Below, piece by piece: positions 1 through 64,000 of a DNA stretch of 64,000 nucleotides. The notes beneath the pieces are model-generated. The model saw only the letters and a list, made by a program, of their open reading frames with translations, was not told where the DNA came from and did not search any database. The stretch comes from Microbacterium aurantiacum (GTDB lineage Bacteria > Actinomycetota > Actinomycetes > Actinomycetales > Microbacteriaceae): NCBI RefSeq assembly GCF_021654035.1, contig NZ_JAJPDW010000001.1, positions 682,001-746,000 on the forward strand, in the 5' to 3' direction. Every line of letters begins with the position of its first letter. The stretch's first letter is position 1. The position numbers were made by a program, and so were the translations under genes.

Positions 1-609
1 GTGGCCCCACCGGCATCCGTGTTCCTCGACGACGTCGACCGGTGGCGGGCGGCGATGGCGGACGCACCGCTGGAGAACCGTGCCCGGTCGGGGTTGCCCG
101 AACGCGCCGAGTGGTACACCGCGCGCCTCGTGCCGCGCCTCGCCCCGGAAGCGGCGGAGCGACTGCGGGCGCACGCGGCACGGGTGGCGGCGGTCGTCGG
201 CGACGACGGAGTGCTCACCGCCATCCACGGCGACCTCCACTTCGGGCAGCTCTTCGTCGACGACGTCGGACGGATGTCGGGGGTGATCGACGTCGACACC
301 GCGGGTCGCGGATCCGCCGCCGACGACAGCGCCGCCTTCGTCTCGCACGCCCTCGCCAGCGCCGCCCTCGATCCGGGGGCGCGAGGAGGGTGGGCCTTCA
401 CGGTCGCGCTCGCGGCCCTGGAGCGGTGGGACGACCCCGCCGTGCACGTGCGCGAGCGCGTGGCGGTGCACCTGTGGGGTCACGCCCTGGGGGCGGATGA
501 TCTCGGCGACGCCGCGCGACGCGACGTGCTGCTGGCGACCGCGGATGCCCTGCTCGCGGGCGAGGGCGTACCTAAGGACGGTCTCATGGACGGCTTCGGT
601 ACGCCTTAG
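1..609 (+). CDS. Aminoglycoside phosphotransferase (APH)-family protein, 5' end outside the window
   Basis: Frame is open from base 1 to a TAG stop at 607-609, so only the C-terminal part (about 202 codons) is present. The Brenner-type catalytic loop of APH/choline-kinase-like enzymes is visible as HGDLHFGQ at residues 76-83 of the visible part, followed by IDVD at 96-99, the usual metal-binding aspartate region. The last position of the catalytic loop, normally Asn (HGDxxxxN), is Gln here. Family members phosphorylate small molecules or are maltokinase-like; substrate cannot be told from this fragment. The GTG at base 1 is simply the first codon of the window and is probably not the true start. 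Family is fairly sure; function is not. Confidence 0.75.
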   Translation: MAPPASVFLDDVDRWRAAMADAPLENRARSGLPERAEWYTARLVPRLAPEAAERLRAHAARVAAVVGDDGVLTAIHGDLHFGQLFVDDVGRMSGVIDVDTAGRGSAADDSAAFVSHALASAALDPGARGGWAFTVALAALERWDDPAVHVRERVAVHLWGHALGADDLGDAARRDVLLATADALLAGEGVPKDGLMDGFGTP

Positions 610-674
610 CGAAGACCCTCAGAGTGGTATCACCGCCGGTTCCCCCCGGACTGCGGCAGAGAGAGGACAGCATC

Positions 675-1127
675 ATGAACACCAAGAAGAAGTGGATCGC
701 CTACGGCGTCGCCGGCGCCCTGGGACTCACGATCGCGGGCGGCGCGGCCGCTGCCACCGCCGCCAACATGACCATCCGCACCACCGATGGAAACGTCGTC
801 CCCGGCGGTTCGATCCAGGGCAACTCGGGCGAGCTCGGCGACGCCGTGCAGATCCGGGCGACGCTCACGTCGGCCTCGGTCGTCTCGTCGCCCTCGCCGA
901 CCCCGTCGCCGACCATGAGCGCCCCGTCGGTGCAGAGCTCGCCGTCGCCGGTGACCCCTCCGAGCCCCGCAACGCCGCCGTCGCCGATCTCGGTCGTCAG
1001 CGCCCCGACCCCGGTGCCGCCCCCCGCACCGGCCCCCGCCCCGGCGCCGCCCGCCCCGGTGGATTCCCCGCCGTCGCCGGCATCTGTGCCGTCGCCCGCG
1101 TCGGCGGCATCGGCCGGCTCGAACTGA
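675..1127 (+). CDS. Small exported or membrane-anchored Pro/Ser/Ala-rich protein
   Basis: A 150-residue protein starting at ATG 675, chosen because a GAGAGGA ribosome site lies just upstream and the first residues (MNTKKKW) begin a basic N-region followed by a hydrophobic stretch (about residues 8-30), that is, a signal peptide or single membrane anchor. Residues of about 35-70 form a short folded-looking segment; from about 75 onward the protein is low-complexity Pro/Ser/Ala/Val. No catalytic motif or known domain recognised. The composition resembles cell-wall-spanning linkers in Gram-positive bacteria (inference). The gene is monocistronic, with its own strong terminator immediately downstream. 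Confidence 0.7.
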   Translation: MNTKKKWIAYGVAGALGLTIAGGAAAATAANMTIRTTDGNVVPGGSIQGNSGELGDAVQIRATLTSASVVSSPSPTPSPTMSAPSVQSSPSPVTPPSPATPPSPISVVSAPTPVPPPAPAPAPAPPAPVDSPPSPASVPSPASAASAGSN

Positions 1128-1151
1128 CCCGCCCCTGACCCCCACCGGCAA

Positions 1152-1180
1152 CCCCGGAGCCCCGAAGGCTCCGGGGTTTT
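1152..1180 (+). terminator. Rho-independent terminator of the Pro/Ser-rich protein gene
   Basis: A perfect 10-bp stem (CCCCGGAGCC at 1152-1161 with GGCTCCGGGG at 1167-1176) closes a 5-nt loop and is followed by TTTT. It lies 24 nt after the stop codon. Confidence 0.85.
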
Positions 1181-1229
1181 CGGTTGCCCGCGGAGGCCGC
1201 GTCAGGCGGAGGGGATCAGGCGGAGGGCA

Positions 1230-1787
1230 TCAAACGGGATACACCTCGCCGAGACACGTGTAGAGCTGCGCGCTGCACGCGGTCACGGCGGTGCGCCAGT
1301 CGGTGATCGCGTCGTCCTGCGCGCGGTCCGAGACGGCCTTGAAGACGCGAATCGGCACGTCGAAGTGGCTCGCGACCCAGATGTAGGCGTAGGTCTCCAT
1401 GTCGACCAGACCCGCGCCGAGTGGCCGGATCACCCGGACCGCCTCGACATCGTCGACGAAGTGGTCACCGGTCGCGATCACCGCATCGCCGCCCGCGGTC
1501 TCCAGGCGTGGGGGGAGCGAGACATGCTGGCCAACGATCCCGTCGATGTCGGTGACATCGTGCTGGACGGCGGCGGAGATCTCGTACACGCCGTAGTCGA
1601 TGCGCGGATCGATCGCGCCGGCCGTTCCGACGACGACGACCTCGTCGTAGTCGCCGGCATCCAGCGCGCGGGTGAGCGCGTACGTGGCCTGCAGCTTGCC
1701 GGGGCCGGTCACGAGCCGGTCGAAGCCGGGGATCTCGTCGGGGAAGGCGGACAGTTCGGCATCAAGGGCGGCAACGAGTAACTTCAC
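1230..1787 (-). CDS. 5'-methylthioadenosine/S-adenosylhomocysteine nucleosidase-like protein
   Basis: 185-residue member of the PNP/UDP phosphorylase family. By family knowledge it hydrolyses the N-glycosidic bond of methylthioadenosine or adenosylhomocysteine in methionine salvage and quorum-signal precursor metabolism. Seen: an acid in LDAEL (Glu11), a VGTAGAIDP substrate-site loop at 53-61, the ribose-binding VDMET at 128-132 and a catalytic-type Asp in VSD (152-154). It is shorter than typical MtnN (about 230 residues). The GTG at 1787 is chosen because protein homology begins exactly there; GGGAGG abuts the start with almost no spacer and a box resembling a -10 element (GACAAT) ends 6 nt before it, which suggests a leaderless mRNA. 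Confidence 0.75.
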   Translation of the reverse strand: MKLLVAALDAELSAFPDEIPGFDRLVTGPGKLQATYALTRALDAGDYDEVVVVGTAGAIDPRIDYGVYEISAAVQHDVTDIDGIVGQHVSLPPRLETAGGDAVIATGDHFVDDVEAVRVIRPLGAGLVDMETYAYIWVASHFDVPIRVFKAVSDRAQDDAITDWRTAVTACSAQLYTCLGEVYPV

Positions 1788-1851
1788 CCTCCCATTGTCC
1801 TCTGCGGGTCCGGGGCTCTGGGGCAGGATGGGTTCGCGAGGAGGAACGCCC

Positions 1852-2439
1852 ATGTCATCAATCGCCCTCGATGCCCCCGCGGGGATCGATGCCCGCCTCG
1901 GGTGGGACCCGAAGGTCACCGCCCACGATCGCAAGCGTGCGCTCGCGCGTGAGCTGGTCGCTGAGCGCCTGGGGGTGAGCGAGAAGGACGTCCTCATCGT
2001 CCGCGAGGCGCCGGGATCGTTCGGTTTCCACACCCAGCTCGTCGCCGAGATCGACGGCGACGTCGTGCCCCTCACCATCCGCAACATCAGCTTCCGCGCG
2101 GCGACGGTGGTGGCGATCGGTGAGCCGGGGCTCGCGTTCGGGCTCGACCTTCGCGACGCCCAACCCGACCCCGACACGTTGGCGGACATGCGTCGGCACT
2201 CGCACATCTTCAACGAGGACGACACTGCGGCGCTCGTGCACCACTGGACGCGGGTGCAGGCCGTGCGCGACGCCGATGGGCGCGGCACGCGGGTCGCCGC
2301 CGAGCACGTCCGGCTGGATGCCGGGGGCCGGCGCGGGTGGATCCCCGACCGTCGTGCGCGCTATGACGTGGTCGACCTGTCGCGGGACGGGTGGGTCATC
2401 ACCCTCGCCGTCGCTCGTCCGTCATCCGACGAGGACTGA
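1852..2439 (+). CDS. 4'-phosphopantetheinyl transferase superfamily-like protein
   Basis: 195 residues from ATG 1852, preceded by GAGGAGGAA. The layout resembles Sfp-type phosphopantetheinyl transferases, which load acyl or peptidyl carrier proteins from CoA: a GLDLRD segment at residues 97-102 sits where the family has its metal-binding G-I/V-D motif, and an HHWTRVQAVRD segment at about 130-140 sits where W-x-x-K-E-A is expected. The Lys-Glu of that second motif is replaced by Arg-Val, so catalytic activity is uncertain. No carrier protein or PKS/NRPS gene is nearby. Family placement is by motif arrangement only, so moderate confidence. Confidence 0.5.
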   Translation: MSSIALDAPAGIDARLGWDPKVTAHDRKRALARELVAERLGVSEKDVLIVREAPGSFGFHTQLVAEIDGDVVPLTIRNISFRAATVVAIGEPGLAFGLDLRDAQPDPDTLADMRRHSHIFNEDDTAALVHHWTRVQAVRDADGRGTRVAAEHVRLDAGGRRGWIPDRRARYDVVDLSRDGWVITLAVARPSSDED

Positions 2440-2476
2440 GTCCCGCGGCGCGGCTCAGGCTCCGCTCCGTCGCTGC

Positions 2477-4555
2477 TCAGTCGTCGACGAGGTCGGGGAG
2501 CGCCGTGCGGAGCTCCTCGAGCCACGCGCGCGCGTTGCCGTCCGACGGTGCGCGCCAGTCTCCGCGCGGGGAGAGCGACCCGGCGGGGGAGACCTTGGGG
2601 CCGTTCGGGATCGCCGAGCGCTTGAACTGCGCGAACGCGAAGTAGCGACGCAGGAACACCTGCAGCCAGCGGACGATCTCGGGCAGGTCGTACGCGTAGC
2701 GATCGGCGTCGGGGAAGCCGGGGGGCCAGGCTCCGGCATCCGCATCACGCCAGGCATGCCACGCGACGAACGCGATCTTCGACGGACGGAAGCCGAAACG
2801 CAGCACGTGGAAGAGCGTGAGGTCGTGCAGGGCGTAGGGCCCGATGCGGTCTTCGGTGGACTGCATCTTGCCGTCCTGTCCCGCGGGGACGAGTTCGGGC
2901 GAGATCTCGGTGTCGAGCACCGACTGCAGCACCTCGCGGGCGCGGTCGCTGAGTTCGGCCGCGCCGTCACTACCACCGCGGTGCGCGATCACCCAGCGGA
3001 TCAGGTGCTGGATCAGCGTCTTCGGCACGCCGGGGTTCACCGCGTAGTGGCTCATCTGGTCGCCGACGCCGTAGGTCGCCCAGCCGAGCGCGAGCTCGGA
3101 GAGGTCGGATGTGCCGATCACGATGCCGTTCTTCTGGTTCGCGAGCCGGAACAGGAAGTCGGTGCGGATACCGGCCTGCACGTTCTCGAACGTCACGTCG
3201 TACACCGGCTCTCCGCCCGCGAACGGGTGGTCGATGCCGCGGAGGATCTCGGTCGCCGCCGGACGGATGTCGATCGTCTCGATCGAGGCGCCGATGGCCT
3301 CGGCGAGGGCGATGGCATTGGACTTCGTGTGGTCGCTCGTGGCGAATCCGGGCATCGTGTACGCGAGGATGTCGCTGCGCGGCCGGCCGAGACGGTCCAT
3401 CGCGCGCGCGATCACGAGGAGTGCGTGCGTGGAATCGAGCCCGCCGCTGACCCCGATCACCGGGCGCGGGTTGCCGATCGCCTGCAGGCGCTGGACGAGC
3501 CCCGAAACCTGGATGTTGAAGGCCTCGTAGCAGTCCTGTGCGAGACGCGCGGGGTCGTCGGGGACGAACGGGAAGCGGTCGAGCGGACGCCGGAGGCCGA
3601 TGTCGGCCGCGGGCGGGTCGAGGGTGAAGGGGATCGAGCGGTGGGGTGCGGCATCCGTTATCGTCCGCCGATTGTCGTCGAACGTGCCCTGCCGCAGGCG
3701 GTCCTGGCGGAGTCGGTCGAGGTCGACGTCGGCGATCGAGATCCGCGGTCCGTCGGGGAAGCGCTCGGTTTCGGCGAGGAGCGTTCCCGCCTCGTAGATC
3801 ATCGTCTGGCCGTCCCACGACACGTCGTTCGTGGACTCTCCCTGGCCCGCTGCGGCGTACGCGTAGGCGGCGAGGCATCGCAGTGACTGCGACTGGCAGA
3901 GGTCTTTCCGGTCGTCCGCGCGGGCGATGGTGATGGGGCTGCCGGAGAGATTCACCAGCACGCTCGCCCCGGCGAGAGCGGCGAGCGAGGACGGCGGAAC
4001 CGGGACCCAGACGTCCTCGCACACCTCGGCGTGCACGACGAGACCCGGCACGTCGGATGCCTCGAAGAGGAGGTCGGGGCCGAAGGGTGCCTCGAGCCCG
4101 CCGACGCGGATCTGCTGGCCTCGCTGGTCGTCGCCGGGCGCGTACCAGCGACGCTCGTAGAACTCGCGGTAGGTCGGCAGGTACGACTTCGGGGCGACCC
4201 CGAGGAGGCGTCCGCGGTGAATGACCACCGCACAGTTGTAGAGGCGGTTGCGGTGGCGGAGCGGCGCTCCGACGACGAGTATCGGCAGGAGATCCGCGGA
4301 TGCCGCAACGAGACGTTCGACCGCGGCGACCACGGCGTCAAGGAGGGCGTCCTGCATCACGAGGTCTTCGATCGCGTACCCGGTGAGCGACAGCTCCGGG
4401 AAGACGGCGACGGCGACGGACGCGTCGTGGCAGCGGCGGGCGGCGTCGAGGACGGCGTCGGCGTTGGTCGCAGGGTCGGCGATCGCCACGGGCAGCGTGC
4501 AGGCGGCGATGCGGGCGAACCCGTGCCGGTAGGCGCTCTCGAACGGCAGGCTCAT
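2477..4555 (-). CDS. nadE: Glutamine-dependent NAD(+) synthetase
   Basis: 692-residue cytosolic enzyme that amidates nicotinic acid adenine dinucleotide to NAD+, the last step of NAD biosynthesis. The N-terminal nitrilase-type glutaminase domain shows its whole triad: Glu54 in FPELSLTGY, Lys123 in PKSYLP, and nucleophile Cys179 in AEVCEDVW. The C-terminal synthetase domain carries the PP-loop SGGLDST at 370-376. Length and domain order match the two-domain class used by actinobacteria. Start ATG 4555 gives the canonical N-terminus; the upstream sequence AGACT plus a 6-nt spacer resembles the leaderless promoters common in this window. Monocistronic. Confidence 0.95.
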   Translation of the reverse strand: MSLPFESAYRHGFARIAACTLPVAIADPATNADAVLDAARRCHDASVAVAVFPELSLTGYAIEDLVMQDALLDAVVAAVERLVAASADLLPILVVGAPLRHRNRLYNCAVVIHRGRLLGVAPKSYLPTYREFYERRWYAPGDDQRGQQIRVGGLEAPFGPDLLFEASDVPGLVVHAEVCEDVWVPVPPSSLAALAGASVLVNLSGSPITIARADDRKDLCQSQSLRCLAAYAYAAAGQGESTNDVSWDGQTMIYEAGTLLAETERFPDGPRISIADVDLDRLRQDRLRQGTFDDNRRTITDAAPHRSIPFTLDPPAADIGLRRPLDRFPFVPDDPARLAQDCYEAFNIQVSGLVQRLQAIGNPRPVIGVSGGLDSTHALLVIARAMDRLGRPRSDILAYTMPGFATSDHTKSNAIALAEAIGASIETIDIRPAATEILRGIDHPFAGGEPVYDVTFENVQAGIRTDFLFRLANQKNGIVIGTSDLSELALGWATYGVGDQMSHYAVNPGVPKTLIQHLIRWVIAHRGGSDGAAELSDRAREVLQSVLDTEISPELVPAGQDGKMQSTEDRIGPYALHDLTLFHVLRFGFRPSKIAFVAWHAWRDADAGAWPPGFPDADRYAYDLPEIVRWLQVFLRRYFAFAQFKRSAIPNGPKVSPAGSLSPRGDWRAPSDGNARAWLEELRTALPDLVDD

Positions 4556-4624
4556 GGGTCCCAGTCTGTCAGGGAGGGTCCGCCGGGCGCGCGCCTCTTG
4601 CGGTGGGGTGTGGCGATGCGCAGC

Positions 4625-4834
4625 TCAGTCGCTGCGGGTGAGGCCGGCTTGGATCGCCTGGCGGATTCGCCAGATCGGGAAGCCGCTCAGTTCTTCAATG
4701 AGGTCGACGTCGAATCCGTGCACGAAGTACGCCTCGCGTATCGCGCGGATGCGGGTCGGGGTGTCTCCGAGGGCGAGGGCGAACTCGGTCGCGTAGCGCT
4801 CCCAGACGCCGGCCTCGAACTGCGGTGTGGTCAC
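4625..4834 (-). CDS. Small conserved-looking hypothetical protein (69 aa)
   Basis: A 69-residue soluble protein predicted to be mostly helical. The GTG start at 4834 is supported by an excellent AGGAGGTGA site 8 nt upstream. The C-terminal half (residues about 40-65, LIEELSGFPIWRIRQAIQAGL) looks like a helix-turn-helix-type or helical-hairpin segment, but no known family was recognised. It lies upstream of nadE on the same strand, separated by about 70 bp. Confidence 0.65.
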   Translation of the reverse strand: MTTPQFEAGVWERYATEFALALGDTPTRIRAIREAYFVHGFDVDLIEELSGFPIWRIRQAIQAGLTRSD

Positions 4835-4946
4835 GGCGCAGTCACCTCCTCTCGGTGGACAGCAATCGGTTCGGGAAGCTCAGAATAGAGCCGCCTGAAC
4901 GGATGGTATGCCTCTGGCGTTACAACAAAGCGACGTGGAGATTCCG

Positions 4947-5168
4947 ATGCCCTTGCTCTGGGCATTCGCCGTGTCGGTCGTGGCTGCGGTCATTCCGCAA
5001 CTGCTTTTCGCTGCCGCCGGCTCCTCGGGCGCGCAGGCCTTGGCCGAGGCGGCGATCCTCCTCGGCGCGATCGGATTCCTCGCCCGAACCCTCGGCCTCG
5101 GCATCCTCGCCCTCGTGCTCGCCGCACGTTTTCGCAACGACAGCGTGGATGTCTACCGCTCGGCCTGA
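4947..5168 (+). CDS. Small membrane protein (73 aa, two predicted TM segments)
   Basis: The frame encodes two hydrophobic spans (about residues 3-22 and 30-58) and a short polar tail. The ATG at 4947 is preferred over the upstream ATG at 4908 because GGAG lies 7-8 nt before it and the hydrophobic segment then starts directly at the N-terminus. No family recognised; expression is plausible but not certain. Confidence 0.5.
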   Translation: MPLLWAFAVSVVAAVIPQLLFAAAGSSGAQALAEAAILLGAIGFLARTLGLGILALVLAARFRNDSVDVYRSA

Positions 5169-5338
5169 ATCACCGACTACATGATCGATTCCGGTGACCG
5201 CAGGGTCACTCAGACCCAGCGGGAATAGGTCGCTTCGCGTGCCCGCCCACGAGTCGTTCACCGAGCGTAATGCGGGGCCTCGGGCACGACCCGACCGCCG
5301 GTGCTAGCGTGGGCGCAACCGGAGGGAGGAGCCGCGCC

Positions 5339-5617
5339 ATGGTCGATGCCGTGATGTCCTTCTTCTCCGTGCTCCTGTCCCTGTCGGGGGCGATCGCGCT
5401 GAGTCCGTCCGACTCCTCGGCGGTCTGGGCGCTGGTGGCGGCATCCGTTCTCCTCGTCGCCCTGCTGCTGACGACCGCGTCGCTGCCTGCGCGGGGGTTG
5501 TCGCTCGACGGGGCCGCACGCGCCATCGACGTCTCCGTCGTGGTGGCGCAGAGCGATCCGGATGCCGCGGGGCACCCCCGTTCGCGCGCACCGGGTGTCG
5601 CGGCTCCGGCCGCGTAG
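5339..5617 (+). CDS. DUF6412-like small membrane protein
   Basis: 92 residues from ATG 5339, with GGAGGGAGGAG upstream. Two hydrophobic segments (about 7-23 and 30-50) are followed by a polar tail. Small proteins of this kind are typically found immediately before a secondary YidC/Oxa1 gene in Microbacteriaceae, and the next gene here is exactly that, so a role in membrane-protein insertion or a stress response is possible (inference). A TAGCGT box about 30 nt upstream is a candidate -10 element. Confidence 0.65.
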   Translation: MVDAVMSFFSVLLSLSGAIALSPSDSSAVWALVAASVLLVALLLTTASLPARGLSLDGAARAIDVSVVVAQSDPDAAGHPRSRAPGVAAPAA

Positions 5618-5715
5618 CACTCGGCGTCCTCCGCCCTCCTCTGGGCGATCTCTGTCTTCGTCGATGACTGTCGTGGCCGTTCCGCGACCCTCTTCATCGA
5701 CGAACGGACATCTCT

Positions 5716-6468
5716 GTGGACCTCCTTTCCTTCCCTCCCATCGCGGCCATCCTCGACGCGGCGTACGCGCTGCTCATGGGCCTCGCCGACCTTCTTTACC
5801 CGCTCGCGGGCTCGGCATCCGCCGCGCTCGCCGTCGTCGTGCTGACACTTCTGGTGCGCACGATCCTCATCCCCGCCGGTATCGCGCAGGCCAAAGCCGA
5901 GCAGACACGAGCGCGGCTCGCGCCGAAGCTGCAGGCGCTGCAGCGCCGGTACAAGAACGATCGCGAACGGATGTCGCGCGAGACGATGAAGCTCTACGCC
6001 GACGAGAAGACCTCGCCGCTGGCGGGCTGCGCGCCGGTGCTGATCCAGGCGCCGATCGTCGGCGTCGTCTACGCGCTGTTCCTCTATCCGGTGATCGCGG
6101 GGCACCCGAACGCGCTGCTCACCGATCAGCTGCTCGGGGTGCCGCTCGGCGCGAGTCTCGTCGGCACGATGGCGGGCGGAACGGCGACCGGCGCGACGGC
6201 GCTCGTGTTCGGCATCCTGCTGCTGGTGATCGTCGTCGTCGCCGAGGTGACGCGTCGCGTGTTCCGACCCGTCGTCGGTGCATCCGACGCGGCGCCGGGT
6301 GTCGAGGCCGTGGCGCGGATGGCGGGGTTCCTCCAGTTCGGAACAGCCGTCGTCGCGATCTTCGTGCCCCTCGCCGCGGCGCTCTACCTGGTGGTCACGG
6401 TGACGTGGACGCTCGTGCAACGGGTCGTGCTGCGGCGTCGGTTCCCGCTGGGACCGGTGGCTGGATGA
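5716..6468 (+). CDS. YidC/Oxa1-family membrane protein insertase (accessory paralogue)
   Basis: 250 residues, integral membrane. Seen: TM near residues 35-55, then the basic cytoplasmic coiled region (about 55-95, KAEQTRARLAPKLQALQRRY) that binds the ribosome or substrate in the family, then a PLAGCAPVLIQAPI segment typical of the conserved TM2, and two or three further TM segments. It lacks the lipid-anchored N-terminus and long C-terminal tail of the main YidC, and no rnpA, rpmH or jag lies nearby, so this is a secondary paralogue rather than the housekeeping copy. GTG start at 5716. Confidence 0.85.
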   Translation: MDLLSFPPIAAILDAAYALLMGLADLLYPLAGSASAALAVVVLTLLVRTILIPAGIAQAKAEQTRARLAPKLQALQRRYKNDRERMSRETMKLYADEKTSPLAGCAPVLIQAPIVGVVYALFLYPVIAGHPNALLTDQLLGVPLGASLVGTMAGGTATGATALVFGILLLVIVVVAEVTRRVFRPVVGASDAAPGVEAVARMAGFLQFGTAVVAIFVPLAAALYLVVTVTWTLVQRVVLRRRFPLGPVAG

Positions 6469-6471
6469 GGG

Positions 6472-6957
6472 TCAGACGTCGGTCGGGAGCTCCGCGGCGT
6501 ACGCGGTCGCGGCGCGGCCGTACGCCGGCAGGTGCGGAGCGAGCGCCGTCAGGGCCACTCGCAGCGCCTCATTCGGGCGACCCGCGCTGTGCAGCGCGAG
6601 AGCGAGGAACGCCGCGGGCGCATCCCCGAGCTCGGGTGCATCAAGGTGCTCGAGCAACGCGATGGCTTCATCGACGTGGCCGAGATTCCGCAGCGTGCTC
6701 GCGAGCTGGAGCGTGACCCGATGCTGCTCCTCCGTGTCGAGGCCGGCGGCCAGAGCACGGCGATACGGACCCACCGCGTCGGCACCGAGATCGAGCGCGT
6801 CGTGGACGCCGCCCCACTCGGCCAGCGCTCGCGCGTCCCCCTCGGGTCGCTCGTCGACGAGCGCCCTCATCGCAGCCAGCATCTCCTGCGGCCTGGCGTC
6901 GTCGAACGACTTCCAGAATGCCTCGATCCGGGAGTTCCACTCGGCATCCGCGTTCAT
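6472..6957 (-). CDS. Tetratricopeptide-repeat (TPR_5-type) protein
   Basis: 161 residues, fully helical, with the pattern of about three to four TPR-like helix pairs (for example HRVTLQLASTLRNLGHVDEA at about 89-108, and PAAFLALALHSAGRPNEALR). The N-terminus (WNSRIEAFWKSFDD) matches a family of short tetratrico-peptide proteins in actinobacteria. Role is probably protein-protein scaffolding; no partner can be named. ATG 6957 has GGAGGGGG upstream. It converges with yidC, leaving 3 bp between the two stops. Confidence 0.7.
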   Translation of the reverse strand: MNADAEWNSRIEAFWKSFDDARPQEMLAAMRALVDERPEGDARALAEWGGVHDALDLGADAVGPYRRALAAGLDTEEQHRVTLQLASTLRNLGHVDEAIALLEHLDAPELGDAPAAFLALALHSAGRPNEALRVALTALAPHLPAYGRAATAYAAELPTDV

Positions 6958-6994
6958 GTGTGAACCCCCTCCAGCCTGCCGTGCATGGACGCGG

Positions 6995-7249
6995 TCAGAT
7001 CTCGATCGAGACCCACTGCTCGGGCTCGCCCACAGGCGCCGTCACGACGATCGAGGCCCGCGGAGTTTCGCGCACCCGCGCCACCCGCGGCGTCGCGGCG
7101 AACGAGAAGAGCTGGATCTCGTCGGCATCCGTCAGTTCGAACCACACCGGCCGCGGTGCAGGCCACCGATCACCCTTCGGTGCGACGGTGATCATCGCCT
7201 GCAGGGGTCGCGAGAGGAGTTCTCGACCGGATGCCGTGAAGTGGGTCAC
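6995..7249 (-). pseudogene. Pyridoxamine 5'-phosphate oxidase-like (F420/FMN split-barrel) gene, truncated at the 3' end
   Basis: The 84 residues match the first half of the FMN/F420 split-barrel family: an N-terminal helix, a KGDRWPAPRPVWFEL strand pair and a TPRASIVVTAPVGEPEQWVSIE strand region. Known members continue for about 45 more residues after the WVSIEG motif. Here the frame stops one codon after WVSIE, and no frame downstream restores the missing part; the leader of the TPR gene follows at once. GTG 7249 starts at the family N-terminus. Best read as a gene that lost its 3' half at about position 7000; a functional short version is less likely. Confidence 0.6.
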
Positions 7250-7405
7250 CGCGACAGTCTCGCACTCCCCGGCAGCCGAGGATCGACCCGCGGCGGAGCC
7301 ACCGGGACGCCCTCAACGCCCTGGACGCCGTGATCGTGCGATCTCCCGTGCGGGTCATGCGGGCCTCTCGCAGGAGGAGTGTCGGCTCCGGATGACCGTC
7401 TCAGA

Positions 7406-7663
7406 TCAGCCCGGGGCCCGCCGCGGACGCGCGAGCACAGCCGTTGTGATGACGACCGCCGTGATGACCACGGCCCACAGCCAGACAGACGTCTCGATGC
7501 CGACGAGGGAGGTCTGATGGGAGCCGCACGTGGATGTGCCGGTCTCGTCCGCATCAGCGCACCAGCCCACCGTCACGATGGGCGCGAACGCCACAGTGGC
7601 GATGACTGCGGCGAGGATGCCGAGCCAGACGGTGGCACCCCGCGAATGGCGACGCAGAGGCAT
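7406..7663 (-). CDS. Small membrane protein with two predicted TM segments
   Basis: Reads from ATG 7663 (or TTG 7675) to 7406, about 85 residues. Two hydrophobic spans (about residues 10-32 and 58-78) flank an exported-side loop containing two cysteines in a GWCADADETGTSTCG context, which could form a disulfide. A basic tail (RPRRAPG) would be cytoplasmic. No family recognised and no strong ribosome site. It diverges from the Imm35-like gene at 7724. Confidence 0.55.
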   Translation of the reverse strand: MPLRRHSRGATVWLGILAAVIATVAFAPIVTVGWCADADETGTSTCGSHQTSLVGIETSVWLWAVVITAVVITTAVLARPRRAPG

Positions 7664-7723
7664 GGCGACAGCCAATCATCGGACGGCCCACGGCGGAAGG
7701 CTCGGGGTGGGTACCCTTTCCTG

Positions 7724-8542
7724 GTGGCAGGCTTCGACTTCACGGTTCCCCGCGACGTTGTCATCCAGTGGACGCGCGACCGATTCAACGAGGGCGAGGA
7801 AGCCGACGAGCGAGTGGAGAAGCAGCCGTGGGGGTTCACGGTCTCCACGCAGTCGCGCGCGTTCCTCGACACCGGCGATGAGCTGACCATGCTGGTGGGA
7901 GGCGGTCCGTACATCGTCGATGGCCAATCGGGAGAAGTCTGGGCGACGAGTTCGTCGCCGGTCGCCTACTACGGCACCGACGAGGCCCCTGGGTGGAGTG
8001 TGCTCGACGACATCGAGACGTTCGAGCGTTGGCGGACACACCGAAGCGCCGGTGAGGCCAACGTATTCGACGTGGTCGACCCCGCCGGCGCCGGCGGCCG
8101 GCTTCTGCAGCGTCACGCGCGGTCGCAGGGGTTGCTGCTTCCGTTCACCCAGGAGGGCGCCATCGGTTGGTCGGACATGGAGGTCGGCTATCTCGTCGAG
8201 CCGCGCGGCGAGGGATGGGTGTTTCGGTCGTGGAATCGCGGAACCTTTCGCGACGAGGCGCTCTTCAGTCACGAGGATGACGCGCGGAAGATGCTCCTCA
8301 TTCAGCTCGTGCGGCGCCCGTACCTCGGTGCGTACGAGCCGCGGGATCCGCTGAGCGACGTGGAGTCGTGCGAGTTCGATGGCCATCCCGCCCTCCGCTG
8401 GGACGGTCGCGATGCGGTTTTCCTGCGGCGCGGAGATCGCGAGCGGTTCCTGCCGTTCGTTCGCGCCTCCCTCGCCGACATCGACGCGTCGTTCTCGTCG
8501 CCCGCGGGGACGCCTCTCATCAGGTACGACGCCCTGCGCTGA
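7724..8542 (+). CDS. Immunity-protein-like protein (Imm35/YrhB-type N-terminal region)
   Basis: 272 residues from GTG 7724. Residues about 1-85 have the pattern of YrhB/Imm35 immunity domains: an amphipathic helix, then PWGFTVSTQSRAFLDTGD, then GGGPYIVDGQSGEVW (a conserved I-V-D-x-x-x-G-x-V turn). Residues about 90-270 contain a second alpha/beta region with SHEDDARKMLLIQLVRRPYL, which resembles other polymorphic-toxin immunity folds (possibly Imm61-like). Such proteins neutralise secreted toxins, but no toxin gene lies next to it; the neighbours are damaged genes. The family call is by pattern memory, not by search. No signal peptide, so cytosolic. Confidence 0.5.
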   Translation: MAGFDFTVPRDVVIQWTRDRFNEGEEADERVEKQPWGFTVSTQSRAFLDTGDELTMLVGGGPYIVDGQSGEVWATSSSPVAYYGTDEAPGWSVLDDIETFERWRTHRSAGEANVFDVVDPAGAGGRLLQRHARSQGLLLPFTQEGAIGWSDMEVGYLVEPRGEGWVFRSWNRGTFRDEALFSHEDDARKMLLIQLVRRPYLGAYEPRDPLSDVESCEFDGHPALRWDGRDAVFLRRGDRERFLPFVRASLADIDASFSSPAGTPLIRYDALR

Positions 8543-8608
8543 GGCGAGGGCCGATTCAAAAGAGCGCGCCGGTACCTGAACCCGCTCGCGGCCTGGCGAC
8601 GTCGCGCG

Positions 8609-9378
8609 TCAGTCGAAGCGCGACGTGGCCAGGCGGTGCATCGCGAGCGCGAGCGAGAGGCGCACCCGCCCCCGCGGAGAACGGATGTCGAATCCGAGGG
8701 CGTCGGAGTACTGCTCCGCGCGCGCCTGCACGGTGGAATGGTGCAGCCCCGCCTCCACGCCCGCGGCGCGCAGACTGTCGGTCGCGGTGATCGCATCCAG
8801 CAGCACCTCGCCGCCCGGGTGAGTCGCGACGAGGTCGGACAGCGCCACGACGTCCGGCATTCCGAGCGTCGACGCGTCGGCCGCGACCGCGAGCGGCAGC
8901 AGGGCGCCGACGTCGGCGGCGTCGACGACCGGCTCCCGCGCGGAGGCCAGTCGCAACGCGATGACCGCGGACGCCCACGACTCCGGCATCGACGGCGGAG
9001 TGCATCGGATGCCGATCCCCGCGTGTCGCCACGTCGACGTCTCGTCCGCCAGCACCGCGCGGACCGGGCCGTGCGCCGTACCGACCACGACGCTGGCGCG
9101 GGTCCGGACCGTTCGATCCAGACGACGCCGCCGTCTTCGAACGATCGCGACGGCCACACGCCCGGGGGAGCGGCCGCACGGACGCCCGACGCGTCGACGC
9201 GCATCGTCTTGCCGCTCACCGTCTGCCCCGCCGCGCACCCGCTGAGGATCGCCGCGCCCCGCAGCAGCACCTCGGTGGTGGCGTGACCGTGGATGAGCGC
9301 GTCGAAGTACGCGATGACCTTGAGTGTTTCGGTGGCCTCGGCGTCAACCGCCGTCAGGCGCCCTACGAGTTCTTGCAT
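8609..9378 (-). pseudogene. PucR/CdaR-type helix-turn-helix regulator, frameshifted
   Basis: Two overlapping minus-strand frames together make one protein. From ATG 9378 the first frame gives MQELVGRLTAVDAEATETLKVIAYFD through VVWIERSGP (to about 9115). The sequence then continues in the next frame from RASVVVGTAHGPVR to the end at 8609. The C-terminal part (DSLRAAGVEAGLHHSTVQARAEQYSDALG) is the HTH_30-like PucR C-terminal DNA-binding helix-turn-helix. Joining the frames gives about 255 residues. One base is gained or lost around 9100-9120, in a GGTCCGGACC palindrome. Either a real frameshift or a sequencing/assembly slip. Confidence 0.7.
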
Positions 9379-9462
9379 CTTCGCCGCCGCCTCGAGTGGA
9401 CTTCTGCCCCACCCTAGCCCCGCACCGGTTGCGCGGGGCAGGGCGGGCAGCAGGTCGTGCGG

Positions 9463-10056
9463 TTACGCTCCGAGAATGCGGCGGAGCCAGTCCAGGCGAG
9501 CGGCGCGTGCCCGGAGCGACAGCCCCGCCTGCGGGGCCATGGCGTCGAAGCCGTGGAAGCCGCCGGGCCAGACGTGCAGTTCGGCGATGCCGCCCTGCTC
9601 CCAGATCCTCGCGGCGTACGCGACGTCCTCGTCGCGGAACACCTCCGCGCTCGCGACGTCGATGAATGCCGGCGGCAGGTTCGTCAGGTCCGTCGCGCGC
9701 GCGGGTGCGGCGTAGATCGAGACGGCATCCGTCTTTCGGCGGTCGCCGAGCAGGGCACCCCAGCCGGTGTCGTTGCTGCCGCGATCCCACACGCCGAACC
9801 CGTCGACCTGGCGGCTCGACACCGTTTCGTTGCGGTCGTCGATCATGGGGTAGATGAGGAGCTGCCCGGCGAGGGTCGGACCGCCGAGATCGCGCGCCTT
9901 GAGGGTGACGCCTGCCGCAAGTCCGCCGCCGGCGCTGGCGCCGCCGATCACGAGTCGGGCCGGGTCGATACCGAGCTCCTCGGCGTGCGCTGCCGTCCAC
10001 ACGAGACCCGCGTAGCAGTCGTCGACCGTGGGCACAGCACTGTGACCCGATCCCAT
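9463..10056 (-). pseudogene. Alpha/beta hydrolase (HSL/acetyl-hydrolase type), N-terminus missing
   Basis: The 197 residues contain the nucleophile motif IGGASAGG (GxSxG, at about 37-44), the acid region (LPPAFIDVASAEVFRDED, Asp) and the catalytic His in GGFHGFD, all typical of the hormone-sensitive-lipase family. The family normally has about 110 further residues upstream, including the HGGG oxyanion-hole motif, and none of them is present: homology begins at about VPTVDDCYAGLVW, near position 10040, and the preceding DNA is unrelated. Without HGGG the protein should be inactive. The 5' end has most likely been lost by rearrangement. Confidence 0.7.
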
Positions 10057-10114
10057 GATCGATCAGCGTGGCAATTGACGGAACCGCCATCGGGGCGCAG
10101 ATGGGGGTGTCTCA

Positions 10115-10128
10115 CCGCCACGTGGCGG
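10115..10128. promoter_or_regulatory. 14-bp perfect palindrome upstream of the FUSC-type gene
   Basis: CCGCCACGTGGCGG is a perfect palindrome about 60 bp before the GTG start at 10187. It could be an operator for a dimeric regulator or part of a small hairpin. No regulator gene is adjacent. Confidence 0.4.
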
Positions 10129-10186
10129 CACCCGCCGCATCCGCCACGGGATGGCCGCGCACGGCGGGGCATGTCATGATCACGTC

Positions 10187-11269
10187 GTGCCTGAAACCCG
10201 TGCCCCCCGCGTGCGAGGCGCCGTGACCTACGCCGCGCGTCTCGCTGCGCAACCACGGCTGCTGCTCGCAGTGAAGACCGCTGTCGCGGCGGTGCTCGCC
10301 TGGTACCTGGCGCCGATGATCCCGTTCGCCGAAGACCAGTACTCCTACTACGGCGCCCTCGGCGCCCTCGTGACGATGCACCCGACCGTGGCGCGGTCCG
10401 CGCGCGTCGGCGGCGAGGTGCTCATGGGACTCGCGCTCGGCATCGCGCTCAGCCTGTGCGGCGTGGCAGCGCTCCGCGCGGGCGTTCCCGGAGGGCTCGT
10501 GCTCGGCGTGGTGATCGGCGTCGCGGTGCTCCTCGGCGGGTGGCGTTTCCTGGGGACGGGCGGCGACTGGGTCGCCCTCGCCGGGCTGTTCGTGCTGCTC
10601 GCGGCGGGCGGCGATCCCGAAGGCTTCTCCGTCTCGTATCTCGGCACCGTCGCGTTCGGCATCGTCATCGGGATCGCGGTGAATCTGCTCGTGGTCCCGC
10701 CGCTGTACATCCGGCGCGCCGGCGAGAAGCTGTCACTCCTGCGGGACGCCTTGACGTCGCTCCTCGATGAGGCCGCCGACGCGCTGGCGCGCGGCGACGT
10801 GGACCGTGACGGGCTCGCTCCCGCGCTGGCCCGGGTCGACGAGGTCAGCGTCACGGTCCGCGAAGAAGTCCGGGAAGCGGAGGAGAGCGCGCGCGCCAAT
10901 CCGCGCCGGCGGCGCCACGTCGACGAGCGCGACGAGAACACGAGGCGGATGGAGGCGATGGAGCGGCTGGGGTACCTCGCGCACGAGCTGGTCGACCTCC
11001 TCGTGGACGTGCAGGATGCCGATCCGGCACTCGGTCCCGACGGCAGGCAGACGCTCGCGCGGGCGATCGCGAAGGTGTCGGACCTCGTGGCGGCGCCGGT
11101 GGGGGATCCCGACGCGCGGTCTCGCCTTGCGGCGGCCTCGCGCGCGCTCGACGCCTACGAGGCCGGCATCGTCTCGCCCGACTCGGGCCTCCGACGCGAG
11201 ACGGCCGCGGCAGCCGCGATCGATCTGTGTCTCCGGCGCATCATCGACGCGACGCGACCCTTCGTGTGA
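10187..11269 (+). CDS. FUSC/aromatic-acid-exporter-like inner membrane protein
   Basis: 360 residues. The N-terminal half (about 15-190) holds about six hydrophobic segments, including YYGALGALVTMHPTVARSAR, a conserved stretch of the FUSC/ArAE family whose members move aromatic or other organic anions out of the cell. The C-terminal half (about 190-360) is a long charged helical cytoplasmic domain with an Arg-rich patch (PRRRRHVDERDENTRRM). GTG 10187 is preferred to the earlier ATG 10151: a CATGAT box lies 6 nt before it (leaderless pattern) and the protein then starts at the usual place. Confidence 0.7.
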   Translation: MPETRAPRVRGAVTYAARLAAQPRLLLAVKTAVAAVLAWYLAPMIPFAEDQYSYYGALGALVTMHPTVARSARVGGEVLMGLALGIALSLCGVAALRAGVPGGLVLGVVIGVAVLLGGWRFLGTGGDWVALAGLFVLLAAGGDPEGFSVSYLGTVAFGIVIGIAVNLLVVPPLYIRRAGEKLSLLRDALTSLLDEAADALARGDVDRDGLAPALARVDEVSVTVREEVREAEESARANPRRRRHVDERDENTRRMEAMERLGYLAHELVDLLVDVQDADPALGPDGRQTLARAIAKVSDLVAAPVGDPDARSRLAAASRALDAYEAGIVSPDSGLRRETAAAAAIDLCLRRIIDATRPFV

Positions 11270-11330
11270 CCGCCGCCGAACCGCACGCGGATGCGCCGAA
11301 GCGCGCACGCGGCCGCCGGCCCGCGGAGCG

Positions 11331-11516
11331 CTAATACTTCTCGACGCGGTTGCGGATCCACGCCTGGACGCTCCAGACCACGTTGTACAGATTCCACGGC
11401 GCTTCGTCGATCGGCCGCCACGGCTGGCCGACGTGCGCCGTCCATTCGGGGATGCGTCCGCAGCAGATACGGTGCCCGAAGATGCGGAAGAGAGTTCTGC
11501 AGAGCAGGTGACCCAT
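11331..11516 (-). CDS. Small hypothetical protein (61 aa) with Cys/His and Trp motifs
   Basis: Begins at ATG 11516 with AAGGGACC upstream. The sequence has a basic N-terminal segment RTLFRIFGHRICCGRIPEW and several tryptophans further on (WRPIDEAPWNLYNVVWSVQAW). The CC pair next to His could bind metal, but there are too few ligands for a standard zinc ribbon. No family recognised. It lies 52 bp upstream of where the rhomboid gene ends, same strand. Confidence 0.55.
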   Translation of the reverse strand: MGHLLCRTLFRIFGHRICCGRIPEWTAHVGQPWRPIDEAPWNLYNVVWSVQAWIRNRVEKY

Positions 11517-11568
11517 GATGGTCCCTTCGATCGGCGCGGCCCCGGACGGGGCTAGCGTTGCCGATTGC

Positions 11569-12192
11569 TCATGAGGTCAGCGTAGCGGGCGGTGCGGGGC
11601 GCGCGGGGCGGAGGATGAGCGCCGCGACCGCGCCTCCGATCGCGCCGAAGAGGTGCGCCTGCCACGAGATGCCGTCCGCGGCGCGGAAGATGCCGGCCAG
11701 CATGCTGCCGCCGTACACGGCGACCACCGCAACGGCGATCAGCGCGTACAGGATGCCGTGGCCGAGGGATCGGACGACGAAGGCGCGGGCGAAGATGTAG
11801 CCGAAGTAGCCGAAGACCAGACCGGACGCGCCCACCGTGACGGTGCCGGGAGCGTTGAAGACCCAGGTGCCGATGCCCGCGATCACCCCGGCGATACCGG
11901 TCACCGCCCAGAACCGACCGATGCCGTCGAGAGCGACGATCACCCCGAGAACGAGGAAGGGGATCGTGTTGGCGAGCAGGTGCGGCCACCCGGTGTGCAG
12001 GCCGTGGGACAACAGGATGCCGTCGAGCCCCTCGATGCCCCACGACTGGATGCCGAACGCGGTGACCCAGCTGCCCGGCAGGACCGCGTCCAGAACTCTG
12101 ACGACCCACATCGCAGCCAGGAGGATCAGCGGTTGGAGGACGCGCAGGCCCCAGTCGCCCCGCGATCGCGGCGGGGCCGAGGTCGGGTGCAT
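11569..12192 (-). CDS. Rhomboid-family intramembrane serine protease
   Basis: 207 residues with about six hydrophobic segments. The catalytic dyad is visible: Ser123 in the GASGL motif and His180 in SWQAHLFG. The HxxxxHLLAN segment at about 66-75 supplies the conserved His and Asn75 of the oxyanion hole. By family knowledge it cleaves transmembrane substrates within the bilayer. Monocistronic; ATG 12192 follows a GACGAT box with a 6-nt spacer, close to the leaderless pattern seen elsewhere here. Confidence 0.9.
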   Translation of the reverse strand: MHPTSAPPRSRGDWGLRVLQPLILLAAMWVVRVLDAVLPGSWVTAFGIQSWGIEGLDGILLSHGLHTGWPHLLANTIPFLVLGVIVALDGIGRFWAVTGIAGVIAGIGTWVFNAPGTVTVGASGLVFGYFGYIFARAFVVRSLGHGILYALIAVAVVAVYGGSMLAGIFRAADGISWQAHLFGAIGGAVAALILRPARPAPPATLTS

Positions 12193-12293
12193 GGTCTCAT
12201 CGTCGCATCTGTGCGCCCCCGGCCGGGCGACGTCGGCGCCCCCGGTTAGGGTCAGGGGGACGGTCCGAGCGGCGGGCGGTCGGGAAGGGCACG

Positions 12294-15200
12294 TTGCGGT
12301 ACATCGAGGACGAGGGGCGGATCGTCTGGAGCGCGAGCGACCTGAAGGCGGCTGCCGAATGCGAGTTCGCGTGGCTGCGGGCGATCGACGCCAAGCTCGG
12401 TCGCGTCGCCCCCGTCGACGAGCCCGACGACCCGACGCTGCGCCGTGCGGGGGAGCTCGGCGGTGAGCACGAGCTCCGCGTGCTCGCCCGCTACCGCGAG
12501 CAGTTCGGTGCCGGAGTCGTCGAGATCCCCGAGACGCGCTCCTCCGACGTCGTGGCGCTCGCCGAGGCGGTGCGCCTGACCGATGCGGCGCTGAACTCCG
12601 ACGCGGACGTCGTCTACCAGGCGACCTTCGCCACCCATGACTTCGTGGGGTTCGCCGACTTCCTCGTCCGCGACCGCGCCGGCGCGTGGGTCGTGCAAGA
12701 CACGAAGCTCGCCCGCCACGCGCGCGTCACCGCGTTGATGCAGCTCGCGGCATACGTCGTCCAGCTCGATCGACTCGGCATCCCGCGCTCCGACCGGGTC
12801 GAACTGCTCCTCGGCGACGGCACCACCAGCACCCACGAAGTCGACGACCTCCTCCCGGTATTCCAGCTGCGCCGCGACCGCCTGCAGGCCCTCATCGCCG
12901 ACCGTCGACTCGATCTCGGTGCCACCGGCGGCCCCCTCGCGTGGGGCGACCCGCGCGGCGACCTCGGCGTCGTCGCATGCGGACGCTGCGCAACCTGCGA
13001 CCTCGAGGTCGTCGCCGCCGGCGACCTCCTCCTCGTCGCCGGGATGCGGCCCGTTCAGCGCGAGCGCCTCCGCGCCGTCGGCGTCGAGACCATCGACGAC
13101 CTCGCCCGGCTCGACACGGCGCCCGCGGGGATGAACCCCGATACCGTCGCGCTGCTGCGCACCCAGGCGACGCTGCAATTGAGCTCGCCGCCCGACATCC
13201 CGAAGTACGAGGTCGTCCAGCCGCAGGCGCTCGGAGCCCTACCGCGTCCGAGCCAGGGCGACATCTTCTTCGACTTCGAAGGCGACCCGCTCTACACGGA
13301 AGGCGAAGGCACCGTCTGGGGCATCGACTACCTCTTCGGCTGGATCGACCTGAACGAGCAGTACTCGGCGCTGTGGGCGCACTCCTTCGCCGAAGAGAAA
13401 GAAGCGCTCGAGCGCTTCCTCGACATGGTCGCTCTTCGCCGTCAGACCCATCCCGATCTGCACATCTATCACTACGCCCCCTACGAGCCCACGCACCTGC
13501 TCGCCATGGCGGCCCGCCACGGCGTGCGCGAAGCCGACGTCGACCACCTCCTGCGCGACGGCGTCTTCGTCGACCTCTACCCGATCGTCCGGCGGGCCCT
13601 GCGCGTCGGCTCCCGCTCCTACTCGATCAAGAAGCTCGAACCCCTCTACATGGGCGACGACGTGCGCACCAGCGACGTCCAGAAGGGCGACGACTCGATC
13701 GTCAGGTACGTCCAGGCGCGCGCCCTTCAACAAGACGGACCGGATGCCGCCGCCGAGGCCGCTCGCATCCTCGACGACCTCGCCGACTACAACCGATACG
13801 ACTGCGTCTCGACACTGCGCCTGCGCGACTGGCTCGTTGATCGCGCCCGCGACGCACAGCTCCGCCCCACCCCTAATCCCGATCCGGACGAGAACGGGTA
13901 CACGCCCTCGGAGCGGGCTGACCGACTGGGCGCCCTCGCCGCCCGGCGCGACCCCGACTCCGCTGAGGCGAGGGCGCTCCGCCTCGGCGCCGCCGCGATC
14001 GACTACTACCCGCGCGAAGCGAAGTCGTTCTGGGCCACCCACTTCCTGCGCCTGCGCGAACCCGCGTCGCTGTGGGAGGAGACGCGCGACGTCGTCACGC
14101 TCGATTCCTCCCGCTGCCGCGTCGTCGCCGACTGGCATCAGGAGGAGGGCAAGCGCACCCTCCGTCGCCGCCTCGAGCTGCGCGGTGAACTCGCCCCCGG
14201 CACCCGCATCAGCGAAGGCAACGAGCCTTTCGCGCTCTACGAGCTGCCCGTGTCGTTCCGGTTCGCCGACAAGCCCCGCTGGATTCACGCCGACCACCGC
14301 GTCACCGTGATCGAAACCCTCGACGACGGCGCGATCGTCGAAGAGGCCGCCATCGACGGCGAGACCTGGGCGGAGCTCCCGATCGCCCTGACGCCCGCCG
14401 CTCCCCCGCGCGCGCTCAATCAGCAGACCGCGATCGACGCGTGGGCCGATGGTCTCGTCGCCGCCGCGCCGAAGCTGCCGTACGACCCGGCGACCGACAT
14501 CCTGCTCCGTCGCCCACCGCGCACCCGGTCGGGCGGCCTCCCGCCGCAGACCGGAGACGACGTCGCCGACATCGCCGCCGCACTCCTCGATCTCGACCGC
14601 AGCTACCTCGCCGTGCAGGGCCCTCCGGGGACGGGGAAGACGTTCGTCGGCTCGCACGTCATCGCCCGCCTCGTCGCCGACCACGGCTACAAGGTCGGCG
14701 TCGTCGCCCAGTCGCACGCCGTCGTCGAGCACATGCTCGACCGCATCGTCGCGGCGGGAGTTCCGCCGCAGCAGGTCGGCAAAGCGCTCAAGAAGCCGGA
14801 GGATGCCGAACGTGTGCGCTTCACGCCCATCCCGAAGAACGGCGTCGCCGCATTCGCCGGCGAGCACGCGGCATCCGGATTCGTCGTCGGCGGCACCGCG
14901 TGGGACTTCGCCCACGAAGGCCGCATCCCGCGGGGGAGCCTCGACCTGCTCGTCATCGACGAGGCCGGACAGTTCTCGCTGGCCTCCACCATCGCCGTCT
15001 CGCTCGCGTCGTCGCGCCTGCTGCTTCTCGGCGACCCGCAGCAGCTGCCGCAGGTGAGCCAGGGCACCCATCCCGAACCCGTCGACACCTCCGCTCTCGG
15101 CTGGGTCATGGACGGCGCCGACGTCATCCCGCCCGCCTTCGGCTTCTTCCTCGCCCGGTCGTGGCGCATGCACCCCGCCGTCGCCCGATCGGTGTCGGAG

Positions 15201-15776
15201 CTGTCGTATCGGGGTGAGCTCGCCGCGCAGCCGGCCACCGCGATGCGTGGGCTCGACGGCGTCGAACCGGGCCTCCACCCGGTGCCGCTCCGCCACACCG
15301 GAAACGCGACCCGGTCGCCCGAAGAGGCGGCGCGGGTCGTGGAGATCGTCCGCGACCTCATCGGCCGCGCATGGACCGGGATCGACATCGACGAGTCGGG
15401 GGGCGCGACGCCGACGGCGGCTCGCCCCCTCACAGCGAAGGACATCATCGTCGTCACCCCCTACAACGCCCAGCAGGTGCTCGTCGAAGAGGCGCTCACC
15501 GCCGCCGGATTCGGCGACATCCCCGTCGGCACCGTCGACAAGTTCCAGGGGCAGGAGGCGGCGGTCGCGATCGTGTCGCTCGCAGCATCCTCCGGGAGAG
15601 ACGCTCCGCGCGGACTGGAGTTCCTCCTTCTCCGCAACCGTCTCAACGTCGCCATCTCGCGCGCGATGCACACCGCCTACCTCGTGTACTCGCCGGGACT
15701 GCTCGACGACTTCCCGCGCACCCCCGAGGGCGTCGCCCGTCTCAGCGGATTCGCGCGACTGGTCGGGCGCGCATGA
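12294..15776 (+). CDS. TM0106-family RecB-like nuclease fused to an SF1 (Upf1-like) helicase
   Basis: A 1160-residue three-module protein. N-terminal Cas4/RecB-like nuclease: Cys23, the D-x-K motif in VVQDTKLARH (about 133-140), the QLAAYVVQL helix, and a CGRCATC cluster at about 229-235; the spaced cysteines suggest a 4Fe-4S cluster as in AddB/Cas4 (inference). Middle RNase H-like fold starting FFDFEGDP (about 323-330). C-terminal SF1 helicase: Walker A QGPPGTGKT near 777-785, Walker B VIDEAGQ near 886-892, and PYNAQQ / VGTVDKFQGQEA motifs. Probably acts in DNA processing or repair; exact role unknown. Start is TTG 12294 with GGAAGGG upstream. Confidence 0.85.
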   Translation: MRYIEDEGRIVWSASDLKAAAECEFAWLRAIDAKLGRVAPVDEPDDPTLRRAGELGGEHELRVLARYREQFGAGVVEIPETRSSDVVALAEAVRLTDAALNSDADVVYQATFATHDFVGFADFLVRDRAGAWVVQDTKLARHARVTALMQLAAYVVQLDRLGIPRSDRVELLLGDGTTSTHEVDDLLPVFQLRRDRLQALIADRRLDLGATGGPLAWGDPRGDLGVVACGRCATCDLEVVAAGDLLLVAGMRPVQRERLRAVGVETIDDLARLDTAPAGMNPDTVALLRTQATLQLSSPPDIPKYEVVQPQALGALPRPSQGDIFFDFEGDPLYTEGEGTVWGIDYLFGWIDLNEQYSALWAHSFAEEKEALERFLDMVALRRQTHPDLHIYHYAPYEPTHLLAMAARHGVREADVDHLLRDGVFVDLYPIVRRALRVGSRSYSIKKLEPLYMGDDVRTSDVQKGDDSIVRYVQARALQQDGPDAAAEAARILDDLADYNRYDCVSTLRLRDWLVDRARDAQLRPTPNPDPDENGYTPSERADRLGALAARRDPDSAEARALRLGAAAIDYYPREAKSFWATHFLRLREPASLWEETRDVVTLDSSRCRVVADWHQEEGKRTLRRRLELRGELAPGTRISEGNEPFALYELPVSFRFADKPRWIHADHRVTVIETLDDGAIVEEAAIDGETWAELPIALTPAAPPRALNQQTAIDAWADGLVAAAPKLPYDPATDILLRRPPRTRSGGLPPQTGDDVADIAAALLDLDRSYLAVQGPPGTGKTFVGSHVIARLVADHGYKVGVVAQSHAVVEHMLDRIVAAGVPPQQVGKALKKPEDAERVRFTPIPKNGVAAFAGEHAASGFVVGGTAWDFAHEGRIPRGSLDLLVIDEAGQFSLASTIAVSLASSRLLLLGDPQQLPQVSQGTHPEPVDTSALGWVMDGADVIPPAFGFFLARSWRMHPAVARSVSELSYRGELAAQPATAMRGLDGVEPGLHPVPLRHTGNATRSPEEAARVVEIVRDLIGRAWTGIDIDESGGATPTAARPLTAKDIIVVTPYNAQQVLVEEALTAAGFGDIPVGTVDKFQGQEAAVAIVSLAASSGRDAPRGLEFLLLRNRLNVAISRAMHTAYLVYSPGLLDDFPRTPEGVARLSGFARLVGRA

Positions 15777-15816
15777 CGCGCGCGTAGACTCGCGCCAACG
15801 ACACCGAGGGGGCGGC

Positions 15817-16140
15817 ATGGCGGACGACGCACCGAAGCAGTTCGAGATCGATCTGCCGCAGGACCTGATCGGCGGAGCCTTCGCTGACTTCGCCAACGTC
15901 TGGCACACCCCCAACGTCTTCGTGATGGACTTCCTCACCCTCGCGCAGCCCCCGCGCGACGAGATTCATCCCGATACGGGCGAGGCGATGACGGTCGTTC
16001 CGGCGCGGGTGGTCAGCCGTATCCGCATCCCTCCGGAGCAGGTGTTCGAACTCGCGAAAGCCCTCACTCAGCAGCTGGAGTTCTGGGAACGCGAAACCGG
16101 ACGACGGATGCCGCCGTCCGGCGATCTCCCCACCGCGTGA
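15817..16140 (+). CDS. DUF3467-domain protein
   Basis: 107 residues. The core FEIDLPQDLIGGAFADFANVWHTPNVFVMDFL, then VVSRIRIPPEQVFELAKALTQQLEFWE, is the DUF3467 signature of short proteins whose function is unknown. Start ATG 15817 with GAGGGGG upstream. A TAGACT box at 15785-15790 gives a leader of about 26 nt. It follows the nuclease-helicase by 40 bp but has its own promoter. Confidence 0.85.
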   Translation: MADDAPKQFEIDLPQDLIGGAFADFANVWHTPNVFVMDFLTLAQPPRDEIHPDTGEAMTVVPARVVSRIRIPPEQVFELAKALTQQLEFWERETGRRMPPSGDLPTA

Positions 16141-16234
16141 ACGGTATCGGATAGCTCTCCGACCGGCTCCGTGTCAACCCCGTTCTGCGCGTCGGGGGCC
16201 CTGCGTACGCTGACGAAGCGTCTTCACGGCGCAA

Positions 16235-16304
16235 GTGCGGCATCCGTTCGGCGAGGGGCGGATGCCGCACGTCGTGGATCCGGCGGGCGCGTGCCGCGCC
16301 CGCC
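16235..16304. repeat. Two adjacent hairpins in a convergent intergenic region
   Basis: Between the DUF3467 gene and upp (250 bp, converging). Hairpin one: GTGCGGCATCCG (16235-16246) pairs perfectly with CGGATGCCGCAC (16259-16270), 12 bp stem, 12-nt loop. Hairpin two: GGCGGGCGCG (16282-16291) pairs perfectly with CGCGCCCGCC (16295-16304) over a 3-nt loop. Together they could act as a two-way terminator, although neither has a T-run. Nothing else was seen in this gap. Confidence 0.6.
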
Positions 16305-16391
16305 CGTTCGGGTGGCAGTTGTGGCCGTGTCCGACCCCGCGAAGGGGCCGTGATCGACACATGAACCCGGGGGCGATGGACCCCGCTCGGG

Positions 16392-17024
16392 TCAGACGGT
16401 GCCGTAGAGACGGTCGCCGGCGTCGCCGAGACCGGGGACGATGTAGCCGTTCTCGTCCAGACGCTCATCCATCGCGCCGAGCACGAGGGTCACGTCGCGT
16501 CCGTCGACCTGCTTCTCGATCGCGGCGACGCCCTCGGGCGCGCCGAGAAGGCAGATCGCGGTGATGTCCTTCGCGCCGCGCTGGAAGAGGAAGTCGATCG
16601 CCGCGCCGAGCGAGCCGCCGGTGGCGAGCATCGGGTCGAGCACGAAGCACTGGCGGTCGCTGAGGTCGTCCGGAAGACGCTCGGCGTAGGTCGAGGGCTC
16701 GAGGGTCTCTTCGTTGCGCACCATCCCGAGGAAGCCGACCTCGGCGGTCGGGATGAGCTTCACCATGCCCTCGAGCATGCCGAGACCGGCACGCAGGATC
16801 GGCACGACGAGCGGACGCGGGTCGTCGATCTTGACGCCGACCGTTGTGGTCACGGGGGTCTGGATCTCGAGCGGCGCGACGCGGACGTTGCGGGTCGCCT
16901 CGTAGGCGAGGAGCGTCACGAGCTCCTCGGTCAGCTGGCGGAAGACCGGCGACGGGGTCGCGGCATCCCGCAGGACCGTGAGCTTGTGGGTGATGAGCGG
17001 GTGGTCCGCGACGTGCAGGCGCAT
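16392..17024 (-). CDS. upp: Uracil phosphoribosyltransferase
   Basis: 210 residues, full length. It converts uracil and PRPP to UMP in pyrimidine salvage. Seen: N-terminal [17 protein letters not shown], the [10 protein letters not shown] stretch, the PRPP-binding [10 protein letters not shown] region and the C-terminal uracil-site segment [16 protein letters not shown]. Start ATG 17024; a TACCCT box ends 7 nt before it, predicting a leaderless mRNA. Divergent from tadA. Confidence 0.96.
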
Positions 17025-17102
17025 AGTCCCCAGGGTAATGCGTCACGCGCTCCCGCCGAGGCTCGATCCGTCGCGGTGCCCGCCGCCGCGTATCCTCGGG
17101 GC

Positions 17103-17564
17103 ATGATCGTCGCCGAGACCGACCGCGCAGCCATGCGCCGGGCGCGAGAGCTCGCCGCCGAGGCCGCCGGACACGACGACGTGCCCGTCGGGGCGGTGGT
17201 GACGGATGCCGCAGGCACGGTGATCGGCGAGGGGCGCAACCTTCGCGAGGCGACGGCCGATCCGACCGCCCACGCCGAGGTCGTCGCGCTTCGCGCTGCG
17301 GCCCAGGCGATCGGATCATGGAACCTCAATGGGTGCACGCTGGTCGTGACCCTCGAGCCGTGCCTCATGTGCGCGGGGGCGATCCTTCAGGCCCGCGTCT
17401 CTCGGGTCGTCTACGGTGCGTGGGATGACAAGGCGGGAGCCGCCGGCTCGGTCTACGACGTGCTCCGCGACCGCCGCCTCCCGCACCGGGTCGAGGTCGT
17501 CGCCGGCGTCGAGGCCGACGAGGCCGCCGCGCAGCTCCGCGCCTTCTTCGACGCCCAGCGCTGA
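17103..17564 (+). CDS. tadA: tRNA adenosine(34) deaminase
   Basis: 153 residues. Deaminates A34 to inosine in tRNA-Arg(ACG), allowing wobble reading of CGN codons. Zinc site is complete: His57-Ala-Glu59 (HAE) and P86-C87-x-x-C90 (EPCLMC). Dimer-interface segment ARVSRVVYGAWDDKAGAAGS follows. ATG 17103 is preceded by TATCCT with a 6-nt spacer and no good ribosome site, consistent with a leaderless mRNA. Confidence 0.95.
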   Translation: MIVAETDRAAMRRARELAAEAAGHDDVPVGAVVTDAAGTVIGEGRNLREATADPTAHAEVVALRAAAQAIGSWNLNGCTLVVTLEPCLMCAGAILQARVSRVVYGAWDDKAGAAGSVYDVLRDRRLPHRVEVVAGVEADEAAAQLRAFFDAQR

Positions 17565-17622
17565 CCAGGCGCCCGGATGACCTGCGACGGCGACGTCGTC
17601 GAACAGCCCCGGCCCGGACGCC

Positions 17623-18735
17623 TCAGTCGGCGGAGCGGATGATGATCGCCTCGGTCGGCGGGGCGGGGTCGGCCGCCGCGCCGACGTAGCCGATGATCTC
17701 GAGCAGCGCGTGGCGGAACACCGCGGGACGCTCCAGGTGCGCGGAGTGGCCCGCGCCCTCGACGGCGACCTCGGTGACCGTTCCGCCGCCCGCGGCGTAG
17801 CGGCCGAGGACATCGCGGGTCTGCGACACCATCTCCTGCGCGGGCGCGACGTCTTCGCCGGGCCAGCCGGGGACGATGCCCAGCTGGCCGAGGTAGTTGA
17901 GGTCGTAGAACGACGCGTCGGAGACGATCGCGTCCGCGGTGCCGTGGATCCACAGGATCGGAGGCTTCTCGGCCAGGTCGACGATCCCCGACACATCGAA
18001 GTACTGCGGGGCCATGGTGTTCAGCACGCCGTGGCGGCCGGCGGCGAAGCCCGGCCAGTTGTCGCTCGGCACCGCATCGCCGGGGTAGTTTCCGTCGGCG
18101 GTGGACGTGGTGAGCATCGATTCGACCCACACGTCCTCGTGGTCGGTGGTGTAGTCCGAGGCGACGTAGCCGGCGCGGAAGACGCTCCGGGGCGAGGTCT
18201 GCGCATCGTCGGAGGTGTCGTGGTCGATGAGGCGCTGGATGAAGTCGGGGTTCGCACCGCCGCCACCGCAGCCGGCATCGTCGTCGGTGAGGCGTGAGCC
18301 GTCACGGCGGGTGCCGCCGAAGCCGTAGGGCGACACCGGCGACTGCAGGGTCAGGCTCAGCACCGGGTGGTCGAGGGCATACTGCATGACGACGCCGCCG
18401 CCCATCGACCAGCCGACCAGATGCGCGACCGGGATGTCGAGCGCCTCGAGGGTCGCGTGCAGATCGTCGCTGAAGTCGCGGACGCCGCGGGTGGCGTCGA
18501 CCGGCGCGTGCTCCGAGCCGCCGAAGCCGCGCAGGTCGACCGCGATGGCGCGCAGGTCGCTCGGCAGGTCCTGCATGATCTCCTGCCAGAACAGCGCGGA
18601 GGACACATTCCCGTGGACGAACACGACCGTGCGGTCGGGCGGGGTCTGCGGGTCGTCGCCCGCGCGCTCCAGGATGTTCACGGTCAGGCGGTCGGTGTCG
18701 ACGATGCGAGACGTGATGCCGTCGAACAGGGTCAT
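17623..18735 (-). CDS. Alpha/beta-fold hydrolase
   Basis: 370 residues, a complete hydrolase fold: oxyanion loop HGNVSS at 41-46, nucleophile Ser110 in GWSMGGG, a long cap domain (about 130-270), and the catalytic His in EGAGHSAHLE near the C-terminus. No signal peptide. The cap is larger than in simple esterases, which fits epoxide hydrolase- or lipase-like members; the substrate is unknown. ACTATA at 18784-18789 reads as a TATAGT -10 box on the minus strand, about 48 bp before the ATG. It is not an obvious MenH because that family is smaller. Confidence 0.85.
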   Translation of the reverse strand: MTLFDGITSRIVDTDRLTVNILERAGDDPQTPPDRTVVFVHGNVSSALFWQEIMQDLPSDLRAIAVDLRGFGGSEHAPVDATRGVRDFSDDLHATLEALDIPVAHLVGWSMGGGVVMQYALDHPVLSLTLQSPVSPYGFGGTRRDGSRLTDDDAGCGGGGANPDFIQRLIDHDTSDDAQTSPRSVFRAGYVASDYTTDHEDVWVESMLTTSTADGNYPGDAVPSDNWPGFAAGRHGVLNTMAPQYFDVSGIVDLAEKPPILWIHGTADAIVSDASFYDLNYLGQLGIVPGWPGEDVAPAQEMVSQTRDVLGRYAAGGGTVTEVAVEGAGHSAHLERPAVFRHALLEIIGYVGAAADPAPPTEAIIIRSAD

Positions 18736-18868
18736 GCGAACCTCCGGTCTGCCGCGCCGGGCGTCGACGCCGCGGCGTTTTCGACTATAACCCTCGGTGC
18801 CTGTGCCCGCAGTGCGCGCCCCGCGGTGCGACCGTGCTGCGGCGTACCGGCCCTCCTACGATGAGGGG

Positions 18869-19717
18869 ATGGCTCATTCCCTTCCCTCGATCGCGATCCT
18901 CGGTGCCGGCTCGATGGGGGGTGCGATCCTCCAGGGCCTGCTCGCCTCGGGGCGGGCGTCCCGTGTGACCGTCACCAACCGCACCCGCGCGAAAGCCGAG
19001 GCGCTGACGGATGCCGCAGCCTCCGCATCCGCGGAGCTGGAGAGCATCGCGCTCGAGGTCGAGCCCGAGGGCAACGCCCGCGCCGCGGCATCCGCCGACA
19101 TCGTCCTCATCGGAGTGAAGCCGGGGATGGTGCCCGACCTCCTGGATGAGATCGCCCCGCACCTCCGCCCTGGCGCACGCGTCGTGAGCCTCGCCGCCGG
19201 CGTCACGATCGCGACGTTCGAGGCGCATCTTCCGGCCGGTGCGATCGTGCTGCGGTCGATGCCGAACACCCCTGCCGTCGTCGGCAAGGCCGTGACCGGA
19301 CTCGCGCCCGGATCCGCGGCGGCCCCGGATGACGTCGCGACCGTGCGGGCGGTGTTCGAGACGTGCGGCGCGGTCATCGAGGTCGGCGAAGAGCAGATCG
19401 ACGCGCTGTCGACCATCTCGGGTTCGGGTCCCGCCTACGTCTTCCTGCTCGTCGAGGAGCTGACGAAGGCCGCGGTGGCGAAGGGCTTCGGCGAGGCCGA
19501 CGCGCGGCTCATGGCCGAGCAGACCTTCATCGGTGCCGCCGCTCTCCTCGACGCCACGGGGGAGGACCCCGCCGAACTCCGTCGCCGCGTGACGAGTCCG
19601 AAGGGCACGACCGAGCGCGCCGTGGCGGTGTTGCAGGATGCCGACCTCGCCGGTGTCTTCGGACGGGCGACGGACGCCGCTCTCGTCCGCGCGAAAGAGC
19701 TCGCCGCCGGCGCCTGA
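18869..19717 (+). CDS. proC: Pyrroline-5-carboxylate reductase
   Basis: 282 residues. Reduces pyrroline-5-carboxylate to proline with NAD(P)H. Rossmann motif LGAGSMGGAI at 11-20, then VLIGVKPGMV, the SMPNTPAVVGKAVTG loop, and the conserved C-terminal helix region STISGSGPAYVFLLVEEL with LRRRVTSPKGTTERAV. ATG 18869 follows TACGAT with a 6-nt spacer (leaderless pattern). A strong hairpin terminator follows the gene. Confidence 0.95.
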   Translation: MAHSLPSIAILGAGSMGGAILQGLLASGRASRVTVTNRTRAKAEALTDAAASASAELESIALEVEPEGNARAAASADIVLIGVKPGMVPDLLDEIAPHLRPGARVVSLAAGVTIATFEAHLPAGAIVLRSMPNTPAVVGKAVTGLAPGSAAAPDDVATVRAVFETCGAVIEVGEEQIDALSTISGSGPAYVFLLVEELTKAAVAKGFGEADARLMAEQTFIGAAALLDATGEDPAELRRRVTSPKGTTERAVAVLQDADLAGVFGRATDAALVRAKELAAGA

Positions 19718-19736
19718 GGCTCCGCCCGCATCGGGA

Positions 19737-19784
19737 ACAGCGGAACGGCCGCCGACGCGAGTGCGTCCACGGCCGTTCCGCTGT
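19737..19784. terminator. Bidirectional hairpin terminator after proC
   Basis: A perfect 14-bp stem (ACAGCGGAACGGCC at 19737-19750, GGCCGTTCCGCTGT at 19771-19784) with an inner 5-bp stem GACGC/GCGTC in the loop. It lies between proC and the converging LamG fragment. No long T-run. Confidence 0.7.
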
Positions 19785-19793
19785 GTGGGGGGA

Positions 19794-20024
19794 TCAGTCC
19801 CGGTTGACCGGCAGCACCGCGGTGCGCGCGGTGCTGTTCGCGATCGGCGCGATCTTCAGCGCCGACGGGTCGCTCAGCGGCACGTCGATGAGCTGGTCGT
19901 CGACGCCGGCGTTGCCGAGGATCTCGGTGGCCGACAGCGACCGGCTGTACACCCGGATGTTGTCGTACCAGCCCTGGAAGAACGCGTCGCCCTCGTAGAA
20001 GGACCGACCGAGGTAGCCCAGCAG
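19794..20024 (-). pseudogene. C-terminal fragment of a LamG-like jelly-roll (concanavalin-type) protein
   Basis: About 77 residues ending at a TGA at 19794-19796. The segment GYLGRSFYEGDAFFQGWYDN plus IRVYSRSLSATEIL is the last part of a LamG/laminin-G-like jelly-roll, as found in secreted glycoside hydrolases and surface proteins that bind sugars. A short tail (SALKIAPIANSTARTAVLPVNRD) follows. Nothing upstream of residue GYLG belongs to this fold: at 20024/20025 the DNA switches to a plus-strand TrkA gene. The parent gene was therefore cut here. Confidence 0.65.
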
Positions 20025-20456
20025 GTCGGCGACGACGTCCAGGCGTCGATCCTCACCGCGTCGGTCCTGCTGCACCTGAACGTCCCGGTCATCTGGGCGA
20101 AGGCCATCGGCGAGCAGCACGGGCGCATCCTCGAGCAGCTGGGTGTGCACCACGTGATCTTCCCGGAGAAGGACATGGGGCGCCGCGTGGCGCATCTCGT
20201 CCGCGGCGCCGCGATGGATTACCTGGAGGTCGAGCGCGGCTACGCGATGGCGAAGATCTCGCCCCCGCAGGTCATCGGCGGCATCCCGCTCGGACAGACC
20301 GGTATCCGGAAGTCCCACGGCATCACCGTCACGGCGTACAAGACCCTTGCGGAGCAGTGGCGGAACGCCGACAACCAGACCGTCGTGAACGAGGGAGACA
20401 CGATTCTCATCGTCGGCCCCACCGCGCAGGTGGAGGCGTTCGCGCAGCTGCGCTGA
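20025..20456 (+). pseudogene. TrkA/KtrA-type potassium channel regulator, N-terminus missing
   Basis: 143 codons in frame from about VGDDVQASILTASVL to a TGA at 20456. It matches the second half of the RCK NAD-binding domain (VPVIWAKAIGEQHGRILEQLG, VIFPEKDMGRRVAHL) plus the RCK_C domain, and aligns along its length with the intact paralogue at 20478-21149. The GxGxxG nucleotide site and the first about 80 residues are absent and there is no start codon near the left end. It converges with the intact trkA 21 bp away. A fragment of a second TrkA gene. Confidence 0.75.
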
Positions 20457-20477
20457 GCGCGCGGCGCGGCGTCCGGG

Positions 20478-21149
20478 TCAGCGGTCGAGGGCGGCGAACC
20501 GCTCGATGTCGGAGTTCGTGCCCGACACGATGATGAGGTCGTGGTTGGTGACCACCGTGTTCGCCTCGGCGTAGCGGAACGGCCGCCCCGGGCTCTTCAC
20601 CCCGACGACGGTGACGTGGTACTTCGTGCGGACGCCGGACTCGTTCAGCCCCACGCCCCGGATGAACTTCGGCGGATACATCTTGGCCAGCACGAAGTCG
20701 TCGTCGAAGCGGATGAAGTCCAGCATCCGTCCGCTCACGAGGTGCGCGACGCGCTCGCCCGCCTCGCGCTCGGGATAGATGACGTGGTTCGCGCCGACGC
20801 GGGCGAGGATCTTGCCGTGCGACTGCGAGACCGCCTTCGCCCAGATCTGCGGGACCTTGAGGTCGACGAGGTTGGCGGTGATGAGGACGGACGCCTCGAT
20901 GAGGGATCCGACGGCGACCACCGCGACCTGGAAGTCCTGCGCGCCGATCTGCTTCAGCGCGTCGATGTTGCGTGCGTCGGCCTGGACGGTGTGGGTGACC
21001 CGGTCCGACCACTTCTGCACGAGTTCGAGGCTCTCGTCGATCGCGAGGACCTCGCGCTCAAGTCGATCGAGCTCGCCGGCGCACGCGGCGCCGAAGCGCC
21101 CCAGTCCGATCACGAGGACGGGGGCGTCGCTTCTGATCCGCTCAACCAA
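20478..21149 (-). CDS. TrkA/KtrA-type potassium uptake regulator
   Basis: 223 residues: a single RCK-N domain with nucleotide motif GLGRFG at about 15-20, then an RCK-C domain (SGRMLDFIRFDDDFVLAKM onward). By family knowledge it forms the cytosolic ring that gates a TrkH/KtrB channel in response to NAD(H) or ATP. It overlaps the upstream trkH-type gene by 8 nt, so the two are translationally coupled and probably form one transporter. Confidence 0.9.
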   Translation of the reverse strand: MVERIRSDAPVLVIGLGRFGAACAGELDRLEREVLAIDESLELVQKWSDRVTHTVQADARNIDALKQIGAQDFQVAVVAVGSLIEASVLITANLVDLKVPQIWAKAVSQSHGKILARVGANHVIYPEREAGERVAHLVSGRMLDFIRFDDDFVLAKMYPPKFIRGVGLNESGVRTKYHVTVVGVKSPGRPFRYAEANTVVTNHDLIIVSGTNSDIERFAALDR

Positions 21150-22581
21150 CGATGGGCCTCTCCACGGGCAGCGAATACAGCTGCGAACGGCTGGTCGCGG
21201 CCACCGCCGCGGCGAGTGTCACTGTACCAATGCGACCCATGAAGATGGTCGCTGCCAGGACGTATTGCGCGGCCTCGGGCGCCGACGCGGTCAGACCCGT
21301 CGACAGGCCCACGGTGCCGAAGGCGGATATGACGTCGAACAGCACATCCGAGACCGGCTCCTGACTGATCTGCGCCACGGTGATCGTCGACAGCGCCACG
21401 ATCGTGGCGCCCCATGCGACGACGGAGAGGGCGACGCGCTGGACGTCGCTCGGGATGCGGCGGCCGAAGGCCTGCACCGAGGGGCGGCCCTTCGCCTCCG
21501 ACAGCACCGCGAGGGCGAGGACGGCGAGGGTCGTCACCTTGATGCCGCCGGCGGTGGAGGCCGATCCGCCGCCGACGAACATCAGCATGCTGCCGACGAT
21601 CAACGACGACCCGTAGAGATCGCCGATCTCGACGACGGAGAATCCGCCGGAACGTGTCATGGCGGAGAGGAAGAACGCCTGGAACGTGGTGTCCCCGGCA
21701 TTCATCGAGCCGAAGGTGGCGGGGTTGTTGTACTCGAGGACGAGGAAGGCTGCCGCGCCGGCGAAGAACAGCGCGACGGTCGTGATGAGGGTGAGCTTCG
21801 TGTGCAGCGGCCACAGACGGATGTGCCAGACGTTCTTCCACAGCGCGTAGATGACCGGGAAGCCGATGCTGCCGAGGAAGACCCCGGCCATGAGCACCGT
21901 GAGGAGGAAGTAGTCATCGGCGAAGGGGACGAGGCCGCCGGGGTTGGGGGTGAAGCCGGTGTTGGTGAACGCCATCGCCGCGTAGAACGGCGCCTCCCAC
22001 AGCGCGTCCAAGGGGGCGATTCCGGCGAAGATCAGTGACGGGTAGAGGAGGATCGCGAGGATCAGCTCGATGAGGAGCGTCGACAGCGCGACGGTGCGCA
22101 GGAGCTGACCCACCTCGCCCAGGCGCACGGTCTGCCCCTCGTTCACGGGTCCGCCGTGGGTGCGCAGCGGGTTGCTGTCGCTCGCGGCGATGAGCTTCGC
22201 CCGGAGTCCGAGGCGCTTCGAGATCACGAGGCCGAGGATCGAGGCGAGGGTCAGCACGCCCATGCCGCCGATGTTCACGCCGATGAAGATGAACACCTTC
22301 CCCAGGGGTGAGAAGAAGGTCGCGACGTCGACGGTGGTGAGGCCGGTCACGCAGATCGTGGAGACGGCCATGAAGACGGCGTCGACGAGCGGAGCGGACT
22401 GGCCGGAGGTCGTCGCGGCCGGAAGCGACAGCAGGCCCGTGAAGAGGAGGACCAGCGAGGCGAAGACGAGGACGGCGAAGCGCGAGGGCGACGAGGTCGT
22501 GAGATGGCGGAAGTCGTCCCACAGGCCCCGGAGGGTCCGCGGACTCCGGGTGCTGCCGAAGCCCGAGGGATCCTTTGCCAT
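21142..22581 (-). CDS. TrkH/KtrB-family potassium transporter, membrane subunit
   Basis: 479 residues with about ten hydrophobic segments and the four degenerate pore (MPM) repeats of the superfamily: STICVTGLTTVD near the first pore loop, AMAFTNTGFTPNPGG near the second, SAMTRSGGFSVVE near the third and ISAFGTVGLSTGLT near the fourth. Each holds the selectivity Gly. Moves K+ or Na+ into the cell with the TrkA-type protein encoded downstream. The basic N-terminus is cytosolic. The start at 22581 lacks the leaderless box of its divergent neighbour. Confidence 0.92.
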   Translation of the reverse strand: MAKDPSGFGSTRSPRTLRGLWDDFRHLTTSSPSRFAVLVFASLVLLFTGLLSLPAATTSGQSAPLVDAVFMAVSTICVTGLTTVDVATFFSPLGKVFIFIGVNIGGMGVLTLASILGLVISKRLGLRAKLIAASDSNPLRTHGGPVNEGQTVRLGEVGQLLRTVALSTLLIELILAILLYPSLIFAGIAPLDALWEAPFYAAMAFTNTGFTPNPGGLVPFADDYFLLTVLMAGVFLGSIGFPVIYALWKNVWHIRLWPLHTKLTLITTVALFFAGAAAFLVLEYNNPATFGSMNAGDTTFQAFFLSAMTRSGGFSVVEIGDLYGSSLIVGSMLMFVGGGSASTAGGIKVTTLAVLALAVLSEAKGRPSVQAFGRRIPSDVQRVALSVVAWGATIVALSTITVAQISQEPVSDVLFDVISAFGTVGLSTGLTASAPEAAQYVLAATIFMGRIGTVTLAAAVAATSRSQLYSLPVERPIVG

Positions 22582-22650
22582 CCACCGCCCCTTCCGACGT
22601 TCGGCCGTGCGTCATGGTACTCCGCCCCGGGGCGCGACTACGCTGGTGCC

Positions 22651-23058
22651 ATGGCGGACATCTTCGACGTGATCGCGGACGGCACGCGTCGCGACATCCT
22701 GCAGATTCTGCTCGATCGCTCGACCGCGGGTGAGCGCGGGACGAGTGTGTCGCAGATCGTGCACGAGCTCGGCGCGAGCCAGCCGACCGTCTCCAAGCAC
22801 CTCAAGGTCCTGCGCGAGGCGCACCTCGTCTCGGTTCGCGAAGAGGGGCAGCACCGCTTCTACAGCCTGTCCGCCGGTCCGCTGGACGAGGTCGACGAGT
22901 GGCTCGTGCCGTTCCTGGACGACGTCGCCGCCGCCGACGAAGAGACCGTCGCCGGACTCCCGGACTCGGCCGCGCACGCCGCCGACGTGGTCGGTCGGGC
23001 AGCGGCATCCGCCAAGCACGCGTGGGAGAACGCGTGGTGGAAGCGGAACGGTCGCTGA
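22651..23058 (+). CDS. ArsR-family transcriptional regulator
   Basis: 135 residues. Winged helix-turn-helix: FDVIADGTRRDILQILLD (about 4-21), recognition helix SQPTVSKHLKVLREAHLV (about 46-63) and the wing VREEGQHRFYSLS. The metal-binding ELCVCDL of classic ArsR sensors is absent, so a non-metal ligand is likely. Acid-rich middle and a Trp-rich tail (AWENAWWKRNGR) follow. ATG 22651 is preceded by TACGCT with a 6-nt spacer (leaderless). It diverges from the trkH-type gene over 69 bp, which it might regulate. Confidence 0.88.
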   Translation: MADIFDVIADGTRRDILQILLDRSTAGERGTSVSQIVHELGASQPTVSKHLKVLREAHLVSVREEGQHRFYSLSAGPLDEVDEWLVPFLDDVAAADEETVAGLPDSAAHAADVVGRAAASAKHAWENAWWKRNGR

Positions 23059-23095
23059 GCGTTCCCCCGCCCTCGCGTCACACGGGTCACGCGTG

Positions 23096-23125
23096 TTTAC
23101 ACGTGTCCCACCGAGCCCCTAGAGT
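23096..23125 (+). promoter_or_regulatory. Candidate promoter of the BldC-like gene
   Basis: TTTACA (23096-23101) and TAGAGT (23120-23125) are spaced by 18 bp, about 30 bp before the BldC-like start. An imperfect palindrome GGGTCACGCGTGT...ACACGTGTCCC overlaps the -35 region and could be an operator. Confidence 0.5.
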
Positions 23126-23158
23126 GTGGTGAACAATCCTGGGGAAAGGGAATCGGTG

Positions 23159-23350
23159 ATGGCGGACATGCCCGACGTGCGCTTCCTCACCGTCGCCGAA
23201 GTCGCGGACATCATGCGCGTATCGAAGATGACGGTGTATCGACTCGTCCACTCGGGCGAGTTGCCCGCCGTGCGCTTCGGACGCTCGTATCGCGTGCCCG
23301 AGGCTGCGGTCACAGAGGCCTTGCAGCGGCCGATCGCCGACGTCGGCTAG
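23159..23350 (+). CDS. bldC: BldC-like MerR-type helix-turn-helix DNA-binding protein
   Basis: 63 residues, a single MerR-like winged helix (residues about 10-50: FLTVAEVADIMRVSKMTVYRL, then HSGELPAVRFGRSYRVP) as in Streptomyces BldC, a developmental regulator that binds direct repeats cooperatively. In non-sporulating actinobacteria its role is unclear. ATG 23159 (or GTG 23156) with GGGGAAAGGGAA upstream. The stop codon TAG (23348-23350) begins a TAGACT word, a possible -10 for the ribosomal protein gene that follows. Confidence 0.85.
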   Translation: MADMPDVRFLTVAEVADIMRVSKMTVYRLVHSGELPAVRFGRSYRVPEAAVTEALQRPIADVG

Positions 23351-23432
23351 ACTGATCCGAGGCATTTTTCCATCTGCCCGTTCCCGGACGTGATCGACAC
23401 ACGTCCAGACCCCTGACTTAGTGAGGTTTCCC

Positions 23433-23531
23433 GTGGGTTCAGTCATCAAGAAGCGCCGTAAGCGCATGGCGAAGAAGAAGCACCGCAAGCTGCTTCGGAA
23501 GACTCGCCACCAGCGCCGCAACAAGAAGTAA
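23433..23531 (+). CDS. bS22-like small ribosomal protein (AURKAIP1/COX24-domain), 32 aa
   Basis: A 32-codon gene (GTG 23433 to TAA 23529-23531) encoding a basic peptide: [18 protein letters not shown], then [13 protein letters not shown]. This is the 30S protein bS22/AURKAIP1-COX24 found in actinobacteria, usually right after a bldC-like gene as here. More than half of the residues are Lys or Arg, which fits rRNA binding. GAGG lies 8 nt upstream. It is short enough to be missed by length-filtered gene finders. Confidence 0.9.
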
Positions 23532-23544
23532 GCGGCATCGCACC

Positions 23545-23583
23545 AAGCGCCCCCGATCGGCATCTGCCATCAGTGGGGCGCTT
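23545..23583 (+). terminator. Hairpin terminator after bS22
   Basis: AAGCGCCCC (23545-23553) pairs perfectly with GGGGCGCTT (23575-23583), 14 nt after the stop codon. No strong T-run follows. Confidence 0.6.
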
Positions 23584-23644
23584 CGTGTCTGTCCCCTCAG
23601 CCTGTTCCTGTCGCCCACGTCCTCTGTCTCTCCGGGAGCACACG

Positions 23645-23941
23645 ATGAAGTCCATCACCGTCCAGCAGCTGCGCGAGCGGGTCGACATCCCGCTCATCGA
23701 CGTCCGCGAGACCGACGAGTACGCTGCAGGTCATGTCCCCGGCGCGGTCAACCTGCCGATGTCGACGATCGGAGAGCACCTCGACGAACTGCCCGAGGGT
23801 CCCTTCGACGTCATCTGCGCGATGGGAGGACGCTCTGCACGCGTCGTCGAGGCGCTCGAAGCGCGGGGGCACGATGTGACCAATGTCGACGGCGGCACCA
23901 ACGGGTGGGCCGCCGAGGGCTACCCCCTCGACCGCCCTTGA
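23645..23941 (+). CDS. Rhodanese-like sulfurtransferase domain protein
   Basis: 98 residues, one rhodanese domain. The active-site loop is VICAMGGRS with Cys58; the start shows the usual IDVRETDEYAAGHVPGAVNLP. Expected to carry a persulfide on Cys58. It overlaps the glutaredoxin-like gene by 4 nt, so the two proteins are probably co-translated. ATG 23645. Confidence 0.9.
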   Translation: MKSITVQQLRERVDIPLIDVRETDEYAAGHVPGAVNLPMSTIGEHLDELPEGPFDVICAMGGRSARVVEALEARGHDVTNVDGGTNGWAAEGYPLDRP

Positions 23942-24189
23942 CCACGCTCACCCTCATCGGCAAGCCCGACTGCCACCTCTGCGACGTGGCGCGGGAGGTC
24001 GTCGAGACCGTCGTGTCCGACCTCGACGAGAACGACATCGAGATCGTCGAGCTCTCGATCCACGACGATCCCGCGCTCTACGCGCAGTGGTGGGAGAAGA
24101 TCCCCGTCGTGCTCATCGACGACCGCCTCCACGCGCACTGGCGCGTCTCACCGGACCGGCTGCGCGCCGCCCTCGACGTCGCCGACTGA
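23938..24189 (+). CDS. Glutaredoxin-like (DUF836-type) thiol protein
   Basis: 83 residues from TTG 23938, whose TTGA overlaps the rhodanese stop codon. Thioredoxin-fold start TLTLIGKPDCHLC with the redox pair Cys12-x-x-Cys15, then the cis-Pro segment KIPVVLIDDRLH. Pairs functionally with the rhodanese gene as a thiol/persulfide exchange partner (inference). Confidence 0.85.
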   Translation: MTTLTLIGKPDCHLCDVAREVVETVVSDLDENDIEIVELSIHDDPALYAQWWEKIPVVLIDDRLHAHWRVSPDRLRAALDVAD

Positions 24190-24218
24190 CCCCGCGCCCG
24201 CCGGCCGCCGGCGGACGC

Positions 24219-24263
24219 TCAGGGGGCGTCGAGATCGGTGCGAATGTGCGCCGCCATCGCGTC
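24219..24263 (-). pseudogene. 3' end of an unidentified minus-strand gene (about 15 codons)
   Basis: A minus-strand frame ends with DAMAAHIRTDLDAP and a TGA at 24219-24221, with plausible codon use. To its right the DNA becomes rhodopsin sequence on the plus strand. Too short to identify; a regulator tail is one guess. Listed because it marks one edge of a junction near 24263. The remainder of 24190-24262 holds nothing else recognisable. Confidence 0.3.
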
Positions 24264-24265
24264 GA

Positions 24266-24835
24266 GCGCGTCCACGCGTGCTGCCGCGATATCGCACGGC
24301 CCTGACGATCGCCGCGCACCACTACTTCCGCATCTTCGCCTCGTTCACCGAAGCCTTCGAGACCGAGACCCCCGGCGGCTTGGGCGACTTCTCGCAGGCG
24401 GTGGGTGTCGGATTCAACGAGGGCTACCGCTACGTGGACTGGCTCCTGACCGTTCCGTTGCTGCTGGTGGAGCTGGTCGCCGTCCTCGCCCTCACGCGCA
24501 AGGCCCAGAGCAGGCTCCTGTGGATGCTCGTCCCGGCATCGATCCTCATGATCGTCTTCGGATACCCGGGTGAGATCAGCTCCGATATGGCGACCCGGAC
24601 GATCTGGGGCATCCTCTCCACGATCCCGTTCCTGTTCATCCTCTACGTCCTGTTCGTCGAGCTGACCAAGTCCCTCGCGGTGCAGCCCGTGCAGGTGCGG
24701 CGGACGCTCAGCAACCTCCGCTGGCTGCTCCTGCTCAGCTGGGGTGTCTACCCCATCGCGTATCTGCTGCCGTCGTTCGCGCGGGTCGAGGAGGGGCACG
24801 CCGGGGAGAAGGCGCCCGCCGCGTCGCGTCGCTGA
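24266..24835 (+). pseudogene. Microbial (proton-pump-type) rhodopsin remnant lacking helices A and G
   Basis: The frame carries ARPRVLPRYRTALTI (A-B loop), HHYFRIF (helix B, with the His known from proteorhodopsins), EGYRYVDWLLTVPLLLVEL (helix C, with the Asp counter-ion in YVDW), then helices D-E (GYPGEISSDMATRTIWGILS, then IPFLFILYVLFVEL) and helix F (LLLLSWGVYPIAYLLP). Helix A and any start codon are missing, about seven residues of helix B are missing, and helix F runs directly into a C-terminal-tail-like SFARVEEGHAGEK. Helix G with the retinal-binding Lys is therefore absent and the product could not bind retinal. Frame is kept across both internal losses. Confidence 0.75.
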
Positions 24836-24864
24836 CCTGCTGTCGGGGAGCCCGAAGGTGAGGC

Positions 24865-25983
24865 TCAGGTGGTGGCCGTCCTGGCACGGGCCGCCACCGG
24901 GACGGCGGCCAGCTCGATCCGCACACCCTCGGCATATTCGAGGTGATCGGATGCCGAGTGCTGCACGCGTACGAGCGCACCGTCCGCCGTCCGCACGAGT
25001 GTCCGGCGGAAGTTGCCCATGAAGGTGCTCTCCTGGACCGTGGCGTCGATGCCCGAGGGCCCGTCGGGTGCGACGAGCAGGACGTTCTCGGGACGGAGGA
25101 ACACCTCGACATCGCCGTTCAGTCCGGGCGTGTGCAGCGGCAGCGAACGTCCCCACACCTCGACACGGTCGCCGGCGGCGAGGCCGGGGACGACGCTGGA
25201 CACGCCCACGAACGCCGCGACGGTCGCGGATGCGGGGCGCAGGTAGAGATCCTCCGGGGTGCCGACCTGCTCGATGCGGCCCCGCTCCATCACTGCGATC
25301 CGGTCCGACACCGCCAGTGCCTCCTCCTGGTCATGCGTGACGAACACTGTGGTGATGCCCAGGCGCAGTTGGATGCGCCGGATCTCATCGCGCAGCTGAA
25401 CGCGCACCTTTGCGTCCAGTGCCGAGAGGGGCTCGTCGAGGAGAAGCACCCGAGGTTCGGTCACGAGGGCCCGGGCCAGCGCGACGCGCTGCTGCTGGCC
25501 GCCCGAGAGCTGGTGGGGGAACCGCTCGGCGAGATGGTCGAGCCCCACGAGGTCGAGGGCATCGGTCGCGCGTCGCGCGGCATCCTTCTTGCGCATTCCG
25601 CGACGGCGCAGGCCGAAGGCGACGTTGTCGAGCACGCGCAGGTGCGGGAAGAGGGAGTACGACTGGAATACCATGCCGATGTCGCGCCGATTCGTCGGGA
25701 CCCGCGACACGTCGACGTCGCCGAGGCGCACCGACCCTTCCGTCGCCGCCTCCAGCCCCGCCAGCACACGCAACGCGGTGGTCTTCCCGCACCCGGACGG
25801 CCCGAGCAGCGACACGAATTCGCCGGGTGCGATGTCGAGGTCGAGCCCGTGCAGGACCCGTGTGGTGCCGTAGTCCTTGACCAGCCCTCGGAACTCGACG
25901 CGCGTACCCTCGCCGGCGTCGGCGAGCAGCTGGTTGTCCGAGGTCGAGGGGAGCGTGCGGGGCGGGGTGTCGGCCGTGGTCAT
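24865..25983 (-). CDS. ABC transporter ATP-binding protein (iron/polyamine/phosphonate type, with TOBE domain)
   Basis: 372 residues. Walker A GPSGCGKT at 61-68, Q-loop VFQSYSLFPHL, signature LSGGQQQR at 159-166, Walker B VLLLDEPLSALD at about 179-190 and H-loop VTHDQEEAL. The C-terminal about 110 residues form TOBE strands that regulate transport in the CUT/PotA/FbpC group. Last gene of a four-gene importer operon; its ATG overlaps the stop of the second permease as ATGA. Confidence 0.92.
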   Translation of the reverse strand: MTTADTPPRTLPSTSDNQLLADAGEGTRVEFRGLVKDYGTTRVLHGLDLDIAPGEFVSLLGPSGCGKTTALRVLAGLEAATEGSVRLGDVDVSRVPTNRRDIGMVFQSYSLFPHLRVLDNVAFGLRRRGMRKKDAARRATDALDLVGLDHLAERFPHQLSGGQQQRVALARALVTEPRVLLLDEPLSALDAKVRVQLRDEIRRIQLRLGITTVFVTHDQEEALAVSDRIAVMERGRIEQVGTPEDLYLRPASATVAAFVGVSSVVPGLAAGDRVEVWGRSLPLHTPGLNGDVEVFLRPENVLLVAPDGPSGIDATVQESTFMGNFRRTLVRTADGALVRVQHSASDHLEYAEGVRIELAAVPVAARARTATT

Positions 25984-26774
25984 GATGATCTCCTTCCGCC
26001 CGCGCGCACGGCGCGGCCGATGATCAGAAGCAGCAGGAAGGCGAACGCAAGGGCGATCAGGGTGAAGACTGCCGATGCGTAGGCGTCGATCCTGCTGACG
26101 AGGAGGATGCCGGTCTGGAAGACCTGACGATTGAGAAGCGACGCGATCGTGAATTCACCCAACACGACGGCGACGGAGATGAGGGATGCGGCCAGCAGTC
26201 CCTGACGCAGGTTCGGTGCGATGACGTGGAGCAGCACACTCGGCCAGCTCGCCCCGAGGGTGCGGGCCGCCTCGGACAGTGTGGTGAGGTCGACCGCGTC
26301 GATCGATGCCTGGATGGAGCGGTAGGCGAACGGGAGCACGAGGATCCCGTAGGCGAACGCCAACGTCCACGCACCGGTGCCCAGGGTGCGTCCGATCTGG
26401 AGGTACACCGGCGCGAGCCCTACGACCAGGACGATCGCCGGGATCGTGATCGGCAGGAGCGCCACGAACTCGAACGGTCGCCGCAGCTTCGGGAACCGGA
26501 GGGCGACCAGCACCATCGTCGGCGCGAGGATGAACAGGACGATCACCACCGTGACGACCGACAGGATCAGCGAGTTCGTCACACCGACCCAGATCGGGGC
26601 GTACAGCCCCGCATTGGCCGGATCGAACAGCCCCAGCCACCGATCAGCCGTGAATGCTGCGTCCCGGGTGGTGAGCGTGAACAGCAGCGTCGACAACAGC
26701 GGAACGGCGAAGAAGAGGCCCACCACCACGGCGATGACCCAGCGGGTCGCGGGGGACGGTGCGATGCCCCTCAT
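25980..26774 (-). CDS. ABC transporter permease (second subunit)
   Basis: 264 residues, six predicted TM segments, with the EAA loop SEAARTLGASWPSVLLHVIAPNLRQGL (about 172-198), the site that contacts the ATPase. BPD_transp_1 family, PotC/PhnV-like. Start ATG 26774 overlaps the upstream permease stop by 4 nt (ATGA). Confidence 0.9.
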   Translation of the reverse strand: MRGIAPSPATRWVIAVVVGLFFAVPLLSTLLFTLTTRDAAFTADRWLGLFDPANAGLYAPIWVGVTNSLILSVVTVVIVLFILAPTMVLVALRFPKLRRPFEFVALLPITIPAIVLVVGLAPVYLQIGRTLGTGAWTLAFAYGILVLPFAYRSIQASIDAVDLTTLSEAARTLGASWPSVLLHVIAPNLRQGLLAASLISVAVVLGEFTIASLLNRQVFQTGILLVSRIDAYASAVFTLIALAFAFLLLLIIGRAVRAGGRRSS

Positions 26775-27709
26775 GACTGCCACCGCGCCGCGCGACGCTG
26801 GATGATCGAGTAGCCCCACATGACCACGGCGACGACGATGATCATTCCGAGGGCGAGCGCGCCTGCGAGGTTTTCGCGGCCGAGCACGGTCTCGCTGGTG
26901 AGGGCCGTACGGATCTGCAACGGCACGATCTGGGATCCCTGGCTCGCCAGCGCCGCCGCCGTCGCATAGGACGAGAAGGCGTTGGCGAACAGCAGCAGGA
27001 GACTGGCGAGGAACGACGGTGCCAGGACGGGGAACCCGATGTGGCGCCAGAACCCCGCGCGGGTGCCACCGAGGGTCAGGTTTGCCTCGGCCCACTGCGG
27101 CTTCAGCGCGGACATGGCCGGCATGAAGGTGATGACCATCAGCGGAACCTGGAAGTAGATGTAGGGGAGGATCAGTCCCGGAAGAGCGTAGATCCACGCG
27201 CCGTTCGCGAAGATGTCGATTCCGAAGACGTCCCAGAGCAGACGAGTGACGACGCCCTGGATGCCGATCGTGGCGATCCACGCGAACGCCAGCATGACGC
27301 CGCCGAACTGTGCGAGCACACCGGATGCGGCATCCACCATCGTCCGGGTCGTCCCGTTCTCGGAGAGGCCGAGCAGCGCGTAGCAGACCAGACCGCCGAC
27401 AACGGCGCCGATCACCGCGGTGAGCGCGGAGATCCACGCCGAATTGGCGAACGTCCGCAGGATGACGGGGTCGCCGAGGGCCGCGACGTTGGCGAGCGTG
27501 ACGTCGCCCGCGCTGTCGAACAGACCGGAGCCGATGGCGAGGACGGTGGGCAGAAGGAGGAAGAGCAGGAGGTAGGCGGCGAACGGAACGAGGCCGAGAG
27601 CTGCCCAGGGGGCGGATGCGGCGGCCCGCCGCACCGGAGCGGTGGGCTCCGATGCGGCGGGTCCGGTCAGGCGCTCCGGGAGGGGAGCGGCGTCGACGGT
27701 CGAGGTCAC
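26771..27709 (-). CDS. ABC transporter permease (first subunit)
   Basis: 312 residues, six predicted TM segments after a cytosolic Pro/Ala-rich N-terminus. EAA-type loop EANLTLGGTRAGFWRHIGFPVLAPSFL at about 220-246. PotB/PhnU-like. The GTG start at 27709 overlaps the stop of the binding-protein gene as GTGA. Confidence 0.9.
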   Translation of the reverse strand: MTSTVDAAPLPERLTGPAASEPTAPVRRAAASAPWAALGLVPFAAYLLLFLLLPTVLAIGSGLFDSAGDVTLANVAALGDPVILRTFANSAWISALTAVIGAVVGGLVCYALLGLSENGTTRTMVDAASGVLAQFGGVMLAFAWIATIGIQGVVTRLLWDVFGIDIFANGAWIYALPGLILPYIYFQVPLMVITFMPAMSALKPQWAEANLTLGGTRAGFWRHIGFPVLAPSFLASLLLLFANAFSSYATAAALASQGSQIVPLQIRTALTSETVLGRENLAGALALGMIIVVAVVMWGYSIIQRRAARWQS

Positions 27710-28839
27710 TGGACCGCGGCTGCCCACTTCTCGCCGAGCAGGGTGCCGGCATCCGCGCTCTGGGTCTCGGTCGGCACTACGGTCTCGGCGGGAGCCTCCG
27801 GAAGCGCGTCGGCGAGGGCCTGGTCGATCGTGCCGGCCTCGATCATCGCCTCCATGCGCACCGGGCGGGCGCCGCCCTTGAGCCACAGGTTCTGGACCTC
27901 GTCGCTGTACAAGAACTCCTGCCACAGACGCGCGGCGGCGGGGTTCGGCGCGTCGCGGTTGATGGCCTGGTTGTAGTAGCCGGCGTAGCCGACGCCCGGG
28001 AATACGACGACCTCCCACGCGGGGTTCGCGCTCTGGTGCGCCGCGTTCAGGTAGTCCCAGTCGAAGACGACGGGGGTCTCGCCGCTCGCGACGGTCGCGC
28101 TGGTGACGTCGACCTTCAGCATGTTGCCGGCGGTGTTCAGCTCGGAGAAGAAGTCGATTCCGGGCTGGAAGTCGTCCAGCGTTCCGTCCGACTGCACCGT
28201 CGCCATGCCGACCGCGGCGAAGGCGGCACCCGCCTGCGTCGGGTCGCCGTTGATCGCGACCGCCCCGCGGTAGTCGTCGCCGAGGAGGTCGTCGAGGGAT
28301 GCGGGGGCGTCGTAGCGGTCGGAGTCGAAGCCGACGGACATGTATCCGCCGTAGTCGCCGACGAACAGGCCGCTGGGCTCCTTCAGGGCGTCGGGGATGT
28401 CGTCCCACGTCTGCACCTGGTAGGGAGCGAACCAGTCCGTGTTCTGCAGCGCGACCGTGAGGCCGAGGTCGAAGACGTCCGGGGCGGTGTCGAGGCCCTC
28501 GTTCGTCTGGGCCGCCTGGATCTCTTCGGCGCTGGAGATGTCGGGCGACTGCTCGTTGACCGTGATCTCGGGGTAGCGGCTCTTGAACAGGTCGATGATC
28601 TCGCCGTAGTTGGCCCAGTCGCGGGGAAGGGCGATGACGTTGAGCGCGCCCTCGGCCTTGGCGGCGGCCTCGAGGTCTTCGAAGGTACCGAAGTCGGACA
28701 GGCTCGTCGCGGTCGACGCGTCGATACCCGTGTCACCGCCGGTGGCGGCATCCGCGCCGGCGCAGCCGGACAGGGTCAGCGCGGCGATTGCGGTCGCCGC
28801 GGCGCCGACGAACAGCCGGCGGGCGAAGGTTGTGTGCAT
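27706..28839 (-). CDS. ABC transporter solute-binding lipoprotein
   Basis: 377 residues. Signal peptide with lipobox LSGC, lipidated Cys26, so anchored on the outer face of the membrane. Mature part is a class-D (PotD/FbpA/PhnS-like) bilobed protein: ALNVIALPRDWANYGEIIDLF, SGLFVGDYGGYMSVGFDSD hinge strands, and VGYAGYYNQAINRDAPNPAAA near the second lobe. The ligand cannot be told apart among polyamine, iron or 2-aminoethylphosphonate; the separate permeases and TOBE ATPase fit any of these. First gene of the operon. Confidence 0.88.
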   Translation of the reverse strand: MHTTFARRLFVGAAATAIAALTLSGCAGADAATGGDTGIDASTATSLSDFGTFEDLEAAAKAEGALNVIALPRDWANYGEIIDLFKSRYPEITVNEQSPDISSAEEIQAAQTNEGLDTAPDVFDLGLTVALQNTDWFAPYQVQTWDDIPDALKEPSGLFVGDYGGYMSVGFDSDRYDAPASLDDLLGDDYRGAVAINGDPTQAGAAFAAVGMATVQSDGTLDDFQPGIDFFSELNTAGNMLKVDVTSATVASGETPVVFDWDYLNAAHQSANPAWEVVVFPGVGYAGYYNQAINRDAPNPAAARLWQEFLYSDEVQNLWLKGGARPVRMEAMIEAGTIDQALADALPEAPAETVVPTETQSADAGTLLGEKWAAAVQ

Positions 28840-29017
28840 GGGGGTTCCTCTCGGGTGAGTGCCGCGGAGGCGCAGAGCGCCCGGGTGCGCGGGACGAGAG
28901 GACCGTACGGCCGAGAGGTGACGGGCCAGGTCGAAGCGGGTGAACGGATGGTGAGCGAAGGCTGACGAACGGTGCGCGGATGCCGGACCGCCGGTGTCGG
29001 TGAGCGGCGCCGCCGAG

Positions 29018-29082
29018 ACAGGCGATCCTCTGAAAACAGGACGATCCCCGTCGGAACGTCCTGTTCCGGGGGGATCGCCTGT
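29018..29082. terminator. Nested palindrome between aspS and the importer operon
   Basis: Outer arms ACAGGCGATCC (29018-29028) and GGATCGCCTGT (29072-29082) match perfectly over 11 bp; inside them AACAGGACG (29035-29043) and CGTCCTGTT (29057-29065) match perfectly over 9 bp. The 65-nt structure sits 20 nt after the aspS stop and about 180 nt before the binding-protein start. Probably the aspS terminator; it could also be an operator of the importer. The remainder of 28840-29101 shows nothing else clear. Confidence 0.65.
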
Positions 29083-29101
29083 TCTCGTGCGGTAGCGCGC
29101 G

Positions 29102-30442
29102 TCAGGGAGCGAGGCGCGTCGGTCCGCGGAAGAGGTAGGTGACCTCGCGGATCGAGTCCTGGCCGAGCAGCAGCATCAGCACGCGGGCGAGGCCCATGCC
29201 GAATCCGCCGTGCGGCGGGGCGCCGTAACGGAAGAAGTCGAGGTAGAAGTCCAGGTGCTCGGGGTCGAGACCCTTCTCCTTGGCCTGCTCGATGAGGACG
29301 TCCACGCGGTGCTCGCGCTGCGCGCCGGTGGTGATCTCGACTCCGTTGAACAGCAGGTCGTACGACTTCGTCAGCCCGGTCTCCTCGTCGCGCATGTGGT
29401 AGAACGCGCGGATCTCGGGGTGGTAGTCGGTGATGAAGACGAACTGGTGCCCGAAGGTCTCCTGCACGTGCGCGGCGATCTGGCGCTCGCCCTCGGGGTC
29501 GAGGTCGCCGTCGGTGCGCGGGATGTCGTACCCGCGGGCGGCGACGATCTCGCGCGCCTCGGCGAGGGGGATGCGGGGGAAGGGGGCCTCGGGGACGACG
29601 ATCTCGAGCCCGAAGAGCTCCTGGATCTCGTCGCCGTGCTTGTCCTTCACCGCGCGGATGGCGGTCTGCAGGAGCTCCTCCTGCATGCGCGCGACGTCCT
29701 CGTGGGACTCGACCCAGCTGATCTCGGCGTCGATGGAGGTGAACTCCGTCGCGTGACGCGAGGTGAACGAGGGATCGGCGCGGAAGGCGGGGGCGATCTC
29801 GAAGATCTTCCCGAAGCCGGCAACCTGCGCCATCTGCTTGAAGAACTGCGGGCTCTGCGCGAGGTAGGCCGTCTTCTCCTCGAAGTAGGGCACCTCGAAC
29901 AGCTCGGCGTTGGACTCCGACGGGCTCGCCATGAGCTTGGGGGAGTGCACCTCGATGTAGTCGCGCTCGATCCAGTAGGTGCGCATGGCGTGCTCGAGCG
30001 TCGTCTGCACGCGGAAGATGAGGTTGTTGCGGCGCTGGCGCAGGTCGAGGAAGCGCCAGTCCATGCGCTTGTCGAGGCCCGAGTCCGCGGCGATCGGGGT
30101 CTCGGGGAGCGCTGCCGCGGCGATGTCGAGCCCGCCGATCTTGATCTCGACGCCGCCGAGCTTCACGCGCTCGTCGTGCTTGAGTTCGCCCTGCACCGTG
30201 AGGAAGGTGCCCGTGGCGAGGTTCGAGATGGTGTCGGTGAGGGCCAAAGCCGCGGCATCCTGCTCCGTGCCGTCCTCGGCCGGACGCGTCGCCGGATTGA
30301 CCAGCTGCACCGCGCCGGTCTCATCGCGCAGGATGACGAACTGCACCTTCTTCTGGTCACGGACGGTTTCGACCCACCCCGACACGGACACCGGGCCGTC
30401 GGCCCGCGATTGCAGCTGCTTCACCAGAACGCGTTCACTCAC
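29102..30442 (-). CDS. aspS: Aspartyl-tRNA synthetase, archaeal-type (probably non-discriminating, Asp/Asn)
   Basis: 446 residues: an OB-fold anticodon domain (VSVSGWVETVRDQKKVQFVILRD, about 15-37), then a class II core with ATEFTSIDAEISW after the FRADPSFTSRH loop (motif 2 area) and motif 3 GFGMGLARVLMLLLG, ending in FRGPTRLAP. At about 440 residues it lacks the bacterial insertion domain and is the archaeal/eukaryotic type, which often charges both tRNA-Asp and tRNA-Asn and works with GatCAB (family knowledge). GTG start 30442. Confidence 0.92.
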   Translation of the reverse strand: MSERVLVKQLQSRADGPVSVSGWVETVRDQKKVQFVILRDETGAVQLVNPATRPAEDGTEQDAAALALTDTISNLATGTFLTVQGELKHDERVKLGGVEIKIGGLDIAAAALPETPIAADSGLDKRMDWRFLDLRQRRNNLIFRVQTTLEHAMRTYWIERDYIEVHSPKLMASPSESNAELFEVPYFEEKTAYLAQSPQFFKQMAQVAGFGKIFEIAPAFRADPSFTSRHATEFTSIDAEISWVESHEDVARMQEELLQTAIRAVKDKHGDEIQELFGLEIVVPEAPFPRIPLAEAREIVAARGYDIPRTDGDLDPEGERQIAAHVQETFGHQFVFITDYHPEIRAFYHMRDEETGLTKSYDLLFNGVEITTGAQREHRVDVLIEQAKEKGLDPEHLDFYLDFFRYGAPPHGGFGMGLARVLMLLLGQDSIREVTYLFRGPTRLAP

Positions 30443-30511
30443 GAGGCCACAGTCTACGCGGGGGGATGCCGCGCGCCGGGTCCGTGCGGATCCAGGCCGT
30501 ACTCTGGACGC

Positions 30512-31522
30512 ATGACGACGCCTGCCGCGACGCCGCCTCGGACCTCCCCTTCCTTCCTGGTCGCCCTCCCCACTGTTCTGCTGAACGCCCTCCGTGGTGC
30601 GCTCATCGGGATGGCGGAGCTGATCCCGGGGATCTCCGGCGGAACCGTCGCCCTCATCACCGGCGTCTACGAGCGCCTCATCGACGCCGCCGCGCACGTC
30701 GTGTCGGCGGTGAAGCGCCTGATCTTCGGACCCGACCGGCGCGCGGGATTCCTCGCCGAGATCCGCGCGGTCGACCTGTGGCTCATCATCCCCGTCGTCG
30801 GCGGCATGGCGGCGATGGTGCTCACCCTCGCCGGATTCGTCGAAGCCTTCGTCTCCGGCAACGCCGAGCTCTCGCGCGGCCTCTTCTTCGGCCTCGTCGC
30901 GGCAAGTATCATCGTGCCGCTGCAGCTGATCCCGCGCGTCCGGCGCACGCTCGCTTCGCACGCACGCGGCGTCATCGTGTTCGTCGGCGCCGCCTTTCTC
31001 GCCTACGCCTCGATCGACTTCGCCGGCGGTTCGCTCGTGGTCGACCCCCCGGTCTGGCTGGTGTTCATCGCCGCCGCGATCGCCGTGTGCGCGCTCGTCG
31101 TGCCCGGTGTCTCGGGATCCTTCTTCCTCCTCGCGATCGGGCTGTACTCGCCGACGCTCCGCGCTGTCGCCGACCGTGACTGGGGATATCTCGCCGTCTT
31201 CGCGCTCGGCGCGATCGTGGGCCTCGTCACGATCGTCCGCGTCATGAAGTGGATGCTGGAGCACTACCGCCGCTTCACGCTGCTCGCGATGGCCGGCCTC
31301 ATGCTCGGCTCGCTCCGCGCCCTCTGGCCCTGGCAGGCGCTCCCGCCGGGCGAGGACCACGGCGTCGGCGAGCTGGTCGCCCCCTACGATCCGGTCGCCG
31401 GTCCCATCCTCCTCGCGCTGGTCGGTGCGGCGGCGGTCGTCGCACTCCTCTTCGTCGAGCGGGGCCTCCAGAAGCGCACGGATGCCGCCCACTCAGGCGA
31501 CCCCCAGAACACGCCGACGTAG
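30512..31522 (+). CDS. DUF368 membrane protein (PopT-type undecaprenyl-phosphate translocase family)
   Basis: 336 residues, about nine hydrophobic segments. Signature GALIGMAELIPGISGGTVALITGVYERLI (about 28-56) and the repeat VVPGVSGSFFLLAIGLY (about 196-212) are the paired DUF368 motifs. DUF368 proteins were linked to recycling of undecaprenyl phosphate across the membrane for cell-wall synthesis (established for PopT). ATG 30512 follows TACTCT with a 6-nt spacer (leaderless). Its TAG stop is part of the next gene's -10 box. Confidence 0.88.
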   Translation: MTTPAATPPRTSPSFLVALPTVLLNALRGALIGMAELIPGISGGTVALITGVYERLIDAAAHVVSAVKRLIFGPDRRAGFLAEIRAVDLWLIIPVVGGMAAMVLTLAGFVEAFVSGNAELSRGLFFGLVAASIIVPLQLIPRVRRTLASHARGVIVFVGAAFLAYASIDFAGGSLVVDPPVWLVFIAAAIAVCALVVPGVSGSFFLLAIGLYSPTLRAVADRDWGYLAVFALGAIVGLVTIVRVMKWMLEHYRRFTLLAMAGLMLGSLRALWPWQALPPGEDHGVGELVAPYDPVAGPILLALVGAAAVVALLFVERGLQKRTDAAHSGDPQNTPT

Positions 31523-31525
31523 ACT
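31520..31525 (+). promoter_or_regulatory. -10 box TAGACT overlapping the DUF368 stop codon
   Basis: The TAG of TAGACT is the stop codon of the DUF368 gene. It lies exactly 6 nt before the GTG of the histidine phosphatase gene, so a leaderless transcript is predicted. Confidence 0.65.
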
Positions 31526-31531
31526 GGACCC

Positions 31532-32161
31532 GTGCCCGCCGAACGCCTCCATCTCGTACGCCACGGGGAGGTCTTCAATCCCGGGCGAGTGCTCTACGGC
31601 CGCCTCCCCGGATTCGGCCTGAGCGAGGACGGACGCCGGATGGCGGCGGATGCCGCGGCCTGGGTGAAGGAACTCGATCGCCCCGTGACGACGCTGGTGT
31701 GCTCGCCGCTCCAGCGCACCCGCGAGTCGGCGGAGCCGTTCACCGCGACCTTCGGAATCGACCCGCGCATCGACGAGCGCGTGATCGAGCCGACCAACGT
31801 CTTCGAGGGCCGCCGTATGAAGCGGGCGATGATGAACCCGCTGAACTGGCGGCACCTCAGCCGTCCCGCCCTGCCGTCGTGGGGCGAGCCGTACGCGCAG
31901 GTCATCTCCCGCATGGACGCGGCGATGACGGATGCCTGGAACGACGCCGAAGGCGGCGACGTGGTGATCGTCTCCCACCAGCTGCCGATCTGGATCACCC
32001 ACCTGTGGGTCGAGGGCGAGCCGCTCCGGCACGATCCGCGGCGGCGTCGCTGCGCGCTGTCGAGCGTGACGAGTTTGGAAGGCGGCCCCGGGCAGTGGGC
32101 CGAGGTGTCGTACGCCGAGCCCGCGTCCACCGCGGGCGCGGTCGATGTGGGAGCGGTGTGA
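31532..32161 (+). CDS. Histidine phosphatase family protein
   Basis: 209 residues. Catalytic LVRHGE at 8-13 (phospho-accepting His11), then SPLQRTRESAEPF with the second Arg, an acid in EPTNVFEG and the second catalytic His in VIVSHQLPI. Phosphoglycerate mutase-like fold. It sits first in a run with TlpA, CcdA, ResB and CcsB genes, a common order in actinobacteria, and overlaps the TlpA start (TGATG). Confidence 0.9.
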   Translation: MPAERLHLVRHGEVFNPGRVLYGRLPGFGLSEDGRRMAADAAAWVKELDRPVTTLVCSPLQRTRESAEPFTATFGIDPRIDERVIEPTNVFEGRRMKRAMMNPLNWRHLSRPALPSWGEPYAQVISRMDAAMTDAWNDAEGGDVVIVSHQLPIWITHLWVEGEPLRHDPRRRRCALSSVTSLEGGPGQWAEVSYAEPASTAGAVDVGAV

Positions 32162-32766
32162 TGACGACGAACCGGTGGCGGCGGGCGGCGGCATCCGTCC
32201 TCGCTCTGACGCTTGCGGCGGGACTCGCCGCGTGCACGAGCGATCCCCTGGCCGAGCAGTACCGCGAGGGTGACAACAAGGGCTTCATCGCCGCCGACGG
32301 CTTCCGCGTCGTCGAGATCCCCGAGGCCGATCGCACCAACCCGATCGAGTTCGAGGCGGTGCTCGACAACGGCGAGACCGCGACGAGCGCCGACTACGCG
32401 GGAGAGGTGCTGGTCGTGAACTTCTGGTACGCCGCCTGCGCGCCCTGCCGGGTCGAGGCCCCCGAGCTCGCCGAGGTGCACGAGAGCTTCCGCGACGACG
32501 GCGTCGACTTCCTCGGCGTGAACCTCTACGACGGCGCCGAGGCGTCCCAGGCTTTCGCCGAGACCTACGGCATCGAGTACCCGAGCGCGCTCACCACCGT
32601 CGACGGCTCGATCAAGCTCGCGTTCGCGGGCGAGACGCCGCTGAACGCGGTGCCGGTCACGCTCGTCCTCGATCGTGACGGTCGGGTCGCCGCGCGCCTC
32701 ATCGGACAGATCAGCGACGCATCGATCCTAGAGACCCTCGTCCGCGACACCCGGGACGAAGCGTGA
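32161..32766 (+). CDS. TlpA/ResA-like thiol-disulfide oxidoreductase (lipoprotein)
   Basis: 201 residues with signal peptide and lipobox LAAC (lipid Cys25). Thioredoxin fold with the redox site CAPC (Cys93, Cys96) in VVNFWYAACAPCRVEAP and the cis-Pro region NAVPVTLVLD. Keeps apo-cytochrome c cysteines reduced for haem attachment. Coupled to ccdA by a GTGA overlap. Confidence 0.92.
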   Translation: MTTNRWRRAAASVLALTLAAGLAACTSDPLAEQYREGDNKGFIAADGFRVVEIPEADRTNPIEFEAVLDNGETATSADYAGEVLVVNFWYAACAPCRVEAPELAEVHESFRDDGVDFLGVNLYDGAEASQAFAETYGIEYPSALTTVDGSIKLAFAGETPLNAVPVTLVLDRDGRVAARLIGQISDASILETLVRDTRDEA

Positions 32767-33596
32767 ACATCGCCGCGATCGTCGCCGACGGCACGCTGCT
32801 GCTCGCGATCCCGATCGCGGTCCTCGCCGGGCTCGTCTCGTTCCTCTCGCCCTGCGTCCTCCCGCTCGTGCCCGGATACCTCGGCTTCCTCGGCGGGGCT
32901 GTCGCCCCGCGTCGGGGGGCCCGGGTCGCCGTCGGTACGGGCCCCGGAGCGACGGATGCCGCACCCGGTGCCGAAGCGGCGGGATCGCCCGGCACGGTCA
33001 CCCCCGAGCCCGACGGCTCGCGCGGGCGGCTCCTGTGGGGCGTGGTGCTCTTCATCGCCGGGTTCACCCTGGTCTTCGTCAGCGTCGCGATGCTCGGCGG
33101 GACGCTCGGACGCTTCCTCATCGAGTACCAGGACGTCATCACCCGCATCCTCGGCGTCGTCATCATCGCCCTCGGCCTCGTCTTCATCGGCGTCTTCGGG
33201 ATGGCGCAGCGCACACTGCGTCCGCAGGTGCGCGGGGGCGTCGGACTCGCGGGCGCGCCGCTCCTCGGGATCGCGCTCGGCATCGGGTGGACGCCCTGCA
33301 TCGGGCCGACCCTCGCGGTCATCCTCGGGATGTCGTTCGACTCCGGCTCGGTCGCACGCGGCGCGGTGCTCGGCCTCGCCTATTCGCTCGGGCTCGGCAT
33401 CCCGTTCGTGCTCCTCGCCCTCGGCTTCGGCTGGGCGACGCGCTCGGTGTCGTTCCTCCGCCGCCACATCCGCACCGTGAACCTCCTCGGCGGCGGTCTG
33501 CTCATCGTCCTCGGCCTGCTCATGGTGACCGGGGTCTGGACCGCGCTCATGGCGCAGCTACAGGGGGTGTTCCTCAGTGTCCCGCTCCCGATCTGA
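32763..33596 (+). CDS. ccdA: CcdA-type cytochrome c biogenesis membrane protein
   Basis: 277 residues, about six TM segments. Conserved Cys31 in FLSPCVLPLVPGYLG and Cys179 in GIGWTPCIGPTL move electrons across the membrane to the TlpA/ResA-type protein. A low-complexity Ala/Gly/Pro-rich loop (about residues 50-85) is inserted after the first segment, a lineage feature. GTG 32763 overlaps the preceding stop; the end overlaps resB by 20 nt. Confidence 0.93.
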   Translation: MNIAAIVADGTLLLAIPIAVLAGLVSFLSPCVLPLVPGYLGFLGGAVAPRRGARVAVGTGPGATDAAPGAEAAGSPGTVTPEPDGSRGRLLWGVVLFIAGFTLVFVSVAMLGGTLGRFLIEYQDVITRILGVVIIALGLVFIGVFGMAQRTLRPQVRGGVGLAGAPLLGIALGIGWTPCIGPTLAVILGMSFDSGSVARGAVLGLAYSLGLGIPFVLLALGFGWATRSVSFLRRHIRTVNLLGGGLLIVLGLLMVTGVWTALMAQLQGVFLSVPLPI

Positions 33597-35322
33597 CCTC
33601 GACGGGGTCCGCGCCGACGCCGATGGTCGTCGCGAGACGCTCGAGGGTCGCCCCTCGGACCACGCCGACAGTGCGGCATCCGACGGCGACGACATCACCC
33701 AGCCGCGCCTCGGCGTCGTCGGGTGGCTCCGCTGGGGCTGGCGACAGCTGACGTCGATGCGGACGGCGCTGCTGCTGCTCCTCCTTCTCGCCATCGCCGC
33801 GGTTCCGGGTTCGCTCGTCCCGCAGCGCGGGGCCGACCCGAACGGCGTCACGCAGTACTTCGCCGACAACCCGGACCTCGCGCCGATCCTCGACGACCTG
33901 AGCCTGTTCGACGTCTACACGTCGCCGTGGTTCTCGGCGATCTACATCCTGCTGTTCATCTCGCTCATCGGCTGCGTGATCCCGCGCACGAAGCACCACT
34001 GGAAAGCGCTCCGTTCGCGTCCGCCGCGCACGCCCGCACGCCTCGAGCGTCTGGCGGCCTTCCGGTCGGAGACCCTCGAGGTCCCCGCGGGATCGGATGC
34101 CGCGGCCCGAGCCGAAGCGGCCGTCGACAGCGCCGCGCGCCAGCTGCGGCGCGCGGGCTACCGCGTCGAGCGATACGACGGGCGGGGGAGCGTGTCGGTC
34201 TCGGCCGAGCGCGGATACCTGCGCGAAACCGGCAACCTCGTGTTCCACGGCGCGCTCGTGGGTGTGCTCATCGCGGTCGGCCTCGGCGGGGGGTTCACGT
34301 ACACCGGGCAGACGGTGATCATCGAGGGGCGTTCGTTCGTCAACACCCTCCTCGACTACACCTCCTTCAACCCGGGGCGCTTCGTCGACGAGGAGGCCCT
34401 CGCCCCGTACGCGCTGACGCTCGACCGATTCGACGTCACCTACCAGCCGCTCGGCGAGCCGGGTGCGGGTCAGGCCGGCGACTTCGTCGCGAACCTCACC
34501 ACCGAGCGCCCCGGCGAGGCTGCGGAGCCCGCCGAGGTGCGTGTCAACGAGCCGCTCGACATCGACGGCGACCGGGTCTACCTGATGGGCAACGGCTACG
34601 CGCCGACCATCACGATCCGCAACGGCGAGGGCGACGTCGTCTTCTCCGAGCCGGTGCCGTTCCTGCCGCAGGACAGCTTCATGACCTCGCTCGGGGTCAT
34701 CAAGGTACCGGACGGGATGCCCGAACAGCTCGGCATGGTCGGCTTCTTCTATCCCACCCAGGTGCAGCTGGCTTCGGGCGCGTTCACGTCCAGCTACCCC
34801 GCACTGATCAACCCGGTCGTGACGCTCGAGGTCTACGAGGGTGATCTCGGGATCGACGACGGCACACCCCGCTCGGTCTACACCCTCGACCCATCCGACA
34901 TGACCCCCATCGCGGGCCGCGACGCCGAGGCGGAGGCGCCGACCCTCGAGCTCGCGCCGGGGCAGACCGCCGAGCTCCCGGGCGGCCGGGGATCGGTGAC
35001 CTTCGAGTCCGAGGCGCCCGAAGGCGCCGAGGGGTACGAGGGTGCGGTGAAGCGCTACGTGTCGCTCTCGATCCACCGGGATGCCGCGGCGACGTGGGTG
35101 CTGATCTTTGCGATGCTCGCCACCGGCGGGCTGCTCGCCGCCCTGTTCGTCCCGCGCCGGCGCATGTGGGTGAAGGCGACCGCCGACGGCGACCGCGTCA
35201 CCGTGCACTACGCCGGCCTCGCCCGCGGCGAGGACCCCGGTCTGAACCAGGCCGTGGACCAGTTCGCCGACGCCCACGGGCAGTCCCTCTCCGCCGGAGA
35301 GGGTGCTCCGCCCCGCACGTAG
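33577..35322 (+). CDS. resB: ResB/Ccs1-type cytochrome c biogenesis protein
   Basis: 581 residues. Four TM segments: RTALLLLLLLAIAAVPGSLVP, AIYILLFISLIGCVIPR, a third near LVFHGALVGVLIAVGLGGG and the last near TWVLIFAMLATGGLLAALFVP, with a large extracytoplasmic domain between the third and fourth (about 245-500). Together with CcsB it moves haem and attaches it to cytochrome c (system II). GTG 33577 starts inside the end of ccdA. Its stop TAG lies inside the -10 box of ccsB. Confidence 0.92.
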   Translation: MSRSRSDLDGVRADADGRRETLEGRPSDHADSAASDGDDITQPRLGVVGWLRWGWRQLTSMRTALLLLLLLAIAAVPGSLVPQRGADPNGVTQYFADNPDLAPILDDLSLFDVYTSPWFSAIYILLFISLIGCVIPRTKHHWKALRSRPPRTPARLERLAAFRSETLEVPAGSDAAARAEAAVDSAARQLRRAGYRVERYDGRGSVSVSAERGYLRETGNLVFHGALVGVLIAVGLGGGFTYTGQTVIIEGRSFVNTLLDYTSFNPGRFVDEEALAPYALTLDRFDVTYQPLGEPGAGQAGDFVANLTTERPGEAAEPAEVRVNEPLDIDGDRVYLMGNGYAPTITIRNGEGDVVFSEPVPFLPQDSFMTSLGVIKVPDGMPEQLGMVGFFYPTQVQLASGAFTSSYPALINPVVTLEVYEGDLGIDDGTPRSVYTLDPSDMTPIAGRDAEAEAPTLELAPGQTAELPGGRGSVTFESEAPEGAEGYEGAVKRYVSLSIHRDAAATWVLIFAMLATGGLLAALFVPRRRMWVKATADGDRVTVHYAGLARGEDPGLNQAVDQFADAHGQSLSAGEGAPPRT

Positions 35323-35325
35323 ACT
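35320..35325 (+). promoter_or_regulatory. -10 box TAGACT overlapping the resB stop codon
   Basis: The TAG stop of resB is the first half of TAGACT, 7 nt before the ATG of ccsB. The gene can be transcribed separately as a leaderless mRNA in addition to any read-through. Confidence 0.65.
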
Positions 35326-35332
35326 GGGAACC

Positions 35333-36415
35333 ATGCCCGACGCCCTCGCCCTCGACTCGATCTCGGTGCTCCTCGTGTGGACCGCGATCGCCGTCTACGC
35401 CCTGGCCTTCATCGCGTACGCGATCGACCTCGCGCGCCGCTCGGCCGTCGCGATCGAGATGCAGGACGCCCGCGTCCGCGAGAGCGAACGCGAGCGTGAG
35501 CTCGTCGGCGCCGGTGTGGCGTCTGCTTCGGCGGGCGCGGCATCCGCGGGAGAGACCCTCGCGCAGGTGCGGGAGAGCCAGCGGGTGGCCGAGAAGGCGC
35601 TCAACGCCCCCGTCTCGGCGCGGACCAAGCAGCTCTGGGCGCGCCTCGGGACGGTTCTGACCGTCATCGGCTTCCTCTTCCACCTCGCCGCCACGATCGG
35701 GCGCGGCGTCGCCGCCGAGCGCGTGCCGTGGTCGAATATGTACGAGTTCGCCCTCACCGGCACCCTCCTCATCGTTGCGGTGTACCTCACGGCGCTCTTC
35801 CGTTTCGACCTGCGCTTCCTCGGCTCCCTCATCACGGGAATGACGGTGCTGCTCCTCGGCGGCGCCACGCTGTCGTTCTACGTCGAGGTCGTGCCCCTCG
35901 CCGATCCGCTGAAGAGCGTGTGGCTCGTCATCCACGTCTTCGTCGCCACCCTCGCGACCGCGCTGTTCGCCCTCGCATTCGGGCTGTCGGTGCTGCAGCT
36001 CATGCAGGGCCGTCGCGAGCGGCGTGCGATCGCCGCGGTGGGTGCCGTGGGCTCGGACGGAGCCGTGTCGACCGGACCGCGCTTCCTCCGGACGCTCCCG
36101 AGTGCGGACGCGCTGGAGTCCCTCGCCTACCGCTTCGCGATCGTCGGGTTCATCTTCTGGACCTTCACGCTCATCGCCGGGTCCATCTGGGCGAACGACG
36201 CGTGGGGCCGCTACTGGGGCTTTGACACGAAGGAAGTCTGGACCTTCGTCATCTGGGTCCTCTACGCCGGCTACATCCACGCTCGTGCGACCCGCGGCTG
36301 GCGCGGCTCGCGGTCGGCGTGGCTGTCGATCATCGGCTTCACCGCGGTGCTGTTCAACTTCACGATCGTGAACATGTTCTTCAAGGGCCTGCACGCCTAC
36401 TCCGGCCTCAGCTGA
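35333..36415 (+). CDS. ccsB: CcsB/CcsA-type cytochrome c biogenesis protein
   Basis: 360 residues, about eight TM segments. The haem-handling WWD-type motif is visible as WGRYWGFDTKEVWTFVIW (about 291-308), with flanking conserved histidines (VIHVFVAT; YIHARATRG). A charged Ala/Glu-rich linker (about 40-90) follows the first TM. Partner of ResB. It converges on a methyltransferase gene, leaving only 6 bp between stops. Confidence 0.93.
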   Translation: MPDALALDSISVLLVWTAIAVYALAFIAYAIDLARRSAVAIEMQDARVRESERERELVGAGVASASAGAASAGETLAQVRESQRVAEKALNAPVSARTKQLWARLGTVLTVIGFLFHLAATIGRGVAAERVPWSNMYEFALTGTLLIVAVYLTALFRFDLRFLGSLITGMTVLLLGGATLSFYVEVVPLADPLKSVWLVIHVFVATLATALFALAFGLSVLQLMQGRRERRAIAAVGAVGSDGAVSTGPRFLRTLPSADALESLAYRFAIVGFIFWTFTLIAGSIWANDAWGRYWGFDTKEVWTFVIWVLYAGYIHARATRGWRGSRSAWLSIIGFTAVLFNFTIVNMFFKGLHAYSGLS

Positions 36416-36421
36416 CCCGCT

Positions 36422-37066
36422 TCAGCCGAGCCGCCTGCGCGCCAACAGGATCGCCTGGCTGTGCGCCTCGGTCGCCCGCGGAGCGCGGACCAGGCTCGCT
36501 TCCCGCTGGAAGCCGACGCTGTCCAGCACCGACTCGACGTCCGACGGCATGTGAAGGTGAGCGGTCAGGGACACCTCGCGACCGTACGCCCGCCGAACGG
36601 TTCGTTCGCCTGACCCGACCTGGAATGCCACGAGGATGACGGCGCCCGGGATCGACACCCGTGCGAGCTCGCGGAAGATGTTGCCCAGACCATCGGTCGG
36701 TGTGTGGATCACGGAGTACCACGCGACCACCGCATCGAAACGGGCATCCTCGAACGGGAGGGCGGCCAGATCGGCGCGCGCAAGTTCGACGTCCGAGGTT
36801 GCCCGTGAAGCCTCTGCGAGCATCCCCTCCGAGAGATCGACGCCGACAAGGCGGAGCGACGGGTGCTGCTCGCGCAGGTGGGCGAGAAGTCGGCCCGTGC
36901 CGCAGCCCGCGTCGAGGAGCGACGCCCGCTCCGGGAGTTCCCGAACGACCTCGGTGATCATCGCGCGATCGAGCGGAGCCTCGTAGGACAGATCGGGGAG
37001 GGCGTTCGCGTAGGCGGACGCAACTGTGTCGTAGGCGGCGCGGGTGGCCTCGCGATGGGCGTCCAT
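36422..37066 (-). CDS. Class I SAM-dependent methyltransferase
   Basis: 214 residues. SAM motif I LLDAGCGTGRLLAHL (about 50-64), motif II LVGVDLSEGML (about 73-83), ARADLAALPFEDARFDAVVAWYSVIH (motif III region). Substrate unknown. ATG 37066 follows TAGGCT with a 6-nt spacer on the minus strand (AGCCTA at 37073-37078), a leaderless pattern. Confidence 0.88.
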   Translation of the reverse strand: MDAHREATRAAYDTVASAYANALPDLSYEAPLDRAMITEVVRELPERASLLDAGCGTGRLLAHLREQHPSLRLVGVDLSEGMLAEASRATSDVELARADLAALPFEDARFDAVVAWYSVIHTPTDGLGNIFRELARVSIPGAVILVAFQVGSGERTVRRAYGREVSLTAHLHMPSDVESVLDSVGFQREASLVRAPRATEAHSQAILLARRRLG

Positions 37067-37084
37067 GCGCAGAGCCTACGGCGC

Positions 37085-37123
37085 AAGAGGAGGGGCCCCG
37101 AGCGTGACGCCCGGGGCCCTCTT
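37085..37123 (-). terminator. Terminator after the YhgE/Pip gene
   Basis: An AAGAGGAGGGGCCCCG (37085-37100) arm pairs with CGGGGCCCTCTT (37112-37123), with a small bulge and an 11-nt loop, 20 nt after the stop of the YhgE/Pip gene. Confidence 0.7.
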
Positions 37124-37142
37124 CTCGTTCCGTGCGTACGGG

Positions 37143-39272
37143 CTACGCCTCCGCGAGGACCGCGCGGGCGGAGGTGGTGCGCTTTCGGACCACCGCGAGG
37201 GTGCTGGCGATGAAGGCGAGGATCGCCCAGATGACCAGGCCCGCGATCCCGGCGCCGAGGCCCTCGGCGGGGGTGAACGCCGAGAGCATCGCCGCGTAGG
37301 CGGGAGCTGTCGGGAGGAGGCTTGCGACATCCGCCAGCACGCCGGGGATCGTCGAGACGATTCCGGTGGCGACGGCCAGAACCCCCACGAGCGCGGCGAC
37401 CCAGCGGCCGGCGCCCCCGAGGACGGCGACGAACGCCTGGTTCACCGCGGCGAAGGCGACACCGGCGACGACGCAGACGCCCGCGAACACCGCCCACTCG
37501 CCCCACGTGTACGATGCGGCGGTCTGCACGACGGCGGCGACCAGGAAGCCCTGCACCGCACCGACCCCCGCGGCGGGGAGGAACTGGCGTCCGGCGAGGA
37601 CCGCCGACGGTGCGCGGGAGGTCAGCGCGCGGCGCGACACCGCCTGCAGGGCGATGAACGTGCCGACGCCGCCGAACCACAGGGCGAGGGTCGCCAGGAG
37701 CGGCACCGCGGCGGCGCCGAAGAGCGACGTGCCCGTCCCCTCGGCGCTGACCGGATCCGCGACCACGGAGGCCAGGTCGGTCGCCTCGCTGTCGGTGTAG
37801 CTCGGCAGGGCGTCCGCGGCCTCGGCGAGGCCCGACGCGAGCGTGTCGGTACCGCCGGCGAGCTGACCGATGCCGTCGCCGAGGTCTCGAGCACCTGTCG
37901 CGGCGGTTCCCGCGCCCGCGGCCCACGTCTGCGTGCCCGCGGCCCACTCGTTCGCGCCGGAGGCGAAGGTGTTCGCCCCCGAGGCGAGCGCGCCGGCGCC
38001 GGACGACAGCTCGTTCGCGCCGCCGGAGAGCTGTCGGAGTCCGCCCGCGGCGTCGTTCGCGCCGGCGGCGAGGTCGTTGATGCCGCCGGTGATCGCCCCG
38101 TATCCGCCGGCGATCTGCTGCAGGCTCGCCCCGACCTGGGGGAGGGCGGCGATGCCTTCGACGCCGGCGGCGATCTGATCGGACTGTCCGAGGATCGCGA
38201 TCGCTTCGGGGAGGGCTTCCTGCGCGCGGAGGGACGCCTGGTCCAGTGCCGCGCAGATCTCCGGTGCGGTTCCGGATGCCGCGCAGTCGGCTGCGGCCTG
38301 CCCCAGCTCCGCGACGCTCGCTTCGAGTGTCTGCTGGATGGCGGCGCTGTTCGCGGCGAGCGCGTTGGCGGCGTCGACGACCTCCGACGGCAGCTGCGGA
38401 GACGCGGCGATCCCGTCGGCGATCTGCGTCAGACCGTTGTTGAGCGGGACCATCCCGGCGGCGAGATCGCTCGCGCCGGTCGAGAGCTCCTGCAGACCGG
38501 ATGCCGAGAGCGCGGCACCGTCCGCGAGCTGTCCGGCGCCGTCGGCGAGGCCGCCCGCGCCGGTCGCGATCTCGGAGGCCCCGCCACCGATCTGGTTCGC
38601 CGCCCCGGCCAGCTGGCCGGCGCCGCTCGCGAGCTCGGCGATGCCGTCGGCGAGGGAGATCGCGCCGTCGGCGGCCTCGCCCGCACCGTCGGCGAGTTCA
38701 CCGGCGCCGTCAGCGGCGTCGCCCAGCTGGTCGCCGAGTGTGGTGAAGCCGAGGAAGACGTTCTCGAGGTAGATCTCCGACAGCTGCTGGCCGGTCGCCG
38801 CGGCGGCAGCCTGGGCGACCTGCGCGGTGATCGCGTCGTCGACGAGACGGCTGTCCGGCGGCGTCTGCACCTCGATCACCGCGCGCTCCGGCGTCTCGCC
38901 CGGCTGGGTGGAGGTGGCGGCGGCGGAGAAGTTCTCCGGGATCGTGATGACCGCGGCGTATGCGCCGTCGGCGAGGCCGGTCGCGGCATCCTCGTCGTTG
39001 GTGATGACCCAGGTGAGGTTGCTGTCGAGCTCATCGGAGCCCTCGACGAGCCCCGACGTGAGCTGGCGACCGAGCGGGACGAGCTGGTCGTCGATGGTCA
39101 CCGGCTCGTCGTCGTTGACGACGGCGGCGGTGATGGCGTCGAGCCGTTCGGTGGGGTTGTAGAGCGCGGCGACGAGGATGCCGCCGATCACGACCGGCAG
39201 CAGCATGACGCCGATGACGGTCAGCCAGGTGACGGGCCTGCGGGAGCGGGCGCGTTCGAGGGGCAGGGTCAT
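37143..39272 (-). CDS. YhgE/Pip-domain membrane protein (ABC-2-like)
   Basis: 709 residues. One N-terminal TM (VTWLTVIGVMLLPVVIGGILV), a long outside domain and about five C-terminal TM segments (about 500-695). The outside region, from about residue 185 to 480, is built of imperfect heptad-like repeats of the form xGAxxLADGAxxLxxG, a hallmark of YhgE/Pip phage-infection-type proteins and predicted to form an extended helical rod. Coupled to the MMPL gene by a 4-nt overlap, so the two form one export operon under the divergent TetR gene (inference). Confidence 0.88.
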   Translation of the reverse strand: MTLPLERARSRRPVTWLTVIGVMLLPVVIGGILVAALYNPTERLDAITAAVVNDDEPVTIDDQLVPLGRQLTSGLVEGSDELDSNLTWVITNDEDAATGLADGAYAAVITIPENFSAAATSTQPGETPERAVIEVQTPPDSRLVDDAITAQVAQAAAAATGQQLSEIYLENVFLGFTTLGDQLGDAADGAGELADGAGEAADGAISLADGIAELASGAGQLAGAANQIGGGASEIATGAGGLADGAGQLADGAALSASGLQELSTGASDLAAGMVPLNNGLTQIADGIAASPQLPSEVVDAANALAANSAAIQQTLEASVAELGQAAADCAASGTAPEICAALDQASLRAQEALPEAIAILGQSDQIAAGVEGIAALPQVGASLQQIAGGYGAITGGINDLAAGANDAAGGLRQLSGGANELSSGAGALASGANTFASGANEWAAGTQTWAAGAGTAATGARDLGDGIGQLAGGTDTLASGLAEAADALPSYTDSEATDLASVVADPVSAEGTGTSLFGAAAVPLLATLALWFGGVGTFIALQAVSRRALTSRAPSAVLAGRQFLPAAGVGAVQGFLVAAVVQTAASYTWGEWAVFAGVCVVAGVAFAAVNQAFVAVLGGAGRWVAALVGVLAVATGIVSTIPGVLADVASLLPTAPAYAAMLSAFTPAEGLGAGIAGLVIWAILAFIASTLAVVRKRTTSARAVLAEA

Positions 39273-42028
39273 GCGAGGACTCCGTTCAGGTCACGCGGCG
39301 CCGTGCGGGCGGCGGAGCCGGCGGACGAGAGGTCGAGGATCGTGGCTCCGCGGCGACCGGCGTCGTCGAGGAGCGCCGTGGCGAAGCGGGTGTCGCGCGC
39401 GGAGATCACGAAGGAGGTGCCGGCGGCGTCGCGTAGCAGCGCGGCGACCCGGTCGAGGTGCGGGCCCGGGGGCAGGGAATCGAGACCGTCGATGACGACC
39501 ACGGAGGTGCGTCCCCGCAGGGCTCGGGCGATCTCGCCCACCGGATCGTCGGCGTCGCGGAGCAGGGCGACGCCGACGTGGGCGCGGACCCATGCCGCCC
39601 GCTCGGGGAGCAGGTGGCCGGCGACCCGGAGGCGCCCGTCGGTGGGGGCGAGGCGTCCGGCGACGGTCAAGAGCAGTGCCCGCGCGGTGATCGGAGCCTC
39701 CGCGGTCACGACGAGGTCCTCGCCGGGCTCGAGGCGGAAGCTCGCGCCGGCGTACACGGGGTGCCCGTCGTCCGCGACGCCGAGGTCGTCGGCGACCACC
39801 GTGGCCGTCGTGTCGCGCTCCGGCCAGTCGGTGAGCGAGAGCTCGCGCTCGACGGCCTCTCCCTCGATGTCGAAGTGCGGGAGGATCCTGTCGAGCCAGC
39901 GCGGCATCCACCACGCCTTGTCGCCGAGCAGGGTCATGAGTGCCGGGATCAGCGTCATGCGCACCACGAACGCATCGAGGGCGATGCCGGCGGCCAGCCC
40001 CAGCGCGATCGGCTTGATCGACGAGTCGCCCTCGGGCACGAACGCGGCGAAGACGGCGAACATGATGAGCGCTGCGGCGGTCACCACGCGCGCGGAGGCG
40101 GTGAAGCCGGAGCGCACCGCGCCGATCGCGGTCTCGCGGGGAGCGCGGCCGCGGCGGGCGCGGAGGGCGTGGACGTAGTCCTCCCGCATCCGGGAGACGA
40201 GGAAGACCTGGTAGTCCATGGCGAGCCCGAAGAGCACGCCCATGAGGATGATCGGCATGAAGCTGATGACCGGACCCACCCGTCCGACGTGGAGGAGGTC
40301 GGCGAACCAGCCCCACTCGAAGACCGCGGCGACGATGCCGAACGCCGCGACGACCGACAGCAGGTAGCCGAGGGCAGCCGTCAGCGGCACCGCGATGGAG
40401 CGGAACACGATCATCAGCAGGATGAACGACAGCCCGACCACGAAGATCCCGAAGGGGAGGAGTGCAGCCCCGAGGCGGTCGGAGATGTCGATCGCGACCG
40501 CGGTGAAGCCGGTGACGACGAGGTCGACGCCGTATTCGTCGGCGAGTTCCGGCGCGAGGTCGCGGAGAGCGCGCACGAGTTCGGCGGTCTCGGGGTCGTC
40601 GGGGGCGGTGGTGGGGACGATCTGGATGATGCCCGTGTCGGCGGTCGCGTTCGGGGTGGCGAGGGCGACCTCCTTCACGCCGGGCACCTTCTCGACTTCG
40701 GCGGCGAGATCCTCCATCAGCCCGAGCGGGTCGGTGGAGGTGACGATCGTGCCCGTCATGATGAGCGGGCCGTTGAAGCCGGGACCGAACTCCTCCGCCG
40801 CCAGGTCGTAGCTCTCGCGGACGGCGGTGCCCTCCGGCTGCACGCCACCGTTCGGGAGCGCGAGCGCGAGGCTCGTCGACGGGATGGCGAGGATCCCGAG
40901 ACCCAGGACCACCGCGATCGTCGTGATGAGCGGGTGGCGGGTGACGGTCATCACCCACCGGTTGGTCTTGTGCACGCGACGCGTGCGGCGCGGCGTCCGT
41001 CGCTTCCAGCCGACGACCCGCCCGCGGACGAAACCGAGGAGGGCGGGGGTGAGGGTGATGGCGACCGCGACGGCGATGGCGACGGCGACGGATGCCGCGA
41101 TGCCCATCGTCGTCAGGAACGGGATGTTGGCGAACGACAGGCCGATGAGGGCGATGAGCACCGTGACGCCGGCGAAGACGACCGCCGACCCCGCGGTCCC
41201 CGTGGCGCGGGCGACGGACTCCTCCGGGTCCATGCCGGAGCGGACTTGGTCCTGGTGCCGGGCGACGATGAACAGGGCGTAGTCGATGCCCACCGCGAGA
41301 CCCAGCATGAGGGCGAGGAGCGGGGTGGTCGACGACACGGTCGCGACGAGGGTCGCGAGGAGGATCAGGGCCATCGAGATGCCGACGCCGATGATCGCGG
41401 TCGCAAGGGGGAGGCCCGCGACGAGGAACGAGCGGAAGGTCACCATCAGCACGAGGAGGGCGATGATGACGCCGACGACCTCGGTGATGGTGAGTCCGGG
41501 GACGGAGGCGGCGAAGAGGTCGCCGCCGAGGGCGACCTGCGAGCCGTCCGGAAGCGCGGCGGCGAGGTCGTCGGAGATCTGCTCGAGGGCCTCGGTCGAT
41601 TCCGCCGAGACCTCGGTGGGCTGGCCCTCGAACTGGAGGCGGATGATCGCGGCGGTCTCGTCCTCGTTCACGAGCCCGGTGACGAGCTCGTCGAACGGGT
41701 CGGTGACGCCGACGACGCCGTCGAGGTCGCCGAGGTCGGCCACGGCATCCTCGATCGCCCCGCGGTAGGGCTCCTCGGTCACGGTCTCTCCGTCGGCGGA
41801 CACCACCACGATCTGCGCGCTCGTGCCGCTCACCTCCGGGAAGGTGCGGTTCAGCTGCTCGAGACCGGCCTCGGCCTCGGTGCCCGGAATCGAGAAGGAG
41901 TTGTCGGTGCCCTGGTTGAACAGCACCGCACCTCCACCGCTCAGGACCAGGATCAGCAGCCAGCTCGCCAGGACGCGCCAGGGGTGACGATAGGACCAGC
42001 GCCCGAGGGCATACAGAACGGTGGACAC
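39269..42028 (-). CDS. MMPL/RND-family exporter with a degenerate ABC-ATPase-like C-terminal domain
   Basis: 919 residues. Two MMPL halves, each one TM, an outside loop and a five-TM bundle: first half about 1-350 with GLAVGIDYALFIVARHQDQ, second half about 360-720 with GLAMDYQVFLVSRMREDY; these GxxxDY segments hold the proton-relay Asp. From about residue 750 to 905 a cytosolic extension looks like an ABC nucleotide-binding domain: beta strand start HPVYAGASFRLEPGEDLVV, then AGRLAPTDGRLRVAGH, and a Walker-B-like TSVVVIDGLDSL. The expected Walker A (GxxGxGKS/T) is replaced by AEAPITARALLL. Probably exports a lipid or drug. Confidence 0.88.
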   Translation of the reverse strand: MSTVLYALGRWSYRHPWRVLASWLLILVLSGGGAVLFNQGTDNSFSIPGTEAEAGLEQLNRTFPEVSGTSAQIVVVSADGETVTEEPYRGAIEDAVADLGDLDGVVGVTDPFDELVTGLVNEDETAAIIRLQFEGQPTEVSAESTEALEQISDDLAAALPDGSQVALGGDLFAASVPGLTITEVVGVIIALLVLMVTFRSFLVAGLPLATAIIGVGISMALILLATLVATVSSTTPLLALMLGLAVGIDYALFIVARHQDQVRSGMDPEESVARATGTAGSAVVFAGVTVLIALIGLSFANIPFLTTMGIAASVAVAIAVAVAITLTPALLGFVRGRVVGWKRRTPRRTRRVHKTNRWVMTVTRHPLITTIAVVLGLGILAIPSTSLALALPNGGVQPEGTAVRESYDLAAEEFGPGFNGPLIMTGTIVTSTDPLGLMEDLAAEVEKVPGVKEVALATPNATADTGIIQIVPTTAPDDPETAELVRALRDLAPELADEYGVDLVVTGFTAVAIDISDRLGAALLPFGIFVVGLSFILLMIVFRSIAVPLTAALGYLLSVVAAFGIVAAVFEWGWFADLLHVGRVGPVISFMPIILMGVLFGLAMDYQVFLVSRMREDYVHALRARRGRAPRETAIGAVRSGFTASARVVTAAALIMFAVFAAFVPEGDSSIKPIALGLAAGIALDAFVVRMTLIPALMTLLGDKAWWMPRWLDRILPHFDIEGEAVERELSLTDWPERDTTATVVADDLGVADDGHPVYAGASFRLEPGEDLVVTAEAPITARALLLTVAGRLAPTDGRLRVAGHLLPERAAWVRAHVGVALLRDADDPVGEIARALRGRTSVVVIDGLDSLPPGPHLDRVAALLRDAAGTSFVISARDTRFATALLDDAGRRGATILDLSSAGSAARTAPRDLNGVLA

Positions 42029-42088
42029 AGCGCCTCCGGCTCAGGGATCAGGTTTCGGGTTCGGTGTTCGGGGTACAAGCTCACGAGT

Positions 42089-42122
42089 CGATACAGCGCT
42101 GTATCGGATACATGAGTGTATC
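42089..42122. promoter_or_regulatory. Double palindromic operator between the MMPL and TetR genes
   Basis: Perfect 18-bp palindrome CGATACAGCGCTGTATCG (42089-42106) is followed directly by a second copy of the same half-sites, GATACATGAGTGTATC (42107-42122). Both share GATACA-N4-TGTATC, 17 bp apart centre to centre, so two TetR dimers could bind the same helix face region. It lies 61 bp from the MMPL start and 62 bp from the TetR start. Confidence 0.85.
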
Positions 42123-42183
42123 GTAGGGCGCTGCACCCCGGGCCAACCTGAGTGGGCCGTGTGAGATCGAGACCGGAGGAACC

Positions 42184-42828
42184 ATGACGGACGTCGCCGC
42201 CACGTCGCCCCGCCGCGAGGCCACCCGGCAGAAGCTCCGCGACGCCGCCGCGCAGACGTTCGCCGAAGTGGGCCTGGACGCGGCATCCGTCGAGGCGATC
42301 TGCGAACGCGCCGGATTCACGCGAGGGGCGTTCTACTCGAACTACGAGACGAAGGAAGAGCTCTTCCTCGATCTCGCCGGCGAAGTGGCCCGGGAGCGGG
42401 TCGGGGTCGTGCGCGAGCGCGTGGCCGAGCTGCGGCGCGAGGGTGTACTCGCGCAGGCCGCCGGACGGGCGCTCGAGGTGGTCGGACAGATCGTCGACAC
42501 CTCCCACGAGGATCGCGCCGGGGTGCTGCTCATGAGCGAGATCCGCATCCACGCGCTGCGCTCGCCGGAACTCGCCGCGGCCTACCTCGCGCAGGAGGAC
42601 GAGATGGTCGCCGGCGTCGCGCAGATCATCGCCGAGATCGCCGACGGCGATGCGCTCCGCTTCCGTCTGGAACCGGAGCACGCCGCACGGATGCTGATCA
42701 CCACGTGGGAGAGCGCGTCCGTGCGCGCGGTGATGGCCGGAGCCGACCAGGACGAGCTCTGCCGCCGCTCCAACGAAGAGGTCGCACGCGTGGCGCAGCT
42801 GCTCCTCGAGGCGGGGTCGACGGTCTGA
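42184..42828 (+). CDS. TetR/AcrR-family transcriptional repressor
   Basis: 214 residues. N-terminal helix-turn-helix (about 12-58): RQKLRDAAAQTFAEVGLDAASVEAI, then CERAGFTRGAFYSNYETKEELF, ending with the usual aromatic pair. C-terminal helical ligand domain. Divergent from the MMPL-YhgE operon across a double palindrome, so it most likely represses both the exporter and itself and is released by an exported compound (inference from context). ATG 42184. Confidence 0.92.
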   Translation: MTDVAATSPRREATRQKLRDAAAQTFAEVGLDAASVEAICERAGFTRGAFYSNYETKEELFLDLAGEVARERVGVVRERVAELRREGVLAQAAGRALEVVGQIVDTSHEDRAGVLLMSEIRIHALRSPELAAAYLAQEDEMVAGVAQIIAEIADGDALRFRLEPEHAARMLITTWESASVRAVMAGADQDELCRRSNEEVARVAQLLLEAGSTV

Positions 42829-42834
42829 GGTGGC

Positions 42835-43842
42835 TCAGGCCTCGTGAGGCTGGGACGTCTGCGCGAGGACGGCGTGGCAGCGGCTGAGGCGCGCACGCCA
42901 CCACGCGGCGCGCTCGGGGGAGGCGGCGTGACGCACGAGCAGTGCGGGATCCGCGGCCACCCGCGCCGCGGGGATCACGCCGCCGCGGGGGCGCAGGGGC
43001 ACGGCCGCGACATCCGCGGTGAGGAGTGAGGCGGTGCCGAGTCCGCAGTCGAAGTCGAGCGCGGGCAGGGCGGCGGCCAGTGCCGCGCCCATCGACAGCC
43101 CGACGGAGGTGTCGAGCGCGCTCGAGACGACGGCGGGAAGGCCCGCCTGCTCGATCACCGCGAGCGCGCGTCGGATGCCGCCGAGGGGCTGGGCCTTCAC
43201 CACGAGGATGTCGGCGGCGCCCGCCCGCGCGACCGCGATCGGATCCTCGGCCTTGCGGACGCTCTCGTCGGCGGCGATCGGGATGCCCATGTAGCGGATG
43301 CGGCGCCGCAGCTCCGCGAGCTCGTCGACGCTCGCGCACGGCTGCTCGACGTACTCCAGGTCGAACTCGGCGAGCGCATGGACGGCGTGCTCGGCCTCGT
43401 CGACGTTCCAGCCGGCGTTCGCGTCCACGCGGATCCGGCCCTCCGGTCCGACGGCTTCGCGGACGGCCCGCACCCGCGCGACGTCGTCGCCCAGGCGCTG
43501 ACCGGCCTCGGCGACCTTGACCTTGGCGGTGCGGCATCCGTCGAAGCGGGAGAGGACCTCGGCGACCCGCTCAGCGGGGACGGCGGGGACCGTGGCGTTC
43601 ACGGGGATGTCGGCGCGGAGGGCACGGGGCGCCGGCATCCACCCGAAATCGATCGCGCCGGCGAGCCAGTGCGCCGACTCGGCGTCGTCGTACTCGACGA
43701 ACGGGGAGAACTCCGTCCAGCCCTCGGGGCCTTCGAGGAGCATCGCCTCGCGCACCTCGATGCCGCGGAAGCGCGTCGCGAGCGGCAGCGCCACGACGTG
43801 GGCGGAGGCGAGGAGGTCGGCGAGGGGAGGGAGGGCCGTCAC
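42835..43842 (-). CDS. menC: o-Succinylbenzoate synthase
   Basis: 335-residue enolase-superfamily enzyme that dehydrates SHCHC to o-succinylbenzoate in menaquinone biosynthesis. Full catalytic set seen: Lys107/Lys109 in AKVKV, metal ligands Asp140 (RVDANAGWN), Glu166 (YVEQPC) and Asp192 (AADES), and the second base Lys216 (VVKAQP). GTG 43842 with AGGA 8 nt upstream. It ends 7 bp from the converging TetR gene. Confidence 0.94.
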   Translation of the reverse strand: MTALPPLADLLASAHVVALPLATRFRGIEVREAMLLEGPEGWTEFSPFVEYDDAESAHWLAGAIDFGWMPAPRALRADIPVNATVPAVPAERVAEVLSRFDGCRTAKVKVAEAGQRLGDDVARVRAVREAVGPEGRIRVDANAGWNVDEAEHAVHALAEFDLEYVEQPCASVDELAELRRRIRYMGIPIAADESVRKAEDPIAVARAGAADILVVKAQPLGGIRRALAVIEQAGLPAVVSSALDTSVGLSMGAALAAALPALDFDCGLGTASLLTADVAAVPLRPRGGVIPAARVAADPALLVRHAASPERAAWWRARLSRCHAVLAQTSQPHEA

Positions 43843-43889
43843 GTCGTCATCCTGACACAGGGTGGCCGGACATCCATTGACCCTCGACA

Positions 43890-43910
43890 ATATTGTGTGT
43901 CACACGGTAT
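43890..43910. promoter_or_regulatory. 21-bp imperfect palindrome before the PadR gene
   Basis: ATA-TT-GTGTG-T-CACAC-GG-TAT is symmetric around T43900 except for the TT/GG pair in the arms. It ends 11 bp before the PadR GTG at 43921 and about 50 bp from the menC start, and is a likely PadR operator. A TATTGT inside it could be the -10 box. Confidence 0.65.
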
Positions 43911-43920
43911 CGTGCGTGAC

Positions 43921-44256
43921 GTGGAAGAGACAGCGACCCTCGAGACCCACGTGCAGGAGCTGCGGCGCGGCACCATCGTCCTGGCATGCCTCCGCCTCCT
44001 GCGCACCGACGGGTACGGGTACGGCCTGCTCGAAGACCTGCAGACCCGGGGATTCGACACCGATGCGAACACCCTCTACCCGCTCCTTCGCCGACTCGAG
44101 AAGCAGGGGCACCTGACGAGCGTCTGGAACACCGACGAGGCGCGACCGCGGAAGTTCTACCGCACCACCGCGAGTGGTGAGTGGCTGGCCGCCGCACTCA
44201 CGAGAGATTTCGCGGCGATCGCATCGTCGATCGCCGCCCTACCCGAGGAGGACTGA
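43921..44256 (+). CDS. PadR-family transcriptional regulator
   Basis: 111 residues. PadR winged helix: VQELRRGTIVLACLRLL, then DGYGYGLLEDLQTRGFD and NTLYPLLRRLEKQGHLTSVW, with the wing RPRKFYRTTASG. GTG 43921 is used; GTG 43912 in the same frame is an alternative, and neither has a ribosome site. Paired with a HAAS-type membrane gene that starts 1 nt after its stop, the usual PadR/HAAS couple that senses envelope stress (family knowledge). Confidence 0.88.
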   Translation: MEETATLETHVQELRRGTIVLACLRLLRTDGYGYGLLEDLQTRGFDTDANTLYPLLRRLEKQGHLTSVWNTDEARPRKFYRTTASGEWLAAALTRDFAAIASSIAALPEED

Positions 44257-44257
44257 G

Positions 44258-45220
44258 ATGACCGAGGTCACTCTCACCGACAGGTACATCGGCGCCACCG
44301 TCCGGACCGTGCCCGAGCGGCAGCGGGCGGACCTCGCCGCAGAGCTGCGGAGCTCGATCGCCGACCAGATCGAGGCGCGCGTCGAGGGCGGGGCCGATCC
44401 GGCCGAGGCGGAGCGCGCCGTCCTCACCGCCCTCGGCGACCCCGACCGCCTCGCGGCGGAGTACGCCGACCGCCCCGCGTTCCTCATCGGGCCGCGGTAC
44501 TTCTTCTCGTGGTGGCGGCTGCTGAAGCTCCTGCTCGCGATCGTGCCGGCCTGCGCGGCCGTCGGCGTCGCGATCGCCCAGACGCTCACGGGTGCGACCG
44601 TGGGGGAGGTGATCGCGGAGGTGGTCGTGGTCGTCCTGTCCGTCGTCGTCCACGTCGCGTTCTGGACCGCCCTCGTCTTCGCGATCGTCGAACGCTCGGC
44701 GCGGGCCGGGGGCGCCGGTGTCGTCGCCGAATGGTCGATCGATGCGCTGCCGGAGGTCCGTCAGAGCGGGGCGCGGCTCTCGGACCTCATCGCCACGGTC
44801 GTCTTCCTCGCCGCGGCGGCCGGGGCCGTGCTGTGGGACCGCTTCGTCGGATTCGCCTACGCGGACGGACGCGGGTGGATGCCGGTCCTCGATCCGGGGT
44901 TGTGGCCGTGGTGGATCGGCGGGCTCTTCGTCGTCCTCGTGCTCGAGGCCCTCCTCGCCGTGTACGTCTACGCTCACGGCCGGTGGACGCTCGCCGCCGC
45001 CGTGGCCAACGTCGCCCTGAACGCGGCGATCGTGATCCCGGTCCTCTGGCTCCTCGGGCAGCGACGCCTGATCGATCCGGCGTTGTTCGAGTCCGGCATC
45101 CTCTCCGGCGATGCCTCGAACCTCGAAACGGTCGTAGTGGCCGTCGTCGGCGTGGGGGCGGTCGCGGTCGCCGTCTGGGATTCGGTGGACGGCTTCGTCA
45201 AGGCGCGTCGGACGAGCTGA
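44258..45220 (+). CDS. HAAS-domain (permease-prefix-type) membrane protein
   Basis: 320 residues. N-terminal helical HAAS-like segment (about 1-75: DRYIGATVRTVPERQRADLAAEL, then VLTALGDPDRLAAEYADRP) typical of PadR partners, followed by about six hydrophobic segments (SWWRLLKLLLAIVPACAAVGV; GEVIAEVVVVVLSVVVHVAFWTALVFAIV; and four more). ATG 44258 directly follows the PadR stop, so the two genes are one operon. Confidence 0.8.
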   Translation: MTEVTLTDRYIGATVRTVPERQRADLAAELRSSIADQIEARVEGGADPAEAERAVLTALGDPDRLAAEYADRPAFLIGPRYFFSWWRLLKLLLAIVPACAAVGVAIAQTLTGATVGEVIAEVVVVVLSVVVHVAFWTALVFAIVERSARAGGAGVVAEWSIDALPEVRQSGARLSDLIATVVFLAAAAGAVLWDRFVGFAYADGRGWMPVLDPGLWPWWIGGLFVVLVLEALLAVYVYAHGRWTLAAAVANVALNAAIVIPVLWLLGQRRLIDPALFESGILSGDASNLETVVVAVVGVGAVAVAVWDSVDGFVKARRTS

Positions 45221-45295
45221 GGCTGGATGCGCCGGGGCGCGTCCCGATCGTCCGGCCGCGCGTCCTGTCCGGCCGGGCGCTCCTATCCTGGGACG

Positions 45296-46096
45296 ATGCC
45301 TCAGCTCGACACCCCCGTACGCCTCGGCGTGCAGCTCCAGCCCCAGCACGTCACCTACTCGCAGCTGCGCGACGCCGTGGCGCGGCTGGAGGAGATGGGC
45401 GTCGACATCCTGTTCAACTGGGACCACTTCTTCCCGCTGTTCGGCGAACCCGACGGTGCGCACTTCGAGTCGTGGACGATGCTCGCAGCGTGGGCCGAGC
45501 AGACCGAGCGGGTCGAGTTCGGGGCGCTCGTGAACTGCAACTCGTACCGCAACCCCGACCTGCAAGCCGATATGGCCCGCACGATCGATCACATTTCCGC
45601 GCGTGGGACCGGCACGGGACGGTTCATCTTCGGTACGGGGTCGGGCTGGTTCGCGCGCGACTACGAGGAGTACGGGTACGAGTTCGGCACCGCCGGCTCG
45701 AGACTCGACGACCTCGCCGACGGACTCGCACGGATCGAGAGGCGGTGGGCTGCGCTCAACCCCGCTCCGACGCGGGAGATTCCGGTGATGATCGGCGGGA
45801 GGGGCGAGCAGAAGACGCTCCGGCTCGTCGCCCGCCACGCCGACATCTGGCACAGCTTCGTCGCACCCGACGAGGTCGCGCACAAGCTCGACGTGATCGC
45901 CCGGTGGTCCGAGAAGGAGGAGCGCGACACCTCCGGCCTCATCGTCTCGAACGAGCTGCGCGACCGGAGCGAGGCGGACGCCGACGCTCTGTACGCCGTG
46001 GGGACCCGGTTGTTCACGCTCGGCTTCTCGGGTCCGGAGTGGGACTACGACGTCGTGCGCTCGTGGCTCCGCTGGCGCGACGCGAAGAACGCCTGA
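45296..46096 (+). CDS. LLM-class (luciferase-like, F420-dependent type) oxidoreductase
   Basis: 266 residues, TIM barrel. Start VRLGVQLQPQHVTYSQLRD, then WDHFFPLFGEP, FGALVNCNSYRNPDLQADMARTID and the GTGSGWFARDYEEYG loop match the F420-dependent LLM class; IPVMIGGRGEQKTLRLVARHAD is the later phosphate/cofactor-binding turn. Substrate unknown. ATG 45296 follows TATCCT with a 6-nt spacer (leaderless). Confidence 0.88.
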   Translation: MPQLDTPVRLGVQLQPQHVTYSQLRDAVARLEEMGVDILFNWDHFFPLFGEPDGAHFESWTMLAAWAEQTERVEFGALVNCNSYRNPDLQADMARTIDHISARGTGTGRFIFGTGSGWFARDYEEYGYEFGTAGSRLDDLADGLARIERRWAALNPAPTREIPVMIGGRGEQKTLRLVARHADIWHSFVAPDEVAHKLDVIARWSEKEERDTSGLIVSNELRDRSEADADALYAVGTRLFTLGFSGPEWDYDVVRSWLRWRDAKNA

Positions 46097-46129
46097 CCCG
46101 GGCGCGCCGCGCTGCGCGCCGCGCGCCGC

Positions 46130-46205
46130 GTGAAAAACGCGGGAGATATCGTCCAGAACGGGCCCCGCGAGCCCCGACACGCCGGAAATCTCCCCGGGGT
46201 TTGAC
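46130..46205. repeat. Intergenic palindromic repeat, copy 1 (76 nt)
   Basis: Arms GTGAAAAACGCGGGAGA (46130-46146) and TCTCCCCGGGGTTTGAC (46189-46205) can pair imperfectly; core CCGACACGCCG at 46174-46184. Identical in length to copy 2 (46714-46789) and 65 of 76 bases match. It lies in the gap between the LLM gene and the next membrane gene; the remainder of the gap is GC-rich without features. Confidence 0.85.
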
Positions 46206-46289
46206 GAGGTGTCCGGCATCCCCCCGGTTCGCTTGTCGCGTCTTGCGGGTCGGACGGCGCCGCATCCGCAACACTCGTCGAGTGATCGG

Positions 46290-46676
46290 TCAGATGAGGC
46301 GGGCGAAGGCCAGGGCGGGGATCCAGGCGGAGGTGAAGAGGGCGTAGCCCGCGGTCACCGAGGTGAGCACGAGGCCGATGCGGGCGATGGTGCGGGCCGC
46401 ACGCGGGTGCGCACGCGCCACGACCAGCGCCAGCGCGACCGGGACGATCGCGCTGATCGCGACCAGGGCCGTGCCGACCTGCGCGGCGGAGACACGGTCG
46501 CTCGGGAAGCAGTTCCTCGGGCCGGGCATGCTCAGTGCGCAGGCCTCGGGGCCGGTCGGCACCACCACCAGCCACAGGATGCCGAGCCCGACCGCGGCGG
46601 TCACGATGACCGCGGCGACCACCGCATGCAACCGGCGGTCTGTCTCGGGCGCGACCCGCAAGGTCGGGGAGCTCAT
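46290..46676 (-). CDS. Small membrane protein (128 aa, three predicted TM segments)
   Basis: Hydrophobic segments at about 16-38, 65-86 and 97-120. The first outside loop carries two Cys in EACALSMPGPRNCFPSD, possibly a disulfide. No family recognised. ATG 46676. Remarkably it is bracketed by the two copies of the 76-nt repeat. Confidence 0.65.
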   Translation of the reverse strand: MSSPTLRVAPETDRRLHAVVAAVIVTAAVGLGILWLVVVPTGPEACALSMPGPRNCFPSDRVSAAQVGTALVAISAIVPVALALVVARAHPRAARTIARIGLVLTSVTAGYALFTSAWIPALAFARLI

Positions 46677-46713
46677 GGAGCCGACTGTAGCGGCGCAGTT
46701 GCGCGGGCTCCCG

Positions 46714-46789
46714 GTGAAAGACGCGGGAGAAATCGGCCCGAAGGGGCCCCGAGAGGGCCGACACGCCGCAGATCTCCCCGGGGTTTCAC
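46714..46789. repeat. Intergenic palindromic repeat, copy 2 (76 nt)
   Basis: Arms GTGAAAGACGCGGGAGA (46714-46730) and TCTCCCCGGGGTTTCAC (46773-46789) pair at 13 of 17 positions; an inner stem CGGCCC/GGGCCG is possible; core CCGACACGCCG at 46758-46768. It lies 38 bp upstream of the membrane gene it brackets and 28 bp after the DUF4166 gene end. Confidence 0.85.
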
Positions 46790-46816
46790 GAGGTCGCGCG
46801 CGGCGACCCGGCGAAC

Positions 46817-47485
46817 TCAGACGCGGGGCTCGTGCCGGAGGGGCAGGAGACGCGGCGGCACAGGGCCGGCCGGCATCCACTCGCACACGAAGCTGCCGCG
46901 ATAGCCGAACAGGAAGCCGAATCGGTCGTTGTGCACCTCGAGGTCGATGTGGAACCGGCCGTCGGCGTCGTCGAACCGCTCGCGCAACGTCGCCCGCCCG
47001 CTGAGCGACATCGGAAACCGGAACGACACCGGCCCCTCGTGGAACCGCTGCGCCCCCGACCGGAGGAGCAGCGAACCGTCGTCCTGCACGCTCAGGTCCA
47101 GATCGACGGCCAGGTGCTGGTGCGTCCCGAGGTAGTCGACGACCCGCCCGTCGCTGAGGATCATGGTCGCGTCGAACCGTCGGCGCTTCCCGTCGATCAC
47201 GTACTCGCGGACGAAGGTCACCGTCTCCCGCCCGAACGGGTCGAGGTAGGGGCGGTTGTCGATCCGGAACGGCACGTTCTCACTGACATCCGGAATGAGG
47301 ATGTTCCGCATCCGTCCGATCTGCAGGAACGGCACGGTCCACCACGGGCCGCGCCGGATCTGCGTCATCACCCCGGTGCCGACGCAGGCCTCACCGCCGA
47401 GCCGCACGTCGAAACGCCGTTGCAGCATCGGATGCAGTCGGCTGAACGCGTCCTCGCCGAGCGCCGCGCGGAACACCGAGGTCAC
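46817..47485 (-). CDS. DUF4166-domain protein
   Basis: 222 residues. Family pattern: SVFRAALGEDAFSRLHPMLQRRF, then GVMTQIRRGPWWTVPFL near the start, GRETVTFVREY in the middle and HNDRFGFLFGYRGSFVCEW near the end. Function unknown; DUF4166 proteins are often linked with lipid- or NAD-binding partners. The GTG at 47485 overlaps the stop of the SRPBCC gene (GTGA), so the two are co-translated. Confidence 0.82.
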   Translation of the reverse strand: MTSVFRAALGEDAFSRLHPMLQRRFDVRLGGEACVGTGVMTQIRRGPWWTVPFLQIGRMRNILIPDVSENVPFRIDNRPYLDPFGRETVTFVREYVIDGKRRRFDATMILSDGRVVDYLGTHQHLAVDLDLSVQDDGSLLLRSGAQRFHEGPVSFRFPMSLSGRATLRERFDDADGRFHIDLEVHNDRFGFLFGYRGSFVCEWMPAGPVPPRLLPLRHEPRV

Positions 47486-48048
47486 CGGCTGTGCCTCCCG
47501 CCCTCGGGCGCGCGACGGCACCGCGCGGCGCGCGGGCGTTCCGGTCGCCAGAACCACAGGACGCTCCGCAGCGGCCATCGTTCGGGCTCCTCGCCGCGCT
47601 CGAGCCAGATGCGCAGCCGATCGAAACTCCATGCCGTCGCCCACCCGATCACCGGCCGCACGACGAGGTCGAGCACGCCCCAGCCCGGCGCGTAGTCGTA
47701 GCCCGTGAGGAAACGGATGCCGCCTCCCGCGGGCACGTAGCGCCAGTACCCGCGTCCGGACTGCAGCGGCGACAGTCGATCGGCGGTGTCGAACCGCAGT
47801 GCCGACGTGCGCGTGCCATCCGGTCGGTCGCGCTCGCCGAGGCTCACCCCGGTGCCGCGGATGACCCGGACCGGCGTCGCCCGCTCGTAGTCGAACGTCG
47901 TCGCGCCGTCCGTCGTCGTCCCGGTCGGGACGATCCGCGAGAACCGCAGGTCCCAGCGCGCGTGGGCGACCGGATTCTGCGTCGCCGTCCAGACGGCATC
48001 CATGTCCGCGGAGATGACCGTCTCCACATAGATCTGCCGCGCACCCAC
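47482..48048 (-). CDS. SRPBCC/polyketide-cyclase-like hydrophobic-ligand-binding protein
   Basis: 188 residues. N-terminal IYVETVISADMDAVWTATQNPVAHARWDLRFSRI is the classic SRPBCC start (helix-grip fold with a hydrophobic pocket), followed by antiparallel strands and a C-terminal helix AWSFDRLRIWLERGE. A basic tail follows. Ligand unknown. The GTG at 48048 follows TACGGT with a 6-nt spacer (leaderless), and the DUF4166 gene overlaps its stop. Confidence 0.8.
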   Translation of the reverse strand: MGARQIYVETVISADMDAVWTATQNPVAHARWDLRFSRIVPTGTTTDGATTFDYERATPVRVIRGTGVSLGERDRPDGTRTSALRFDTADRLSPLQSGRGYWRYVPAGGGIRFLTGYDYAPGWGVLDLVVRPVIGWATAWSFDRLRIWLERGEEPERWPLRSVLWFWRPERPRAARCRRAPEGGRHSR

Positions 48049-48156
48049 CCGTCGACCGTAGCGAGTCCGGGACGATGCCCGGGTACCCGCGCGGGCGGAT
48101 CGTCGCTTACCGTGGAAGGTGCGCTCGCCCCCGGGAGCGCAGAGCGGAAGGCACTC

Positions 48157-48567
48157 ATGAAGATCGTCGCATCGGCCGATTGGCGGGACGGACTCGAGTA
48201 CGACATCCCGGTCCTCGTCTCCGACGTCATTCCCGGCGAGCCGACCAAGTGCTTCGCGTGCGGCACCGAATCGCCGCTGCGCGAGCGGGATGAGCTGTGG
48301 GCGGTCAAGCACCGGCATCCGAAGAACCACGACGGGTTCGTGCGGTTCTACTGCATCCGGCACGTGCCGCCGTTGCCGGTCGCCCCCGCGGCCCCGGCTC
48401 CGGCACCTGCCCGCGCGCGCCGCGCTCCGGCCGTGCCGCGTGCGGAGCGCACCGTCGCCCCGCGCCGCACGCAGGACTTCGACCGCGTGCGCGCGATGTG
48501 CCCGAACTGCTTCGTGGAGGTCTCTGCGGCCGGCGAGTGCGGCATGTGCGGCTGGTCGGCGGCGTGA
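48157..48567 (+). CDS. Hypothetical protein with paired Cys motifs (possible zinc binder)
   Basis: 136 residues from ATG 48157. N-terminal CFACG (Cys pair) and a CIRH, an Ala/Pro/Arg-rich linker (about 75-100), then CPNCFVEVSAAGECGMCGW, a four-Cys zinc-ribbon-like tail. Zinc binding is likely; no family name can be given. A TACCGT box lies about 45 nt upstream. Confidence 0.6.
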   Translation: MKIVASADWRDGLEYDIPVLVSDVIPGEPTKCFACGTESPLRERDELWAVKHRHPKNHDGFVRFYCIRHVPPLPVAPAAPAPAPARARRAPAVPRAERTVAPRRTQDFDRVRAMCPNCFVEVSAAGECGMCGWSAA

Positions 48568-48603
48568 GCCGGCGCCGCCGCACCCCGACGCGAGGCTGAC
48601 CGC

Positions 48604-49311
48604 GTGAGCGACGTCGAGCTCGCCCGCATTCCCGCCGGAGTCCTCGACCTCGCCGCCGCGCGCGGCCGACCGCGGCGGCGCGTCGCCCTCGACGCCTTCG
48701 AGCTGGGGGTGTATCCCGTCACCGAGGAACAGCTCGCGGAGGTCATCGGCGAGTCCGCGGCGCACCCGCGCCGCCCCGCCGTCGGGGTGAGCTGGTTGCG
48801 TGCGATCCGTTTCTGCAACGCCCTGTCTGAGTGGGAAGGGCTCGACGCGGCCTACACGTTCGACGGCGAAGACGTCACGTGGCACGTCGATTCCGACGGC
48901 TACCGACTTCCCACCGAGGCCGAGTGGGAGTACGCCTGCCGTGCCGGATCCACCGGCGCCCACTACGGACCTCTCCGCGAGATCGCGTGGACGGCGGCCG
49001 ACGGGGTCGGCGCACCGCAAGAGGTCGGCGCGCGGCATCCGAATCTGTTCGGACTCTTCGACACGCTCGGGAACGTCTGGGAGTGGTGTTGGGATCTCTT
49101 CGATCCGGCGCAGCATCGCGCGGTGCGGGTGCTCCGCGGCGGGTCGTTCGCCGACGACGCCGGCAGCGCGCGTGCGGCGACCCGACGGGGCGACGCCCCG
49201 CGCGAGGGGTACCCCGACGTCGGCTTCCGCGTCGCCCGGGGCGGGTTCGACGCGGTCGACGCGGCGCAAGGCTGGTCGGCCCGAGAAGACCGCGACCGTG
49301 CGCTGGAGTGA
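48604..49311 (+). CDS. FGE-sulfatase/SUMF1-domain protein lacking the catalytic cysteines
   Basis: 235 residues. Clear formylglycine-generating-enzyme (C-type lectin-like) fold: FELGVYPVTEEQLAEVI, YRLPTEAEWEYACRAG, NLFGLFDTLGNVWEWCWD and VLRGGSF. The two copper-binding Cys of active FGE in the C-terminal strand region are not present: after RGGSF there is no Cys. So it is probably a non-catalytic member, a binding or EgtB/PvdO-like scaffold. GTG 48604. Confidence 0.82.
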   Translation: MSDVELARIPAGVLDLAAARGRPRRRVALDAFELGVYPVTEEQLAEVIGESAAHPRRPAVGVSWLRAIRFCNALSEWEGLDAAYTFDGEDVTWHVDSDGYRLPTEAEWEYACRAGSTGAHYGPLREIAWTAADGVGAPQEVGARHPNLFGLFDTLGNVWEWCWDLFDPAQHRAVRVLRGGSFADDAGSARAATRRGDAPREGYPDVGFRVARGGFDAVDAAQGWSAREDRDRALE

Positions 49312-49340
49312 TCGCCCGACCGTGCGCATCAGCGCGCGCG

Positions 49341-49346
49341 TAGTCT
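49341..49346 (+). promoter_or_regulatory. -10 box TAGTCT of menB
   Basis: TAGTCT lies exactly 6 nt before the GTG of menB, so a leaderless transcript is predicted. Confidence 0.65.
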
Positions 49347-49352
49347 GGGCGG

Positions 49353-50261
49353 GTGAGCGTATCGGACCTGTTCGACGAGAGTTCCTGGATGCCGGCCCCC
49401 GGCGCCCCCGACGGCGGATACACCGACATCACGTCGCACGTGTCGCTCGACGGCCGCATCGCGCGCATCGCGTTCGACCGTCCTGAGGTGCGGAACGCCT
49501 TCCGCCCGCACACGGTCGACGAGCTGTTCCGGGCCCTCGACATCGCACGTCAGGATCCGAGGATCGGGGTGGTCCTCCTCACCGGCAACGGTCCGAGCCC
49601 GAAGGACGGCGGCTGGGCGTTCTGCTCGGGCGGCGATCAGCGCATCCGCGGCCGCGACGGCTACACCTACGCCGCCGATGACGCGGTGGCGCCGGATGCC
49701 GCGCGCGCGGGCCGCCTCCACATCCTCGAGGTGCAGCGGCTCATCCGGTTCATGCCGAAGGTCGTCATCGCCGTCATCCCGGGCTGGGCCGCCGGGGGAG
49801 GGCACTCGCTGCATGTCGTGTGCGACATGTCGATCGCGAGCGCCGAGCACGGGCGCTTCAAGCAGACGGATGCCGATGTCGGCTCGTTCGACGCCGGCTA
49901 CGGATCCGCGTACTTCGCCCGCCAGATCGGGCAGAAATTCGCCCGCGAGGTCTTCTTCCTCGCCGAGGAGTACTCCGCCGAGCGCGCGTACGAGATGGGC
50001 GCCGTCAACCGGGTGGTGCCGCACGCCGAGCTCGAGCGTGAGGCGATCGCGATGGCGCGGACGATCCTGACGAAGTCGCCGACCGCGATCCGGATGCTGA
50101 AGTTCGCCTTCAACGCCGTCGACGACGGGATGGTCGGGCAGCAGGTGTTCGCCGGAGAGGCGACGCGCCTGGCCTACGGCACAGACGAGGCCGTCGAGGG
50201 GCGCGACTCCTTCCTCGAAAAGCGCGACCCGGACTGGTCGCCGTACCCCTGGCACTACTGA
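49353..50261 (+). CDS. menB: 1,4-dihydroxy-2-naphthoyl-CoA synthase
   Basis: 302 residues, crotonase fold. Forms the second ring of menaquinone from o-succinylbenzoyl-CoA. Seen: RPEVRNAFRPHTVDEL (N-terminal lid), SGGDQRIRGRDGY (CoA/substrate loop with the family Gly pair), IAVIPGWAAGGGHSLHVVCD (oxyanion hole) and KQTDADVGSFDAGYGS (catalytic Asp region). Ends DPDWSPYPWHY. Followed by the 80-nt palindromic element and menE. Confidence 0.95.
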   Translation: MSVSDLFDESSWMPAPGAPDGGYTDITSHVSLDGRIARIAFDRPEVRNAFRPHTVDELFRALDIARQDPRIGVVLLTGNGPSPKDGGWAFCSGGDQRIRGRDGYTYAADDAVAPDAARAGRLHILEVQRLIRFMPKVVIAVIPGWAAGGGHSLHVVCDMSIASAEHGRFKQTDADVGSFDAGYGSAYFARQIGQKFAREVFFLAEEYSAERAYEMGAVNRVVPHAELEREAIAMARTILTKSPTAIRMLKFAFNAVDDGMVGQQVFAGEATRLAYGTDEAVEGRDSFLEKRDPDWSPYPWHY

Positions 50262-50292
50262 TGGGGGCCGGATGCCGGCCGGGCGCGGCGGG

Positions 50293-50372
50293 CCGAACTC
50301 CTCCGATCCGGGGGCGTGAGGGCGGCGCGCGCGGCGTGTCGGCCGGTTTCGGGGCGGGGTTGAGGAGTTCGG
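50293..50372. repeat. Intergenic palindromic repeat, related copy 3 (80 nt)
   Basis: Arms CCGAACTCCTC (50293-50303) and GAGGAGTTCGG (50362-50372) match perfectly over 11 bp. It contains CGGCGTGTCGG (50332-50342), the exact reverse complement of the 11-nt core of copies 1 and 2, and on the reverse strand shares GGCCGACACGCCGC with copy 2. The arms differ from those copies. It fills the menB-menE gap. Confidence 0.75.
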
Positions 50373-50436
50373 TACAGGCGGGCGGGGTGACGACGCCCTC
50401 GCCCGCGGGGCCGACGAACCGCGGGGCGGGCCGGCC

Positions 50437-51591
50437 GTGAAACTCGAGGCGGCGGTGGGGGACGACCCGCGCGACATCCTCCGGGCCCTGAAGGCCGCGA
50501 TCCACGGCCCGGGGCCGGCCCTCGGGGTGGGTCTCGTCGGCGAGTCGCCCGATGACGTTCCGGCGGGGACGGCGGTGGTCGTCACCACCTCCGGGTCGAC
50601 GGGGGTTCCGAAGAGCGTCGTCCTCGGACGGGACGCCCTCATCTCCTCGGCCCTTGCGACCGCCGACCGTATCGGCGAGGGGGCGTGGCTGCTCGCGCTT
50701 CCGGCAACCTATGTCGCCGGCATCCAGGTGCTCGTGCGTTCGATCGTCGCCGGGCGGGAACCCGCGGTGATCTCGGGTTCCTTCTCGCCGCAGGCGTTCG
50801 CCGCGGCCGCGCTGATGATGGCGTCGTCCGAGAACGGCGTCCGCACCCCGACCTTCACCTCGCTGGTCCCGGCCCAGCTGCAGCGCCTCCTCGACGCCGC
50901 CGTCGACGATCACGCGGTCGCGGCGGCCCTCGGGTCCTTCGAGCGCATCCTCATCGGCGGGCAGGCGCTCCCGGCCGCCCTCCGCGAACGCGCCGAGGAC
51001 GCCGGGGTCCGCATCGTCCGCACGTACGGCTCGACCGAGACCAGCGGTGGCTGCGTGTACGACGGCCGTCCCCTTCGCGGCGTGGCGATGCGCATCCGCG
51101 ACGGCGAGGTCCAGCTCAGCGGGCCGGTGCTCGCGTCCGGCTATCTCGGCGAGCCCGATCGCACGCGCGCGGTCTTCGCCACCGATCCGGACGGCACCCG
51201 GTGGTACCGCACGGGGGACGCCGGCATCATCGAGGACGGCGCCCTGCGCGTACAGGGCCGGATCGACAACGTCATCGTCTCGGGCGGGGTCAACATCTCG
51301 CTCGACCGCGTCGAGCACGCCGTGCGGTCCGTGGCAGGGCTGCAGGATGCCGTCGTGGTGGGTGTGCCCGACGACCGCTGGGGCGAAGCCTCGGTCATCG
51401 TCGTTCCGCGGGGGGAGGCCCTGCGGCGGAGCGAGGCGGATCAGCTCCGTCGCGCTCGCGAGGTCGTGGCCGCGGAGGTCGGGCGCCACGCGCGCCCGGC
51501 GCGCCTGGTGCTGGTGGACGAGATCGCCGAACTGCCGTCCGGGAAGCCCGATCGCGAGGCGATCCGTCGCGCCGTCCTGGCCCTGCACTGA
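50437..51591 (+). CDS. menE: o-Succinylbenzoate-CoA ligase
   Basis: 384 residues, adenylate-forming family, shorter at the N-terminus than typical (about 450-500). P-loop TSGSTGVPK at 51-59, middle motif VRTYGSTETSGG, YRTGDAG and GRIDNVIVSGGVNIS, and catalytic Lys370 in PSGKPDRE. Makes o-succinylbenzoyl-CoA for MenB. GTG 50437 with GGGCGGGCC context; no leaderless box, so probably co-transcribed from menB. Confidence 0.93.
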   Translation: MKLEAAVGDDPRDILRALKAAIHGPGPALGVGLVGESPDDVPAGTAVVVTTSGSTGVPKSVVLGRDALISSALATADRIGEGAWLLALPATYVAGIQVLVRSIVAGREPAVISGSFSPQAFAAAALMMASSENGVRTPTFTSLVPAQLQRLLDAAVDDHAVAAALGSFERILIGGQALPAALRERAEDAGVRIVRTYGSTETSGGCVYDGRPLRGVAMRIRDGEVQLSGPVLASGYLGEPDRTRAVFATDPDGTRWYRTGDAGIIEDGALRVQGRIDNVIVSGGVNISLDRVEHAVRSVAGLQDAVVVGVPDDRWGEASVIVVPRGEALRRSEADQLRRAREVVAAEVGRHARPARLVLVDEIAELPSGKPDREAIRRAVLALH

Positions 51592-51649
51592 GCCCGCGTC
51601 GGAGCCACAGCGCCCCACCCGCGCCCCGCTCCTCGTAAGATGTCCCCTC

Positions 51650-52627
51650 GTGGCACGCACCTCCGGCAAGAAGCGCTCGCACCCGTCTAAGAACCGGCGG
51701 GGATCCCGCGGCAACCCGCAGAAGGTCGCGCCGGTCGTCCGCGAACCGGTGACTCCGGCAGGTCCCCGCGACTGGATCGGCGCCGCCCGCCTGCGGACCC
51801 TGCCCCTGGCTGTCGCCCCCGTCCTCATCGGCACAGGCGCGGCGATGCTCGTCCTCGACTCGCTCCGCTGGGTCATCGCACTCATGTGCCTCGTCGTGGC
51901 CGTCGCGCTGCAGATCGGCGTGAACTACGCCAACGACTACAGCGACGGCATCCGCGGAACCGACGACGTCCGCGTGGGTCCTGCCCGCCTCACCGGCGCC
52001 GGGAAGGCGAAGCCGCGCACCGTCCTCACCGTCGCCCTCGTCTTCTTCGGCATCGCCGCCGTCGCGGGGCTCGCGATCACCGTCCGCACCGAGCAGTGGT
52101 GGCTGCTCGCCGTCGGCGCCGCCGCGATCGCCGCCGCGTGGTTCTACACGGGTGGAAAGCGCCCCTACGGGTACGCCGGGCTCGGCGAGCTGTTCGTCTT
52201 CGTCTTCTTCGGACTCGTCGCGACCCTCGGCACGACCTGGGTGCAGGCCCTCGCCCTGCCTCAGGAGGCCTGGTTCGGAGCGATCGCGGCCGGCTTCCTC
52301 GCCTGCGCGGTGCTGCTGGCGAACAACCTGCGCGATCTCGACCAGGACCGCGCCGCGGGCAAGCGCACCCTGTCGGTCCGCATCGGCCGTACCGCCACGC
52401 GCTGGCTCTTCACGATCTTCGTGCTGATCCCGTTCGCGATCGCGGTCTTCCTCGCGCTGTTCTACCCGATTGCGTGGCTGACGCTGCTGGTGCTGCTGGC
52501 TGTGCTCCCGGCGATCCTCATCGTCTGGACGTACCGCAACCCGCGCGAGCTCATCGTCGCGCTGGGCCTGTGCTCACTGACCTCGATCGCGTACGCCGGG
52601 TTCCTCTTCTGGGCCTTCGTCGGCTGA
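51650..52627 (+). CDS. menA: 1,4-dihydroxy-2-naphthoate polyprenyltransferase
   Basis: 325 residues, UbiA superfamily, about eight or nine TM segments. Attaches the polyprenyl chain to DHNA. First Asp motif QIGVNYANDYSDGIRGTDD and second motif NNLRDLDQDRAAGKRTLSVRIG bind Mg2+-diphosphate. A basic N-terminal extension (SGKKRSHPSKNRRGSRGN) of about 25 residues precedes the first TM. GTG 51650; TAAGAT ends 8 nt upstream. The 3' end overlaps the converging DUF4229 gene by 54 bp. Confidence 0.94.
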   Translation: MARTSGKKRSHPSKNRRGSRGNPQKVAPVVREPVTPAGPRDWIGAARLRTLPLAVAPVLIGTGAAMLVLDSLRWVIALMCLVVAVALQIGVNYANDYSDGIRGTDDVRVGPARLTGAGKAKPRTVLTVALVFFGIAAVAGLAITVRTEQWWLLAVGAAAIAAAWFYTGGKRPYGYAGLGELFVFVFFGLVATLGTTWVQALALPQEAWFGAIAAGFLACAVLLANNLRDLDQDRAAGKRTLSVRIGRTATRWLFTIFVLIPFAIAVFLALFYPIAWLTLLVLLAVLPAILIVWTYRNPRELIVALGLCSLTSIAYAGFLFWAFVG

Positions 52628-52912
52628 CGCCGGAGCGGATGCCGAGGCCGAGGCCGAGGCCGCGGCATCCTCCGCCTCCTCGTCGCTGACGCGGTCGCGC
52701 GCGCGGGATCGCCGCTCGGCGAGGCCGGCGGTGACCTCCTCGAGCGGACGACGCAGGAACAGCATCGAGAGGCTGAGGCCGATGAGGGCGGCGAAGATCG
52801 CAGCGAGCAGGTAGTACTCCCGCATGATCGGGAGGAGCATGAGGATGCCGAACGGCACCAGGAACGCCGCCAGCCGCAGCACCGTGTAGAGGATCACAGA
52901 GCGCGCTTTCAC
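52574..52912 (-). CDS. DUF4229 small membrane protein
   Basis: 112 residues. Two TM segments (VILYTVLRLAAFLVPFGILMLL and YYLLAAIFAALIGLSLSMLFL) with the LRRPLEEVTAGL motif of the DUF4229 family, then an acidic, Ala/Ser/Glu-rich tail. The last 18 codons overlap the end of menA. GTG 52912 follows TAGGAT with a 6-nt spacer on the minus strand (leaderless). Confidence 0.85.
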   Translation of the reverse strand: MKARSVILYTVLRLAAFLVPFGILMLLPIMREYYLLAAIFAALIGLSLSMLFLRRPLEEVTAGLAERRSRARDRVSDEEAEDAAASASASASAPASADEGPEEEPGVRDRGQ

Positions 52913-52977
52913 CCTGCCATCCTACGGTTCGGTCACGACGCCGCCCCCGTGTCCGGCGAGACGCCTAGGATGGAGGG

Positions 52978-53445
52978 ATGACGAGGGTACTCCTCATCGG
53001 AGCGCTGGTGGCCACGCTGTTCTGGGTGTACAGCATCGTCGATTGCGCCCTCCAGCCGCCCACCCGCCATCGCGGGGTGAGCAAGCCGATGTGGATCCTG
53101 ATCGTCGTGATCATCCCCGTCCTCGGCGGCATCCTGTGGTTCGTCGTCGGCCGTACACGGCCGTCGGCCGTGCGGCTCTCTCGCGCCCCGGACGACGACC
53201 CCGACTTCCTCGGCAAGATCGGCACCGTCAGCGATCAGGACGAGCGCATCCGCCGACTCGAGGAAGAGCTCGCGCAGCTCGACGCGGAGGACGACGATCC
53301 TCGCTGGCAGCGCCCGGGAACGGATGCCGGCACGACCGGCGCCACGGGGACCACGGGCACCACCGGTGCGGGAACCCCCGATGTGCCGCCGCCCGCCGCG
53401 GACGGCGACGACGACGCGCGCGGCCAGCGCGGCGCCCGCGGCTGA
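52978..53445 (+). CDS. PLDc_N (phospholipase D-nuclease N-terminal) domain membrane protein
   Basis: 155 residues. Two TM segments at about 4-23 and 40-60 in the PLDc_N arrangement (WVYSIVDCALQ, then KPMWILIVVIIPVLGGILWFVVGR), an RRLEEELAQLDAE coiled helix, and a Gly/Thr/Asp-rich disordered tail. PLDc_N proteins are often antimicrobial-peptide or membrane-stress linked, but the role here is unknown. ATG 52978 follows TAGGAT with a 6-nt spacer. menD starts 2 nt after its stop codon. Confidence 0.85.
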   Translation: MTRVLLIGALVATLFWVYSIVDCALQPPTRHRGVSKPMWILIVVIIPVLGGILWFVVGRTRPSAVRLSRAPDDDPDFLGKIGTVSDQDERIRRLEEELAQLDAEDDDPRWQRPGTDAGTTGATGTTGTTGAGTPDVPPPAADGDDDARGQRGARG

Positions 53446-53446
53446 C

Positions 53447-55258
53447 GTGAGCGGCGATTCCCGGGAGTCCGCCTCCCCGGCCACCGACGCGGCCGCCGCG
53501 CTCCTTCTGCGCGCCGTCGAGCGGGGTGTCACCCATGTCGTACTGAGCCCCGGGTCGCGCTCGCAGGCTCTCGCCCTCGTGGCGGCCGACCTCGAACGGG
53601 CCGGACGGATCGCGCTCCATGTCCGGATCGACGAGCGGGTCGCCGGGTTCACCGCGCTCGGTATCGGACGCGAGACCGGGATCCCCGCCGCCGTCATCTG
53701 CACCTCCGGCACCGCCGTCGCGAACCTCCTCCCGGCCGCCCTCGAGGCGCACCATGCCGGCATCCCGATGCTGCTGCTCACGGCCGATCGCCCTCCGGAG
53801 CTGCGGGGGGTCGGCGCGAACCAGACCACCCGGCAGCCGGGGATGTTCGCCCCGAGCGTGCGCCTCGAGACCGACGTCCCGACGCCGGACGAGACGGATC
53901 CGACCGGCGACGGCCCGCAGACGCTCATGCTCCGCAGGCTCGCCGACGAAGCGATGGACGCCGCCCTCGGCGTGGGGCTCCGGTCCGCCGGACCCGTCCA
54001 CCTGAACCTGCCGTACCGCGAGCCCCTCGCCGGGACCCTTCCCGCCTGGATCGGGCCTTCCGATGTGCCGCCGGCCGGTACCGACACCGGCGCATCGCCC
54101 GCGCCCGACGAGGACGACCCCGACGGCCCCGACGGCTCGGGTGCGCTGTACCAGGGGGGTGGGGGCATCGGCGTGTCCGACCTCCCCGGCGACCCGGACG
54201 ACGCGCCCTGCGTGCTCGAGCGCGGCCCGCGGACCGTCGTGATCGCCGGCGCCGACGCCGGAGCGGATGCCGAGCACCTCGCGCACCTCGGCGGGTGGCC
54301 GCTGGTCGCGGAGATCGTCAGCGGCGCGCGGTTCGGACGCAATCTCGCGCACGGGTATCGCGCGCTGCTGTCGGATCCCGAACTCGGCGGTCGCGTCGAG
54401 CGCGCGGTCGTCCTCGGGCATCCGACCCTCAGCCGCGAGGTCGCGCGGCTCCTCGCCGATCCCGACATCGAGGTCGTCGCCCTCCGCGGCCCCGGCGAGC
54501 CGCTGAACCTCAACGGTGCGACGGTCGCGGCGGATGCCGTCGCCGTGGCCGCCGGAGAGATCGACCGCGAGTGGCTCGGGGCGTGGATCCGCGCCTCCCG
54601 CGACGCCGCCGTCGATCTCACGCCCCCCGCCCCGGACGCGGATGCCCTCGCCTCGGCCGTCCCGTCCGAGCGCCTCGGCGCGCTGTCGGCCGAGCTCGCC
54701 GTCGCCCGCCACCGCGTGGACCGCGAGATCCTCGTCGACGCCGTCTGGCGCGCGTCGTGGCCGCACGATCGCCTCGTGTTCGGCTCGTCGCGCCTCGTGC
54801 GCGTGGCCGACGCCGTTCTCGGCGGCAAGAAGGTCGTCGTCCACGCCAACCGCGGCCTCGCCGGGATCGACGGCACGATCGCCACGGCCTTCGGCGTGGC
54901 CGCCGCCAGCCAACGTGGCGGTGCGCCCGGCGTCACCCGGCTTCTGCTCGGGGACCTCGCCGCCCTCCACGACGTCGGCGCCCTCCTCCTCCCGCCCGCG
55001 GAGGACGAGCCCCGCCTCCAGGTGATCGTCGGGAACGACGCCGGGGGGACGATCTTCGACTCGCTCGAGGTGGCCGCCCTCGCCGACGCCGATGCGATGG
55101 ACCGCGTGCTGTACACCCCGCACACGGTCCGCTTCGAGCAGCTCGCCCTCGCGTACGGGTGGGAGTACCGGCGGGTGACGACGCGCGCCGAGCTCGACCA
55201 GGTGCTCACCTCGCCGGTGGGCGGGCGGCAGATCATCGAGGTTCCGCTCGAGCGCTGA
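53447..55258 (+). CDS. menD: 2-Succinyl-5-enolpyruvyl-6-hydroxy-3-cyclohexene-1-carboxylate synthase
   Basis: 603 residues, thiamine-diphosphate enzyme that joins isochorismate with 2-oxoglutarate. Seen: VVLSPGSRSQALAL, RIDERVAGFTALG (catalytic Glu), ICTSGTAVANLLPA, LTADRPPELRGVGANQT and the C-terminal ThDP-Mg site LLGDLAALHD with GNDAGGTIFDSLE. A low-complexity Asp/Gly-rich insert (about 215-250) lies between the first two domains. GTG 53447. Confidence 0.94.
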   Translation: MSGDSRESASPATDAAAALLLRAVERGVTHVVLSPGSRSQALALVAADLERAGRIALHVRIDERVAGFTALGIGRETGIPAAVICTSGTAVANLLPAALEAHHAGIPMLLLTADRPPELRGVGANQTTRQPGMFAPSVRLETDVPTPDETDPTGDGPQTLMLRRLADEAMDAALGVGLRSAGPVHLNLPYREPLAGTLPAWIGPSDVPPAGTDTGASPAPDEDDPDGPDGSGALYQGGGGIGVSDLPGDPDDAPCVLERGPRTVVIAGADAGADAEHLAHLGGWPLVAEIVSGARFGRNLAHGYRALLSDPELGGRVERAVVLGHPTLSREVARLLADPDIEVVALRGPGEPLNLNGATVAADAVAVAAGEIDREWLGAWIRASRDAAVDLTPPAPDADALASAVPSERLGALSAELAVARHRVDREILVDAVWRASWPHDRLVFGSSRLVRVADAVLGGKKVVVHANRGLAGIDGTIATAFGVAAASQRGGAPGVTRLLLGDLAALHDVGALLLPPAEDEPRLQVIVGNDAGGTIFDSLEVAALADADAMDRVLYTPHTVRFEQLALAYGWEYRRVTTRAELDQVLTSPVGGRQIIEVPLER

Positions 55259-55276
55259 ACCGGACAGGATGGGGTG

Positions 55277-56140
55277 ATGACGGCGAAGAGTCAGACACAC
55301 AGCGACGGCGACCTCGGCGATCTCCTCCGGGTGCGGGACGGGTTCGTCCTCGCGGACGTCGACACCCGCTCGACCCCCGGTTACGGTCAGACGAAATCCG
55401 ACGCCCAAGACGACCTCGCCGCCGGCGCGGAGGAGTTCGACGAGCTGCAGGAGCGGCTGTACGCCCAGAGCCGCGAGAACCCGGATTCGCCCGCGGTGCT
55501 GCTGGTGCTCCAGGCGATGGACACGGCGGGCAAGGGCGGGATCGTCCGCCACGTCATCGGCGCGACCGACCCCCAGGGCATCCACCTGAAGGCGTTCAAG
55601 AAGCCCACACCCGAGGAGCTCGAGCACGACTTCCTGTGGCGGATCGAGCGCGAAGTGCCGCGCGCCGGCTACATCGGGGTCTTCGACCGCTCGCACTACG
55701 AGGACGTCCTCATCGGCCGGGTCCGGAGCCTCGCGACGCCCGACGAGATCGAGCGGCGCTACGACGCGATCAACGATTTCGAGCGGCGCATCACCGACGC
55801 CGGCGTCCACCTCGTGAAGGTGATGCTCCACATCTCGAAGGACGAGCAGCGCGAGCGTCTCGCCGAACGCCTCGAGCGGCCGGACAAGCACTGGAAGTTC
55901 AACCCGGGCGACATCGACGAGCGGCAGCTGTGGGACGACTACATGGGCGCGTACCAGGTCGTCCTCGACCGCACCTCCACCCCGCACGCGCCCTGGCACG
56001 TCGTGCCCGCGGATCGGAAGTGGTATGCCCGGTTGGCCGTGCAGGCACTCCTCCTCGACGTGCTCGAGCGCATCGATCCGCAGTGGCCGGTGGCGTCCTT
56101 CGACGTCGAGGCCGAGAAGGAGCGGCTCGCGGCGAGCTGA
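55277..56140 (+). CDS. Polyphosphate kinase 2 family (PPK2) nucleotide kinase
   Basis: 287 residues. Walker A QAMDTAGKGG at about 79-88, lid module with Walker-B-like DRSHYED at 137-143 and KVMLHISKDEQRERLAERLE. PPK2 class I type enzymes phosphorylate NDP or NMP with polyphosphate. ATG 55277 is preferred to GTG 55274. A CAGGAT box ends 6 nt before GTG 55274, close to the leaderless pattern. Confidence 0.92.
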   Translation: MTAKSQTHSDGDLGDLLRVRDGFVLADVDTRSTPGYGQTKSDAQDDLAAGAEEFDELQERLYAQSRENPDSPAVLLVLQAMDTAGKGGIVRHVIGATDPQGIHLKAFKKPTPEELEHDFLWRIEREVPRAGYIGVFDRSHYEDVLIGRVRSLATPDEIERRYDAINDFERRITDAGVHLVKVMLHISKDEQRERLAERLERPDKHWKFNPGDIDERQLWDDYMGAYQVVLDRTSTPHAPWHVVPADRKWYARLAVQALLLDVLERIDPQWPVASFDVEAEKERLAAS

Positions 56141-56182
56141 CCCGCATCCGGCCTCACGGCAGACGGCTCGTAGGCTGAGGCG

Positions 56183-57868
56183 GTGCCCCAGCCCCACCAG
56201 CCCCACCCCGCGGATCCGGTCCATCGGATCGCCGACGACTACGTCGCCGAGCTCGCCCGCCACGAACCGGATGCCGCGCAGGCGCTCGGCCGGGAGGACG
56301 GCCCCGCGCTTCCCGACCTCTCACCCGAATGGCTGCAGCGCCGCTACGCCCTGCAGGGCGAGACCGTGCGGCGACTCGACGCCCTCCCGACGGATGCCGG
56401 AGACCCGGCGCTCCGCGCCGCGCTGCGCGAGCGTCTCGAACGCGAGCGCCTCCTCTTCGACACCGGCTTCACCCCGCGCCTCGTGGCCGGGCTCGCGACG
56501 CCGGTGCACCTCGTCCGCTACGCCGTCGAGGGGCTCACGCTGACACCGGATGCCGCGGGTCAGGCCCTGCTCGCGCGCCTGGAGGCCGCGGCCGTCGCCG
56601 TCCGGCAGTACCTCGCCGCCCTCCGATGGGCACGCGACGAGGCCGACCGCTTCACCGGCAGCGGCGTCGCGCCGATCCGCCAGCTGGACACCCTCGCCGG
56701 CCAGCTCGACCGCTGGATCGACGCGGACTGGTTCAGCGGCGTGCCGATCGCGCCGGGCGTCGACGACGCCACCCGGGCGCGCGTCCGCGCCGCCGCCGAC
56801 GACACGAACGGCGCGCTCGCCGATCTCGTGTCCGCCCTCCGCGGCGACCTCCGCGCCGCCGCGCCGGAGCAGGACGGGGTGGGGGAGGAGGTCTACCCCG
56901 ATCTCGCCGCCGCGATGCTCGGCGCCCGGATCGACCTCGCCGACACGTACGCGTACGGCTGGGCCGAGCTCGAGCGTCTGACGGACGAGGCCCGCACGCT
57001 CGCCCGCGCGCTCGGAGGCGACGGCGACGATCCGGTGCGCGCGGCCGCCGCTCTGCTCGACGCCGACCCGCGCTACCGGCTCGAGGGGGTGGACGCCATC
57101 CGCGACTGGCTCACCCGCCGGGTCGATGAGACGACGGCGGCGCTGGAGGACGCCTTCGCCCTCCCCGCCGGCATCCGTCGCGTTGACTGCGTCGTCGCCG
57201 AGGCGACGGACGGCGTGGTCTACTACACGCCCGCGCCGCCGGACGGTTCGGCGCCGAGTCGCATCGTCTGGACGATCCCGAGCGGGGTGCCGGTGGCCGC
57301 GTCGTGGCAGGAGGTCACGAGCGTCCACCACGAGGGTCTCCCGGGGCATCACCTCCAGTTCGTCGTCACCGCTTCCGACCCCGACCTGCACCCGTGGCAG
57401 CGGCACCTCTGCCACATCCACGGATACGCCGAGGGATGGGCGCACTACGCCGAGCAGCTCTCCGACGAGCTCGGCCTCGTCCGCGACCCGGCGGAACGCC
57501 TCGGGCTCGTGCTCGGGCAGATCTGGCGGTCGGTGCGGATCGTCGCAGACATCGGCCTGCACACCGGCTGGGCGGTCCCGGACGGGGCGGTCGTCCCGCC
57601 GCAGCCGTGGACCCCGGACCTCGCCCGACGGATGCTGGTCGACCTCGCTCTGGTCGAACCGCACCTGGCCGGGTTCGAAGTGGACCGCTACCTCGGCTGG
57701 CCGGGACAGGCCCTGGCGTTCAAGATCGGCGCGCGGCTGTGGGTGCAGGCCCGCGCCGCGCGCGAGGCGGCGGACGGTGCGGGCTTCTCGCTCCGCGCCT
57801 TCCATCGCGATGCGCTCGGCCTCGGTCCCATGGGACTCGAGCCGCTCCGCGAGCGTCTCCTGGGCTGA
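56183..57868 (+). CDS. DUF885-family protein (putative metal-dependent peptidase)
   Basis: 561 residues, largely helical. Holds the family's zinc-type motif HHEGLPGHH (about 382-390) followed by HIHGYAEGWAHYAEQL (with the third Glu), typical of M32/carboxypeptidase-like DUF885 proteins. Cytosolic; no signal peptide. GTG 56183 follows TAGGCT with a 6-nt spacer (leaderless). Confidence 0.88.
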   Translation: MPQPHQPHPADPVHRIADDYVAELARHEPDAAQALGREDGPALPDLSPEWLQRRYALQGETVRRLDALPTDAGDPALRAALRERLERERLLFDTGFTPRLVAGLATPVHLVRYAVEGLTLTPDAAGQALLARLEAAAVAVRQYLAALRWARDEADRFTGSGVAPIRQLDTLAGQLDRWIDADWFSGVPIAPGVDDATRARVRAAADDTNGALADLVSALRGDLRAAAPEQDGVGEEVYPDLAAAMLGARIDLADTYAYGWAELERLTDEARTLARALGGDGDDPVRAAAALLDADPRYRLEGVDAIRDWLTRRVDETTAALEDAFALPAGIRRVDCVVAEATDGVVYYTPAPPDGSAPSRIVWTIPSGVPVAASWQEVTSVHHEGLPGHHLQFVVTASDPDLHPWQRHLCHIHGYAEGWAHYAEQLSDELGLVRDPAERLGLVLGQIWRSVRIVADIGLHTGWAVPDGAVVPPQPWTPDLARRMLVDLALVEPHLAGFEVDRYLGWPGQALAFKIGARLWVQARAAREAADGAGFSLRAFHRDALGLGPMGLEPLRERLLG

Positions 57869-57898
57869 CGCCGCCGTCGACCGGAGGGGCCGGCGCCC

Positions 57899-58918
57899 TC
57901 AGTCGCGGAGGCGCGGGAGCACCTCGCGCCCGAGGAGGACGATGCCCTCGGCGGGGACGCGCGCGTGGGGCGTTCCGAACTCGATCCGGTCGACCCCGGC
58001 ATCCATCAGGAGCCGCGCCTGAGCCGCGATGTCATCGGGCGTCCCCGAGAACGCGAAGAGATCGAGCACATCGCGGGGGATGAGCCGCCCCGCCCCCTCC
58101 TCGTCGCCGTCCGCGAGCCGGGAACGGATGCCGGGCAGCAGGTCGTCGGGAAGGTCGACCGTCGGATCGAGCGCGGCGATCACGTCGAGGTACATCGCCA
58201 CTTCGCGCCGGGCGAGGGCGCGCGCGGCATCCCCGTCGCGATCGATGACGGTCACCGCGCCCACGACGACTCCGACGGCCCCGTCCGGGCGACCGGCCCG
58301 CTTCAGGCCGCGACCCAGGCGCCCGCGGACGATGCCGACCATCGCGGGGTTCGCGGTGCCGCCGATCTTGATCTCGTCGGCGATCTCTCCCGCGAGCGCC
58401 ATGCCCTGTGGTCCCCACGATCCGATCAGTATCGGTGCGCGCTCGCGGACGATGGGGTAGCGCAGCCGCACGCCGGGCTCCAGCCGGAAGACGTCGCCGG
58501 CGTATCCTTCGCCCGAACCCGACAGCAGCGCCTGGATCATGCCGGTTGCGTCGCGCAGCGCCGCGATCGGACGCCCGGCCTCCACCCCGATCGCCTCCAG
58601 CCACGACCCACGTGCGAGTCCGAGGTAGGCCCGGCCTGCGGACGCGGCATCCACCGCGGCGAACTGACCGGCGATCTCGTAGGGGTGCAGGGTGAACGGG
58701 TTCCAACACGCGCACCCGAGCCGGATGCGCGTGGTCGCGTGCGCCATCTCGAGGAGGGCCGCGATCGGCGGCTGATAGAGGAGGTCGGAGAAGACGCTCA
58801 CGCCGTCGAACCCGAGGTCCTCGGCGAGGCGGGCGAGCGCGGCGTAGTCTCCGGGCGCCTTGTCGGTCTGCAGCCCGAGGGAGAACCGGACGGGCTCGCG
58901 CCGGTCGTCGGCGCTCAC
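57899..58918 (-). CDS. LLM-class (F420-dependent type) oxidoreductase
   Basis: 339 residues. RFSLGLQTDKAPGDYAALARLAEDLGFDGVSVFSD start, YLGLARGSWLEAIG mid-barrel, PILIGSWGPQGMALAGEIADEIKIGG loop, and FSGTPDDIAAQARLLMDAGVDRIEFG end. TIM barrel of the F420-type LLM family. It is the last gene of the menF operon; its GTG overlaps the TIGR04076 stop as GTGA. Substrate unknown. Confidence 0.88.
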   Translation of the reverse strand: MSADDRREPVRFSLGLQTDKAPGDYAALARLAEDLGFDGVSVFSDLLYQPPIAALLEMAHATTRIRLGCACWNPFTLHPYEIAGQFAAVDAASAGRAYLGLARGSWLEAIGVEAGRPIAALRDATGMIQALLSGSGEGYAGDVFRLEPGVRLRYPIVRERAPILIGSWGPQGMALAGEIADEIKIGGTANPAMVGIVRGRLGRGLKRAGRPDGAVGVVVGAVTVIDRDGDAARALARREVAMYLDVIAALDPTVDLPDDLLPGIRSRLADGDEEGAGRLIPRDVLDLFAFSGTPDDIAAQARLLMDAGVDRIEFGTPHARVPAEGIVLLGREVLPRLRD

Positions 58919-59283
58919 GTCAGGTCCTCGGTGGGGATCGAACGGATGCCGGTGCGCTCGATCCGCATGATGAGGCGTTCCTCCGGGTCTGGGCACGCGA
59001 CGAGGTCGTCGCGCTCCAGCCAATCGCCCGGCGGGAGGCGCCGCTGCTTGGCCGGGAGCAGAGGGAGGACGGCCTGCAGGGCGTAGAGGCAGAAGTGGCC
59101 GCCGTCCGGGAGGCACAGGCGGCTGCTCTCGACCAGGTCGATGTGATCGCCGACCTTCATGCCACACACCGAACGGCCCTCGATGCGGTCCACGACGACG
59201 CGCAGGTCGTACAGCTCCGTGCGTGCGGCGGTGCCGCCGGAGCTGCCGGCTGCGGGAGTCCGGTCGTCGTCTTCCGCGCTCAT
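58915..59283 (-). CDS. TIGR04076-family small cysteine-rich protein
   Basis: 122 residues. Core: LYDLRVVVDRIEGRSVCGMKVGDHIDL, then LCLPDGGHFCLYALQAVLPLLPAKQR, then VACPDPEERLIMRIER. This Cys spacing and the LYDL...GMKVGD start match the TIGR04076 family, of unknown role. ATG 59283 overlaps the amidohydrolase stop as ATGA. Confidence 0.82.
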   Translation of the reverse strand: MSAEDDDRTPAAGSSGGTAARTELYDLRVVVDRIEGRSVCGMKVGDHIDLVESSRLCLPDGGHFCLYALQAVLPLLPAKQRRLPPGDWLERDDLVACPDPEERLIMRIERTGIRSIPTEDLT

Positions 59284-60524
59284 CGGGTGCGCCCCGCGTC
59301 GTCGCGGACGATCACGCCGCCGCGCATCACCAGGTCGATCCCGCGGAGCGCCGAGATGTCGGCCGTCGGGTCGTCGGGCATGGCCACGAGGTCGGCCCAC
59401 GCGCCGGGAGCGAGGATGCCGAGGTCGTCGGCGCCGAGCCAGCGCGCGGGAGCGGAGGTGGCGGCGCGGACGACGTCCGGGGCGGGAAGGCCGCCGGCCT
59501 GCATGTGCTCGAGTTCGCGGACGACGGCGCTCGTGCCCTCGAAGTCCCAGAACGGCGGCATGTCGCTACCGAGGAGCACGTCGACGCCGGCGTCGAGGGC
59601 GTACCGGTACGAGTCCAGATGGCGGGGGCCAGCCTCGAGCGAGCGCTGCTGCATCCACTCCGGCACACCGAGGTCGTCGAAGAACGCCTTCGCCCGCGTG
59701 ACAACGAGCGTCGGCACGAGCGCCGTGCCGTGCGCGGCCATGAGGGCGGCGACCTCCGGGGTCAGCTCGTAGCCGTGCTCCACGCAATCGAGCCCCAGCT
59801 CCACCGCCTCGGCGATGATCGCCGCGGGACCGGCGTGCGCGGTCACCTTGCGTCCCCACGCGTGGGCCGTCGAGATCGCCGCCGACATCTCGTCCCGCGT
59901 GAGCTGCGGCGTCGTGATCTGCTCGTTCTCCCCGGCGATGCCGCCCGAGATCATCAGCTTGACGAGGTCGGCGCCGGCGGCGATCTGGCTCCGGACGCCG
60001 CGGGTGACGGCATCCGCTCCGTCGCACTCGAGGGTGTCGTCGGTGTCGTGCCCGTGTCCTCCGGTGCAGCACAGGCCCCGCCCGGCGGTGAAGATGCGCG
60101 GGCCCGCCACGTGGCCGGCCTCGATTGCGCGGCGAAGGGCGAAGTCGGCCCCGCCCTTCTCGGACACGCACCGGACGGTCGTGACGCCCGAGAGGAGGGT
60201 GCGCCGCGCACCGTCGGCCATGTACAGCGCCAGTTCGTGCGGGTCGAGCGCGCTCACCGCGTCCCCTCCCGGCCCGGGAAGCGACAGCGAGAAGTGGGTG
60301 TGCATGTTGATCAGACCCGGCATCACCACCGCGCCGCCGAGATCGTGCACCGCGGTTCCGGCATCCGTCATCGACAGCGTGCCGGGCTCGATGCGCGCGA
60401 TGCGACCCGCCTCGATCACGATCACGAGCCCGTCCTGCGGTGTCGGGCGGATGCCGTCGACCAGGCGCAGGTTCGTCAGCACCGCGTCGCCGCGGGTGGC
60501 GAGGGAGGGGACCGGCCCGCTCAT
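59280..60524 (-). CDS. Amidohydrolase-superfamily metal-dependent hydrolase
   Basis: 414 residues. Metal ligands: HTHFS (HxH, about 76-80), Lys in LVKLMISGG, His in KVTAHAGPAA, His in CVEHGYEL and Asp in LGSDMPPFWD. Family N-terminal strand LTNLRLVDGIRPTP and C-terminal APGAWADLVAMPDDPTADI are seen. Imidazolonepropionase/ prolidase-like branch; substrate unknown. ATG 60524 overlaps the menF stop (ATGA). Confidence 0.9.
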   Translation of the reverse strand: MSGPVPSLATRGDAVLTNLRLVDGIRPTPQDGLVIVIEAGRIARIEPGTLSMTDAGTAVHDLGGAVVMPGLINMHTHFSLSLPGPGGDAVSALDPHELALYMADGARRTLLSGVTTVRCVSEKGGADFALRRAIEAGHVAGPRIFTAGRGLCCTGGHGHDTDDTLECDGADAVTRGVRSQIAAGADLVKLMISGGIAGENEQITTPQLTRDEMSAAISTAHAWGRKVTAHAGPAAIIAEAVELGLDCVEHGYELTPEVAALMAAHGTALVPTLVVTRAKAFFDDLGVPEWMQQRSLEAGPRHLDSYRYALDAGVDVLLGSDMPPFWDFEGTSAVVRELEHMQAGGLPAPDVVRAATSAPARWLGADDLGILAPGAWADLVAMPDDPTADISALRGIDLVMRGGVIVRDDAGRTR

Positions 60525-61837
60525 GCCAGGGCGTCCACGATGGGGCGGAACTTCACGCGCGTCTCGAGCATTTCGGTCTCGGGGTCGCTGCCCGCCACGA
60601 TCCCCGCGCCGGCGTGGGCGGTCACCGGCATTGTGTCGCTGTACTCCGCAAACCGGCGCGCGGGCTCGGATCCGATCTGCGCGCAGCGGAGGGCGATCGC
60701 CCACTCCCCGTCGCCGTTGCCGTCGACCCACCCGACAGGACCGGCGTAGCGACCGCGGTCGAAGGGCTCCAGGCGTCGGATCAGGTCGACCGCGGCATCC
60801 GTCGGGGTCCCGGCGACGGCGGCGGTCGGGTGCAGCGCCGCGACGAGATCGAGGGCGGATGCCGACCCGCGGACCGCGCCGGAGATGTCGGTGGCGAGGT
60901 GCCACACGTTCGGCAGTTCCAGGGTGAAGGGCCCGGTGCCCGCGTCGACCTCCTGCGTGAACGGATCGACCGCGGTCAACACGCTCTGGACGGCGAACCG
61001 GTGCTCCTCGAGGTCCTTCGTGCTCGCCGCGAGGGCGGCCACCGCTCGCGCGTCGGCGGCGGCATCCGCTCCGCGCGCGGCGGTCCCGGCCAGCACGCGC
61101 GCCGTCATCCGGCCCCGGGACACGGTGACGAGTGTCTCGGGGCTCGCGCCGACGAGACCGTCGACGGCGAACGCCCACGTGTCGGGATAGCTGCCGGCCA
61201 GGGCCCGGACGAGCCGGCGGAGGTCGGCGCCGGCGGGGACGGTGCCGACGAGGTCGCGCGCGAGGACGACCTTCTCGACGGTTCCCGCATCGATCGCGGC
61301 GAGGGCTGCGCGCACCGCCTCCTGATAGGCGACCGGGTTCATCGCGCCCGGGCCGAGCGTCGCCGACCAGTACGGGCCGTAGGGGCGGGACACGGGGAAG
61401 GGGGTGTCGTCGACGGGATCGGTCCGGGTGTTCCGGATGCGGGTGATCCAGGCGCGACCGTCCCGGCGTCCCACGATGGCCCGCGGCACGATAAGGCGGC
61501 TCGTCGAGGTCGACCGCGGGTCGAACGCCAGCGCTCCGAAGGCCACGAGTCCGGTGCCGGGGATGCCGAGCGGATCGTCGATCTCGCTGCGGGCGACGAT
61601 GTCGCGCCAGGCCTCGGCGGGCGTCGGTCGATCGGTCGGCTCGGGCTTCCCAAAGGGAATGCCCGCCCCGGCGCCGGTCTCGAATCCGGCGACCATCCCG
61701 CCGACGCCGACGATGCCGTCACCACGGCGGAGCCAAGCCAGAGGGGACGCCGGATCGGCGAAGAGGAGGGGATCGTCGATCGGGTCGATCTCCTGCGTCT
61801 GCGCCACGAACCACGGCGCACCGGAGGTTTCGATCAC
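60521..61837 (-). CDS. menF: Isochorismate synthase
   Basis: 438 residues, chorismate-binding family. Opens menaquinone biosynthesis by converting chorismate to isochorismate. C-terminal conserved block: VEKVVLARD, WAFAVDGLVGASPETLV, MTARVLAGTAARG, STKDLEEHRF, LHPTAAVAGTP, DRGRYAGPVGWVDGNGDGEWAIALR and AHAGAGIVAGSDPE. First gene of a four-gene operon with three unrelated genes. GTG 61837 follows TAGGCT (AGCCTA at 61844-61849 on plus) with a 6-nt spacer. Confidence 0.93.
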   Translation of the reverse strand: MIETSGAPWFVAQTQEIDPIDDPLLFADPASPLAWLRRGDGIVGVGGMVAGFETGAGAGIPFGKPEPTDRPTPAEAWRDIVARSEIDDPLGIPGTGLVAFGALAFDPRSTSTSRLIVPRAIVGRRDGRAWITRIRNTRTDPVDDTPFPVSRPYGPYWSATLGPGAMNPVAYQEAVRAALAAIDAGTVEKVVLARDLVGTVPAGADLRRLVRALAGSYPDTWAFAVDGLVGASPETLVTVSRGRMTARVLAGTAARGADAAADARAVAALAASTKDLEEHRFAVQSVLTAVDPFTQEVDAGTGPFTLELPNVWHLATDISGAVRGSASALDLVAALHPTAAVAGTPTDAAVDLIRRLEPFDRGRYAGPVGWVDGNGDGEWAIALRCAQIGSEPARRFAEYSDTMPVTAHAGAGIVAGSDPETEMLETRVKFRPIVDALA

Positions 61838-61843
61838 CCACCC

Positions 61844-61849
61844 AGCCTA
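61844..61849 (-). promoter_or_regulatory. -10 box TAGGCT of menF
   Basis: The minus-strand TAGGCT lies 6 nt before the menF GTG. The divergent DUF402 gene has TAGACT at 61893-61898, again 6 nt before its GTG. Confidence 0.65.
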
Positions 61850-61904
61850 TGGCCCGCCGCGCCCCGCGGATCCGCGCCCGGAGACCGCGGCTTAGACTCT
61901 GCGG

Positions 61905-62453
61905 GTGAGCGAGAACACCCTGCCGGACCGGCCCCCCGTGGGATCGCGCATCCTCTTCCGCTGGCGCAAGTGGGACGGCAGCGAGCACTGGGTGCACGAC
62001 TGCGTCTTCCTCGGCAGCGACCGCTGGGGCGACTGGGTCGGCCAGCGTGCCGGGTGGCGCAGCTTCCGTCCCGGCCGCGACAATCGCACCGAGTTCGACA
62101 ACGTCACTCTGCTGCCCCCGACCGGGGACTACGCCTTCACCCGCAACGCCCGGCCGGACCGCACCCACACCTACATCGACCTCGGGTGGGATGTGACGTT
62201 CCGCGGCGGCGAGCCGACCGGCATCGACATGGACCTCGACGTCGTGGACCGCGCGGTGGGCGGGATCTACATCGACGACCGCGACGAGTGGGACGAGCAC
62301 CGCGTCCACTACGGATACCCGGCCGACATCGTCGCGCACCTGGAAGCGCTCGCGGTCGACCTCGAGCGGAAGGTGCGCGCGGCCGAAGCCCCCTTCGACG
62401 AGGCGACGGCGGACGCCTGGCTCGAGCGCCTCGCCGCCCTGGGCGCCGCCTAG
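61905..62453 (+). CDS. DUF402/FomD-like nucleotide hydrolase-type protein
   Basis: 182 residues, beta-rich barrel. Family residues: YIDLGWDV, MDLDVVDRAVGGIYIDDRDEWDEH and the HYGYP turn; DUF402 proteins (FomD, Rv-type) hydrolyse nucleoside or CMP-linked substrates using Asp-rich metal sites. N-terminal RILFRWRKWDGSEHWVHD fits. GTG 61905; its TAG stop (62451-62453) is the start of the next gene's -10 box. Confidence 0.87.
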   Translation: MSENTLPDRPPVGSRILFRWRKWDGSEHWVHDCVFLGSDRWGDWVGQRAGWRSFRPGRDNRTEFDNVTLLPPTGDYAFTRNARPDRTHTYIDLGWDVTFRGGEPTGIDMDLDVVDRAVGGIYIDDRDEWDEHRVHYGYPADIVAHLEALAVDLERKVRAAEAPFDEATADAWLERLAALGAA

Positions 62454-62456
62454 ACT
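62451..62456 (+). promoter_or_regulatory. -10 box TAGACT overlapping the DUF402 stop codon
   Basis: TAGACT begins with the stop codon of the DUF402 gene and lies 6 nt before the menG GTG. Confidence 0.65.
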
Positions 62457-62462
62457 CGACGG

Positions 62463-63257
62463 GTGACCGACACCCCCGCGAACCAGCCCCGCCGCGCCGA
62501 TCTGGGCAAGGACCCGGCGAGCGTCAGCGGCATGTTCGACGGCGTCGCGCGCGGCTACGACCGCACGAACACGGTGCTCAGCATGGGCAACGACCGGCTG
62601 TGGCGGGTCGCCACCACGCGCGCGGTGTCCCCGCGCCCGGGAGAGCGCATCCTCGACCTCGCCGCCGGCACCGGTGCGTCCTCGGTCTCCCTCGCCCGCA
62701 GCGGTGCGGAGGTCGTCGCCGCGGACTTCTCGCCCGGGATGATCGGCGAGGGGCGGCGCCGACACGGACCGGACGCGCCGGGCGGCGGCATCCGGAACCT
62801 GTCCTTCGTCCACGCCGACGCCACCGACCTCCCGTTCGCGGACGAGGAGTTCGACGCGGTCACGATGTCGTTCGGTCTGCGCAACGTCAACGATCCGAAG
62901 AAGGCGCTCGCCGAACTCCTGCGGGTCACCAAACCCGGCGGGCGGATCGTGGTGTGCGAGTTCTCGCACCCGCCGTCGCGGGCCTTCGCCGGTCTCTACC
63001 GCTTCTACAACGACCGCGTCCTGCCGGTCGTGGCGAAGACCGTCAGTTCGAACGCCGACGCCTATGACTACCTCAACGAGTCGATCCGCGACTGGCCCGA
63101 CCAGCCGACCCTCGCGGCGTGGATGCGCGACGCGGGCTGGGCCGACGTCGCTTTCCGCAACCTGTCCTTCGGGATCGTCGCGCTCCACCGCGGCGTCAAG
63201 CCCGTCCGCCCGCGCGCCTCCGGCTCCGCCGCCGAGGGCACCCCCGCACCCCGGTAG
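62463..63257 (+). CDS. menG: Demethylmenaquinone methyltransferase
   Basis: 264 residues, UbiE/MenG family, final C-methylation of menaquinone. Seen: [25 protein letters not shown] (family N-terminus), SAM motif [50 protein letters not shown] (family signature), [21 protein letters not shown] 62463; stop TAG at 63255-63257 overlaps the next -10. Confidence 0.94.
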
Positions 63258-63260
63258 GCT
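63255..63260 (+). promoter_or_regulatory. -10 box TAGGCT overlapping the menG stop codon
   Basis: TAGGCT starts with the menG stop codon and lies 6 nt before the GTG of the prenyl synthase. Confidence 0.65.
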
Positions 63261-63266
63261 GATCAG

Positions 63267-64000
63267 GTGACCCCCTCCGCGTCCGATTCGCGTCTCGGCA
63301 AGCTGGGCCTCACCGACCGCATCTTCGCCGGCGCCCGTTCGCGTCGGCTCCTCGCCACGGTCGATGAGGGCATGCTCCGCGTCGACGCCGTCCTCGGCGA
63401 CGAGTTGCGCATGGCGCAGCCGGTCGTCGACGCCGTCAGCCGCTACCTCTACGAGGCCGGCGGCAAACGCGTGCGGCCGATGCTCGCGCTCCTCACCGCC
63501 CAGCTCGGTGACGGGACGACGGACGCCGTCGTCGAAGGCGCGGCCGCGCTCGAGCTCACCCACCTCGGCTCGCTTTACCACGACGACGTCATGGACGACG
63601 CGGACAAGCGCCGCGGCGTCCCCGCCGCGCACGAGGTGTGGGGCAACAGCGTCGCGATCCTCGCCGGCGACCTGCTCTTCGCCCGCGCGAGCCAGATCAT
63701 GGCCCGCTACGGCGAGCGCGCGATCCGGATCCAGGCCGACACGTTCGAGCGTCTCGTCCTCGGTCAGATGCGCGAGACCGTCGGGCCCGCCGAGGGCGAC
63801 GATCCGGTGCAGTTCTCCCTCGACGTCCTCGCCGACAAGACGGGGTCGCTCATCGCGGCATCCGCTCAGGTGGGCAACATCTTCGCGAACGGCCCGGAGG
63901 AGTTCGAGCAGCCGCTGGCGGTCTTCGGCGAGAAGGCGGGGGTCGCCTTCCAGTTGCTGGACGACGTGATCGACCTCGCCGCCGACCCCGCCGAGACCGG
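63267..64000 (+). CDS. Long-chain polyprenyl diphosphate synthase (3' end outside the window)
   Basis: The frame from GTG 63267 runs off the right edge, 244 codons visible. Isoprenyl synthase fold: GGKRVRPML, first Asp-rich motif DDVMD at 106-110 (LYHDDVMDDADKRRG), GDLLFARASQIMA, LVLGQMRET, DKTGSLIAASAQ and the start of the second motif FQLLDDVIDLAAD. Downstream of menG and so probably makes the menaquinone side chain (hepta/octa/nonaprenyl). Confidence 0.93.
   Translation, partial: MTPSASDSRLGKLGLTDRIFAGARSRRLLATVDEGMLRVDAVLGDELRMAQPVVDAVSRYLYEAGGKRVRPMLALLTAQLGDGTTDAVVEGAAALELTHLGSLYHDDVMDDADKRRGVPAAHEVWGNSVAILAGDLLFARASQIMARYGERAIRIQADTFERLVLGQMRETVGPAEGDDPVQFSLDVLADKTGSLIAASAQVGNIFANGPEEFEQPLAVFGEKAGVAFQLLDDVIDLAADPAET

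Follow-up and report, generated by a model that had tools for sequence, protein, structure and literature searches.

Bacterial genomes contain short palindromic repeats that are commonly interpreted as hairpins or mobile REPs. In the Microbacterium elements described here, the helical repeat of duplex DNA appears to govern instead. As described in PMC3116915, REPINs are hairpins in which compensatory changes are common, and they are tied to RAYTs; neither feature is found for the Microbacterium elements, which also differ in having lengths stepped by helical turns and middles with phased A/T and positioned cores. MITEs, in the same source, are short, end in terminal inverted repeats and lack coding capacity, as do our elements. 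Unlike MITEs, our elements show no target duplication, have mostly unrelated middles and have no partner transposase in sight.

The GTAG and CGTC REP families, as presented in PMC3733652, are likewise inverted dimers of short intergenic repeats. They differ in that each unit is a stem-loop of 20-40 bp bearing a GTAG or CGTC tail, and in that the spacers of most dimers vary from 20 to 100 bp. The DNA gyrase motif, in a preprint (PMC12393610), also has periodic G/C along wrapped DNA, and its bound segment contains a GAATTC palindrome. However, it covers 130 bp and lacks both fixed arms of 16-23 nt and stepped lengths. Our literature search returned nothing that describes these elements, and the main text of the REP survey PMC12306157 does not contain the word Microbacterium.

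The window, the whole 64-kb stretch of DNA that was analysed, comes from a genome of 3.02 Mb. We assign it to Microbacterium because the ppa protein of G049, a genome in its genus, is 95-96% identical to those of named Microbacterium records. The window contains three such elements:

46130..46205, + strand: first copy of family A, 76 bp long, with core (window sequence)
46174..46184, + strand: core II CCGACACGCCG within family A copy 1; the centre of its CGACACGCC 9-mer lies 50 bp from the left end
46290..46676, - strand: small gene lying between family A copies 1 and 2, taken to start at an ATG
46714..46789, + strand: second copy of family A, 76 bp long, with core (window sequence)
46758..46768, + strand: core II CCGACACGCCG within family A copy 2; 9-mer centre 50 bp from the left end
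49353..50261, + strand: enoyl-CoA hydratase family gene, before the family B element (reading frame and Pfam)
50290..50375, - strand: family B element between menB-like and menE-like genes; 86 bp when measured in the common frame
50332..50342, - strand: core II CCGACACGCCG within the family B element; 9-mer centre 39 bp from the 50375 end
50437..51591, + strand: AMP-binding enzyme gene, after the family B element (reading frame and Pfam)

All three elements are intergenic. Two flank the small gene and one lies between the genes at 49353..50261 and 50437..51591, which we take to be menB-like and menE-like. An earlier note on this DNA gave the coordinates and sequences correctly: the family A copies match at 65 of 76 positions (11 differ), they bracket one small gene, and the core is exact in all three elements, on the opposite strand in the third. 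That note placed the third element at 50293-50372 (80 nt). Its perfect 11-nt inverted ends are real, but we prefer the 86-bp measure, because at 50290-50375 its arms can be aligned by eye with the family A arms. The small gene encodes about 128 amino acids if the ATG at 46676 is its start; the longest frame, 198 amino acids from a GTG, would run through family A copy 2. Pfam gives no match for the small gene (46293-46673).

The family proposed from these three copies extends well beyond them, within the source genome and into other Microbacterium species. The source genome has far more of them than chance would give: 29 matches to the exact family B arms (GAACTCCTC..GAGGAGTTC, separated by 50-75 bp) against 0 for a reversed-pattern control, and 105 occurrences of GGAGGAGTT against 18. 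Nine recognisable copies of family A (GTGAAA..TTTCAC, 75-76 bp) are present in the loci fetched from this genome. Across the genus, the family B pattern is found in 14 of 149 genomes, a tally that includes some single matches that are coding coincidences; it has 29 occurrences in G000 and 47 in G085. Matches at the start of a gene that we take to be rdgB (six species) were rejected as coding, two by reading out the locus and four by recognising the sequence. A further 24 matches in viral contigs, of varied span, were taken as chance; family C has zero matches there.

Other lineages carry other arms. M. rhizomatis JCM 30598 has 43+44 exact matches to the arm CAACGCAGGA (control 5 and 1), and 76 of these 87 sit in exact inverted pairs. 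Family E, with arms ATTCAGTCT, is found in four genomes with 64 of 88 exact arm matches paired. In a frame built by eye from 41 arms, themselves chosen and aligned by eye, families A and B fit one superfamily that is seen in many Microbacterium species: two inverted, lineage-specific arms of about 16-23 nt around mostly unrelated middles. In this frame family B equals family A plus about one helical turn.

One and the same gene gap can differ between species in the arms of the element that it contains. Between two genes that we assume to be ppa and tilS, the 57 loci read of 80 fetched contain the arm types GTGAAA, GAACTCCTC, CAACGCAGGA, GCAGAACTCC, ATTCAGTCT and CTCAGGATC, among others. In other species the gap is merely short. 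The family A copies of G049 and G068 share this gap; their ends and length are conserved and the middle has changed.

Element length moves in steps. At the ppa-tilS and menB-menE gaps we measured 29 elements, 23 from the 57 ppa loci and 6 from 44 readable menB loci, with anchors set by eye and with a possible overlap between the six menB genomes and the 23 ppa ones. Lengths are 74-77 bp (8), 85-87 bp (14), 97-99 bp (6) and 82 bp (1), so that 28 of 29 fall in three steps (Rayleigh R 0.83 at 11 bp). The steps are unequal, about 10.5 and 12 bp. Misfits are L433 (82 bp) and a shorter dyad in L398, which was not counted; L187, L389, L399, L403 and L411, among others, also hold uncounted inverted repeats in the same gaps, and L417 (76 bp), which fits a step, was left out of the count.

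Within single arm families the lengths are similarly narrow. Of the 66 distinct exact-arm family B elements in the fetched loci, among them a few coding coincidences, 57 are 75 or 76 bp long, as are 18 of 20 with one arm mismatch. The 42 pairs in M. rhizomatis span 76 (6), 77 (18), 88 (15) and 99 bp (1), with odd pairings at 103 and 122; the 32 family E pairs, from regions that were selected for showing paired arms, span 71-73 (5) and 83-85 bp (27). A generic inverted-repeat histogram over 80 loci has no length peak. Hence, the steps become visible only when the arms are known. Lengths are set by the helical repeat, as in a site at which DNA is looped or wrapped.

The composition of the middles follows the same repeat, with A/T steps about 10.4 bp apart. 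From a set of 75 we kept the 47 whose middles were less than 60% alike (28 were dropped as similar), and then removed one coding case. At period 10 the A/T wave is 0.105 for 29 elements of 76 bp and 0.114 for 17 of 75 bp, whereas 1000 shuffles reach at most 0.029 and 0.039. The flanks of the elements have no significant wave (102 and 196 of 1000 shuffles). Across four arm families, seven sets of elements, every one of them exceeding its own null maximum, have a phase of 7.1-8.4 (mod 10.4) from the arms, and their peaks lie within 1.3 bp of a common phase; the family A set used 12 of the 14 copies listed. Bendable steps are thus in phase, as they would be in a looping or wrapping site, weakly so in class III, where the wave is 0.070 against 0.043 and 0.042 against 0.029.

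Neighbouring elements also keep a register. Linkers between family B neighbours measure 44, 54-56, 65, 75-77, 83-88, 95-96, 107, 115-128, 140 and 151 bp. The 31 linkers below 160 bp give an R of 0.72 at 10.75 bp, a value that none of 5000 jittered sets attains; with linkers up to 420 bp, R is 0.54-0.59 at 10.25-11 bp.

The core is not unusual by itself. It has 9 matches with at most one mismatch in the window, where 12.9 are expected, and genome-wide the 10-mer CGACACGCCG is only twofold above its reversed control (44 versus 22). Its place within elements is more regular: measured from one end, the centre of core II falls at 39/40 bp, or 10 bp off (29/30 or 50), in six arm types, three of which are represented by single cases. 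Among the 77-bp elements of M. rhizomatis, 17 of 18 carry CGACACGCC (one mismatched), with the centre at 40 in 15 and at 30 in two. One 73-bp family E element has CGACACGCC at position 40. Core II is absent from L289, a 77-bp M. rhizomatis element, and from both 77-bp elements of L312, in another genome. Two one-mismatch near-matches in family B (L103) are off phase, 18 bp from the centre, and one in L184 falls inside an arm.

Longer elements carry a different core. Core III, a degenerate CCGCGGAATTCCGCGG, marks much of the 98-bp class; simple expressions for it matched only two of the six elements that are 97-99 bp long. The 88-bp class (13 M. rhizomatis elements) has the central consensus CCsCGgaaTTCCGsGg, which contains core III, and by eye many elements of the longer family E class (83-85 bp) have a similar central core.

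A structured RNA, one of the options raised earlier, or a terminator hairpin, transcribed from intergenic DNA, would account for arms that are able to pair and for elements near gene ends. Single elements do fold as stable hairpins, which looked striking until the folds proved close to those of middle shuffles. Mean fold-energy z values against such shuffles are -0.29 (B), -0.48 (C76), 0.27 (C77), -0.32 (C88) and -0.54 (E84); their standard errors are 0.21-0.33. In 52 ungapped 76-mers (duplicates included), pairing in the middle is close to the level expected from column composition, except at 10:67 and 11:66 beside the arms (z 3.5-3.6), 22:55 (2.5) and 12:65 (2.0); in the 75-mers no position pair exceeds z 1.5. 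This lack of compensatory changes counts against the hairpin; it does not remove the element. Furthermore, lengths track DNA turns, and the window has zero Rfam matches at gathering scores. An RNA is therefore very improbable.

Alternatively, the elements could be non-autonomous mobile elements with a REPIN- or MITE-like lifestyle that are copied in trans by a putative enzyme. Its synaptic complex would then need a looped duplex of whole turns, and arms and core would be its recognition sites. Like REPINs and REPs, the elements have many intergenic copies with inverted conserved ends at a set distance. Presence is patchy, many relatives have short gaps and some distant copies are 66-84% alike in the middle, which suits a mobile origin and speaks against looping sites; local arrays and gaps with different-armed elements in different species fit mobility too. 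However, the RAYT domain PF01797 (E<=1) was not found in any of the seven genomes searched (G000, G085, G121, G132, which is 72% complete, G049, G149 and G151), in a search whose control gave a signal in 10 of 14 cases and exceeded the cut-off in 6. None of the 20 flanking genes scanned in Pfam is a transposase, in agreement with the earlier note, and for 49 elements flank identity is not consistently above that of mismatched flanks, as a target duplication would make it.

Nor do the copies look like decaying insertions, as arms are nearly unmutated and middles mostly unrelated (average identity in M. rhizomatis 0.41-0.49, against 0.32-0.36 when permuted). Between similar copies, arms differ at 12 of 738 sites (B) and 3 of 240 (C), and middles at 537 of 2370 (B) and 133 of 750 (C); the arm counts are biased because arms were the search key, and one of the pairs compared is the rdgB coding coincidence. 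The pairing rates of arms in M. rhizomatis and family E are a less biased sign of constraint than these site counts. On balance we consider a mobile lifestyle unlikely, with more in its favour than an RNA.

Looping repressors work through helically phased inverted operators. A conventional looping regulator that controls nearby genes would thus explain the geometry, and the ppa-tilS elements do lie between divergent genes. Yet the context is mixed. It is clear for 33 of 49 elements (tandem 15, convergent 11, divergent 7), and to this extent intergenic placement depends on a crude gene caller, whose frames crossed the element in the other 16 and in several array cases, which we took as miscalls. 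With the same caller, elements form arrays of up to five members, and some lie near gene ends. Neighbouring genes are of unrelated function. A few recur between species, none of them evidently DNA-binding (by sequence, presumably trpS-like, chalcone-synthase-like and HAD-like genes). Such a regulator seems quite unlikely.

The geometry that the elements share, inverted arms placed whole turns apart around bendable or core-marked DNA, suits a loop or wrap held by protein. Across several arms and many species, the helical repeat is reflected in the length of the elements, in their composition and in where the core sits, which points to a looping or wrapping machine. Of the options in the earlier note, the single element type stands and a protein-binding structure fits best, whereas folded RNA and the REP-like mobile palindrome are not supported; the signal is best refined to the helical phasing of duplex DNA. 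We therefore think it somewhat probable that the elements are looping or wrapping sites in duplex DNA for a putative protein, rather than RNAs or REPINs. Several results count against this reading. The Pfam scan, which covered 20 of 74 listed flanking genes, found no binding protein and no recurring DNA-binding family, and one IclR regulator; the length steps are unequal, the class rules are loose, the A/T waves of class III are weak, and the anchors of the length measurement were set by eye.

How might such a site work? A putative sequence-specific protein would bind the two inverted arms, and the DNA between them would bend tightly, looping or wrapping about once over 7, 8 or 9 turns (about 76, 86 or 98 bp). 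Stepped lengths together with phased A/T steps lead us to infer that the loop is tight and that both arms face one side. Three middles may be interchangeable: class I with phased A/T alone, class II with CGACACGCCG in a fixed place and class III with a central degenerate CCGCGGAATTCCGCGG. The cores of classes II and III are probably bound by additional bending factors. Selection would keep arms, core, spacing and phase while the remainder drifts, and arms would change between lineages together with the putative binding protein.

What looping or wrapping sites would do for the cell is more speculative. With low confidence, we take their most likely role to be architectural, with intergenic sites that would mark domains or act like insulators, and we weakly prefer a service to the host over a service to a copying system. 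Tentatively, since we rate this as possible but not probable, the elements may be a novel kind: modular, sequence-programmed wrap sites with one fast-changing arm-binding protein per lineage, loops of 7, 8 or 9 turns, interchangeable middles and neighbours in helical register, which together would make a nucleosome-like intergenic architecture. The candidate looping machine would have tens of chromosomal sites in some genomes and a specificity that shifts between lineages. Arms and core offer a handle for fishing out the candidate protein.

Family A also bears a likeness to ParB/parS, as its ends, GTGAAAC..GTTTCAC, resemble parS half-sites. However, these ends have the opposite orientation and are 76 bp apart, and the other arm families have no resemblance to parS. 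The family A pattern is matched in 13 of 149 genomes, and we judge four of these to be genuine (G000, G012, G049 and G068). The match in G038 was left unclassed, and the one in G056 is parS-like.

In the genome of the window (contig C11, 474943-477130; positions 4943-7130 of the fetched locus L103), four family-A elements lie in adjacent gaps around single genes. The layout resembles that of the window, where two family-A copies bracket one gene.

The intergenic stretch between the genes taken to be ppa and tilS holds elements with differing arms. At locus L217 the two arms of a single element are unlike: one is of the family-B type, the other of the CTGAGT type. This mixed-arm element is 98 bp long and matches core III, the degenerate central core found in much of the 98-bp class. 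In the same gap of L178 and L191, an apparent leftover right arm (CGTTGTGTCG / CGTCGTGTCG) is joined to the tilS side. Judged by eye, this would fit a deletion that removed the rest of the element and spared its right arm.

A family-B-like match of exactly 76 bp at the start of a gene that we take to be rdgB is coding sequence (NSS..VEEF) and hence only a mimic. It is present in six Microbacterium genomes (G048, G080, G081, G121, G132 and G140).

Around position 1500 of L016, CGACACGCCG is followed by two more GCGACACGCCC repeats, which are not within any dyad element seen and are possibly a promoter motif.
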